Assembly: GCA_950295325.1 (NCBI GenBank)
Contig: OX485808.1
Span: 35,918,527-35,982,526, forward strand
Direction: 5' to 3'
DNA length: 64,000 nt
DNA from: Polytrichum commune
Taxonomy: Eukaryota > Streptophyta > Polytrichopsida > Polytrichales > Polytrichaceae
A program made the translations under genes and the position numbers. The notes under the pieces were generated by a model. The model was given only the letters and a program-made list of their open reading frames with translations. It made no database searches and had not been told where the DNA came from. This document shows, in pieces, positions 1 to 64,000 of this stretch (positions within the stretch are counted from its first letter, which is position 1; each line of letters begins with the position of its first letter).

Positions 1-148
1 GAGAAATACTGAGCAACGCAAAATATATGGAGAGATCACATGTAGGGGATATTCTAGATATTTGCAAATGCATCCCATATTAGTCCAAATGGATAAACAA
101 CTTAAAAAATTTTAGACTACAGGCCACAGGAACTGAGGAAAAACTTAC

Positions 149-3100
149 AAGCAATAAGTGCAGGGCCATCCCAAGGTTCAAGAATGGCTGAAAAGTATTC
201 ATAAAGTGCACGTCTCTCTGGATCCATATTTTTGTCATTTTGCCAGGCTTCAGGAATCATCATCATAACAGCTTCAGGAAGATCCCGACCACTTCGCATC
301 AGAAGTTCCAGCACTCCATCGTATGCACCTATTAAATACCTTAAATTCATAAGTGAAACTTAACGATGATACAGAGGATCCATGAACGTTGGTGGTAGGT
401 ATCACCTTCTTTCCTTCGGTTTTTAATACCTGGACACACTGCTTTGGAGCTCAAATTTGTCATTTCAAATTCAGCAAATGACAGCATCATAACCGACTTT
501 CTTTATTAACATGGAGGTTAGATCATCATAAGTTTTGGAGGCCCGAGTTGTGGTCCTGAAATCACCTGAATCTGAAGACCCTGCGTCAACAATCGGTAAG
601 AGTTTCTGAAGCTCATCCTTTGAGAGTTTCAGGGCAGTACATTTCAACAAACCTTCCCTGGCCTGCATCCTGCCAACATGACCAAATATCTTAAATGTGG
701 ACAGCAGCTGGACAATCTGCAAATTGATGGTTGACTGTCGTACATTTCACAATATATACAAGTCTCCCTATAGATAGACGTATATATATATACACAAATT
801 GGGGACATAAATCACACCTCCTATGCCATCTGATAGCCAGATTGAGGCAGAATTCAGGCCATCGAGGCAGTGTGATCACATGAAGTAAAACCAATTTATC
901 CTCCAACAAACCCAGCTGCAATATAGTCCAGCATTACTGTTCTCGACATTCCGTCCCATTAAAACAGAGGACATGTAGTGGATACCTGACAAGGTGTAAG
1001 CACACTTTTCCTTGGAAGGACTAGGATTCTGATTATAGAGCAGCAACCAAAGAAATCCCAAAAGTAGTGTTGTAGGTTACATTTTCTGTTCAAGATTCTT
1101 AGAATTAAGGACTCACCAATTGACGTTGCCTCGAAGAGTATTGATCTCTCCATTATGGCCAAGTATCCGCATGGGCTGCGCTCGATCCCAGCTTGGAAAT
1201 GTATTTGTGGAGAATCTTGAATGCACCTGGAGACCCAAGAATGAACACAGGGAAATCAATATTGTTTGATGTTTCAGTAAATTTGTTTAAGATTTAAATA
1301 GACAATATTCTGTGTCACTTAGTGCTCCAACAGTAGTGATAAAGGCAGGTGAATGACAGTCCTCTGGATGTAAAACTCTAAGAAAAAATACTAATTGTAA
1401 ATGTTATTAGCAGTCTCTTGCAAATTCATCAACCTGATTCATGTAAAACTAGAGTATAAAAGCCAGAAATTACATATACTGAGTCCTGTATTTGTCAAAT
1501 CCTTTGAGTGAGATATACAATTGGACTTGACTACTTCAACAGAAAAGAAAAAATGGATGACGTATACGTACGAGTCCCATGTAGCTCTTGAAACGCTCAT
1601 CACCTAAATCATTGTAGTAGTAATTCCGCAACTGGTTTGGTTTTAGTTGGCCCTTGTAGACAATAGTCCTGCATGACATTTCATGCTTCTTTAAGTCTTT
1701 CTACAGTTCTTGATTTGCGGTGCATAGAATGCAAGACTAAAATCCCTTAAGAAATGAATACGCATCCACCCATGAAAAGGGAAGTGTACCTGGAGGAAAG
1801 CGAGCAAATATAGAAATCTTTTGACGCCCCATACTGTAAGTTGAGAGCAGCACGGATTGCAATCATCGATGTCTTCCGCAATATATACATCTGTCCTCCA
1901 CAACATATTGGATGTTAAGATAAAAAAGAACATATTTGCATCATGCCTAATACCAGCCTGCTGATTTGATTCGCACTCAGAGAGCATGCATGAAAACAAT
2001 GGAGTTGGCCAAATGGAAGCAAATGCAAAAGAATATGTAACCTGTTGCTCAAAATCAATTGAGGACCGAGAGCTGGGCGTGAGGAACACTTGAGCAACAA
2101 TAGGCTCAGTCTCAACTGCTGACTTCCCAAGGTTTCCATTGTTAGTCTTCAGGACACGCCATCCGAGTATGGTGTGACCAAGTGATTCAGCAACCTGCAC
2201 AAAATATATATTGACAATTAAAACCTGACAAATGATGAACCAAGGTTATAAGTTTGTGCTTAGCGTGCAAGATGCATGCTGCAAACGCTCCACTAAAAGC
2301 CAGTACCATACCAGAAGTATTTTGCATGTCCTGAAAAACAACCAGCTTACTAGCAAAACAATTATTACGGAAGTGGATTCAGTAGAACACAATGTCTCCT
2401 CAATCAGGTAGGGTTAAGTTCATGCTGAACAAATATTATTACCTTATTGAACACATTCTTGCTTTCAATACGTCGTTGCTCATTTATTGGCAAGAACAAC
2501 ATGCCCGCCGCATACTCACCAGGAGGAGGAAGATGTAAGCCCATCTCCTCCTTTAGGACCTGTCACCAAGCCTCAATTTAATGCATGTCAATATTCTCCC
2601 ACCAAAAGTCAACATCATCACTCACAAAACACACTCCTTGTTGCAAAATTATATTGCATGCTGCTGAGGGATCAAGTAGGTGGAATAAGACAGGAAATAT
2701 GGTAAGTACCCAATCTGAAATTGATTATTCTCCACAGAGGATATTTAGGATGGTTGCTTGCGAAGAGTTGGCGCCAAACTATGAGTTAGCACTCCGTATC
2801 CTATCTTAACTAAGTAAATTGCATGACAAGAGCCTGTTTTTGGGATACGTACACTAGAAATTTGATTTAGTGTGATCCACACCGTTCATCGTTAACCCAC
2901 CTTAATTGTCTTGCAATCACTGGGTGGTAACTAGAGGAGGTGTCATATGACACCTGGTGCTAGATGACAAGTCATGGAGAGCCCTCTAATCAACATGCCA
3001 CGCCCTAGTTTAATGCCACACGAAATCAGATGTTTAGTATATCGTTTACCTCGAAGAAGTACTCATGGGGTATCGATACTAGAATTCCTGCTCCGTCACC

Positions 3101-4702
3101 AGTATTCTCTTCACACCCACATGCACCTCGATGTGCCATGCGTTCCAGCATTTCTATCGCATCAGTCACCTGCCATTTACACACAATCAACAGAAAACCC
3201 AGAAGCCCTCTGCATCGAAAACTTTTCCAAATAATAAAAATAAATACAACTCGACTAAACTGTCAGGGAGTCGAATTAATTTATTCATTGGCCCAATACC
3301 GACTTGACGACAGGCACCTTTGCAGCTGTCATGATACCTTGTATCTTTACCCAAAAAGTGTAACCAAAGACATTTTTCAAGTATTTCCAAGACCAACGTT
3401 GGGTTTCTTCGTTGATACAAGTAAATATAGCGCTCTTGGACAGTATTTCTTGATTTGAGTTCCTCAATTTTCCTCAAAGCTGTTAGCTCAAAACGCTTCC
3501 TCTAAAATTGTTGGGTCGAGATTCACAAACACAGTCATCACAAGATGCCCAAGGGAAATATCCTTCTAGGGAAATATCCTTCTACAAATAGTAAACCAGG
3601 GTCTTCTACTTAGTTCCATTCTTATTGCCTCCCACTATGCGTACACACTGACATTCTCAGTACTCTCGCCCTTTAGCACTCCAGGAAATTAAGCGACTTT
3701 TGTTTCCACAGAACTACAACAGAAATCTAAACCAGAAATTCCTTGATATCTCTTTGCCGGTGTATTAATAGAGTTATCATTTAACTCAATTAAGACTCTT
3801 CGTTGGGAGTTGGTCCCCAATGAATTTCCATTTGGTTGTTTTGTGTACAACATCAATGATTTCTTTCAAGATGTGGTGCATGCTAGGAGGTAGTCTTTGA
3901 ATTTGAAAGGAAGAGCAACATATTTCGGTTTATTGAGGGCCAGACTCGTATTAGCACCTCTTGGCATGCCAAAAGAATTTGGGTGTCAATGAACCGATAT
4001 AGAGTGCTCTTCATTCAAACCTCCACACTACCTCCAATCATGCACCAAAACCTACAAAACATGGAAGATGTTGAATGCAAAACAACCAACTCCCGACCAA
4101 AATTCATGTTAAGTTATCCTCCAACTCAACATATGAGCCTATTTAATATCGGCTTCCTGAGTATGTGATCTGTGCCATTCACATGTCCAATTACCTGCAA
4201 CATAATTTTCCGATGATCTGTCTGTAGTGTCAAAATTTACGCAGTTTAGTTTGCACAGAAGGAACCTAAAAGTGCTGATGCTTACAATTTTCCGGTTGGG
4301 TTGAGCCGAAAGCTCGGCCACAAAACCCACACCGCAGGAATCCTTGTCGAAGGAGGGGTCATAGAGACCCATATCGCTCCTGTCTGCGGGCATCCCAAAC
4401 GAGGCAGCCGACATGACCGCCTTCAAGCCTAACCCCTTTGAAGGAGGACACCCATCTGCAAACTGCCACCATCCCCTGCTCCTCCTCCTTGTGAACAATT
4501 CGGATGTCAAATCGGATGGCTCCTTCCTAAGCCCTGTGAACCTTGATGTTGTTGTTCTTGTTGCCCTCAGGCTCTGCAGGGGCACACAACATGCTGCGGA
4601 GGGCAAAACCCTCCTTCTTGTTGGGCTCTGGGTTATGTGGGTCAGATTGAGCTGGGAGCTGAATGGCAAGGCATTGTTGGGTGAGTGCAGGATCGCCGCC
4701 AT
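149..4702 (-). CDS. GLT1: NADH-dependent glutamate synthase (NADH-GOGAT), 5' part, nine exons, truncated by the window edge
   Basis: Makes two glutamates from glutamine and 2-oxoglutarate using NADH, in plastids; the part seen is the N-terminal glutamine amidotransferase domain. Exons, in coding order, are 4702-4286, 3169-3050, 2559-2443, 2194-2042, 1890-1790, 1668-1572, 1226-1117, 669-566 and 328-149, about 466 codons, all with GT-AG borders and matching phases. The start at 4702 opens a basic, Ser/Thr-rich stretch of about 120 residues, read as a transit peptide plus propeptide. DSCGVGF follows, with Cys123 as the expected N-terminal nucleophile. Other landmarks are HRGACGCE and NTGDGAG (exon 2), VAESLGH and [13 protein letters not shown] (exon 4), [16 protein letters not shown] and GHNGEINT (exon 7), and [17 protein letters not shown] (exon 9). 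These fit the NADH form better than the ferredoxin form. Exon 9 ends in phase 1 at a donor at 148, so the synthase and NADH-binding parts lie outside the window. Intron 1 holds a dispersed repeat. Confidence 0.93.
3482..4130. repeat. Dispersed repeat inside intron 1 of the glutamate synthase gene
   Basis: About 250 bases here (roughly 3880-4115) match 31385-31640, which lies in intron 2 of the securin-like gene. Shared words include TAGCACCTCTTGGCATGCC, AATGAACCGATATAGA and CAACCAACTCCCGACCAAAA. The motif GGGAGTTGGT near 3800 is inverted against AACTCCCGACC near 4090, which hints at a terminal-inverted-repeat origin. No coding capacity was seen. The family is not recognised. Confidence 0.6.
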
Positions 4703-4800
4703 TGTGAGAAAATCTCGTCTCGTTGCTTCCGATGCTGGATTATGATTTCGTCATGTACTCAGAAAATTGGGTGTAAAAGGAAGCAGTTATTATGATGTTT

Positions 4801-5440
4801 TGGCGCCTAACCTTGAAGCCATGGAGCTCATAAGGAAAGAAGGCCTGCTGCCACACAGACATCATCATCCCACACTTAATGAAGGAAATGAGTTGTGGAA
4901 AAAAATGGACAGTCCACAAAAACCTCAGACTGTCTAACCTTGAAGACATGGAGATCGAAAATAAGGAAGACCTGCTGCCACATTCACGCTGGAGAACACA
5001 GACATCATCATCATTATCATCATCGTCGTCGTCATTACACACTTAAGAAAGGAAAATAACCAAGTGGTAAAATCTGGACAGTACACCAAAACCCCAGAGT
5101 ATCTCGGCCGCGAGTCATTAGTCCCTCTTGCGGACGAAATTGTGACATTGTCTTTGACACAAAACTAACAAAGAAAAAGAGAATGGTGTAAGGTCACTAA
5201 ACCCTCGCCTAATAGTTTTCGGCGCCTAACCTTGAAGCCATGGAGCTCGAGAAAAAACAAGACCTGATGCCACATTCACGCAGGACAACACTGACATCGT
5301 CGTCATCCCAAACTTTATGAAGGAAAATGACTTTGTGCAAAATTGGGGAACAGTACACAAGAACTTCAGAGTCATTCGGCCGCGAGACATAAGTCCTCTC
5401 GCGGACCAGATTATCACATTGTCTTTGGAACCGTATGTAA
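4801..5440. repeat. Three degenerate tandem repeats just upstream of the glutamate synthase start
   Basis: Units begin near 4801, 4935 and 5221, each with a form of CTAACCTTGAAGCCATGGAG, then GACCTGCTGCCACATTCACG and a CATCATCATC or CGTCGTC run. The second and third units also share CGGCCGCGAG and CATTGTCTTTG; the first lacks that half. The array begins about 100 bases upstream of the start codon at 4702, so it occupies the promoter or 5' untranslated region. Its effect on expression is unknown. Confidence 0.65.
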
Positions 5441-6600
5441 GAAAGAAACCTCTGTGGCCTCTACCTATAGAAGGAGTGTCATTTGCAAGCTCCATGACTG
5501 TCTCTTTCCACACACAGGAGTTCCTTGCGCTGGAATAGTGTCATAACCCTCCACTTCCTTTGATCGGTTGCAAAAAGCTTTAAAATCAAATTACATTCAG
5601 TCTGTTACAGAAATGACGATCCATAACTTCTTGGGCCAAAAACTATGGCCACTCTCCTTGAGCGACCCTTGAATTAAACAAAATGGGCAAAGCAAAAATT
5701 GCCAACATCCATCACAACACATCAATACATAAGACGAAGAACCCATTGCACCTAGTACATTTGGTACATGCTACAGCACAACAAACAAGGACAGGACAGC
5801 GATCCGTAAAAACTTATCTCGCACTCCAAAAACAAATCAAAAAAAACAGAAAACAAAAAAACAAAAAAATATTTACCGATCCTCTGAACACAAACTACGA
5901 AATGGAAGCATTACATCATAAACTCACCTTCGAAGCTACGTGATACGACGATGGCTATGGTAACGCTGCAAGACCACAACCACTGCAGACAGTTTGCAGA
6001 CAATTTGCAAAGGAAAGTCGCAGAAGAAATGCAATTTTCTTGCAATTGAGGGATCGGAAGACCTGTCTGGTGTTGGAAAAGAATTTCGAAACTGAGGATG
6101 CAGGCAGAAATGTATGCAACCACATGGGAGATCCAATATGGAATTCTGTCGCGCTCTGTGTCTCTCTTCTCACTTTTCCTTTGTCCTTCTCCCAGCTCGA
6201 CGGAGACTCACCGACGAGGTCAACTTCGTCGGTCGATACTGGACGAACGAAACTCTCCGTCAGTTCTTCGTTCCGCCCTTACTCCCATTCAAACTAAATC
6301 TTAAAATGGGAGGCAGCCACTAAGGAGGCTTTATATTATTTTTATATCAGAGGGTGAAGACGGAGTACTATCGACGGAGTCTTCCGTCGACGAAGATACC
6401 TCCGACCCTGAGGCTCGGGGGCGGCTCGGCGGAGGGACCACAGATGCTGGCGAGTGGAATCCACTTTACAGTATGAGGTTTTGACACGTGGAGGCGGTGG
6501 AAGACAAGTGGAATAAAGTGGGCTACCTGGTTACGGAATAAAATCCTACGTGGCTCCCTCCACAATGCGCCCCTTCACAAAATGACCCCCGCTTGTTTTT
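5441..6600. other. Upstream flank, no gene recognised
   Basis: Mixed sequence with an A-rich stretch (5815-5875) and a CG-richer part (6190-6480) with repeated CGACGGAGT-like words. Short open frames on both strands lack recognisable domains or splice context. A distal promoter or a decayed repeat is possible. Confidence 0.4.
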
Positions 6601-8411
6601 GAGCTCTTGGTTATGTGCAAGTGACTTGGCTATAATAAGGAAAACATACCATGAAATTATTTTCAATGTATCCTTTGGAGTTTAATAACCAACTCCATAA
6701 CATTACTCAACGTCTTCATGGTGTTTTGTGAGCCATGGCTAAAATTCTAAAATATTCAAACTGAAACTAACAAAGTATTTTAACACGCAAATAATAACAC
6801 GCATTGATTGGGATAATCAACGTAGTGAATACAATTAGGAAGATCCACGTATTCAATCAAGGAATCAACAAACATTGATAACCGTAACTAAATCAAGGAG
6901 ACCCGATCTTCAAATTTTGTTGATGTTTTGAATCATAATTTTGCTAAAGCAACACAAATTTGAAAAAGTAAATACGATCAATACAAGATGGAGGACATGG
7001 AGTGAGTTTAACATAACATTGATCAATCATATCTATCTACGTGTCATGAAGCTCCTTTCTCCAATATAATATTCAGTTGAAGTCATCGTAGGTCCCATTG
7101 TGTGACAAGGGGATCGATCCATAACCGAGTCCATTATTTACTCCCAATTCTGATCCCAATATACTTTGTCCAAATATTATAGTGCTACAATGTTCAACCA
7201 ATGTTGGGTCCTCCCTTGAACCCTAAAGAATCTCTACATAACCGAGAACTTACTTAAGCTTACATTAGAGATTCAACGCATGTTGTTAGATACATTATCT
7301 TATTGATACTCAAATCATCAAGAGAGTAATTTTTTTTTATACAAAAGGTAGTACCCTTTGTACAATTAGAATTATCAAACATGGCTCAAATAATAGTGTC
7401 ACTCATGCACCCACATGATGACATAAGATGAATAGACATCCATTGGAATTGCCGAGAAATCCAAATTGTATGTCAAAATGACTAATTTGTTCTTTGTGCA
7501 TTATGTCCATATAAGACCATCTTCCACATTTCTCTAACACATTTCTCATACGGAAGGTTGAATTATTTTGCACTCAAAGACTTGGCACACTTTCATGATT
7601 GAAAGTGCTAAGGATTGCATCTTCCTTCAGAGAAGAGAGGAAATGCTGACCACAGGTCAGTGTGATTGAAATGCCCGTTCAATCCACCCTTACATCTTCC
7701 TTCACATGTGACTCGTTTCCAAGCACGAGAATTGAAATGAAGCCTTGCGAGATGAAATTTGGCTAACATAAATAGTCTAGTTTATACTCATCTACAAAAC
7801 ATTATAGTACTTATAGTAATTTCATGTACTTGTGATCCAAATTTGAAAGCGATCCTTATAGATTCTTGTCTAAAGTGAGCAGGTTGAAACGGAGTTTAAA
7901 ACATGAAAGTCATGGATCAAGTTTGGCCACAAATGATGAGCAAGATTTACAACAGTAAGGGTATCCAAATGATGTTTATAACATACACACTAAGATATGT
8001 TGAAGTCCCCTTTCCATTATTAGCAAGAGGCAACACAAATTAAAATAATATAACCATATCAATCGTGCCCAAATGTAGAAAATGATGATTATATGTCTAG
8101 TTAGTAGATTGCCTTTAGGGAATTTAGGGTTTTCATTTGTGCACTTGATTTCTTGTCATCCTCAAAACTACTGTAATTTTGAGATAGTTCAAACATATTA
8201 ACCACGAGAAGACGGAAGACACTTCTCTCTTTGTTTGTGATGACTTTAATTGTTTTTCAAGGGCATTTCTCTTATTCATAAGATGTCCAAATTCTACGTA
8301 AGAATTTCATTGAAAAGTGGCCTCCGTCGAGGATGCAGATGCAGACCCATGCAAAACTACCACTCATCTTGCATTGTTTTCAATATTAACTTTTGAATTT
8401 CCTCTAGAATG
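6601..8411. other. AT-rich intergenic DNA, no gene seen
   Basis: No reading frame of useful length, no RNA gene and no clear element ends. A patch near 7625-7695 (GAAATGCTGACCA, then AATGCCCGTTCAATCCACCC) recurs near 62400-62455, so at least part is dispersed repeat. Confidence 0.45.
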
Positions 8412-8685
8412 ATCGGTAATTTTTTGAAGTCATGAACTTCAACAAATTATTTCTTAAACTCGTCTCGTTCATTTGTGATGGTTAATTTTTTGAAGTCTCA
8501 AACCCTGGCCGTTTATTTCTCAAACTCATCCCATTCATCTATAACCAATACTTTTTCTAAAGTCCCAAACCTCAACCAATTATTTCTCAAACTCCATCTG
8601 CATCATCTGTAACTAGTAATTTTCCTTTAGTCTCATACCTCAACTGGGTATTTCTCACACTCATCTGGCTCATCTGTAACTAGTT
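8412..8685. repeat. Tandem repeat, about 66-bp unit, four copies
   Basis: Copies begin near 8412, 8478, 8543 and 8607. Each has a T-rich start of the form GGTAATTTTTTGAAGTC, followed by ATTTCTCAAACTCATC and CATCTGTAACTAGT. The copies have diverged from one another. Confidence 0.7.
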
Positions 8686-8844
8686 GATACTAGAGAGAAG
8701 TAATAGGTCGAAGGTTTTTAAAAAAATTATTATATATAACCCTCCCTGCATATCCCTCACATATGCAGAGAGTTCGAGGTTTCTAGCATAAATATTCATC
8801 CGTGTTTGATATTTACGTCAATGAGTGAGCAACTTCCCCTGCAT

Positions 8845-8905
8845 CTACATCTACATCTACATTGCCAATGTTAAAGTACAAATGCAAATGCAAATGCAAA
8901 TGCAA
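8845..8905. repeat. Two adjoining six-base microsatellites
   Basis: A short CATCTA run (about 8846-8862) is followed by a run of AAATGC units (about 8880-8904). Confidence 0.8.
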
Positions 8906-11089
8906 GGAGAGTAACCATCTCGTTGCATGTTTCCTATCCTAGTAGAAGTGGGCTAATGCCCCCTCCCCCACCTGACTTTACCAAGTAACCAAAGTCTTTC
9001 CTAAAAGCCCGGTAAAGCTCCCTCGGTTACAGGGGAGGCATCCGGCTATCCCAATGCACCTACAAGAACTTGCTCCGGAGATTTTCGAGTAGGTTTTAGT
9101 TAAGTAGCTTTCACACATGTTCATGGTTTATCCATCAAGCAATGAATGTTGGATAGTTTTTGTCCCATCTCCAAATGCCTTACTACTCATCTATCTTACC
9201 ATTGGTTTTTGTTAATGCAGCTCCTCGTCGTGCCCTTATAGCTAAGACTTAAAAACAACCAATCACAAGGGCGGGAGGCGACACTTTTAAAAGTCTTATA
9301 TTCTTGCCTCATGTCTAGGTACCGATGGAAGGGTCGGCGCTTGAAGCTTATAACCTCCACTTTTAAGCCATGCCACATCATTTGCCAACTAGGCGCGGCA
9401 CTAGATAATGTCGATGATGTGGAGGCCGTGTTGTTAGAACGAACTCTTTAGGCTTCGCTAAAGCCAGGTGGGGAGGGGGCATAAGTCGGGGAAACGGTTA
9501 ACCATTTAAGACCTTTCTACCCTATGATGACTCCCAACTTCAACATTTTGGAAGCCTCGAAGCTGACTAATCTTTGGAAGGGGGAGCTGCTGAGTCAGCG
9601 TCGGGCTTCACGTGGATACACTCCCTGTCATGCTGAAGTGGACGACCCTGAATCTCCAATACGATTGGTCGAAAACGATGCACCTGCAAAATATCATAAC
9701 AACAAGCACTGTCCCCCCTGCCAGTTTCACTTGGACTAATCACCGTATGATAAACTCGGAATTTGCCCAGGTTGAGATTCAACGGAAAGAGGGAGTTATC
9801 GTAGATGAGAGTACATGTCATTCATCCAACATAAAAGCCATGAAATAGTATGCATCCTATAAGGTAGATTTGACACCAAAATTGGTTTCAAAAATTCCGA
9901 GTTAGTCTAGTTGAGATCATTTGAGATGGATTGGTAACAACACTACAGGGGGGGTCAGCTTTTGTATCGGATGGACGAGGGATTCGCTGGTATATGATAA
10001 TTTCTTTTCTCCGTGTCCAACATTTTGACTAAGAATGATAGTCATGCTTGAATACATAATATTATATTGTTCATCAAGCCCGTAGACGAAAGTGCAAATG
10101 GCTCAGGGATTTTGTTTCTCAATACACACCAGTTTTATTGTCCCCGTTTGTAAGGGTTGTGAATGCTTTATATGTGATATGGGATTCGTGATGTCAATGT
10201 AAGTTCGTCCATAGTGGATGATGGGACTCTAGTGAAAATAAATCCCTTGTAAATTGAGGGTTGACCAATTTATGGTCTTTGAGGCCATTCATGAATCCAA
10301 ATTGTCTAAGAGCATTTCACAAGGAACAAAAATAGTTTGTTGTGTTTTCACTTTCATGGTGGACGAGTTCATGTTGAAACCACACATCCTTGGGATTGGG
10401 GTTGAAATAGAGATCCCTCTACAATCTTTGAGGTGACCTCAAAGATTGGTTTGTGAGAGCTTCATCGTATGTTGGATCGACTCCTAATTGCATGGAGTTG
10501 TAGTCGAGACTTCTTTTTGTGTTTATAGAATAGAGCGACAACCTAAGGAAACTTAGGGTTCAAAGCATCAAGAGTCTTTCAAGACAAGCTATGGCCAAAA
10601 GCATTCAATAAAGTAAATCAATAAAAGTTCCAAGACTATATCTCTCTTTCACCAACAAATCCCTCACACTAATGATGGGTTTATCATAGAGTCCATGTCC
10701 AAAGCAACTCAATCGGGGTCCAACAATACCCTCCCTAATGTGATCTCATTTGGGTCCAACCAATAGGATTGCTCCATTTGGAATTTTGTTTGGGAACCCA
10801 CCCTAAAGATATGTGGCGTGGGCATGGATCCCTAACGATTTGAAGGTTGCTTGCACCTACTTTTTCATAAGATATCATGGATGGTTGATTTTAGTGTGCA
10901 TGGATATGCTCCATTGGTACTAAGCTCATCATCATCTTTACGGACGTGGCCTATCTTGAGAGTTTGTTGCAATGTAGTCCGCCCAATCAATTATGGACAT
11001 GTAGTATGTACAAGAAGATGGTGACATGGAGGACATATGTGCGGTAACCATCAAAGGCATGTTGTCAATAGCTCAAGTGGCAAAGGACA
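8906..11089. other. Intergenic DNA with repeat traces, no gene supported
   Basis: Short frames near 9520-9850 have no recognisable domain. The stretch 9818-9940 (CATTCATCCAACATAAAAGCC onward, to CATTTGAGATGGAT) is repeated in diverged form at 57285-57415, so this is dispersed-repeat DNA. Nothing else could be identified. Confidence 0.45.
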
Positions 11090-12110
11090 TAATCTTTGAG
11101 GTCACGTGAAAGATCTCGTTCGTTGTCAAAGTGAAGATTATTGTGCACATTAAATGGTCATAGAGCTTTTCCCCCTTCATAATTATGTTATATGTTAAGC
11201 CTAAAATGGTTAACATATCTTGAGCACGTAATCCAATCTTTTTCAAACATATATCTTTTTCATGATTGTTCTTGTTGAGTGTACGTATAAGCCAACATTG
11301 TTCAAATATAAAATGTTTGCTTAAGATAAGTAATTGAATTACACATGTCTACCTAAATGATTTGGGCATGTCTAATTTACTTACTTTGACACAATAATTA
11401 AGTCATTTTTATATACTAATGTTACCCAATACAAATCATCCAACTTTTATGGGAGCCATTAAATTAGTCAATATTTTATGGAGATAGATGAGACTTATAA
11501 GTTTTTTTCTATTCATAATGAATGATAGATTGAATGATCAAATTCATTACCATGATGGTTGTGAAATGAGTCCACCCTAAAAGAAGTCAAATGAGGGGGT
11601 TAACCCAATTGAACTATAGACTACGGAATACACAAATGTTATGTTGAAGACGGAGTTTATCAAACTCATCCTTTGGGGGGGGGGGAACTTTTCATTGGAA
11701 ACCTAAATGACGTACATGATTGACTATGAAATAAAACCCCTTGTATACAAAAATATATATAAAGAAAATAAATGTAAGAAAATGCGCTCTTATATTTGTA
11801 CTAAGTTTCTCAATATAATGCGATTCATGAAAACAAGACCTTCATCACATATACAATTCATTGGGGACAAGTACCATATGACAATAATGAATGAAAACAT
11901 ATGTTGGATGAAACTATAGTAGCACATCAAGTGTCAATTTTTTTCTCTAAGCCTCATTGGGCCCCTTTCATACATTTGTCTTCACTCCAAAAACATTAAT
12001 AACTTTTTAAATGTACACACTAGAGAAAAGAAATACCATTCCCTTATGTAAACTAATGTCTTGAAGAATTACCCCTATCTACAGTCACGTTAGTTTGTAC
12101 ATGGTATAAA
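11090..12110 (+). repeat. Dispersed repeat family R1, long copy
   Basis: A full-looking unit of about 1 kb shares an ordered set of words with copies at 13965 and 15106: TTGTCAAAGTGAAGATT, then AATTATGTTRTATRTTRAGCC, GGTTAACATAT, GAGCACGTAATCCAATC, a G-run ahead of ACTCTTCATTGGAAACC, and near the end ATGTACACACTAG. No protein domain or terminal repeat was found, so the class is unknown. A G-tract of ten lies near 11678. Confidence 0.65.
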
Positions 12111-12912
12111 GAGTCCACCCCCCCCCCCTCTCCCCCAAGATCACATATGTGACCTTGGTTTCATCCAATAATTACTTCTACATCTCCACTCACCTATTTA
12201 ATTTGTGGTATAAATCGAATCCATGATGTGTATATGTACATTGGTTATTCCAATTAGTGTGTGTTACTATTCGAAGTTACAAAGTCCACTAAGGGCCACT
12301 TCACACTATGGGTGAAGGTCGAGAGGCTGTCAATTTCCACCAATCAGATTGCAAGAAACCAAGAATTCGGCCTCTTGACCCTTCACACTAAAGGCCAAAG
12401 TCCAAAGACCGTCACTCTCCAAAATGTTTGCATGGCAATAGTTTTTTTTATCAAGGTGACAGACTCTCGAAGAAAGTTTGGGTCGGACATGAATGGAAAC
12501 CCAAACTATGGTCGAGAGGCTGTCATTTTTTTCCATTAAAAAAAAAAACAGACAAGATCTTGGCCGTTAGATTGGAGGGGTTGTTTTGGATAGGGAATAA
12601 AGTGGGATGCTCCTTCCTCCTTTGGACTTTGGGCTTGGCCTTTGGAGGCTTCACACTATGCCTGCCCAAGGCTCCAATTCCCATATTTTATTGGTTATTT
12701 TCAGCCCATTTCTTTGGACTCTCAACAAAGTATGGCCACATTCAATCTCACAGCCTCTGGACTTGGACGTCCATAGTGTGAAGCAGAGCCCAACATTTTC
12801 CTTTTAAATTGCACCCATACCCAGACCATGCCCATCAGTAGCGACCTATGCCCACCCATGCTATTCAAATTACGCCCATGTATTCAAAAATTGTGTAATG
12901 TGTATTACCCAC

Positions 12913-13203
12913 CTACACCAAGTCTTGGTTGGATCGGACAAATAAAAGGTCGTTCACTATCGTTGGCTTCAGCCCGGAGCGCTTCTTGGTTAGCATATTA
13001 CTTGCATCCGAGAAGTTTGACTCCGATTTGGAGTTGGATGCAGGGATGCACAAAACCGAACGCGCCACGCGCGACATGATGGGGAATGTGGGGGCTCCTT
13101 TCAGCTTCCACCACAAGATTATACTGAATTTAGCAGTGGTATCCCGATTCATTGGCAATGCTAAGCTCACTGCTGCAATGATCTCATGATCACCCATGCC
13201 CAC
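12913..13203 (-). pseudogene. hAT-family transposase C-terminal remnant
   Basis: The 96-residue minus-strand frame carries the hAT dimerisation region in order: a WWKLKGAPTFPIMSRVAR stretch like the family W-W-K-x(n)-P-x-L-S-x-x-A-R signature, then VLCIPASNSKSESNFSDA, then MLTKKRSGLKPTIVNDLLFV. In working transposases this tract lies at the extreme C-terminus and mediates dimer formation. Nothing upstream of this region, including catalytic residues, is present. It is flanked on both sides by CCCATGCCCACCC minisatellites, probably the subterminal repeats of the same dead element. Confidence 0.75.
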
Positions 13204-13345
13204 CCATTATAATATCGAACCCATGCCCACCCATGAACAATAATATTGCACCCATGCCCACCCATGCCCGCCCATGCCCGCCCATGAACAATAATATCGC
13301 ACCAATGCCCACCCAAAACTCATGGGCATGGGCATGGGCACCCAA
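13190..13345. repeat. CCCATGCCCACC minisatellite
   Basis: Irregular repeats of CCCATGCCCACC and CCCATGCCCGCC alternate with AACAATAATAT spacers, ending in an inverted CATGGGCATGGGC run. A weaker counterpart lies at 12810-12880. Together they bracket the hAT remnant and look like its subterminal repeats. Confidence 0.7.
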
Positions 13346-13964
13346 TGTAGGGCTATGGTGTGAAGTAGCCCTAACGTGTTACTCAAGAGTTCAATTTTTA
13401 GTAACGGAAGCTTGATGAATTAAGCGGACATTATAGAACACAAATGACTTTGCTTGACTTTAATAACACATTCTCATTAAATAGTTAATCATAGCAATAT
13501 GTAACTCCAAATATTGACACACACTAATTAGGATAACCAGTGTAGTACAATCTGGAAATCTGACGACAGATAGTGTGCTATTCGTTGTCATAGCAGCACC
13601 CCCAAAAAGAACAAGGAATCTCAAAACAGAAACTCTTTGTTTCATCAGTAGGATATTTCAGAATCGCCTAGCCAGCGGTAATCGTTGCCCGGACGGAGGG
13701 CTCCGTCCGTCGACGTCGTTGGGCTCGGTTCGGGTAACGGAGATGGAGGTTCGGGTCGCCTCCGGACCTACTTCCGGCACTAGTCAGGTGGGCAGACTGT
13801 TGCTTACTTGGCAATGTGTCAGTGGTAGGACCCACTTCGAGTAGCTGACGAGGCTTCCTTTGTTGGCCTACTAAGCGCCCCTTCCCATATTGGCTCCCCA
13901 CCTCTTGGAAGGCAAGTTGCAAGCCCTTTGATTGGTTGGTTATATATTAAGGTATATAAGGGTC

Positions 13965-15105
13965 TTAAATGGACACTCTTTCCCACTTCTTCGGGGATAT
14001 GGAACACACGGTTGGTGCAAGATAGTTAGCAAATCCAAAACATGGCCGTGGCCGCTTTTCTCGTAATTTTTGGAGCTCATATGAAACAAGTATGGGCACC
14101 GTCCACATACAAAATTCATTATCAAATTGAAGATTCTCGTCTTCATTTTGTCATATAGTCCATGCCCCCTACCACCCAAATCATGATAGTTATTAAGCTT
14201 AGAATGGTTATCATATTTTGAGCACGTAATTCAATCTCTAGTAAACACATGTTTTGGTGGTATTCATTCTTGGAGTCATGCCACTCAAATATAGGTGTTT
14301 AATTAAGACAATTAACTAAAATAAGCATGTCTACCTTATAAAGGCATGATGCAAGAGTTTTAGTTGTTGGGTTATTCTAGGTAGATGGGTCTTAAATGGT
14401 TACTTTTTTCACCTGACTAGCCCACTTCCTCCCCGGGGGGGGTGGACTCTTCATTGGAAACCCATGTGACATGCATGGGTCACTATGAAATCAACCCCTT
14501 ATATCCAAGATGTTTATGGAGGAAAAAAGAAAGTATATGAGCTAATGGCAAGCTAGAAAATGGACTCGTGTATTTATATTAAAATTTTCAATTTAATGTG
14601 ATAAATGCCTCCATTGTGTATATAAAATATAGGTCATGACTTGAGTATGCCTTTATTACATGAGAGATCCACGTTCCCTTTCTAATGAGGATGTCAGTGA
14701 ACATTTTTTTTCATCCATAGCATGTAACTCAACGATTGCATCAGACTAACAAAGACAAGAGCAAACCAACTTAGCCATAATTTGGAGAGCAAAACTCAAG
14801 GGAGTCCATGAGCACTCCAAGAGCCTCTAGCTTATCCTATAACCCAAATGCGCAGCCTAACAATAATGGACAAGGGAGTCATTGAGGACGATTATCATAT
14901 GACAACAATGGATGAACAATGTGAATTAGATGAAACTAACCAAAATATTGTCAAAATTTTCTCTAAGCATGAGGACCCCCTTTTGTACATCTACCTTTAC
15001 TTAAAAACTATTAATATCAGTTAAAAATGTACACACTAGTGGAAATCAATACCTCTCCCTGATGTATACTATATACACTAATGCCTCAACTAATACCCCT
15101 TCTTA
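13965..15105 (+). repeat. Dispersed repeat family R1, long copy
   Basis: Begins near GGATATGGAACACACGG and TTAGCAAATCC, passes AAATTGAAGATTCTCGTC, GAATGGTTATCATATTTTG, GAGCACGTAATTCAATC, ACTCAAATATAGGTG and AAGCATGTCTACC, then a G-run and ACTCTTCATTGGAAACCC, and ends near ACTAATGCCTCAACTAATACC. It is collinear with the copy at 11090 and directly abuts the next copy at 15106. Confidence 0.65.
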
Positions 15106-15660
15106 CACTCCTTGAATATGAAACACACAATTGGTATGAGATAGTTAGCAAATCCAAATTGAGGCCACAACTACTTTCTTCATAAATTTTGGAGTTCATA
15201 AGAATATCTTCTTCATTATCAAGTGAAGATTCTCAAGTTCATTAAGTTGTCATATAGTCCCCCCCCCCCACCCTCCCGCACCTCAAATTATGTTGTATAT
15301 TGAGCCTAGAATGGATATCATAGTTTGAGCACGTAGTCCAATCTCATTTAAACACATGTTTTTTGGGTACACATTCTTGGAGTCACGCCTAGTCACACAA
15401 CACTCAAAATATAGGTGTCCAATATAGATAAATAACCAAACTAAGCATGTCTACTTGACGGTAGACGTGCTTAATTCCAACACAACAATAATATGGACGC
15501 CTATATATTTGATTGGTATGTGGTTTGGTGTGGACCTAAAGAATGGTCGTTAGCAAGATATGTGCTTCAAAAATATAGGACTGCATGTTCAATATTTCCT
15601 GGTTATTTAAGACTCACTAGTTGACATGAATTGGGGAGAGGGGGGGACCTATATGGCCAC
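15106..15660 (+). repeat. Dispersed repeat family R1, partial copy in tandem with the preceding one
   Basis: Starts with GAATATGAAACACACAATTGG and TTAGCAAATCC, then a C-tract of ten near 15259, ATTATGTTGTATATTGAGCC, GAGCACGTAGTCCAATC, ACTCAAAATATAGGTGTCC and AAGCATGTCTACTTG. It ends near the G-rich GGGGAGAGGGGGGGACC. Confidence 0.65.
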
Positions 15661-16047
15661 TTAATGAGCACAAGAATCTTTACTTTGAATATGAACAAGG
15701 TATTCATATGAGATCCAAAAACTAATGAGGCAAATGGCTATGGGCATAATTTGGAATCATCTCCCACTATTTCCATGATTCATATCCTATGTGAAGTAGA
15801 TGCAAAGAGAAAAGTATCCAAATTAGGCACATCTACCTTTATGTTTAGCAAAAGCATTGATCTAGTTCGTACACTAGGTCACCAAAATACAAGATATATG
15901 TAATCAATATTTGTGCATGTTGTACCATCTATTTATACTTTATAATTAATGTATTCAAAATACACACAAGTACATGTTTGAGAACAATAGTAAACCGTGT
16001 ATGGTATTCAGTGCACAATAGTGTCACTTACCTTATTTTGAGGCATA

Positions 16048-16113
16048 TGCTAGGTTACACTCGAAGTAGTGCTAGGTTACACTCAAAGTAGTGCTAGGTT
16101 ACACTTCGAGTAG
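16048..16113. repeat. Exact-length tandem repeat, 3 x 22 bp
   Basis: Three consecutive 22-base units starting TGCTAGGTTACACT and ending in GTAG; they differ only at a few bases (CGAA, CAAA and TCGA before GTAG). There are no spacers, so it is not a CRISPR array. Confidence 0.9.
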
Positions 16114-16953
16114 TGTTGTGAGATGTATGCCCATGTTACACAATGGTCTACAAGTTGACTAAAGTGCACACAATTGACACTTGGCATGAAGATGTTCAAG
16201 AATAGCTTCCTCCTACATAACAAAATGAAAGCACGTGACACTTGCCATTAGTATGCTCAACAATATCTTCCCTTTGCATAAACCTCGAATCTATTAACTC
16301 AAGTATCCCAGTGTGCTATATTAAATGTTTTAATGTAAATTATGATTCACTTACAAAAGTTACTTATGTTGATGAATAGTACGATATTTGCAGTCAACAA
16401 ACATGACCCTTTGAGACCTTTAGGCATCTAATTTAGGCCCTTTCGCAAATAGTGTATGTGACACTAAATACCACAACTAAAATGTGTGTAGTTCAACTCA
16501 CATTTACACTCAAACAAGGGCAATCTTGACTTTAATTTTTTTTCCCTAATGAATCACATCTTAGTGACAACAAAGTTGTGTGTTGCTGCACTGAATTGCC
16601 ATCAAAATATCAACATATTGTTATGACACAAAGGTCATTCATTAACCATGATACATTGTTTACATTATATGGATACTTTGTAACTTAAAACAATGAGGTG
16701 CAGCAAAATTATCCGTAAACTCCTCCAAAAGACTACTAAACATGGTGTGTGTGTGAAGGATACTAATAGACCATTGAATGTTATAATGTCAACCCAAGTT
16801 CTAAAAAGATGTGGGTGGAAGTTGTAGGACCTCATTTTCCATAGTCATAATTTTAGAGTCCCTTATTGTCTAAACTTGGGTCTCATAGTTCTCAATGGGC
16901 TGTGCAATGTTCTTGGTTATTAAAATGCACCAACCTATTCGATTGTTGCCATA

Positions 16954-17081
16954 GCATTGTTCATATCCATAACAATGTTATGTGGGACTGACAATATTCC
17001 ACAAAATGTTCTCCATATTTAGATATTTTGTGGAATAATATTAGTCCCACATAACATTATTATGGATATGAATAATGTTGC
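16954..17081. mobile_element. Foldback (hairpin) miniature element
   Basis: Nearly all of this 128-bp stretch folds on itself: the left arm (CATATCCATAACAATG, TTATGTGGGACT, AATATTCCACAAAAT) is the reverse complement of the right arm (ATTTTGTGGAATA, AGTCCCACATAACAT, ATTATGGATATG), with a loop of about 10 bases. A degenerate copy lies at 50355-50465. Such hairpins are typical of small MITEs and can feed small-RNA production; no transcript evidence is available here. Confidence 0.8.
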
Positions 17082-17329
17082 GGCATAAATTTATTAAACA
17101 ACTATTTTTATAATACTAGAGGTCAATCATAAAATAATAAGATTATGGCAACGGTGAAAGTAAACCAACTAGTAGGGTTCACAAAGATTATAGAAAAGAT
17201 AAGAGTTTGCATTGACTGAATGAACCTTGAATGTGGGGGAAACCCGACAAGAAAGGGGTATAATGTCCATTGGATGTCACTGATCAATTAGCAAATATGG
17301 AATCTTCTTAAACAAACCCACCAACACAC

Positions 17330-18215
17330 CCCGGATACATACAACTCACACCACATCGTATTGGCTCAATGGGATCCCAACCAACACATACACATGCGTT
17401 GTATGCAACCTACAAGCATACACCAACAAAGACCACATGATTAAAGAATTACGACTTGCTCAATCCAAATTCACACATATAGATAAATGGACATCCATCG
17501 ACCAAATCAACCGCAAACTCTCCATTCAATTTTGAATAAACCCCATAATCACAGACGCTCAAATCACACAAATTGAAATTCCGAAAACACCCAATACATG
17601 AGCAACCACTGCAAGAATATATTCTTGGCGACTCTGCACCCAAACCCAAATTGGACACTATGCCCCAATAATGCCATAGACACTTGCCCACACTTACTCT
17701 CTACATGCTCAAACCCCACATAAAAGGACTGCATATAGCCCTCCATAGTAACGCAATACACAAACACATGAGATCCTACACTCACATCAACGCAAGAAAC
17801 CAAAACTCTAGACCCTCAAGACATCACAATCCCACATTGGCTACTCCAATGCACATGCTCCATCCCCCCACCCCCACCCCCAGTTTACATGCCTAACTAA
17901 ACTCAAGCCATATATCTTATGTGTACTAGGTGCCCCCATTGATAGCCGAGGCCCCCTAACACCAAATGTCATACAATTCATAGAACTCACATATTGCCAT
18001 GACAAATTTCTTGAAACCGCCCACAATGAGGAGGCCACTAAATACAACCCACTCATACAAGCACTTAGAACAACGGGATGGCAAGTCAACCCCCTCATCA
18101 CTATCACAACTGCTGTTAGAGGAGCCATCCACAAACGATCAATTCAAGAATTGGATTGACTCAAAATACCCAAAAACAAAGTTAGAACACTCCTGAAACA
18201 AATACACCAAATTGC
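17330..18215 (+). pseudogene. LINE retrotransposon fragment, C-terminal part, decayed
   Basis: Three frames joined by frameshifts and stops carry pieces of the C-terminal region of a LINE polyprotein: a TYTCVVCN motif near 17390, then a zinc-knuckle-like segment near 17640-17740 with C-P-N-N, DTCPHLLSTC and a following H-x-N, then a tail near 17960-18170 (FIELTYCHDKF, TAVRGAIHKRSIQEL). The same order of zinc knuckle and FIKLKYCNDRF tail is seen in the larger LINE at 19660-23345. The 5' part, with endonuclease and reverse transcriptase, is missing. Confidence 0.65.
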
Positions 18216-18794
18216 CATTAATTAAATACCTCACACACCTGATATTAAATAAAAGGAAACTAGACAACAAACAACCCCCCTATAGGACCCCCCCCCCCTA
18301 GACGTAAGGCCTTGCACATATTAAACTAAAGGAACCCACCTTCCGAGAGGGAGGAAGTACCCTTCCCGTGACGCATGGTTAAACATGACCACAGTATAAA
18401 AAAACACAAGCTCCCACTCACGTCTATGTATAAACTATACCTTGACGTTGCTTTTATTTATTCAACTGGATGCCCGGACCCACATAGTCGCTCGGTGGAG
18501 CTAAGTAATGTTTACTAGCATGTCATACAACAATCTAATTAAGTAGTCTCAAAGTCATAACACACATGAGTTGTAAAACTCACCATTTTTATGGCCTACA
18601 TGGTGTTACAAACTCCAAGTTTATGGATATTTCTCATACATACTAAATATAGTCTATAATTTGTGTACAATTTCAAATAATTTTAAAAAAAATCCCGCAT
18701 TGAAATAATTATTGTTTTGATGGATTGTTGACAAATAATAACATACCAAGCCCATCTCAAGTATCTAAAGTATGTGGGTCTTATGTGACCGCTC

Positions 18795-19050
18795 TTCTTA
18801 ATTAGATACCCATGTTTGAGAGGTATATACTAGATGTGTGTCATAGTTTGGAGCGGACACCAAAATGGCATGTGTTATGGTGAGATTGGATTATGTGCTC
18901 AATATATGCACACCATAATTAGGTCCAAATTTAACCTAATCATAAGGACCAAGAGAAATGAAATCTTCACTTGGACCTTTTATACAAAACAATATATGAA
19001 TTCCAACTCCAGATCGAAAGGTCCTCGGGGGCATGGGGGGGGGGTCACCA
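18795..19050 (-). repeat. Dispersed repeat family R1, inverted copy
   Basis: Read on the minus strand it resembles the 15300-15430 part of the family. On the plus strand TCTTAATTAGATACCCATGTTTGAG, GAGATTGGATTATGTGCTCAA and a G-run near 19035 correspond to the reversed family words. It is diverged. Confidence 0.5.
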
Positions 19051-19659
19051 TCTTTCAAGGCAGAAGAAAAAGAACCAATGTCAAGCAATCCGATGTGAAT
19101 TTGAGCCCATTGGTCCTACCTTGCTCAAAAATCCCCTTGGTGTAGGTTGGGGTTTACTACCTACCTTGCGGTGGGTGGGCTCTTGTTTGTTATTTTTCAA
19201 GGCACTACATTGAATATTGTATTTAGTGTCACCATCATCAAATAAAACCTATTGTTGTTTCTCCTCATGCATTGTAATTTCTTTTTGGCATTGTAGATTT
19301 ACAATGTTGCAATTGTCGTCACTTACTAAGTGATTTCTCATCCAAAATTTGAGTCATCCATGTCAATATTTCATTACATAATTGTAAGGATGCATAAAAT
19401 ACCAACTCTGTTTCAATAATTGGCATTTGGATGATGAAGAAGAAGAACTCCGGTCTCCATAAGGATGCTGGAATGAATAAAGTGTATGTTCGTAAGACAT
19501 CATTGGCCTTGCCCTAGGGCAATGGAGTTGCTTGTAAAACTACTTTACCCTTTGCAGGGAGTAGACACTACATTAGTGACTCATAGCCATTACCGGTAAC
19601 TGGTATTATGTGACTGTCATTAGCAGAAGTCATTCAATGTCGTGGTACCACTACAAGCA

Positions 19660-22600
19660 TGGCATGTTATGGGTCTATTTGTTTAGATATGACAATTCTT
19701 GCATGTGTGTGATGGGTTGTTGATTCTCTAACCTTTGTTTGTGGACTAGTATAGAGTGTACATATTGTATGGCAATGATGTTGATTTGTCTAAATGTGTT
19801 TTTGATTTTCATGACAGGGAATTTAAATTTTGTTCCCAATTTTTTCATTGATGGGATGTGTGTTGTAGCTCTTGCACTTGCGGCTAGGACCATAAGTGGT
19901 GCTACATTCCATCATTTTGTTGTGATGTTGTTGATGAGTGATTGATATTTTGCCGTTTTCTTGTTTAGAGTTTCTGCAGCAAATCTATCATTGCAATATT
20001 TTAATTTTATAAATTGGATGGTGATATATGGTGTAGGGGCTTCCGGTGGTGGATGATTGTACGGGTGACCTATGATGCATAGTATGTCAGGCTTCCCCAG
20101 GGAGTGCACTGTTCAAGTACTGTATTTATACACGTGGGTGCACAAAAGGGGTATTATTTAAAACAAGCATGTACAAAATGCACGTACAAGAGACATATTG
20201 CTATTAAGCAAGAAGTAGATATACATGAGGCTATAGAAAAATATATGTAAAGTACGCATTTACGCGTTTACGCGTTCAAGTCAGACCTGGACCAAGAATC
20301 ATGTGTTTTTTCATCCACTAAGTAACGATTTTATAACTAAAAATCCATGATTTGATATTATACATATAATAGGGCCATATTTTTGCATTTCCAAACATTT
20401 GTACACATGTTATATACAATTTCTGTATTTGTTTTTGGACCCTTGTGTACGTATGGAAATGTATTTTGAAGCAATGAGATTTGTAAGTATATTGCTTGAT
20501 TTTAGCAAAAATAAAATGTATACAGGGGTATTTTAATAAGGGGCATGCACGCACGTGATGCTTGGTTTTAGTGAATAGTGCACTCCCTGAGCAGGCTTCA
20601 ACCTCGTGTTGCAGTGGCACCTTTGGGCACCGCATGTGCACTGTAGTAGCCATGTTGGTATTGTGTTTTCTTGGGGTATTCCATTGTTTGTGCCTACATT
20701 CATAAGTGTGTAATGTCTGGATATTTTATTTGATATGATAAGTTTACGTAGTTTCCATACAACTTTGTTGTGCCTTTTTGTTATTAGTGCATGAATGTGT
20801 GATTGTTTGCATTTGAGTAGTACGTGTAACCATGTGTCTGCATCTGATGAGTTGCAGATAAGACATGTCTTTGATGGGTAGGCTTATCTCCTAAAGAAAA
20901 GTTGTTTCCGCACGTGGCGCATATATTGTCCCGTTAGGAATTTCACTAGGCACGTTTTTTGTTTATATGTGATAGAGGGGTTTTTCTAGAAGTCGTTTGA
21001 TAATATCTTGTCAATAGCTTCGTTTTCAAGCCACTTATGTAATTGGTGTGTTTGATTTGCTATAACTTCTAGGTTATGCTTTTTATCATATTTGAGGACG
21101 TATTTTCCAAGGTGTCGGATGGGGCCTTTGTCTTGTGTCTCTTGCTTTGAGTGCCACCAATCTTTTGGAAGGTAGTATGGTGTAGGGTGTGCATGTTTGT
21201 ATGGGGTTGCAACGTTTCTATTATCTAGTTCGCACCCCTCTTTGGCTAGCACATATGCTTGTTCATTGCCTTTTATGTTGGTGTGGGCTTTGACTTTATG
21301 GAGTGTAGTTGTTTGTGTGCGATATGTTAACATTTTGGCCATAGATTCGAGGATATTTTTATCTGGGTGGTTGTTATGCACAGTTGGGTGTTTGATTTGT
21401 GTGTTTAGTAGGTATAAGACATTGAGGCAGTTTGTGAAGATATGTGTTGGTTCATCACGAAATGTGGTGGTGAGGAGGTGGAGGGTGTGGTGTATGGCCA
21501 TTATTTCAGCTCGCAATATATTTTGTAGTCCTAGTAGTCTTTATGTGATTCTTAGGTTTTTAATGGGATTGTAAATGCCATATCCTGCCTTTTCACGTTT
21601 CCAGTGTCCTTGAATTGTTTCTTTAGGTGGTTTGAATGACCCATCTGTGTAATAACAAAATTGTGGTGGATTTTTGAGGGGTAGACATTGTTCTAGGTTG
21701 ATGACGAGTGGGATATTTATTTATGGTTTGGGTGATTGATGGGGGGGGGGGGATATGTGAGTTTGGACCATTTTGTACTACGGTTCATTGGGGTGTCTTT
21801 TGGCATGGTTTTCTATTCTAGGCTCAATTCGTAATTATGGTGGTATTGTTGGCTCTTCGTATATGATGGTGTCAACTTTGAAGTGTGTTATGACATGCGA
21901 ATACGGGAAGGAGCCTTTGTGGGGATTAAGGTTGTGGTACCAATTTGGATTTGTTGTTATTAGTGTTGCAACTATGTTTGGGTTATTTTTGGCTGCAAGT
22001 TGTGCCCAATGGAGGGCTTGTTGGGCTTCGTTTTCTATATGTGGGTGAGTGTATCAGTTACCTTGTTATTTGTGTTGGAACGCTATTCCTATTAATCCAA
22101 ACACACCATCCCGAGGGAATGGGGAGTAGAATTGTCTGAGTGTGGTAGAACATTTTATTGGTGAGGAGAAGAGTGTGATATCTAGGAGTCTATGAGGTGT
22201 TCAAGGATGGCATTTGGGAGCGTGTATTGTGAGAGTTTCAAAGGGTTGATTTTGGATGTTCTATATTTGTATCTCTAATATAACCATGCTACTTCCGTCT
22301 CAAATGCTTGCGTGGGAGGTTCTAGGTTTAGTGGTCCATTAATGATGCTTGATATTGTTTTCATAGCCATTGTAGCCTCTGTTCAGGGATGGTGATCAAG
22401 TGACGGCCAATGTTGTCGTAGATGTGTGATATACCATGTTGGCTTGGAATGGTGCTTTGTGTGTAGGCGATGTCACCTTCTGGGTTACGTTCGTTGGTGT
22501 GGATGTGACATAGGGGTATGGTTTGTGGTGAGGGGATATATCTTGTGTCTTTCGTTTGTTCTTGGTTGAAGTTTGATTGTAGTATGCTAGTGAAGTGTTG

Positions 22601-23345
22601 GTGTTGTTTGCAAGTGTAATCTTGCGTTAAGAGTAGAATGTTGTGGTTTATGGTATTTTGGTTGTTCCATGGGAACAATTCTCTTTGCGGCAACCATTTG
22701 CTATAATGTATTTCATTTGGTAGTGACCATTGGCATAGGTAAGCCGTGTATTCTTTCGTGATCTTGTATTTATCTTTGTATGTGCCAGGGCAGTCTTTTA
22801 GTATGTTGTGTATTGGGAATTGTGTGTGGTCTTTTAGAATGTGTAAGGGTGGTTTTTGGTCTTCTGGTGGTGGTGGAGGTAGGGGGTGTGCATTATGTTC
22901 TTGTTGTCTTGTATGTATGTTATGGTTTTGAATTTTATATTCATATTTCAAGGTGTTTGGCGCATCGTGTGCTAAGCACATATCCGGACGTCGTTGTGAC
23001 ATGGGGTTTCACAAAACACTGTTCTAGTGTAGTCTAGCGCGGTTTTTCCTATTTTAGTAGGTGTGTTATAATAGTATTTGAATTCATCAATAATCATTAG
23101 ATGTGTGCCATTGGGGTGTATTATCTATTCAAGATTAGTTAAATTATGTAGTATTAGTTTGTGTAGACATTTTAGGGATAGTGTGGGGGTTAGCAATGGT
23201 ATATTTCTTGCTTGCCACATCCATTGTGTTTCTAGTGGTGTGGGGAGGAGGGGGAATTTCGCAAGTGTGTTTCTGAGGTGGGTACCGCTAGTTGTTTTGA
23301 GTAGGTCTAGGGTTCGTGTGATTGGCGATCTTATGCAGACATGAT
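19660..23345 (-). pseudogene. Decayed LINE retrotransposon, 5'-truncated, with RNase H domain
   Basis: Minus-strand fragments fall in the order expected for a LINE polyprotein: a post-reverse-transcriptase region (23345-22361, including DEFKYYYNTPTKIGK and HIYDNIGRHLITIPEQRLQWL), an RNase H domain (21516-20986, with RAEIMAIH and HKVKAHTNIKGNE), a C-C-H-C knuckle near 20860-20830 (ICNSSDADTWLHVLLKC), and a C-terminal tail (20110-19675). Many stops and frameshifts break it. In RNase H two expected acidic residues are replaced (FTNCLN where D is usual, GNEQAY where AD is usual). A hAT-like element sits inside at 20096-20591. The endonuclease and most of the reverse transcriptase are missing upstream. 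Confidence 0.78.
20096..20591. mobile_element. hAT-like non-autonomous element nested in the LINE
   Basis: A 496-bp insertion with terminal inverted repeats (left CCCAGGGAGTGCACTGTTCA, right TGAATAGTGCACTCCCTGAG), flanked on both sides by the identical 8-mer CAGGCTTC (20088-20095 and 20592-20599). An 8-bp duplication and CAGGG-type ends fit hAT elements. The interior is AT-rich and has no transposase. If the insert and one 8-mer are ignored, the flanking LINE reading frame continues, which supports the exact borders. Confidence 0.85.
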
Positions 23346-24620
23346 GTGATATGCACGTTAGGTTCTATGCCACTCCATGTTTGGCGTGTACGTATTTTAC
23401 ATACAGAGTACAATCCTTACAAAGCACAAGAACCAGACAATGTTTACCAAAACCGAGGCACTTCAGCTATTGTATTTGTGCTCATACATCCAATCAACCA
23501 TGTGTTCTCCAACTACTTCACAATACACGAAACCAAAACATCTTAGCATATATTCCTTCAAAATTGCACAACCCTTATGATTGCATCCTTGAAGGAACAA
23601 CCTCACCCGTGCCCATACAACCAACAATCATAAAATATGAAGTTAGTTATGTACACAAGGTGTCTACATCAATATCCCGCTTGCCATCAATGTCAAATGC
23701 GTACATCAAACATTACTACAAGAAAAGGAAGGAATAAACAAACGTATGGTAAGTTCATGTAGCAATATTTTACTCCACAAGTAAGTTCTCTACACCTTGG
23801 CGGTCGTGTGTTTCCAACCAAAATTCATGCAACACCGCTCGGGTCTAGCAAATCCCCATGTAGCACTTGCCCACATTGTCACATGAAGTAGACTATGTGG
23901 CCACTCGAATGCACTTGCCTTAATCTTTTTGGTTAAGGGCTCACCCTAACTCTAAGCTTTTAGATTGGATATTTTTTAGGGTATGGATTGATACAACCTT
24001 TCTCTTCCTTAGGATGTGGTAGGTATGGCCATCACATTGTTAGCATCACCTTTACTTGAGACCTTAGGTTGTTATCGTACATATGTGGGGCTTGATGGCT
24101 TACAACTTTATTATTCATACTTTTTCCAAGTACAATGTATCCTCATGACATGTTATGCATCTATACATATGTATTTATGCTCATTGGCCATATTTGTGCC
24201 TTTGAAAGAATACTAACCGGGATTCTACCATTAATAGAAGAAGGGAGAGAGGACACTCTTGCTCATAGTTGCAAACTCAAATGTAAGACCATGGACCGTA
24301 GTTGAATATTTTATGATGTTTGCCACTTTTACTTCTCGGATTCACGGGGTTGAAATTTTTGTATATCTACAAATGGATCAGAATAAGCCCTAACAAATCT
24401 CATGAAATTTTGGAACCAGTCTTGAATTGTTGTGCATTATCTTGAATTTCGTTAAGTCTTTTATTTCGAGCGGGTCTCAAGCCATCTCGCTTTACCAAAA
24501 AGACCTTGGTTCTTTAAGGGTTAACCTATAGTAAACCACCTCAACCACACTCAAGATTAAAAGGCCTTCATTGATTGTTCAAGGTGAATGGACCCTTTAC
24601 ACTTGGGAGTTTTCACATCG
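23346..24620. other. Intergenic DNA, possible retroelement debris
   Basis: A plus-strand frame at 23351-23737 (128 codons) has no domain I recognise, and overlapping frames of similar length exist. Lying directly upstream of the truncated LINE, it may be debris of another element. Nothing was identified from 23760 to 24620. Confidence 0.35.
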
Positions 24621-24627
24621 AAAGCTC

Positions 24628-24919
24628 GTTCACATGGGGTCCCAAGTCCCAAGTCCCATTCATGTTAGCAAGTATTTTGCGGGACTTGTGTTGAGAGTTG
24701 GTTCTAGCTTTTTGCCTGACCTAACTTTCAAACACAAGTCCCAAGCTTGACCTCCAAAAAGTGTTGTGTTAGCATGTAGGCATTCATGTCATAATTGGGA
24801 CTTATAATTTTGGGATTTCATGTGAAGCAGCAGGTCCCAACTTCCATGCTCTCAGCAACTGATGACATGGATCGATCTCAAGTGACTTGGGACTTAAAAC
24901 TTGAGACCATGTGTGAAAC
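24628..24919. mobile_element. Miniature element with terminal inverted repeats, unclassified
   Basis: The left arm GTTCACATGGGGTCCCAAGT pairs imperfectly with the right arm ending ACTTGGGACTT...GAGACCATGTGTGAAAC, and an inner inverted pair (GGGACTTGTGTT with AACACAAGTCCC) lies at about 24680-24745. No clear target duplication could be read. Confidence 0.55.
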
Positions 24920-25027
24920 AACCATGATAATCATTCTTTTCTTTTCTTTTCTTGAGCATTTAAGATTGATCATTTTTTACCTTCTTGATGGTTATTTCTT
25001 AGGTTGTTTAAGCTTTGTCATATGAAC

Positions 25028-25254
25028 CTTATGGTGGGACACTGGTGTCTCATAATACACCGGTTAAACCCTAAAGTCCGTGTCGACATCAAAAATGATC
25101 GGTTGAAGGTGATCAAAGTGGCATTGAGATTATCTCGACATCATGTACACTCTCTGATGTTCGAAGTTGGTTTCTATTTTCGATCACTTCCAACCACAAA
25201 ACCAATCATCAAGGAGTCTCCAATTTACTTGGGACACTGGTGTCCCGCCATAAG
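25028..25254. mobile_element. Miniature inverted-repeat element, 227 bp
   Basis: The left end CTTATGGTGGGACACTGGTG is mirrored by the right end CACTGGTGTCCCGCCATAAG with one or two mismatches. The core GACACTGGTGTC is itself palindromic. No coding capacity; the target duplication is uncertain because TTA and TAA belong to the inverted repeats. Confidence 0.7.
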
Positions 25255-27256
25255 CTTCATTTCTTAAATTGTATCATTTCACTTGTGAGCCCAATGTTGG
25301 TCACAAAACCAAATCTTAAATGAAACCATACATCATTTTAGTAGAAGGATTTTAGTGCACTAAAGTGGTCATCTTCTAGATAACAAAATGTCAATATATC
25401 ACCTCAACCATCTAATATATAACCTTTAGAAACATGATCGACTAGATTTTGGTTGCTTGCTTTTTGAGAATGTTTTTATTCTAGATCTCTTGTTGTGGCC
25501 TACTTTTCATTTAGTTTTTTCATCAAGTGTTAGACTAACTAGTACTAAAACTAGACTAAATCCAAGTACAATATATAAGTATAACATGTTGAATTCTATC
25601 ATAAGATCTTATGATAGGATTGTATGATATGATCCTCCAATAGAATACGCATAGTTGATTCTTATAGTATTATAATTCACATAATATGATACACATCTTT
25701 TTTGTTGTGTTTTCACTAGTCAATATTTGTTTATATATGCTTTAAAAAATAAAACATATATTTGATTTTCCCATTTTATTTTAATAGAAAAAAAATTCAA
25801 ATATCCAGTAAGGATTCACATAAATCCCACAAAGCTTAAGCTTACCAAAAGTATATCGATGGATCTGCCCATAGAAGTGAAGCATTCAAAAAATGTTTAG
25901 AACACTCAAATTTTCTCTCCACATAGTGACCTATTATGCCATTTCTATGACCTCATGCAAATTTTATTTTTAACCAATCAAACACAATTTAAAGTACTTG
26001 AACACAATTGTAAATTTTACAATAAATTTGCGAAGAAATATGTTTGATATGAGTGAACTTCATGAAGAATGATGACCATGTTACTAGCCCCAACCATTTG
26101 GATGTGGTTTGTAAATCAATGTTCACAATCATCTCATGTACGATGATTCTAAATGATGTCTTTGAATATTTATCTTATACTCCATCTTTGATATGAGGTA
26201 TTACCTCTGGGACCTTTAACCTTCAACTTCATGGAGTGTATTGTCATTTCCTTACATCATTGAAAAACAAAGCTTCTTGAACCTCAATATTCATTGTACA
26301 TAAAAGCAAAGTCGTTACTAATGTTTAAGATCACATCAATATGGTAGCAATGTTTAGTAGCTTTCAAGATTTTAAAAAAAAAATTATCATTGAATTATAA
26401 GAATTTGCGATAAATATATGCATAAAATTATGGTCCAAACTTTCAAGATTATATCAAGAAATATTTATACACACTTTGAGGTAAGAAAAAGAGTCCACAT
26501 AAAATTGACAAACTTTGAATAAAAATGGTGGTATATTATTGTATATAGTTATTTATCAAAAATATTAATTGTGAGTTTATTCTAGACTTCAAAAATCTCT
26601 TGTGAACAACCATCTTTATATATTGGAATGGGGTCATCGCCATTGACAAGAAAACTTATGAGGAACATTATGATACCTACTCATAGCTCTCTAGCAACTT
26701 GGGCACCTTTCTGCCTTATAATTAATTAAAGTGAGAAAGTAAGTTAGGCAGCCCAAGAAATAATATTCTATATTCGGGCATATTCAAAAAGTAATTTAAA
26801 TTAAGTTAGACATTCATTCCCGTTTGCTTGTCTCATTCCCATTTTTATGGTAGTGTGTCAGCATGACTTGTGGAGCAAGTTCATGTTTGTATTGTTTTTA
26901 AACCATGAGTGAGATTGATGCTGCGTGAAGACACTGTTGAAGTTATTTGATGCTACTTTATTGGATTCTAGCGATTGTCACTTGCATTGTTGTGATTTTA
27001 GGCACTCTTTGAATGTTATTTTTTTGGACACTCAACAAAATGAATTCCCCATAAATTTTGGCACCTTTAAAAATAATTATTTTCTTCCCAACCTGCCAGA
27101 GAGCTATGGTATTGTGACCTTCCTAGCACCTTCTTTTTGGAAGATTTTGCATTCAAGAGTCATTCATAAGCCATATATTATGACCTATGACCTCTTAGGA
27201 ATTTAGGGGTTGATTGTCAATTGAAATCATTTGAATTTAGTGCGGTCCACCCTAAC
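25255..27256. other. AT-rich intergenic DNA, nothing recognised
   Basis: No exon, RNA gene or element end could be supported. The frame at 26925-27206 has biased composition and no recognisable motif. Confidence 0.4.
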
Positions 27257-27259
27257 TTA

Positions 27260-27652
27260 GGGCCGGTTCAGACTACAGTGAAGAGTGCACTGGTCAATCA
27301 AAAATTTCAGCCCAAGACAAGGTTACTCAAGGCAACAATTTGTATGGTGGACAAGATGGAATTTAGAAATAAATTTAAAAAAAAATTAGACTTCTCTGGA
27401 GGCGAAGTTTTTTGTCCGAGGGTTTGAGGTTGGCCAAGAAATTTGATCTCTTGAGAACTTCTCTAGCAAAAAACATTGCCGTGTTGGCAACCATGTTAAT
27501 TTTCCATCCATACTTGAAGTTTTCCACCAGAGAAGTCTTGGCCATAGTGTAAGTCCGGCTAGTGAAGAACACATTTTTGGAGCCAATTATGTTGCTCCAT
27601 CCCCCTAAAATGATTGACTGGTGCACTTCTTCACTTTAGTCTGAACTAGCCC
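27260..27652. mobile_element. Harbinger-like MITE, 393 bp, flanked by TTA
   Basis: Terminal inverted repeats of about 45 bases: the left begins GGGCCGGTTCAGACTACAGT and the right ends ACTTTAGTCTGAACTAGCCC; GTGCACTGGTCAATCA on the left matches TGATTGACTGGTGCAC on the right. The TTA at 27257-27259 is repeated at 27653-27655. Ends starting GGG with a three-base TWA duplication fit PIF/Harbinger. The interior lacks a transposase. Confidence 0.85.
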
Positions 27653-27889
27653 TTAGTGGTGTTCTCTCCTCATGCCATTGCCAATCCTAATTAGTTGAGG
27701 GTTTGCGATCCACAACCCACTACAACCATCGTAGGGGTTAAAAAGAGCCACAATGCTCTTTGCAAGAATGTCTCAAGGAACCAAGGTGAATTGAACTTGA
27801 CCGGAAAATGATCCAAGATTGAGAGCTATAATCTAGAATCATTACTACACGACAAATTGTTTTAATGAATGGTGTTCATTAATGGTTGA

Positions 27890-28150
27890 TAAACAATTTT
27901 GATTAGACCACTTATTCGAATTGGATACCTATATTTGAGTGATGTGCGATCATGTGTGGATCTAAGAAACATACACAAAAAGATATGTGTTTAAAAGAGA
28001 TTAGACTACATGCTCAAATATTCTTAAATTATCCAAGCTTATTGACCCTACAATTGGGGAAGGGGCCGAGGGGAGAGGAACTCCTCTATGATGATTTAAG
28101 AAGAAACAATATCTTCACAATGATATTAATTTTTTTCCCCTTTAGATGAG
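27890..28150 (-). repeat. Dispersed repeat family R1, inverted copy
   Basis: On the minus strand this matches the family order. On the plus strand ATTGGATACCTATATTTGAGT, AAAAAGATATGTGTTTAAAAG, AGATTAGACTACATGCTCAAATA and a later G-rich AAGGGGCCGAGGGGAGAGGAA are the reversed family words. Confidence 0.6.
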
Positions 28151-28429
28151 CTCCAAATTTTATGAAGAAAATTGGATAAGGCCTCAATTTGGATTTGTCA
28201 ATATTAATGCACTGGTACATATTTAATTGAAAAGAGGTCGAGTAATTGGAAATAATTATCATTCAAAACGTGCCACTTTAGCTTAACAATCAACACAATT
28301 GGAAGGGGAGGGACCTATATAACCATATAAGAAGAAAGCTGAATCTTCCCAATCATGATGAGACAAAATAAAATACACCTAACCTCCAGAAATTATGAAA
28401 GAAAACGAAGGCCTTGATTGAAGGGATTC

Positions 28430-28810
28430 TTCATGTATGCTTGCCTCCACACGAGGCCGAAGTATCTATCTATCTATCTATCATTCTATATGAGGGAAAT
28501 GACTATGACTACTAATCATCTCACTATCATCACATGTTTGGTATCCAAGAAGATGTGGAATAACTGAAAAAAATATATATTTTAGGCTCACTCACCTTAC
28601 ACCAAAAACAAAACAAATTGAAGAAACTCTTCACGTATGTTTGTCTCCACGGGAAGTGGGCATATCTATTTATCAACCTGTTTGAGGGATATGACCATGG
28701 CTACGAATCATGTCGCCTCTATCACATGTTTGAAATCCCATGAGAAGTGCAATAATCATAATAAGTTTCCATTTTAGGCCCACTTACCTTATACCTCAAA
28801 AATGTAACAA
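28430..28810. repeat. Tandem duplication, about 185-bp unit, two copies plus partial copies to about 29035
   Basis: Each copy has CTTCATGTATGCTTGCCTCCAC or a variant, a CTAT run (TATCTATC at 28466-28483), GAGGGAAATGAC, ATCACATGTTTG and ends in AACAAATTGA. Shorter pieces with CACTTACCT and CAAATTGACA follow. Confidence 0.6.
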
Positions 28811-29043
28811 ATTGACTTAACTTAGAAGACAAACCACAACAACCTTATATATTGGGCCTCCTATACAAAATAAACAAAACAAATGACCATTCCAGTGTTA
28901 CAAATGACAACTGTTTTGCAGACACTTACCTCATAACCAAAAAATAAAACAAATTGACAGAACTTGTAATTTAACCACAACCATTTTACGGCCACTTACC
29001 TTGTAGTTTAAACACAAAGCAAATTGACATAACTTCTAGCTTA

Positions 29044-29372
29044 GGACCCCTTCACACACAAGCCAAGGGCCATGACCATGTAATTGTGATGGCTCTCAAC
29101 TCTCATCCAAAGGCCATATCGGTTGTTTAACTGACATGGTTTGTCAAAATTTGCGCGAGGCCTACCTATTTGAGATGGGCATGACACAAAATATTGTTTA
29201 TAATGTGCCATGTAAAAATCCATGTAGACTTTTATCCATGATCGTTTCTTTGAACCCTTAGACATTTACCTTCTAGTATAAAGTGAACTTGGACAGTCTC
29301 GGCCCGTTTGACCAATGAGAGATTTTAGAATGCACTGGTCACGGGCCTTCAGTCTCGTGTGTGAAGTGGCTC
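29044..29372. mobile_element. Harbinger/Tourist-like MITE, 329 bp, flanked by TTA
   Basis: The left end GGACCCCTTCACACACAAGC pairs with the right end CTCGTGTGTGAAGTGGCTC, and TTA flanks both sides (29041-29043 and 29373-29375). It shares internal words (CCATGACCATG, GAACTTGGAC, CCAATGAGAG, GTCACGGGC) with the element at 63322, so both belong to one family. It ends about 580 bases upstream of the securin-like start codon. Confidence 0.85.
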
Positions 29373-29469
29373 TTAACCACAACTGAAGCAACTCTTGTAA
29401 GACGAACCCAGGCAAGCCACGAGTACATTAGTTTGAATGTGTAACTTAACTTTAAAGTTTACATCGTAG

Positions 29470-29949
29470 AGCCCACGGCCTAACTGCTTGCTTCCCTCCT
29501 CACGTTTCCCCTTCCCCTTACTTTTCTTTCCACCACCTGCCATCGCAACTTTCTTCCCTCTTCCGCCACGTGCCATTTCTTTCCAATATCTTTCCAACCT
29601 CGCCTAACTCTCGTTTCTTTCCAACACCAATCTCTTTATCTTTCTACCGTAGCGTCTCCCGAGGCAGAGAAGAGAGCCGTTACAACCCCCCTCTCGCATT
29701 CCTTGCTCCTCTTCTTCACCGTTTTTCGATCGCATTGCTGCCCCCACACACTTCCTTGTCTCAATCTTCTCTTCTCACACTTGACTCAGAAATCGGTTCT
29801 TTCGTGTACTCCAGCACTGAGACTCTGCGATTGTGAGCTCCTCTCTTGTGTTTTCACTCTGTATTGTGCGTCTTTGGGTTGTGGGTTTTGGGGTTATCGT
29901 GGTTTGGGCACCGTTGGGATCTTCTGAGGGTGTTGCAATTTGAGGAAAG
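29470..29949 (+). promoter_or_regulatory. Pyrimidine-rich leader and promoter region of the securin-like gene
   Basis: Strongly C/T-rich DNA (CTTTCC, CTTCTTC and TCTCTT runs) leads to the start codon at 29950. A TAACGG core, on the minus strand at 29677-29682, resembles the MSA site bound by three-repeat MYB factors in plant G2/M genes. Such a short core occurs often by chance, so this is only suggestive. No TATA box was identified. Confidence 0.35.
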
Positions 29950-32900
29950 ATGGCGTTGCGTGTGAGACCTCGAGCTCCCCAGGACGAAAATGCTGCCATG
30001 CCTCACCTCTCAGGTTCGAAATCTGCCCTGAAATTTGTTCTGGAAATTGCCCCATTTGATTAGAGTGATGTGTTGGGGTGTTTCTTTGTGATTATGTGGT
30101 ATTGGGTTATGCGGGTTAGGGTGGTTTGTGTGTTTTCAGCGTGTGTGGTTATGTTCTCACGTTGCATTTGTACAACCTCTAATTGGTAAGGAAGTAGTTA
30201 CGTTTGGTTGATGTGGCCCTCGTAGTCAACGAGGGCGGGTTAATTGCAAAATTGGAAGGTGCGAAAAGGAGAGCATTGTTAGTTTGTTGTAGCCCAAAGA
30301 TAGCCATGTACTGGACGACATTGAGTTGAGGGGAAAGCTCATGTAGTGATCCTTTCATGTTCTTCTGAGCTTCTGTGAGAGAGATTTTTCCACTATAATT
30401 GAAAGTGATAGGTATGAGAGCTCATGGAGGAGGTGATGTACCATTAGATACTGACGTGGTAAGAGGAGATAGTGTAGTTGGATGTCATCACAAGTATCTG
30501 GGGATAAGTGCAGAGGAGAGAAGAATGTTACACCCTAGGACTGAAACCAGAACAATCATCAGAATTTCATGTCCCAAAGTGTGAAATGTGAACAAGAAAG
30601 AAAGAAAGGAACATGATCGGTGTTTTAGTATCTTCTGCTATTGGCGGGGAAGAGTTGAAGGACTTGGGAAGGTTGAGATGTTGGTGTCATTCTCTCTGCA
30701 ACTGACATTCTCATTTAAGGGTTCCTTCGAATCGGTTTTGAGTGTGTGACTTGTCCAGATTTCTTAGGACTCATCAAATTCTAGCCAATTTGACCATTTT
30801 TCATGTACTCACATGCGACTTTTCCAAGATTTCAATATGTTTGTTGGAAGCAATATCACCTTAAAAACTGACATGATAGAGACTGACATGTTCGCATACC
30901 CAAAGCAGGCAAGATGCAGGTCAGTGGAGGGATGATGCCTATGATGGGCAAAACTGGCGGCCTAAAGCAACAACAGCAAGGCGGCAACCCGGAGAGGAAG
31001 AAGCTTTCGAACATTACCAACATCACGAACGCCCTGAAACCCGTGGGCGCCAATTCCAAACCACCTCTTAAGATTTCAGACTCCGGGAACTCGTCGTCAA
31101 AAACTGTGAAACCTCGTGTCCCTCTTCGCAACATCACTAACGAGAATGCCGTACCAGGGCAATTCTCCCCGAGCAATGCTCCTTCGAAAGACCTCAAGCA
31201 GGTATGCCTACCTAAATATGTATGAAGTGCATTATCAAAACTTTCTACTACCGCCGCAAGATTAAACTGTACAACATACTGAGTTGGAGCTGTAACTTCA
31301 ACTCACTGGGACTCTCCTTCGGGAATTGGTCCTCTATGGTTTCCCATGGGTTGGTTAGCATGCAACATCCACTTGCGGTGCATGGTCGGAGGTAGTGTTC
31401 GAATTTGAATGAAGAGCAACCTATTTTGGTTAATTGAGGGCTACACTTATTTTAGCACCTCTTGGCATGCCAAAATGAGTTTGACCCCCAATGAACCGAT
31501 ATAGAATGTTGAACTTCGCTCAAACCTCCACATCTAATTCGAGCATGCACCGAAAACCTACCGAGGTTGGATAGTGTTGTATGCAAATCAACCAACTCCC
31601 GACCAAAAGTCATGTTGAGTTTGAAGGATAACCGTAATGCGTCCAACTCCCGACCAAAAGTCATGGTGAGTTTGAAGGATAGCCGTAATGCGTACAACAT
31701 GCTGACTTGGAACTTCTATCCTTCCCTTACCATTGATGATGAATAGTAGGAACATACATTTCTTCAAGTGTGGCTTAATTAGAATTAGGTGACTGTCGCT
31801 TATTCCTAATTCAGAACATTGCATATCCGAATGTGTAGGCACCGGCGAAACCCAAGACTGTTGGGCCGAAATTGGAGACACCAAAGTCGGAGGAGCCAAA
31901 ACCATGGGCGAAATTTAGTGCCCCTCTTGCTGATCCGGAGATGGAGAAACTTGTGCAAGAATGGGCCGATTTGGGGATTGAGGAAACTGCAGGCGCCACT
32001 GGTGATGAACTGGATGCTCTTCGCAGACAGCGAGAAGACAAAGGTAGCCAGTTATGCGCTGGGCTCATTTTTCATTGACCTTATTCGGCAGTAGTGTTGT
32101 TGTAAATGAATTGGAGAGAACTGAAGGACCTGTTTTCAAATGCAGACTATGTACATGGGCAGTAAAATACCTCATGTGCTCTTCTTGGGTTTTGTGAGTG
32201 CAGAAATTGAGGAGCGAGTGGCTGCAATAAGAGCATACCGCATGCCACTGCCGTCCTTCTTGTTCCACAATGATGATGTCAGTTCCTCTCTACCTCGGTC
32301 CGAACTTGTCAACAGATTCACAAATTATATACCTCTACCAGTTCTCCATTGATGCAAAAACCTGAAGAAAGTTGGTAGCAAAATTGACTATGTGTATGTA
32401 GTACCTGTGTGGCTCTAACTACTTGCAAGTTAAATTCATCTGTAACCGGCTAAAGTGAAATGCACATTACAAGATGTAGTGCGGGTGTATGGTTCCAATT
32501 CAGCAAGACGGTAAGCAGACATTGTCAATTGGGGTGCTCGCGACGATCATCAAGGTCGAAACAGTGCTGGAACCATTATATACCGTGCTAGACATTGTAC
32601 AATGGGGCATGCAGGTTGGCAAAATGATAACGGGGCATGATTGATCGATTGTATGCACAGGGTTTGGAGATGAAAGAAGTGCTGGAAATGGATCCTTATG
32701 AATTCACTGCAAGTGCTGTCCCCGAAATACCATTCCCAGGTGCGCTAATTTGACCAATTCCCTCTTTGTCTTCATAAATGCAGTGGGAGTCTTCTCATTG
32801 GTTGCTACAAACAACTAGAGCTCAAGCTCAAGCTTGTAAGTTTGAGGGGCCTAACTAACAGAATATGAGCCCTTACATGTGCCGATTTGGTGGAGCTTCG

Positions 32901-33458
32901 TCTCAAGGTTGGTCCCCGTTTTTTAAGATTAATTTTCAACTTCCAAGTCTGAACTTGAACTTGTAGTAATGTCAAGTTCGATGACTACAGGTTCAAGTAT
33001 GGGCTTGAATTTGATATCAGTCTACAATAATTTGGAACAGGAGCCCCAACATTTTCGGCACGAACAAGGACCCAAATTGATTTACCTTGGTCCACCAAAC
33101 TTGCAACCTTGAGCTTTAGCACAAGCTACATGTGGCTGGCCCCTTCAGCAGGGTTCCAAATTTCAAGTAGAAAATCAGGGTTGTTGATGTGTATTCACCA
33201 ATGCGACTGCAATGTGAAGAGGAGCTCAAATGCATAATAAATTTGCAAAGTGTATGTCTCAGGAAAATTTAATTCTCACATGTTAACCTTGCTGCAGAGA
33301 TGGACTGGGGCAAGCCAAGCATTCCTCTTGACGAGTTGCTCGCCTATACTTGCTCTGAAGACGATATCCCAAGCATTCCTGAGGACTGGCACATTGTGAA
33401 GCACCTGCCTGTGCAGAAACCAGTGCAGCGAAGGCCCCCTCCACGGACATGGCTGTAA
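29950..33458 (+). CDS. Securin-like (PATRONUS-type) APC/C substrate candidate, 291 residues, six exons
   Basis: Exons are 29950-30013, 30909-31201, 31839-32043, 32204-32277, 32661-32739 and 33298-33458, with GT-AG borders and phases that join without error to TAA at 33456-33458. Seen: PQDENAA near residue 11 (a DEN box); two destruction boxes of form RxxLxxITN, RKKLSNITN and RVPLRNITN; a basic, proline-rich middle; an acidic part with ADPEMEKLVQEWADLG; and an acidic C-terminal patch (PLDELLAYTCSEDDIPSIPEDWHI has the most marked charge). No enzyme domain, cyclin box or membrane segment was seen. A DEN box followed by D-boxes in a small, otherwise disordered protein is the layout of plant PATRONUS securins, which hold separase inactive until the APC/C destroys them. 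The assignment is inferred from these degrons; another APC/C substrate is possible. Confidence 0.6.
31260..31720. repeat. Dispersed repeat in intron 2 of the securin-like gene, with a short tandem duplication
   Basis: The same repeat as in intron 1 of glutamate synthase (shared TTTTAGCACCTCTTGGCATG, ATGAACCGATATAGA, AACTCCCGACCAAAA). At its right end a unit of about 47 bases starting AACTCCCGACCAAAAGTCATG is present twice in a row (about 31600-31690). Confidence 0.65.
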
Positions 33459-34034
33459 ACCTGCAATCTTTCAATGTCTCACTTGGAACTCTATGCCTTG
33501 CCACAAATCCAACAACGCTCCACAGAAGACTGCTAATCTGCTCGGCCCATAATGATGGCTTACTGTCTGCAAATTTGGCATGACGTGAGGACAGCCCCTC
33601 AAGAACCTTGTCTCAGTAGTTGAGCATTTGTCCAATTTTGCGTTGGTCGCACACTCTGAAGGCTCCCTTGTTCTCTGCATTCATGTTTTGAGGTTTAGCC
33701 TAACTCTCAGAATAGGATGATGATGTCCAGACTCTTCTCCAATCCTTGTTGGGGATGACGCTCAATCTGTTAGTACAGGTATAGGATGTGACCGAACCAG
33801 ACTTTTGACACTTGAAGAAGCAGTTGACTCCGATCAACTTTGTAAATATGCTTGAACGTTTCAGGTTATTTAGGTATGGTAACTGAGTGCAGCTCTTTAA
33901 CCTTGTAGAATACTGTCAATCTCGATCATTATCCTTATATTTATAAGATAGGTTCTTACTGTGTCACACTTTTGTGATTGACTTCGATAACTTGCTGGGT
34001 TTCTTGAGTTTGTGGTCTCTACATGCCCTTGGTC

Positions 34035-34610
34035 TGAATGAATCTATTGGAAGCCGCTTTGTATGTTGACAACTTTTGTTCGAGAAGATGAAGGCTGCAA
34101 GGTTTTTCGTTTGTACTCGAGCAAAAGGAAAGGTAATGCAAGGGTTTTGTTGTATGTATTCAAGAGGACAGGTGTCTCTGCTGACAAAAAAAGGTTTAAT
34201 TGTTTGTAGTCCATCGCCTTTCACTAAAACCACTGGAGTGTCTAAATTTATTGGAAGCCACTTTGTACGTAGAGTATGTGATTTGTGGACTAAATTATAT
34301 TTCTGAGAGATGAAAGCTGCAAGGGAATTAATTGTATGTATCCAGGTAAGAAGAAAGGATCATGTGCTTGCAAGGGTTTGAGCTGTTTGTAATATATCGC
34401 CTTTCACGAAAACCACTAATCTCAAAATGCCATCCATCCACTGCAGTTCCATGCCCCTTTGTATGTACAGTATGTAATTTGTGGACCAAATTTTCTTCTG
34501 AGAGACGAAGGCTTCAAGGGATTTAGTTGTATTTTTAAGTAAGAGGAAAGGTTTCTGTGCTTCCAAGGGTTTTAGCAGAATCATCAAAATGCCATCCATC
34601 CACTCGAGTG
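34035..34610. repeat. Tandem repeat downstream of the securin-like gene, about 190-bp unit, three copies
   Basis: Each unit contains GAAGCCACTTTGTATGT or a variant, GTATGTAATTTGTGGACC, GAGAGATGAAAGCTGCAAGG, GTGCTTGCAAGGGTTT and CGCCTTTCACGAAAACCACT. The units have diverged and lost segments. No conserved reading frame. Confidence 0.65.
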
Positions 34611-35224
34611 TGAAGTGGTTCTCTCCCAAACATCGATCGACTGGGGGGTTGAAAAGGCGCGCTCGGCAAGCGGTAAATTGTTGTTTAAATCTCCCCAGCT
34701 GCCACTTTACCGCATGGCCTCCCCCCCTCTACCTCGCCATCGCTCAACCGCTTCCCAACTGGTCGCGTTGTGGTCACAGCAATTTTTTTGTACCTTCGAA
34801 ATCACAGCCATTGTCCAAGTCTCGTAACTTGTGGCTTTGGCAATCTGATGCTGCTGTTCTGGACACACTTAATAATCCCCCCCTGCTCTGGTTCTTGAGG
34901 AACTCCTTTCTTTCTCCATGCCTCCTAATTTTGGTCATATTGTGAATAAAATTGAAAGTCCAGGAATACTAAGGACTTACGGGACTCATTGAGTAGCTCG
35001 AGAGTGAGCGAGGGAGGTCTCGAATCTATTCAGAATTTACCCTTGTCTTTTGCATTTCGAAGCTTTGAACCGTTAGTGCTACCCACATGGTGTCCTTAAG
35101 GGAAATTGGTTGATGGGACCTGGCCAAACTCAGTATAAAGGGTGTACTGTCGCACTCATCTTCTCTTGCACCTCTCTCGTCAGACCGTGATGATGTCATT
35201 GCTTCGAGCACTCTGAATTTTGAA
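34611..35224. other. Intergenic DNA, nothing recognised
   Basis: Short overlapping frames without domain or splice context. Composition is locally more GC-rich (34620-34760), which could be a promoter or a decayed element. Confidence 0.35.
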
Positions 35225-36320
35225 TGTCACAAATCACCTTGACTTACTTTACTCCCATGATTGTTGAAATATTTTTGTAATATCTTGCTTCCTGTCTTTG
35301 TTAGGCGTGTGAGTTTCACATTGCATGTGTCAAGTTGTTGTCGAAGTAGAGATGGTGGCTATCACTACCACCATTGAGTTGCTCCGATTTCTTCCTTGTC
35401 CAGTAATTGATTTGCTCCGATTTGTCTTGTGCCCCCATCCTCAATCACACATCCAACATACTCAAAGCCACTTGCCCAGTGCAAGCCCAGAATTCGGCAT
35501 GTCACAAATGACCTTGGCTTATTTACTCCCATGATTGTTGGAATTTTTTTGGATCAATTTGCTTCATGTCTTTGTTATGGGTGTGTACAGTTTCACATTG
35601 CATGTGTCCAGTTGTCGAGTTAGAAATGGTGGCTATCACTACTACCACAGTCTTTCTTTCTTCTCCAGCAATTGAGTTGTCTTGTGCCCTCATCCTCAAT
35701 TACACATCCAACATCATCAAACCCACTTGCACAGTGCAATTCCGGACTTCGGCATGATAACGAGAACTGGGATTAATTAGGAGTGAGGGGGAAAGCGCTG
35801 TCAGAGCTTTCGCACGGAGGAACTTGAGCTTGAACTTGAACGAGCTTACTTAAGGTCAGCGTGAACGACAAAAGGGGGAGGATATTGTGTCCAGGGAATG
35901 AGGCATATACCGAGGAGCAGCCGACCGGGGATGTGAGGGCGCCAGGGGATGACAGTGCAATTCCGAGAAGAGCTAGGCAACACGACGAGGACTGGGATGA
36001 GGAAATAGTGAGAGAGAAGCGCGCTTTGGGACTGAGCTTCCCCACGGAGGACTACAAGGTCTTGATTATTGTGAGATTCTTGTATCATCTTGCTTCCTGT
36101 CTTTGTTAAGCATGTGCACAGTTGTCGAGATTGAGATGGTGGCTGCCACTATCCCACATATTGTACAGTCTTTCTTTCTTGTACAGCAATTGAGTTGCTC
36201 CGAGTTGTCTTGTGCTCTGCCTGATCCTCAATTACGCATCCAACATGATCCAACCCACTTACTTGCACAGTGCAATTCCGGGAGGAAGAAGGCATCACGA
36301 TTAGAACTGGGATGGAGAAT
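35225..36320. repeat. Tandem segmental repeat, about 240-290-bp unit, three copies
   Basis: Copies near 35225-35515, 35516-35757 and 36066-36300 share CTTCCTGTCTTTGTTA, GAGATGGTGGCTATCACTA, GCAATTGAGTTGCTCCGA, CATCCTCAATTACACATCC and CACTTGCACAGTGCAA. Between copies two and three lies an 82-codon plus-strand frame (35861-36109) rich in acidic residues. A diverged version of its start recurs near 36336 but with a stop, so it is not called as a gene. Confidence 0.65.
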
Positions 36321-36527
36321 TAGTGACGAGAACTGGGAATGAGGGATATCCCGAGGACAGCAGCAGCCGATTGGGGATGTAAGTGCACCAGCATGCAGTG
36401 GCGGCGACAACGCGATGTCCAGCAGGCTCATCCGTCTGTCACTGCCAAGCTGCTGCTCGTTGTCACTTCAGGGGTGCTGTCGTCTGCAAGCTTCTCGCTC
36501 CGTTCCCCGGACACACTACTATGCACA

Positions 36528-36995
36528 GTAAGTCGTCACTCCATCATCATCGCACAGAAGTAACTCAACACGACCTTGTGGGCTTTCTGAATCGAAGATT
36601 GACACACATAACTTAAGGATAGGGTGATCATTACAACATCTAGGTAGCCATTATATGCCACAGCGAACTCCAAACTCATCATCACCTCATGAAGTTCATT
36701 CACTTAATCCTATCATGAGGGATGTCAATGGCATTTTGTCGTAGCCTCATCAAAGGGTTTTGGAACTTATTCACAGTAAGTGACTCCATCAGAACCTCTT
36801 CCTCTCACAGTAACACGACATTGTGGGCTTTCTGAATTGAGGATTGACACACATAGATTGACACACATAAGGATAGTGTGATCGTCACCACATCCAGGTG
36901 GGCATTATATCCCACAGATCCCCAAACTTATCATCACCCCATGACGCCATGCACTCAATGCTTCAGAGATGTCAATGGGCATTTTGTCGTAGAGT
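36528..36995. repeat. Tandem duplication, about 230-bp unit, two copies
   Basis: Copies 36528-36767 and 36771-36995 share CAACACGACCTTGTGGGC or a variant, TTTCTGAAT, GATTGACACACAT, GGGATGTCAATGG or a variant, and GGCATTTTGTCGTAG at the end. The second copy has a short internal duplication of GATTGACACACATA. Confidence 0.7.
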
Positions 36996-38454
36996 AAGGG
37001 TAATGCAGCTCACTTTAAGGTTGTTGAGGTTAGAAAACCAGAGCAAACAGGAATGAGTGCATGCATCATAGCAACTCAAGCAGAGTATACCTCGAAAGAC
37101 ATTTCACCAGGGTTGCCTCTCTCTTTTTGTAACTAATTGGTCGGCACTTGGAATTTGGAAAACAGATAGGCTTTGTGGGTTGAATGATGAGCATGCGCTC
37201 TTGCCAATGTAATTGGGGCAATCATTTTCCAGTGATGATAGGAGCTGCTGATCTAATCCGTTCTTCCTCCCAAGGCCTAATCATTTTCGAGATACACTCT
37301 GCTTGAGTTGCGATATTGCATTTGTGTTTATCTGGTATCATAACCTCAAGTTCCTTTGATCAAGATCCATTACCCTTACTATATGACAATATGCTATTCA
37401 TCTTTGAAGTATCGAGTGATTGAATTTCATGGGAATAGTGAGGAGGTTGGACATCGATGTGGCATGTAATGGCTACCTGGATTTGGGATCAGCCAATCTT
37501 TATGTGTGTCAATCCTCAATTTAGAAAGCTCAGATGCCAGAATCCAGAAATTCTCTGTATAGATTGTTTGGACATATTGCCATCGGATGGAACACCAGAA
37601 TGACCTTCACAACATCACATGAAATTGCACCAGATCCTGTAACTCTCCAGACGGTGACGAGTGGTCTCTAGAACATGGATGTGACTTGAAGTTGCCCATA
37701 TCCTTCTTACAGCTGACAGTATGGATAGGTTGTAAGGAAAGTTGATGAGGAGATTAACACATATCTTCACTTGGAATTCATTTCCAGTATTGAAATATTG
37801 CCACCCGGGACGCAGCGAGTACGTTGAGCGCCTGCTAAAATTGGAAAGCAAGGCCTCCTCTCTATGTGCTCGTGATTACACCAACACAGGGATCGGCAAG
37901 CCTCCTGTGGCCAAAAAACTTGACCGACCCAACTTTATAAATCTCACCAACGTTCCTTTAGTATGCAGGAGAAGTACCTTTCTTACAACTCCTCACTTTT
38001 CTGGTTTAATTATCAGTCTTTGGCATTCAGACCAATATTGTCAATGCTGGCAAGCACATCATCATTATGAGGAGCCTCGTTGAGTTGATAGAAGGCTTAA
38101 AGAAATTCCAGTAATGGCAGTTGGGAGTTGCCTACCTTTTGTGTACCACCTTGTGTGTCCTAGATTAGCCATGACACTGGGAGGTTGACATCATGCTTTC
38201 CCATCTGGCTGGCATGTTTGTCTGTTCAGATGTTTATGAGCACAAATGTTGTGTAGAACTCTAGGTCTCCATGAGCATGGAAACATACAGAAAGAATTCT
38301 AAATCTTTGGTGTTTTAGGTAGTAAAACAATCAAATCTAACATACAGCAAACCTTACTATTCGACACAGAAAAATGTCATGACATGTTGACATATCTTTA
38401 GTATCCTTGATTTTTATCTTGGTCTTGACTGACATCCTCCCCTGTTGAGCTCAG
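36996..38454. other. Region expected to hold the first exon and promoter of the MOK-like gene
   Basis: The first recognisable MOK exon starts at 38455 with two bases of a split codon, so a short upstream exon ending in phase 1 must exist. A plus-strand frame at 37742-38083 (113 codons) has no recognisable domain and no proven connection. The true start could not be chosen. Confidence 0.35.
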
Positions 38455-41400
38455 AGTATCGCATGTTAGCGAAGAAGGGGGAAGGTGCCTTCTCAGAGGT
38501 TCTGAAAGCGCAATGTATCAAAAGCAGCAAATACGTGGCCATAAAATGTATGAAGGGCAGCTTCGTCAACATAGAGCAGGTTCGAATCCGCTGCTTGCCT
38601 GCATGATTCAACAACAAAAATTAAGAAAGGAAGCTGTGTTGCTTTATAGTATTATGGAAACCTGAAATGTACAGGGCTTTCCCAATATTCCGGACATAGT
38701 CAGCAACCAGTTTGCAGACAAAATTGTACATGGCCTTTAGAAGGTATCAAAAAGATGAAAGAGTAAAGAAATTTAGTATGATAGGATAGATTTATCACAC
38801 TGATGATGCATGTTTGTGTGACGCCATGAATGTATGTGGCAGGTGACAAGCCTGCGAGAGATTCAAGCGCTACAAAGGCTGTCACCGCATCCAAATGTCA
38901 TCAAACTTCTGGAAGTTCTCTAGTAATCCATCTACTAATCCACCATGTTTTAAGCTTCTAGTACCAATACAGCTCATAGTTTAGGCCCATACAAATATCA
39001 AATTGCAACATTCACATGCATGGTGACTTGACCATCTCTACCAAATATGACCAATTACTGTCCGCATGCCCACCATCATTAGCCTGTTTTGTAGCCTGAC
39101 AATAGAGGAGAATTGCATCTGTGAGCAGCTAATTTCCCACACGCACTATGAGCCCACCCTCACTAAATGGGATAATCAGAGTACTCTTAGAGGGGTGTCA
39201 CCCAAATGGGCTTGTGACCTGTAGAGGTTGAGCTTTGGCTAATAATTGTTCTTTTTTCTCTCTATTACCTCAAAAGTAATTTTAATCTCTCTGCAGTAAC
39301 AAACAATGATAACTGACGAAATTCTGAAATGTAGCATTTCCCATTTAGCAGACGTGAAAGCTGTAAGAAGTTGTGCTGACGTAGGAGATTGTGAAATTTA
39401 CAGCGACCGGCCCACAGGAAGATTGGCTTTTGTGTTCGAGCTGATGGAGATGAACATCTACGAGCTCATTCGAGGCCGTTGCAACTACATGGCCGAAGAC
39501 CGCATCAAAAGCTACATGTATCAGTTGATGAAAGGTTGGCATTTTTATAGTCTCATGACTGATATTGGTACGCATGGGCTGTAGACGTAGTGGTCAAGAC
39601 AAGCGATTTTGCTGATGCGTCTATCCTCATGGGATATGAGGAAGCACATTATTACCCATAATCAATGAGCGCCTGACCACTACATCCAGTCAAGGACATT
39701 TGTTGCCATCCTCACATCTGTTACCTAGTTTGACATTATGTACATCGACTCATTTTTTAAATATGGTTGATGGGATGCAGCCATGGACCACATGCATCGA
39801 AATGGTATATTTCATCGTGACATAAAGCCCGAAAACATCCTTATTATGGATGATGTTCTTAAGGTACCACCTGCTCAAACAAGTGGTGAACCTGCAATCC
39901 ATAGACATCAATCAGACATTGAATACCCATAGAGATCACATTTTAAAGTTCAGAGCATCATGGTTCTTCAACCCAGTATATTTGATAACCCTAGACAACA
40001 ATGGAATAAGCTCTCAAAAACCAAACGAACAAATGTCGTGTGCATTGATAAGTGTGTGTGTGTGTGTGAGTTGGGGCTTGGGGTTAAGCTTGCGGATTTT
40101 GGGAGCTGTCGAGGAGTTTATTCGAAACAGCCCTACACAGAATACATCTCTACTCGGTGGTATGCACTGCTCTCTTGATCTCAATGTGTTGATATTAGCA
40201 GTCTCAAGGTTCAAAAATTTGCAAAAATATTGTGACAATCATTTGATGATCAGTAGGCGATCCAGAGTATCCATTCCTGACTGAAATGGGATACTTATAC
40301 AATATCATAATCATCTGTTCGTATGATCTTTGGGTTATAAAAACTAACCTTTAATATACCAAATATATGTTTAGGTTACACACCTATGAACGGTTGTGTC
40401 TTTAGTATCACTATGTAGCAATGAACAAGTGTTTACAATTTACAAAGGCATCATAGGTAATCATATTCAGAGTTGCCAATTGTAAAGCACCGGCAGATGG
40501 GTGTGGGTTTTTGGGAGAAGGTACCGAGCACCTGAATGTTTGCTCACAGATGGTTATTACAACTACAAGATGGATATGTGGGGCGTGGGGTGCGTCTTTT
40601 TTGAGATTGTCAGCCTCTCCCCACTTTTCCCAGGTTCTTCATAGCCCCTTGTCCTCTTCTGTTCACAGGGATGGCATGGGTTGCACAATTTTACTGTCAT
40701 CAACACGCATCAGATTTATTATGAGAATCACTGGGAAATCTGGCAGCAACCCAGTTTAGACAAACTAAAACTTAGTTTCAGAAATTCTGTGTTTGGATTC
40801 TGTAGGTGCGCAAGATAAGAAATACAGAATACAGATGCTAGAGAAGCCCCGAGAGAAGCATACACATTTCAGAATAATGACCAATGTTGTAGATGTAGCA
40901 GTTGTACAAAATGTGGGTAAAACTGTTGCACAGCGTGTCAGGAAGTTTGAAAGAATTAGTCAACAGAGTCACTTGTGAGTGGACATGAATGGCAGGGAAC
41001 AATGAGATGGACCAGATACAAAAAATACACAGAATTTTGGGCACTCCACCCCAGCAGTTTCTGGACAAGTTGAAGAGGTAAGTAATATGCTTACTTGTGG
41101 CTTCAACCGTAACCCACTCCCAAATAGGCACCTTTAATAGATGTATTTGAGAGCTGATACCAAGAAGAAATCAATTGCAATGAGCAGGAGATCACAACAC
41201 GCGGACTTCAAGTTCGCGCCACAGGATGGTACAGGCATTGCGCGCCTGATTCCGCATGCTTCTCCAGCTTGCATCGAGTTGGTAAACAAGTTGTTGGCGT
41301 ACAACCCCGAAAACCGGTACCTCCATGCATTTTCCTCTCAAGTTGAAACCAAAATTTGTAAAATTGAGTGACATGACCCCAACAGCGAGATTGCACATAA

Positions 41401-44400
41401 AATAAGCATGGCTAAAACAGACACTTTTAGCTCTGCATCACCTTCTCCGAGAAAATGAAACACACGATTAGTGCAAGATGATTAGCAGTTGCTATCTGAG
41501 GTCTTAGCTATGAGCATCTCATTCATTGTCAAAGTGAAGATTCTCTTTCTCATATAGGTCCCCCCCCAATTATGTTGACTATTGAGCCTAGAACGGTTAA
41601 CAAATTTTCAGAATATAGTCCAATCTCTATTAACACCACATACAACACATGTCTTGTTGGTGTCCTTGCATAGATCAGAACCTAACCACATTCAACTCAA
41701 ATAAAGGTATTTAATTAAGATAAGTAACCAAATTAGACACAGTCATAACACAACATTCCTCAAAGTCAAAAGCAAATTTTCTTCTGCAATAATTTGGTCC
41801 ATAAGAAAAGGTTCAAGGATTTGACTATGACTGAAACCATTAGCTTCGGACATTTTGTATCAGGCTGTCAGCCAGACAGGCACTCAGGCATATCTACTTC
41901 AAGGAGTTGCGTGAAAGTGATAAGCTACAGCAAGAATTTCTCAATGCCAGTCGCAGCCATGACATGGGACCTTCACCAAGGTTTTTCTCTAATTACCTCC
42001 ACGGTTTCAAAGTCAATTCAAGGCACCTACCAAGGCAGGGGTCAGTAAACCAGTGTCGGTCTGGTATCGTCTTTTCTTATACCATCGGATATTTATAAAT
42101 GGGGATTTCACATTTTTTAATACGGTAGGGTATGGTTTTGGAAGGAATTTTTGTTTTCAATACCTTTCAGGTGTACATACAATTTTGAAACCCACAGGTA
42201 TACTGTTATTGATACCATGTACTCACCTATATACGAGACCAACAATGGTAAAAATATACCCCCTCTAGGTTTGTTGCTGATTCATCCCAATTTAACCTCA
42301 CTAGGCGAATAGGGGTCGTGGACGCCATTTTAGGCGTTGGTTAGGTTTTGGCTAAAATTCTCTCTATTTTTCCTGATATGTAAAAACTGGTGTTGGTGAA
42401 GCAAGCCAGTGGTACAAGATGACGCACTGATTGCAAAGCAGTGCCTGATCAAACCCATGAGGATGTCAAAGGGAAACGGTGAGAAGACTGTGATCAATCA
42501 GCAGAGCATTGCAATCACCCCCCAGCCCATTGCGACCACCATGAACAACACCTTCAAAGGTGCCAACAAAGAGGTACAATACCTTTAAAACGCCATCAGG
42601 ATCTCCTGTTGAGACATCTGAAATGAAATGGGTCACTTGATCATAATACAACCTGCTTCAAACTCACTGCCATGTGATCAGTATATGCTTTGCCCATGTT
42701 TCCCTTCCAACTTGCATGTCACAATGTACGAGGACTATATTGTGTCTGTTGCACCCAACCATATGAATCAGTGTCCCAGGTCATTCCTATGCACCATCCA
42801 CTCAACATGTCGACAGCCGTCGACAACCAACTGGCTTGAAACTTGGGAATGGCAATTGTGTCAAAACCTGCCCGTTGCATATAGTATAATAGATTCCTTG
42901 CTGATGTCCACCTCTAGATTCTCACATTGCACTAGTCTACATTGGGTCTATTGCACACATGCATATGAAGTGATATATCCCAAAGTCACCATCACACGGT
43001 TTTCTCAACATGCAGTTGGCTTTTTTGTTTCGAAATGTGAGGATGGCAATAGTGTCAGCATTCGCCTGTAGCATAAGAAATAAATAAATAAAAGAATGAC
43101 AACTCCAATGTTGCCATCAACATGAATTATGGTGTCGCTTCATTTTTGAGCTGGTATAACTCTATATGTTATCCCAAAATGGCCATTATGAGAGTTAGTG
43201 GACCTTCAAAAACTATTGCTACCTTTTGAAGGTGAACACCTTGAGCGGGCATGGTCAAGTTGGCCGGCACCTATCTCCCCCAAGGGCAAACCCCTAGGTT
43301 CCACAGGGTTGGTTGAAATATATTCAAATCACCCAAATACCCCCACTGTGATTGGGTAGACCACAGGTAGTAAGGTGCACCAGAAATCAGGTGCCATGAA
43401 GGTGACCCATCTGAGTACTTTACCAAGCTTATGCGGCTTAACCTCAAAGTTCCCATGGGATCCGGGTTAAAGCCTTGGGTTTATGCCACCCTAGAATTCT
43501 GATGGGACCTGGTGGAGTAGCCTTGGTCTGACCGCGTCACTCGTACATAGTGTAGGCTTTAATGTATTGCTTGCCGATGTGCAAATCTGGATTCTGCAGG
43601 AAGACAAAGAAGCGGAGAAAAGAGACAGGGACTACACACCTCGCTCCAACTTTGCAGATGTGCACAGTCTAGCCACTCTGACCTCGATGGGTTCGCCAGT
43701 TTCCATGTATGTGGCACCTGAAGTAGAAAGAGGGCCTATGCAAATGGACAGTATTGCAGATCAGCTTGCTCCTGGACTTCCTTCCTTAAAAAATAGCTCC
43801 AACCTATCCAGTCTCCTAGCTCCCAAAGTGCCCGCTCCTGGAATGCATGCTGCCAGTACAATCCGATCCAACAATAACAACCAGCGGTTGCACCAAATTA
43901 CTCCCAAGGTTGCAGGAACCCATTTTCTTAAACAAAATGTTTTTGATAAATCCTGCACTACCTGAATGTGTTACCTCTATGTGTTTCTGCCTTGAAGTTA
44001 CTTATGAACTAGGTAATCGATGTGAGGAGCCTTGCCATACGATGTAGTAGGTGCCCAGGTTATTGAGATGTGGTAGCTGCAAGGTAGGTATTGGGTACCT
44101 ACTCTAACTATTGGCAAGGCGACATGTGCTCATTATTGGACGTAGTGGTCAGGCCTTGGCATAGTCACCCAGTTTGGTTGCTAATGTGCCTCCTTGTATC
44201 CAATAAGGAATAGACACCTGAACAAAATCGCTTAGCCTGACCACTAGACATTCAACATAGGTAACATAGTGCAGTCTATGGGCTATGGCATTCTTGAGCA
44301 GGTGAATTCCCTATTCCACAATCTCCATACCATCCATTTTCATTTCACAGGTCACAAGAGGTAGACTACTTCTCAACACATCAGTGACACATTCTCCGTG

Positions 44401-45311
44401 GATCCTTTTAGATCTGAATTACCAAAGTGGAGAGTTCTCTGGACATATGTAACAGGAAGTCGAGCTCAATCTGTGACTCAAATGCATGCATCCCAGCCTA
44501 ATGGGAGTTTTGTTCTCCCAAATGCAGAGTTACCAGAGTTTAAAAGGGGGAACGAAATTAATGAAAGGAACTACGAGTCATCGCACAGTTCCTGAGTTTC
44601 CGTCGAAGAACACTCTGGGCACGTACAAGCCAGGAGAGCCTTCACCGTACAAGAATAGAGCCAACAATATCAAGTATGTCAAAAACTCAACCCTAAACGT
44701 CCTTCATGCGCCATGTCTGCCATCATACTCTCCTTTCCAGCTACACTAAACATCTCGTTTAGTGAGGTATTAAGATTGAGGAGCCATGTTAATTACAGTG
44801 CCTGCATGTACCACCAAGTGTCATATGACACCTTCTCTACTTGCCACCCTCTACTTGCCACCCAGTGATTGCAAGACAATTCGTGTAGGTTAATGATGAA
44901 TAGCGTGGGCCACACCAGATCAGATCTTTAGTGCCTTCAACACTATGAAGGTCACCAGAATCCTAATCAGGTCATGGTTTCGAATGGAATGCAATATTGC
45001 GAGAATCTCATTCAAACACACATTGCAGGATGGAACTGCAAGAGCACAAAACCAATTGTTGGTGTGACCTTTTCATTTTTCTATTACATGATCTAAAGTG
45101 GTTGAGATCGATCGACAGGTTACCTGCAATTCCACGACCACTCTTTGGAAGTCGACGGCAACGCAGGCTTATAACGCCTAAACAAAACAAAACAAAACAA
45201 ACCAGGCCGAGTCAACGCAGCCTGATTGTCCCAACAGGAAGGCTCTTGCCTCCAATTGGGGGGTTAGGTTCCTCTGATCGCAATCACCACTTCCAGTGCT
45301 CGAGGTTGTAA
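38455..45311 (+). CDS. MOK: MOK/RAGE-like serine/threonine protein kinase, 13 exons, first exon missing
   Basis: Exons: 38455-38579, 38843-38922, 39404-39534, 39781-39863, 40089-40159, 40521-40633, 40996-41077, 41188-41316, 41864-42003, 42410-42573, 43600-43908, 44528-44673 and 45119-45311, giving 587 residues plus a few N-terminal ones. The kinase core is intact: GEGAFSEV glycine loop, VAIK lysine, LREIQAL helix glutamate, HRDIKPEN catalytic loop, LADFGSC metal motif, [13 protein letters not shown] activation loop, then [25 protein letters not shown] and [14 protein letters not shown] identify the MOK branch of the MAK/ICK/MOK family rather than MAPK or CDK. Members control ciliary length and traffic in animals and algae, so a role in flagellate sperm is inferred. 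The last four exons form a low-complexity, basic tail; their joins (42410 onward) are less certain than the kinase exons. The acceptor at 40088 follows a GT repeat and lacks a normal pyrimidine tract. Confidence 0.88.
39587..39689 (-). mobile_element. Very small inverted-repeat element in MOK intron 3
   Basis: About 103 bp; GACGTAGTGGTCAAG at the left pairs with CCTGACCACTACATC at the right. It is collinear, in opposite orientation, with the element at 44139 (shared AAGCGATTTTG and the mirrored TGTGCYTCCT segment). Confidence 0.65.
41425..41740 (+). repeat. Dispersed repeat family R1, partial copy in a MOK intron
   Basis: Contains GACACTTTTAGCTCTGCA, GAAACACACGATTAGTGCAAG, TTGTCAAAGTGAAGATTCTC, a C-run, AATTATGTTGACTATTGAGCC, GAACGGTTAACA and a final CTCAAATAAAGGTATTTAATTAAG. 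Confidence 0.65.
42680..43080. repeat. Tandem duplication in a MOK intron, about 190-bp unit
   Basis: Two diverged copies share CATATGAA, GTCTRTTGCAC, CTCAACATG, GGATGGCAATAGTGTCA or a variant, and CCTGTAGCATA or a variant. No coding sequence. Confidence 0.45.
43115..43300. repeat. Dispersed repeat in a MOK intron, related to 61280-61470
   Basis: Shared words in the same order include TATGGTGTYGCTTCAT, GAACACYTTGA, GCATGG or GCATGC, and ATCTCC followed by AGGG. The copies are diverged. The family is not recognised. Confidence 0.4.
44139..44252 (+). mobile_element. Very small inverted-repeat element in the MOK intron before the penultimate exon
   Basis: GGACGTAGTGGTCAGGC at the left pairs with GCCTGACCACTA at the right, 114 bp in all. 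It is the same family as the element in intron 3, in opposite orientation. Confidence 0.65.
44810..44945 (-). repeat. Dispersed repeat shared with 2855-2970
   Basis: Reverse complement of the copy at 2855-2970: both contain the palindrome GTGTCATATGACAC, a CCCAGTGATTGCAAGACAAT segment and a GTTAATGATGAA or TTCATCGTTAAC segment. One copy lies in a MOK intron, the other in intron 2 of glutamate synthase. Confidence 0.7.
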
Positions 45312-45599
45312 GCCCTTCGCATTTCCACTTGTGATAATGGTCATGGAGGATCTCAATCCACAGGCAACTGTGAAAACCAATCAATCATTCCCACAGAACC
45401 ATTTTTCGCTGGAACATGTGGCGAAATATGACATCATGCCAAACAGTGGAGTACTGGATGGTGTATACGCCGTATCCTGGAATCTACGGGAGTGCAAGAG
45501 TTCAGCATCATTGAACTTGTCTCAATGCCTCACAGATCACGTCTCTGTTTGGTGCTCTAGTGTGATCAAGCTGCACACCAGATGATGAGTGTACTTTAT

Positions 45600-46760
45600 G
45601 AATATGAAAAGAGATAACAAGAGAGGTCGATCTTGGAATGTGATTACCTGGAATGAATGACTTCACATTCAATTCCAGCATACATCTGCAGGCCAGTGTA
45701 GGCTAAGCAGCTCCATGAATCGCACTGCTTCATGAAACTCCTAAAATCTCATACCCATCCCAAAACTCCCTGAAATATCAAATATTAATTCATACGAAGA
45801 CAGTCAGTGATCGTTTAGCTTCAATGCAAAATTAAGTCCACCATTGTACAGTAGCATGATCCGACTTTAACTACAGTGGAAGTGTTTAAACTAGTTCAAG
45901 CTAACCACAATTCCATTTGTGCTGCTCTGGCTTTAGGGTTTCAACTATTACCCCCGAGGCTTAACCTATAAAAGAATCATAATTTGTCCCACAAAAGATG
46001 TGATTAGCTTGGACCCATCTCAGCCTGTTGCACCCATGCATATGAATTACCACCTTGGTTCAATGCTTGCCACTTTCCCCATGTTTCCTCGAGCATACCC
46101 ACCTTTTGCGCTTGTAGTTTCATCACCTTTCCACGTTTGTTTTTTTTCCTTTTTTGTTTGTCATGTGATCCTTTTTCCTCATAAATGTTTTTGTTTTTTA
46201 GGCAAGAATGGTGGGGAACAGTGGGGCGACGGCCTCACCAAACTAGGATATCAGTATATTTGGATATATGCATGAATTCTAGACAATGCCAACTCCCAAA
46301 TATGACGTACACTAGATCGCAAAACTACACAAATATGGTGGTTGGAGAACATGGAATACAAACATTCAAAGTTATGGTTGTTGCGTTGTTGGTTTTGATG
46401 TTCTCGTTTGATGTTTTTGTCCCCACAAATGCACAACCCATATGATTTCTAGACAAGTGGTTTGTCCATATACACTTAATTGTCAGTGACCACCACCACC
46501 ACATCTTCCATTGTGTATAGATTACCTAGAATGGATGCTTTCAGACTCAGTTACATCATAATGCATATGCAGGCCATGTAAGCGAAGCAGATTGACGAAG
46601 CACTCTGCTTCGGAAAATTCCCACAAAGTCATGATCCTTGCAATATCAAGTGAAACTTAACATAAAGACAGAGAGTGATCGGTTACTCTCCATCTAGAGT
46701 TGAGTCGAACCATTCTACATTAGCATCCGAATGCTAATTTCGGGCAAGATAGCCACACTC
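45600..46760. repeat. Direct duplication downstream of the MOK-like gene
   Basis: About 220 bases at 45650-45870 recur in diverged form at 46545-46750 (GCAGGCCA, AAGCAG, CACTSYTTC, GACAGTCAGTGATCG or GACAGAGAGTGATCG, ACATTAGCATCCGA or ACAGTAGCATGATCCGA). Between them lie T-rich DNA and short frames with no recognised domain. Confidence 0.5.
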
Positions 46761-47833
46761 CAATTTGTGTCCACTTAACAGAAAGTCTATTAAACAGTAT
46801 CATTCCCATAATCAGAGGCACAGACATGCAGTGCAATCAGTCAGGAGGAAGAAGATCGAGGAGAATTAAGAGAAACAAAGTTTCTTCAAGGCAGAGGAGG
46901 TGAAATTCAATCTGCATCGACTCCTACAGGCTTCCCGTTTCTGCATTGCACAAACTTCTTGAGTCACTTCAACTCCTGCAGAGGCAATAATTCAGACCAA
47001 AAGTTCCAGAAAATTCTGATATTCTAGAAGCCAATGCAAGAACTGGATATCGTAGCATGTTATGTATGATCACTTGCTATCACTTGCTATCCGCAAACCT
47101 TCAGGTTTCGACCACATTGAAATTATTCTACTTAAGTCTACTTAAGGCTACTTGGACATGAGATCCTTGACAAAAACATGCTCGCCAGATTATAGTGATA
47201 GTCATTTGCTTTTGTGAATATTATCTCCAACTTGGATGTTTGACAAAGCTAAGTACGCCTTTTTGTAAATCCCCAAGAATTCTGCCTTAAATCTCAAACA
47301 GGCCATCTGAAATGCTCTTCACTCCCTTCCCAACTCCAATTTGTTTTCCCCACCCATTTCTGAAAATGGTCAGACTGCAAGATCTGCAACCATTGCCTCG
47401 TTGCTCAAAAGCAATGAAACTCACTGAGAAAAATTCTTGAGTTCTCCCATTTGATGACTTTGTGCTTCTGTGAGTGGTTCTATGCTTCTTCCACAAGACT
47501 TGCTCATGTCTCACACCGTGATTAAATTTTCTCAAATTCGCAAGAAAGTTTTAACCCAAAGAATCAGAACCTGCAACATTTGAGTTTGAGGTGAACACTA
47601 TCACATGATGAATTACATGAGCATCATGAAAGAATTCATGCCTCAATCATAGTTACAAAAAATTCAGAACCATAACATATCCACAATTGTCACCTACTAC
47701 AATACTACAGTGCTAAAGGTATTTAATGCCACTTATTAGCTGGTACAATGCTCTAACTTCTTACTACAAATTTCAATTTTTTTCCAACAATGGGTTAACA
47801 GGTTGTATGGACATTATACAATGTGAATGACTT
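46761..47833. other. Intergenic DNA, nothing recognised
   Basis: AT-rich, with short frames only (one of 82 codons on the minus strand at 47287-47535, without a known domain). No RNA gene or element end was found. Confidence 0.4.
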
Positions 47834-47835
47834 TA

Positions 47836-48490
47836 CAGTAACCTCCCGCTTAAGTACGCACCCATTTAAGTACGCATCCCGGTTAAGTATGCATTTTTTG
47901 GCAAAAAATTTAGGGTTCAAGATTTCTTAGTTGACCATGTCGTGAATCGTCATTTGGTGTAAGTTTTGAATTTTTTTGTGTTTGGCTTTGAGGCCGACCG
48001 CTCGGATCTTGCTCTGAAATGATTCAAACGATTTCTTAAGGCCATCAAATGTTTCCTTTGTTTCTGCTTGAACTTCAAGGCAGAGCAGCTAATCCTAGAT
48101 GTCAAGAACATGCTTATAAAGAGAGTCAAAACCCTAGAATATAACTCCGTTTTCTAAACCGACATTCAGTTCTTCAGTGTTAACATCGCCTTCACTAACG
48201 ATGTACTCTCAGGCTAGAGCCCTTTTACTCAGAGTATTCGTTCTGCTAAGCTTCAAGATGATTTCACAATGTTTTTGCTCATTGAGACGCTTTCCGATTG
48301 GTTTCTTCAACATTGTAACGAAACACAACCGATTTGGGAAACCTTAAACCCTAAAGTACACACCTACCGGCTATAGCGAAACACAAGCGATAGCGATTTG
48401 GGAAACCCTAAATCCTAAAGTACACACCTACCAGCTAAGTGCGCACAAACTGCGCATGTTCAAGTTGCGTACTTAAGCAGGAGGTTACTG
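47836..48490 (-). mobile_element. pogo/Tigger-like (Tc1/mariner superfamily) element, 655 bp, non-autonomous
   Basis: The left end CAGTAACCTCCCGCTTAAGT pairs with the right end ACTTAAGCAGGAGGTTACTG, about 24 of 26 bases including the adjoining TACGCA part, with TA on both sides (47834-47835 and 48491-48492). CAGT-type ends and a TA duplication are typical of pogo/Tigger elements. The interior has a broken transposase start on the minus strand and a tandem duplication of about 59 bases (48319-48437). Confidence 0.88.
47940..48313 (-). pseudogene. Remnant of a pogo/Tigger transposase N-terminus (CENP-B-type helix-turn-helix)
   Basis: From the ATG at 48313 the minus strand reads KPIGKRLNEQKHCEIILKL, then SKRALA, a stop, and EYIVSEGDV, which follows the CENP-B/pogo N-terminal DNA-binding pattern (basic start, E-x-I-I-x-L, A-L-A-x-E-Y-x-V-S). 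Further stops follow, and the catalytic DDE domain is absent. It is dead and lies inside the element at 47836-48490. Confidence 0.65.
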
Positions 48491-48492
48491 TA

Positions 48493-50350
48493 GTTCATAA
48501 AAATTTACAATTGCATGAAAACATCATTGCATTGGTGTAACTCTGAATAGGAAGTGACACTAAATATGATTGTATCGAAGATCATTAAGAAACTCCTATG
48601 TAATGGATGATGTGTGACAATACAAAAGAGTAGTATCATGCTTGGAAAGAGGGCATTGGGATAAGGAATCCATTGATACCATTTGTGTCTAAATGTAAAA
48701 AAGAGTTATACTTTCATAACTCATTTTTTATAACTAATTAGAAGAAGTTTTTTTCTAAAAGAGGGGTCACCGTTCAAGCACCCTAGATGATGGTTATCAC
48801 TTCTAAGAGACTTTATAAAATGATAAAGTCTATCTTTTAATTGTGTTTGGATTAGTGGTATGCACGATTGGTTTAGAAAATTGGCTTGAATATGGTAGAA
48901 ACAAAATAAAATCAATTTCCACATCATGTGAACATACTACAAATGGCCACAAGCACAGTGAAGTACACAGCTCCAATTACATTAAATTGATGTTTTTGTA
49001 ATGTTGCCCTCAAGTTTATAATGAATTCAAGGAATATGACAAATAGATTAAATTTAATTGACTTGAAAATCCAACTTCAAAATATTGAATGTCATGGATT
49101 CTATTGATAAAACCAAATTTAGCCATTTCCTTTTGAGCAGTACTTTCAATAATTAGTTTTGAAGATCTCATCTTGGTATTCTACATTTGAGTACCTAACA
49201 CAACAGTAGATGGTGCCATGAACAAAAATCCGATTTAAACAACACTATGCTACCACTTTTAGGCGTTTCACCAAAAAGTTTATGGTTCTAGGATACCGAA
49301 GCATATTTTCTATATACTTGACCATGCTTGCTCCCAAAAATCTGAAGTTACTTACCCCTAACTATCTAAATTTCTTCCTAGATACAACCACATTTTTTCC
49401 CATCACAAATAGTTCCTAACTTCATCACAGCGCTCATCCAAAATCAACCCCACTTTTTGTCCAAAAGTAATTCAGTTTTTTTCCCAAAACCATCCCCATC
49501 TTTTCCCAAAACCACCCCCACACTAAAACAAACACTCCACCAAATAAAACAAAATTTAGCCCTTATAGCTTTTGCATACATGGTCTTCACAAAAACAAAA
49601 CAAAACAAAAACCCACCCCTAGCTTTATTCTGAGGCTTCCCTAATTTCAATCCAACTTTCATTCAAAAGCAACTCCACATTCTCTTGAAACAGCCCGTCT
49701 TATCACCCAAATCGGCCCCCGGTTGCATTGGAGACATTTGAACGGTTTAAGGTGTGCTCTAGCATGATTACGAGATTAGAAGGCATGCATAAGGGATGCT
49801 TTTAGGAAGGGATTAGAATTAGCAATCTCTACCTTAGTGTCCAAATGTAATTTCTACATGGAATTTCAATGGTCTAACCACTCTATAAATGACATGTGGC
49901 AGAATCAGGAAGGGGTATTCATTTGTTATCAAAACGAAGAGTCCTCCATGGTAAACAACCTCATATTTATATTTTTGTGTCAAAACAAGCAACAACACCC
50001 CATCACAATTCATGTGACCCCAAGGTAGCCACATCCACCATGGCATCGGATCGGGAATTGTCTCCACCGATTGGAAATTTTGAACCACAAAGATTGTCAT
50101 TTCAAGTTTCATAGTCGAAGTGGAAATGTAGAAGTTACACCAGCCAAATTAATGTCCAAAGCAACCATCCGTTTTAACTTGGTTCATCCTATGTGGTGCT
50201 CGTAATGTTGTCAAACCATCAATGGGGTAGATGAAGTGGTAAGTCACTTTGGAGGGTTGTTTGGCACATCTTGCATTGTCACAATTTTCACAATCATAGA
50301 TGCAATAATAAGTATAATCAAAGGTTTGCTTTACCTTTAAGTGACCTAGG
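48493..50350. other. AT-rich intergenic DNA, nothing recognised
   Basis: Short frames only. The stretch 49440-49640 is pyrimidine-rich on this strand with CAAAA runs. No gene, RNA or element end was supported. Confidence 0.4.
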
Positions 50351-50354
50351 CCAA

Positions 50355-50470
50355 CCCACATAACATTATTCGGATCCATAACAGTGTTTTGTGGGACTAA
50401 CAATATTCCACATAAAATTCTCTATATTCAGACCTAGTCCCATAGAACATTGTTATGCAATTGTATGGAA
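50355..50470. mobile_element. Degenerate copy of the foldback element at 16954
   Basis: Contains CCACATAACATTATTCGGATCC, TTTTGTGGGACTAACAATATTCCACA and the partly mirrored AGTCCCATAGAACATTGTTATG. The arms are less complete than in the other copy. Confidence 0.6.
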
Positions 50471-50499
50471 TATTGATTATAGAATAGTGTCTATATTTT

Positions 50500-50640
50500 A
50501 AATACATAGTCCAAGCTCATTATAGCACGTGTTTTCTTTATGTCTAATCCTGACTACTAGCCTTGTCATATACCACTCAATATAAGTGTCCAATTAAGAA
50601 GGGTGACCAGATAAGATGAATATGCCTTGATAGGCCTATG
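50500..50640 (+). repeat. Dispersed repeat family R1, short fragment
   Basis: Matches the middle of the family: TAGTCCAAGCTCATTATAGCACGTG, then CACTCAATATAAGTGTCCAATTAAGA. Diverged. Confidence 0.5.
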
Positions 50641-51964
50641 GTAATTAGTGTCACGTACATGGCACGTATATTATTTGCAAAGGGTTACAATAGTTGTCTA
50701 CAACCTAATCTCATGTCTAGTAATTGACAATGTGAATTTGCTTTAAAAGAATAATTCTTACATTTTGTTGTATAAAATATTAACTGGACAAAAGAGTACC
50801 AAATTCCTTCTAGGCATGAAATAGATTACTTCTCTTTTATAAAGTCCTTTAGGTTGTAGTGTCTTAAAATAACAAAATCTTCATTAAAATTGGCAAGACC
50901 TATTTTTAATCCTTAAGCCATCAACAAGTGAGTGCAATAGTGTCATCAAGTAAGTTATTGTCAAAAGTGATCAATCATATGCAACATTAATTACAAATTA
51001 GAACCACTTTGGCCATTCATAATAGCAATGTAAGACGGATGCACACTTTCAGGAGACCACCAACTTTGACCAATCACAGTAGCTAATCGAGGATCTATTT
51101 GCTCAACGAGGAGGTGTAAGAATGTGTGATCCACATAAGGGGGACAAGACCGTCATTTAATAAAAGACTCTCACCCATAATAAGGTTAATCTTCACCTAG
51201 CAATCCAATATCAATGGATCAGCTCTCCCCCACCCTAAGTGCAAGATAAAAGGCTCATTTCTTTAAACAAACTTTGCAAAGTTTTGTTAATTGCATATGA
51301 GTTTATTATTTGTTGGAAAGAATTATGTAGGCTTTGTATAGACTTGCAAATCTATTGAAGTTTTTTGAATTTAATATGCCCAAAATAGAAAAGGTTTCTT
51401 AAAATGTCACTTTAAGGCTCAACTACCTTAGGCATTTATCTCCTAGAACTTTTAGAGTACATGCAATACTAAAGTAGGTGTAAGAGCACAAATAGCATTT
51501 TTAAATTAAACACATGAAATAAAAATTTAAATGATACTCATGCAATCTTCAATCATATGCTCAAATTCAAGACAATACAACATGTGTGTGTGTGTATATA
51601 CATATATAATATGCAATAATAGATTATACCAACCACAACAATTTACTAGAGAGTAGATTTCTATTAGCTTCTATAGTTCTCCACCATGTGGTAGAGATGC
51701 ATACAAGTACAACACGTGTAAATACTGATGACACAATGCATGTGTACTAGTGAATTGCATATTTTTTATATTTTGTGTATATTGACATGTTTAAATATAG
51801 TCTCTAATAATTATCGGTTATAGCTTTTGTTGTACAGATACTTGCACATCTCTTTGGCAGCCACCAATATCATGGCTTCTGAAGTACATTTGCAACTTGT
51901 AATATTCAAATATATGAAAGATTCAAATTGAAAAATATAACATAAGTGGGCCTAACAGACACTT

Positions 51965-52300
51965 CAAGCACCCACTGCTCCTAGAATATTAAACACACAT
52001 TTAATACAAGATCATTAGCAAACCGGCATGGAAGCTGTAGCCATTTTCCTCAAAAGTTTCAGAGCTACATGAATACAACATTCATTATTCATTAGCAAAG
52101 TGAAGATTCTCCTTCTTGAATGATCATATGGGTCCCTCTCAAATTATTTTGAATACTGCACCTGGAAAAGTAACAAATTTTGATCACAAAGTCCATCTCT
52201 TTTAAGCAGATATATATTTGCTGTCCGTACTTAGATGCACATACGCACCCACCCAAACATAGGTATCCGGTTAATATGAACTACCGTATTAGGACCGTTT
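51965..52300 (+). repeat. Dispersed repeat family R1, partial copy
   Basis: Shares AGACACTT, TAAACACACATTTAATACAAG, GATCATTAGCAAA, TCATTAGCAAAGTGAAGATTCTC, ATCATATGGGTCCC and AATTATTTTGAATA with the copies at 13965 and 41425. A copy at 41425-41740 in the MOK intron matches it more closely than the long copies do. Confidence 0.6.
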
Positions 52301-52427
52301 ACCTCAATAAAGATTTGCATGTCATGGTAATACATCACTGGAAACTGTTAGTTATCCCAAAAATGAGGAGGATTGACATTTATTCCCACAATACGAATAA
52401 CTCACAAACCCAATACCTGGTGATCAC

Positions 52428-53390
52428 TAGAATCGCAGAATCACAAATTGATTAATTCCTAAACCCAGTTAATTTACATACTTCATGCACAGACAACTAA
52501 GAGTGTCCTGTTTGCATCAGCATGCCTCCGACAGAGCTCAAAATGGATCTTTTCAAATCAATAAGAATTCAACTAGAAGTGAATCAAACAGTGTCACTTG
52601 CAAACATATATATAGGCTCTAGACAGCAATGTACATCACCTGAAATTCTCTTCAAACTAATGTTATTCCTTCATCGTTCATCAAAGACGACATACAGAAA
52701 AGGTCTCGCAGCTTCTTTTAGACCAAGCCGGAATGCAATCACTTCTCTTCCAGACTAGGAATTTCCACAACACATAATCGTTACATTTCTCCAACATTAC
52801 ACAGAATCATCCTCCATACCAACTATTTTGTAAGAACTCGATGACAATGTTCAAACGATACATTTCTACAGACCAAAATGGCCAAATATTCAAGTATTAT
52901 ATTGAAATGAATACTCCTGCCAGGCGCATTAAACCAAACGAAGAATGTTACTTCAAGATATTTTCATTCCCTTCTGTAAAGGGTACGTCGGTCTTCGCGT
53001 TGGTACAACCTTCACTAATAAATTTAAAAGTCTTCAAATTCTGACAAGCTACTGACATACAGAGTGATCAGAAAACCCATACTGAATCCGTAAAAATAAC
53101 CCATGAGTTCACATGAAGCAAAACTAAAAGCAACAACTACAGGCAAACGCCAATTGAAAAGTGATACAACCACAAATACTGCAAATAGAGGAAAGCTCAT
53201 ATATATTGAATATGTAGGGGTTACAAAAATATTGATCACCAATAGTATCGACACAGTTATCTACCAAATATCCACATAAGAATCGCAGTATCACAAGTGG
53301 ATTCAATTCCAAAACTCAGTTACATAGATACGCCCCAAGAAACAAGCATTGAAACAGAGTGTCCTGTTTACAACGGCATGCTCTAACATG
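52428..53390. repeat. Direct duplication in the 3' flank of the beta-tubulin gene
   Basis: About 105 bases at 52428-52532 recur at 53278-53390, next to the tubulin stop codon: AGAATCGCAGWATCACAA, CAGTTA, and GAGTGTCCTGTTTRCA followed by GCATGC. The copy spacing is about 850 bp. The nearer copy lies in the probable 3' untranslated region; the farther one may be a relic of a local duplication. No second tubulin coding sequence was seen between them. Confidence 0.6.
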
Positions 53391-53421
53391 GCCTGCTCCA
53401 ACATGGCTTGCAATATATTAT

Positions 53422-55070
<1,649 letters not shown>

Positions 55071-55570
55071 CTTGACTAGATCGAACTAACGAACCGGAAG
55101 CAAATCTTTCTAGAATGCGCCCCTGAGCAGCTCGCTAGAATGCAAAAGAGCTTGCGAAAGCTCCGATCCGGGGAAGAAGGAATGCGGAGCGAGTGTGTGT
55201 GGAGCCGATATGTGTTGCACCTCGTCGACACTCAGAAGGGGCACAAAGTCGGCCCCGAAACACACTGGCTATGGCCGAGGCTGGGTGAGAGACATAAAGC
55301 AAAGCGCAAGCGCTTCGGTGGGGCCAGCCGAGAGGGATTAGGTTAACTCGCACGAGATCTTGACCGTCCGTGACCGGATCCAATGGCTGGTTGTGCGGGC
55401 AGCACAAGTGAAATTTTCCAGGCACAGCCTGCCATATTCCAAAACGTCCAGAAGGTACACTTCCCGCGCAGATCGTCGTGCTGAGATCTGACCGTTGGAT
55501 ACGGAGATCGGACGGTGGGTACTGGTGAGCAGCTGGCCCTACAGGGCCAGCGATGCTGAGGCGGTGACCG
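55071..55570 (-). promoter_or_regulatory. Beta-tubulin 5' flank
   Basis: GC-richer than the neighbouring intergenic DNA and free of recognisable repeats, consistent with a promoter and 5' leader. Open frames across it (for example 55135-55575, minus) have no family match and look like composition effects. No specific binding site could be supported. Confidence 0.4.
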
Positions 55571-57196
55571 GTCATAGGGGGTGTTTGTTCATTATGAGTT
55601 CCCTATAAGGTTCCCTGTGAGTTCCCATGCTCAGGCTCCCAAAGTATCTCAACGAAACATCACCATCGAAGAACACCCGTGTGAATTGGTTGAGTTCCCC
55701 TAAATTATCAAAAAATAAGAAAAAAAAATTTATTCATAAGCACTAATTTAGTGCCCCTCTCCCATGCCAAAATTATTTAGTGCTCTATTGAGAAATTATG
55801 AAAAACAAAATGGGAAAAAACAAAGGGATCCACATCCACACAATGATGACATACACATACACCTGCCATGTGGCGCAAGTGCAAACTTGTCATTGAATTA
55901 GTGGTTCATATAACTTCGCTTCGAGAAGGTCGGCCTCTTATATATGTGCACATTTTTTCTTTTTAATTTCTCAGTTTTCTAAGTGTTGAGGCGACTAATC
56001 TACGTGTAAGCCATTATTCCTACTCGTTACAAACAACTACCCACACATCAGGTCATCTTTACTTATAAGTGACACACTCCTCTCTTCTCTTCATCCACGT
56101 AGTTAAATGATCCAACAACCAATCTCCACTTCTCTTACCCTCGTTTTAGCCAATCTCAACTACAACCCCTACGTCATTAGATTCATTATGTCAACTAGGA
56201 CCCCTATCACATGCTCCTTGCTTCTCCCTATCACACCACGATCCCATACATAATGCTCACCATCTCATATCTCCTAAAGACATTCGTGTGTCTTCATTGC
56301 ACACACACACACACCAAATATAAAACATAACAAGCGACCCTCACAACACGGTGAAGACTGTAGTCAATATCAAACACTTGTTGTCCTTACTACAATCTAT
56401 AACACGACTCCTCGTGTATAATATCTAGTACAACGTCGTCATAGCATCCGAAAGGCCATGGATGCTCATTTCCCCCATTAGTTATTAGGCTCTCGAGTTC
56501 TTCTTTATAAGGCACGTAAGTGTAACTTTTCATCCGGTCGGGCAACCCTAAACCCTCTTGAGAGGTTTTAACCGCAAATAATTGTGGCCGTGGAAGGTGA
56601 AAACTCCACCGGCGGTGGATGATGAGATGACAAGGCAACCCCCTATGATTAACGGGGGTGTCACTCATCATATTGTGAGTCGGTCAGTTATCTTGCAAGC
56701 CACGGTGGATCGGATAGGTACTGCCCCCAAGTACTCCGGCAAGTGGGGCCTTTATGTGTGGTCGCCCTTTAAGGTATGTGGGGTATTGTTTGATGATATT
56801 TGTTGTTTGGTGTTCTCCAACTTCTGCCAATTGTATTTCACACAAAGACACTCGTGTTGCATTAGCAAATCTACGATGAAACATCTGCAAAAAAAAAACC
56901 AGATTGAAAATCGGACTAGTGACCCGAAGTCCGACCGGTCTTACATATGCGTGTTGTTTGTGAACAATGTCAATACGTTTATTGTAAACAATGAATTGGA
57001 CAAGGTTCGATTTGTGGAAATGTTATGATCGGTTGAAGAAGCACGTGTTGAAAACTTTGATCCTGAATTTATGATCTAGAACTCTGATCATGAAACTTGA
57101 AACAACAATCTTCATAATTTGTAGTTGCTAACCGGACGAGACTGTTCATGGTTTGATCCAGATTGTTAAAATTGCATGTAGAGTTGGAAGTGCACA

Positions 57197-57199
<3 letters not shown>

Positions 57200-57268
<69 letters not shown>
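57200..57268. repeat. GA microsatellite
   Basis: Uninterrupted GA dinucleotides for about 70 bases. Confidence 0.95.
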
Positions 57269-57273
<5 letters not shown>

Positions 57274-57284
57274 GGGTGTGCCTA

Positions 57285-57415
57285 TCATTCATCCAACATA
57301 AAAGCCTTGAAATAGAATGCAACCTAGAGGATAATTGTCTTTAATCGACTTGACACTAAAAAGTAGCTTTAAACATCATGAATATTGATGTAATTGAGGC
57401 CATTTGAGATGAATC
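57285..57415. repeat. Dispersed repeat shared with 9818-9940
   Basis: Begins CATTCATCCAACATAAAAGCC in both places, followed by TGAAATAG, GACTTGACAC or GATTTGACAC, and CATTTGAGATG with similar spacing. Confidence 0.65.
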
Positions 57416-57519
57416 AAGAACAAACCTATCAGGGGTTAAGTTTTCACGTCGAATAAATGAGAGGTGCGTTTGTAAACAATGGTTCCCCCCTCTCCACCAT
57501 AGAAGGGCCACGTATCTAA

Positions 57520-58060
57520 GGGGTTGCTTGCATCATGGACCATGAAGTCGTCCCTTGTTGCTCTAAAATACGTGATTGGCCATTGACCTCGTCCTTGGCC
57601 CACTTTGGTTAACATCAAGAAAAAAATGTAATAGTGACCATGGAGCTTGGGGTCCCCAAGAGGCCTATTTTCAAGCCGACATTATCCACTGTCATTCGTT
57701 GCAAATGTCAAGAGACCATGGCAAAGCTATGCCCGTTTTTTTTTTTTGGGGGGGGGTGCCAAACATTTCCATAGTTACAAGGAATGAAGGGAATAAGAAG
57801 GGGAAAAAGGTCAAACATGAAGGAAATTCCCAAAACTGCAATGCTTGGACACATATAAGAAAAATTCTAAAAATTCTAAAAATCCGACACATTCAATTTA
57901 TGACACATGGTCGCTTCTCTTGGTCCACGTCTGGTTTACACCTAGTCAGGGGCCCCTAGACTTTAAGAATGATATTTCTTAGAAAACAGACCATGAAAAT
58001 GTGACCATGGAAAAACGCCCTCTAACATGGGACAACTTCGTGGTCCATGAAGTAAACCCC
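57520..58060. mobile_element. Harbinger-like MITE, 541 bp, flanked by TAA
   Basis: The left GGGGTTGCTTGCATCATGGA continues to CCATGAAGTCGTCCC; the right GGGACAACTTCGTGGTCCAT continues to GAAGTAAACCCC. TAA flanks both sides (57517-57519 and 58061-58063). A T-run followed by a G-run lies at about 57738-57757. No transposase was seen. Confidence 0.8.
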
Positions 58061-59339
58061 TAAGATTTTCGTGGGCCAGTTTATGTGGGATATTTCGATT
58101 TCGTTTGGTGTGTGTTCGTTACTAACAAGAATACCCGGACGTTGGGAATAACTGGGTCGAAGATCATAAATATGGGACGGCTGACAAAGTGGTCTACATC
58201 CCCCTAAGGATTTTCAAATTCCCTAGACCCACCATCCATACACACACACACACACACGCAAGTGGAGAACAACTTTACTATGCCTTGAGCCTCGATTTTA
58301 GTAGTAGGTAAAGTTATTAGAAGGATAAAGTAGCCATGCTCTAGGTACACACATCTCTAGATGGTAGATGAACAGATACATTCATCCAAGATGGTATGTC
58401 ATTTGAAATTCCGGCTTTCAAGGGGAAGGGGGTGGATGAAGATTTGGCCCTTTACTTTCACCAAGTTATTGGTGCTGTGGACTGTAGTGGGTGGGGTGGG
58501 GTGGGGTGCGGGGGGGTGCATTGGGATTCGAACCACGGTTGGTACACTAATAAGTAGTCCTATTTAGTTATGAATAACAATAATTCTCTAGACCCCACCT
58601 TAATTTCTTCCCAATAATGAGAATTGTGGGCCACTATAGTATTCAGCCCATGCCAAACCTCTAGTTTAAAATTAGCATGGGCCCGTGTTGAATTTTGTTT
58701 TTCTTTATAAGAAATTGATGTGGATGTGGATGATTTTAGTTGATGTTGTTTTGGATGTAAGGCGACCATTTTCGTGATTTTGGAACGAAATCTCGAGGAT
58801 TGCTGAGGGGAGGACCCGGAGTTTGGGACCCTGTCATTGAGGAGTTCTGAATGGAGGGTGTGTGTTCGTGGGCAGACCACGTCCAAGCCATCCACTCACA
58901 GAGACTCATCTTACAATAAACGAAACTGCTCAGGCAACCTCAAGGAAAAACTTCTGACGGATGAAATTTTGGTGGATGAGAAATCAATGTTTGCAAGATG
59001 AAGGGCTTCATTGTTCATCCCATTTGTATGAGAGCATTTGAGTGGGATTCTAAGGGTTCCCTAAGTTCCCAATAGAGTTCCCCGAACACCTTTAGATTTG
59101 TCATATTGCAATCGACGGCCAAGATCTTCCTAACCCCCGGCCACACGGGAGGCGTTCACACCGCCTCAGTGACGCGGGTCTTGGACCCGCAATACTTCCA
59201 CGCCGACTAGCCGATTAGAGTGGCCCACGTTAGTTATTTCCATGCTAACCATCCACCCACACCATTAAGACCATTAAGTGCATCACCAATATGACTACTT
59301 AGTGTGTTTTATATACCGTTTTCATCAATAAATAAGTAA

Positions 59340-59770
59340 ACATCAGGTCTCAAACGTACCCTTTCAGCTCTGCACCCACTTACCGTAGAATATAAAAACA
59401 CGTGATCAAGTGTTGCGAGATGAATTGCAACGCCAAATCGTGCGCACACCTAATGAACTCCTCCTAAACCATTTCAAAACTCACACATATATCTTATTCA
59501 TTGTTGAAGTCAAAATAAACTCCACTTCTTATCAATCGATCATACAAGTCTTTCATTTTCGTTGCTCTCTTGCAGTTGAATTCTCACTTCATGCCAAAAC
59601 ATAAAAGCTTTTTCAAAAGAATCATAAAAGTCTTTCCAATACATTGATTATTGAACCTATAATAGTTAACAATTTTTTTATTTTTTTATAATACATAACC
59701 CGGATTCTCTATTGAATGCGTATGGCTATGGTGTGCATCCTATGATCAAATACAGGTGTCCACCTAAAGA
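59340..59770 (+). repeat. Dispersed repeat family R1, diverged copy
   Basis: Retains CCCTTTCAGCTCTGCACCCACTT, AGAATATAAAAACACGTGAT, TATTGAACCTATAATAGTTAAC and ATACAGGTGTCCACCTAAAGAT in family order, with other sequence between. Confidence 0.5.
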
Positions 59771-61279
59771 TAGGCCAAGGTTCAACATGCAAGGGGCGGC
59801 CCTTTGAATGGAACGAATCAAACACACCTCATCTCAATCTCCACACACACATGGGGTTGCGAAATATCTAAGTACTTAGCACACTTCGACACCCTTTTCA
59901 CACACACGGCCCCACACTTGATGATGTAGTAGGCCCGGCTCGGACCCCCTCCCACAAAGAATGATTGGGAGGAAAAAGGTGTATTATGATGCGGCCATGG
60001 TTGCGACCCCCCCTTGAATCGCCCCTTTGACTCCCACAATCAAGAGCAAGCTTGGATCCATTTTGCCAATCACTACTACAAGCCCCCCCCCCCTCCCCTC
60101 CCCGGGCCCGGGCACGCAAGAAAAATTTCATGGAAGTAAGGGTGCGTTTGTTCCATGAAACTACACCTAATATATGATAGTTTAGTGTCGTATGGTATTC
60201 TATGTGTCGCTATGGTGGCTTTACGGATGACACTTCTTATGAGTAAGCGAAGGAACGTGGTCGTGGATGATGGACGGGTTCATCCGTTGGCCGAAACCCT
60301 ACCGTCTCTTGTCAACAACTTGTGATGAAATGTTGTCATGGATGATTGAAGTTTGGATGAGAAATCACAAGATGAGTGATAGTGATTGCAACACCTTAGT
60401 CTATAATTCCCGGGAATTTTCAAAAGGAATGACATATAATGGTGGGTTAGCATTTGGTGTTGGTGACACTACACCGCGGTTTACAATTAGTATCGAGCAA
60501 GACAATTAGAATTGGTGACATAAACATCATATTTAATGTAGCATTGTAGACCTTGAATTAGTCTAATACTATAAAGAGTTCCATGTTTCATCTTTACATG
60601 TGCCAATAATGAAGTATTTGAATTGGAAGAGTGGGTAGGGGCAAATGTAAGCATGACACATGGCAAGTTTTGAGAGGGAAATAATGATGTTGTGTCGGAA
60701 TAGAGAGCCCTCTATGACAACGAGCCCACAAAATCAATTGTAAACCTATATGAGGCACATGTTCCTACTAGATTCCTCCCATCCTTGATGCGGTCAATGG
60801 TAAGCTTGGGTCCCACTACTACCATATCTTTGACTCAATTTAATCAACATTCTATGTGTCGAAACTCTCTTCAATTTACGAATGCAATAATGTTCTTTTG
60901 TGTTCACTTGCCAAACGTCAATTTATAGGGACCTTCAAGCAATTTGCATCGAGGTTACTCCATACCGTTCCACAAATATCACGTGTGTTGAATACATATT
61001 CAACTTCTCCAACCAAAATGATATTTTGAAGTCTTCTACTCACTCCCAACACCCTTGAAATTTGGAGGTCCTTTCGAAGAACGAGCAATTTTTGGGGGGC
61101 GGTGCTCGAGGTCACCTCCAAAGCAATGCTTTTAAACAAAATTGGTTTGGTGTTGTTACGCTATCTTTGTTTCCTTTTTGGACCGATAACCAACCTCTTC
61201 TAATTGGCGGATTTTCTCTCCCCACGGAGTAGAATAGAGTAGAATAGAATAGAATAGAGGATTTTGATGGTGCCACTAC
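59771..61279. other. Intergenic DNA, nothing recognised
   Basis: Includes C-runs near 60085. GGGTGCGTTTGTTCC near 60140, preceded by TAA, resembles the end of a Tourist-like element, but no matching right end was found. Frames at 60267-60509 have no recognised domain. A TAGAA microsatellite lies at 61228-61258. Confidence 0.4.
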
Positions 61280-61469
61280 CATGAAATATGGTGTTGCTTC
61301 ATCTTCGAGTTGTTCTAGTTGTATACGGGTATATGCCACAACATGCAACACATAAATTAGAATGACTTGAAAGAATATGGTCTCTTCTTGAGGATGAACA
61401 CTTTGAATTGTTGCGGACACGTGGGCATGCGCATATCTCCTTCTAGGGCACACCTCTGGGTTCATATGA

Positions 61470-63318
61470 TCAAGTGGAGCATATTGACATGGTACATGAA
61501 ATGTGAAGTGCTAGTCATGTCATCCATCCTAGCATTAGGTATCAAACCTCATGGTCCAGTGCCACATCCAGTTAAGGCTTTGGTTGGAGTAAGTAACCAC
61601 TCAAATTTGTTGTATTGTGCATGCACCATGACATTACTTAGTTGCATGGTTGTGTTTCGTTATATATTTTTGCAATTTACATGGGTCTTCACTATCTTAC
61701 CTTCATAGGAAGAAACTTGGAAGATAGGAAGAAATTCATACTGGTATGAACAGTGAATAGTGTTGCTATGAATAATAGTTTAGTGAAAAATGTTGGGATA
61801 AACAATGTTTCATGTGACCCTTGCACATAACCACAATCCGACACATCAAAGGTCACAATTTGTAGCCAATGTTGAAAGATGTTTTGAGAGTGAGCTTTCT
61901 TGTGAAACACTATTATCACAAGTCATAAGCATGTTCAATGCACGTTAAGTGAAAACATAAGCAAAGTGTCGTGGTCACTTTCCTTTCACTAGTAGAAATA
62001 TACAGATTTTGCTTTTACGTTTTGTAATTGCAATTTTAAATAATATGGGTTTGTAATATATTGTTGGAAAGGTATTTTTCATGACCTTTCCAACGGTACA
62101 TTACACACCCTTGATTTCTTGAATTTTCATTCGCTAAAACCCCAAAAAACAAATATGCAGTCGTTTAGCGACAACATATCAGATTGGTCAAAAGAACTAC
62201 AACCAATTTCAGTTGCAGTTCTTTTTGGCATAGTTTCCTATTATTGTACTAATCATCAAATTATAAAAACCCAAGTATGACCACAAAATAATCAAATTTT
62301 GGCACCTAAATGTTCAACATGCTCATCGCATACAATAAACTAAACATATATTTGCCTAGGGTTAAGCTCTCGGTTTTCTCCAAAGCAATTAGAGAGAGAA
62401 GAAACGCTGACCATGTGATCATCGTGATTGGAATGCCCGTTCGACCCACCCTTGGCATTAAACCCTCATGACCACTCCAAAGCAATTACTATCATGAAAC
62501 TCAATTTTGATACACATTGAATTTTAGAATCAATATGCATTCACCATGACATAACCCTTTTGAGCTAAAGTTGTATAGTGTTGCAAGGTTGGTTGATTCA
62601 TTTAAAGGGACTAAACATCCCAAACCGAGATGCCCATGATTTCAAAACCCGCTTACTAGATAGCCAAGAGGGTTTCCAAACTTTCACCCCCGCTAAGTAG
62701 CTACTTAGTAACCATCGAAGTCCTAAACCATCCTTAGTTCATGGTTAGAGGATATCTTTGTTCCGGTTTTCTCACATGGCATAGAAGTGCTTGCCAAACC
62801 TCGAAAAAACACTTTCATTACGAATCTTGCTATGCAAAGAAAGCAACAATGTTGGAAGTTTGATACTTTGTGCCAATTTCTATCACAAAATGCAACGGGA
62901 CTAAATCAAACCTTTGAAAGATGAGAGATCTCATACATTCTTGCACTCCAAAGACCTCGAACTAAGAAGAATTGGAGCGAGATCTTCTCAAGTCTTGAGC
63001 TTGGATGGGCATTGTTTCTTGATTACCCTTTGGATTGCGCTGGTTCTGCCAAGGTGGTTGTATTTTGGTTCCTTTCTTGCAATTGATTTCTCAATTTGTG
63101 CCAAAAATGAATAAAATCTTAAGCTTGGATGTCAAAGAAAGCCACATTGCATGTTGACTCCTTTTTGAGGAATTATGATGAATTATATGGCAAGTTATGC
63201 CGTCTAGCAAGATGGAAGAAAAGAAGAACAAGGGTATAGCTACTTCGCATTTGAACAAGAGTTTAATAACCGCCGGCAAGTTCATTTTCCCAATTTAGAC
63301 TTTAAAGGTTTCCTTATC
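61470..63318. other. Intergenic DNA with repeat traces, nothing coding recognised
   Basis: 62390-62460 matches 7625-7695 (GAAACGCTGACCA, GAATGCCCGTTCGACCCACCC). No gene or RNA was supported. Confidence 0.4.
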
Positions 63319-63321
63319 TAA

Positions 63322-63825
63322 GGGCCACTTCACACACGAGCCAAGAGCCGTGACCATGAAATTGTGAGAGCCCAAATGAAAGTGTCCAAAGGCGGTCCCA
63401 AATCACCTCTAAAATCATGTAGTGTGGTCACGGATCCTCGAGTGTAGTGTGAAGCCATATGTGATTGGTCCCTCAACCAAATGTTATATCACTGAATTTC
63501 TATTCATGCATGTCCTCACACATGATAAAATAGAGTAAACCAACGGTTGTAAGCAATTAGAATGCCATGGTCACCTGGGTTTGTCTTAGGCCTACCTTCA
63601 AGAGGTGGTTTTTGAAAAAATAGTCCAAATGACCATGAAACATGATCCATTTGATGCTACGTAAGAATCAATGTAGACTTTCCATCCATCTTGCATACAC
63701 ATACTCCCTTGGTCCCTCGAGCGTAGTGTGAAGTAGCGAACTTGGACCGGCTCCGCCTTTTCCACCAATGAGAGTGCTTGAAGTGTAACAGTCACGGGCT
63801 CTCAGTCTCGTGTGTGAAGTGGCCC
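63322..63825. mobile_element. Harbinger/Tourist-like MITE, 504 bp, flanked by TAA
   Basis: The left GGGCCACTTCACACACGAG is the exact reverse complement of the right CTCGTGTGTGAAGTGGCCC, and TAA flanks both (63319-63321 and 63826-63828). Inner GTGTGAAG motifs at about 63450 and 63728 suggest internal rearrangement or nesting. Same family as 29044 and the outer ends at 12293. The perfect ends suggest it is the youngest copy here. Confidence 0.9.
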
Positions 63826-64000
63826 TAAGCTACTGCGTTGCAAGGGGTTCACATGCCAAGTGTAATGTCTCTTCATGGCTTCAGCACTTTGTCAGGCGCA
63901 TATTATAACCATGTATGACAACATTTCATGACATTTTATGATCAAACCTCTAAGTTAAATGTGATGGACAAACTCAATAACTATGTTTGAAGAAAAAATA

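Follow-up and report, generated by a model that had tools for sequence, protein, structure and literature searches.

The question raised by this locus is whether the six-exon gene lying near the middle of a 64,000-nucleotide stretch of the Polytrichum commune genome (contig OX485808.1; the whole stretch is hereafter the window) encodes the securin of this moss. From its sequence, the gene is probably this plant's securin, with a probability that we put at about 0.7, and that reading rests on the architecture of the protein, on its promoter and on a securin-like core, not on membership of a recognised family.

In the gene model at 29950-33458 (+), all introns have GT..AG ends and the six exons join in consistent phase into 876 nt, encoding 291 residues and a stop codon, as the earlier note on this DNA had proposed:

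29950..30013 (+), exon 1, residues 1-22, carrying the start codon and the DEN box at residues 12-14
30909..31201 (+), exon 2, residues 22-119, containing both D-boxes
31839..32043 (+), exon 3, residues 120-188
32204..32277 (+), exon 4, residues 188-212, flanked on neither side by an in-frame stop within 60 nt
32661..32739 (+), exon 5, residues 213-239, holding the whole securin-like pseudosubstrate/LPE-type segment (residues 215-235)
33298..33458 (+), exon 6, residues 239-291 and the stop codon, encoding the acidic, proline-rich C-terminus

GC content is 0.46-0.59 in the exons and 0.42-0.43 in the introns and, in the chosen frames, five of the six exons meet an in-frame stop within 60 nt at each intron side, exon 4 being the exception. 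The donors of intron 1 (GTTCGA) and intron 5 (GTGCGC) are not close to the usual consensus. These two donors, the open surroundings of exon 4 and a splicing pattern predicted from DNA are what a mis-assembled model or a pseudogene would have in its favor; we consider such an explanation quite improbable in view of the phases being consistent over six exons, the GT..AG ends, the lack of internal stops and an exon GC content above that of the introns. The predicted gene model thus holds on the evidence of the sequence.

The degrons of the predicted protein are a DEN box, which begins at residue 12 of the 291, and two D-boxes encoded by exon 2:

30995..31021 (+), D-box 1, RKKLSNITN, residues 51-59
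31115..31141 (+), D-box 2, RVPLRNITN, residues 91-99

The N-terminal DEN box and the two RxxLxxITN boxes of the earlier note are present, although the D-boxes are spaced by 40 residues and not by about 60, and its description of them as nearly identical was overstated, since they agree at 6/9 positions. These motifs exceed chance expectation. When the protein was shuffled 20,000 times, two R..L..[IVL][TG]N motifs never arose together, at least one arose 17 times, and a DEN fell within the first 25 residues 82 times. The window translated in all six frames amounts to 127,996 residues with stops counted, and the D-box pattern occurs in it twice, in both cases in this gene.

Comparable degrons were found elsewhere in the genome. 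The Cyclin_N profile gave 12 matches over seven places, and the D-boxes of the five places covered by our comparison were RRALGDIGN at three loci, all on C1, RRALAEIGN at one (L012) and RTALANVTN at one (L013). The D-box style of the candidate protein is, judging from these motifs, common in this genome. The three loci on C1, two of which are oppositely oriented and separated by about 17 kb, are:

C1:19436000-19443000 (L009), B-type cyclin-like, RRALGDIGN
C1:22323500-22330500 (L010), B-type cyclin-like, RRALGDIGN
C1:22345000-22352000 (L011), B-type cyclin-like, RRALGDIGN, DEN absent

L009 and L010 carry ADENKRA ahead of the D-box. Because two of the three RRALGDIGN loci thus have both elements, a DEN box with a D-box is to be taken as the mark of an APC/C substrate and not of a securin specifically. 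The 291-residue protein itself gave no Pfam match to a cyclin box at E ≤ 10. Shared degrons of this kind are also what would be expected if the gene encoded some other substrate or regulator of the mitotic APC/C, one that is made at G2/M and removed by way of its degrons but does not bind separase, the securin-like segment described below then being a product of chance. D-boxes also occur in proteins of the OSD1/UVI4 type, which bear in addition a GxEN box and a Met-Arg tail, and a protein of this type would restrain the APC/C through its D-boxes; the candidate lacks GxEN and ends in RTWL instead of a Met-Arg tail, which makes this identity very improbable on the basis of these two features.

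Profile searches gave the protein no family. Neither Pfam (Securin, PF04856, included) nor the PDB sequences yielded a match at E ≤ 10, in agreement with the earlier claim that an enzyme domain is absent. The Pfam Securin profile found nothing in the genome either, a search that says little, as its controls also matched nowhere. A whole-genome search with the protein recovered all six exons at this locus and, at the sensitivity of that search, in which 14 candidates were scored and withheld stretches stood as N, no second copy of the gene. Two other weak matches were rejected as paralogues. The match at C2:28708739 (E 7.66) covered 93 residues of a 1001-residue frame, which are rich in Asn, Thr and Pro and contain neither DEN nor RxxL, and was considered noise, and that at C6:33102224 (E 2.6) was taken as noise by eye, at the DNA level only.

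Securins are very divergent proteins, and those of plants were reportedly recognised only recently, by Cromer et al. 2019. We compared the candidate with a single working version of the Arabidopsis PANS1 sequence. Over the first 110 residues the alignment scored 48, a value reached in 1/500 shuffles, and the stretch from DEN to D-box was matched DENA to DENA and RKKLSNITN to RKALNDITN. From this alignment, D-box 1 is likely the counterpart of the PANS1 D-box, and D-box 2 likely an addition. The score of the whole protein was reached in 17/500 shuffles, whereas its C-terminal half showed no similarity to the working PANS1 sequence beyond chance (118/500). With looser gaps, the C-terminus of the working PANS1 sequence gave scores reached in 68/1000 shuffles against the candidate and in 466/1000 against human securin. 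The working PANS1 sequence itself matched no Pfam family, and against the genome it had no match at E ≤ 10, this locus included.

The candidate and Arabidopsis PATRONUS1 and PATRONUS2 have in common a DEN box near the N-terminus and, after it, a D-box of the form RKxLx(D/N)ITN, with 39 residues from DEN to D-box in the candidate and 32 in the working PANS1 sequence, as well as a basic-then-acidic layout, the net charge of the working PANS1 sequence being +10 over residues 1-75 and -13 over residues 76-193. An N-terminal DEN with a downstream D-box, found in the candidate at 12, 51 and 91, is nonetheless non-specific, given its presence at the cyclin-like loci. The candidate differs from PATRONUS in its second D-box, in its length (291 residues against 193 for PANS1) and in a C-terminal part whose similarity to the working PANS1 sequence is no better than chance. 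Among the papers listed in a literature search, none was by title on a bryophyte securin, any bryophyte members given in Cromer et al. 2019 being outside its scope; a paper retrieved for PATRONUS and Marchantia deals in its relevant passages with Arabidopsis PANS1, and nothing was retrieved on a PANS1 pseudosubstrate for separase or on the DEN box of rice RSS1.

The C-terminal part provided a different kind of evidence. The separase-blocking part of human securin is described as comprising a pseudosubstrate (113-EIEKFFP), an NxLxPhiE motif and an LPE at 130, and yeast securin has VPE in place of LPE (PMC6858450; PMC10317155). When residues 113-133 of human securin (sequence identical to PDB 7nj1_B over 202/202 residues) were slid ungapped over the candidate, the best placement was EMKEVLEMDPYEFTASAVPEI at 215-235, with a score of 27, the next being 14. 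This score was reached in 17/2000 shuffles, a figure whose real significance is weaker because the resemblance had been noticed by eye before it was tested. The same human segment was also placed on frames that run from stop to stop over 60 residues or more; the best score was 23 across the window (18,623 placements) and 19 across 14 loci (30,114 placements), none attaining 27; the control is loose, as the frames are mostly non-genes, L001-L004 overlap the gene and the exon 5 frame, with 48 residues, was too short for inclusion.

In the human register, the segment has Glu at P6, Val-Leu at P2-P1 where the human protein has Phe-Phe, and VPE at the LPE position. A hydrophobic P1 (Leu) and VPE were thus found, whereas P4 is Lys instead of Glu and the strict NxLxPhiE is absent, being satisfied at Phi only. 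When the C-terminal parts of the two proteins were aligned locally with looser gaps, a different register was preferred and the score was not significant (reached in 250/1000 shuffles). The score of the full-length protein against human securin was reached in 82/500, and that of its C-terminal part against the whole of human securin in 24/500, but over a Lys/Pro-rich stretch outside the proposed core. An isolated [LV]PE turns up in 6654 of 20,000 shuffles. A relaxed core motif occurred in 2 of 20,000, which is not independent evidence because the motif was written with the candidate sequence in view.

The layout of charge follows that of human securin, with degrons in a basic N-terminal part and an acidic C-terminal part: net charge is +14 over residues 1-137 and -16 over residues 138-291 of the candidate, and +12 over 1-110 and -13 over 111-202 of the human protein. 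The 19 prolines in residues 138-291 bear out the description of the C-terminus as acidic and proline-rich. Both proteins share the ungapped resemblance across the pseudosubstrate-LPE segment, downstream of the degrons in each. They differ in KEN against DEN, in Glu against Lys at P4, in NPLDFE against DPYEFT and in LPE against VPE, and the candidate has no match to the Pfam Securin family. Yeast Pds1 (PDB 5u1s_B) resembles the candidate in having VPE downstream of the pseudosubstrate, as described in PMC6858450, and differs in its shorter spacing to VPE. Taken by itself, the exon 5 segment is suggestive, not conclusive, evidence for a securin.

For a different APC/C substrate speak the degrons shared with the cyclin-like loci, the lack of a family match in Pfam or PDB, and a securin-like segment that is short, found by eye, moderately significant and missed by gapped alignment. 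The same protein has no other Pfam domain that would place it elsewhere, its charge runs from basic to acidic, and the segment follows the degrons as it does in human securin, all of which argues against that identity and leads us to regard it as unlikely, though deserving some weight.

Upstream of the gene, we located a cluster of AACGG, the core of the MSA element, described in PMC8964727 as a target of MYB3R:

29677, 29719 and 29911 (-), three AACGG sites (span 29677..29915), preceding the ATG by 273, 231 and 39 bp

Among 6370 overlapping 300-bp windows across the 64 kb, six contain at least three AACGG, all of them at this cluster, and the Poisson probability of three AACGG in 273 bp at the rate of the window is 0.0012, for an interval whose length was chosen from the outermost site. 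Of the four flanking pyrimidines in the consensus, the three sites have 3, 1 and 3, so that the full YYAACGGYY is found at 0/3; the window contains four full sites, all away from the cluster. AACGG clusters were also detected at the three RRALGDIGN loci (L009-L011), with 4-6 sites per 300 bp; they precede the likely ATG by roughly 0.6-0.9 kb, a greater distance than in the candidate gene. L013 has up to four in 300 bp, which lie about 1.5-2.2 kb ahead of its D-box. At least three per 300 bp were absent at L002-L008, at L012 and at the separase locus L014, and the cluster of L001 is the candidate gene's own. The AACGG cluster therefore predicts G2/M expression of the gene. A plant securin, as proposed in the earlier note, remains the best reading on account of the exon 5 segment, the charge layout and this cluster, while the degrons that had been offered as the reason do not by themselves show a securin, shared as they are with cyclin-like loci.

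We infer that the candidate securin is expressed, degraded, and able to bind and inhibit separase. The protein would be produced at G2/M as a separase inhibitor, its basic N-terminal part presenting the DEN box and the two D-boxes to the APC/C with CDC20/CDH1 and its acidic C-terminal part lying stretched out along separase. EMKEVL (215-220) would serve as a non-cleavable pseudosubstrate, with Leu at P1 where substrates carry Arg, DPYEF as an NxLxPhiE-like contact and VPE as an LPE-like exosite contact; destruction driven by the degrons would then free separase at anaphase. We tentatively propose, at somewhat less than even odds, a bryophyte-grade securin that has an opisthokont-type pseudosubstrate and LPE/VPE core in the human register within a single exon, plus a doubled D-box, which would bridge the gap between the highly divergent PATRONUS proteins and the securins of animals and fungi, and would make the plugging of the separase active site ancestral. 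If this is true, the homology and mechanism of plant versus animal securins would become directly testable through a recognisable separase-plugging segment, with one securin and one separase as a defined pair for tests. The Pfam Peptidase_C50 profile matched the genome at one place, on C2 (three matches), whose frames contain AYLGHGSG and LLMGCSSG (the GHG and MGCSSG catalytic motifs); at E ≤ 0.001, the Cys part matched 11 distinct separase sequences of solved structure, the best at 4.3e-24.

Further observations concern the rest of the genome and of the window. Dynein heavy-chain matches numbered 13, counted exon by exon, with 12 over the cut-off, and fit a lineage having motile sperm; like the seven Cyclin_N places, they are compatible with a bryophyte. 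Just 3' of the gene, at 34040-34460, imperfect direct repeats (TTGGAAGCCGCTTTGTATGT, TTGGAAGCCACTTTGTACGT and similar ones) were spotted by eye. The open frame at 4139-4750 (-) presumably resembles the N-terminus of plastid glutamate synthase, judging from an 11-residue stretch, and its Pfam match, sub-threshold only, is to a different family. An open frame at 20986-21540 (-) has an RNase H domain (E 4.4e-8) and is probably a retrotransposon remnant, and gene pieces with Tubulin and Tubulin_C domains lie at 53422-55085 (-), a tubulin that we take from its start to be of the beta type.
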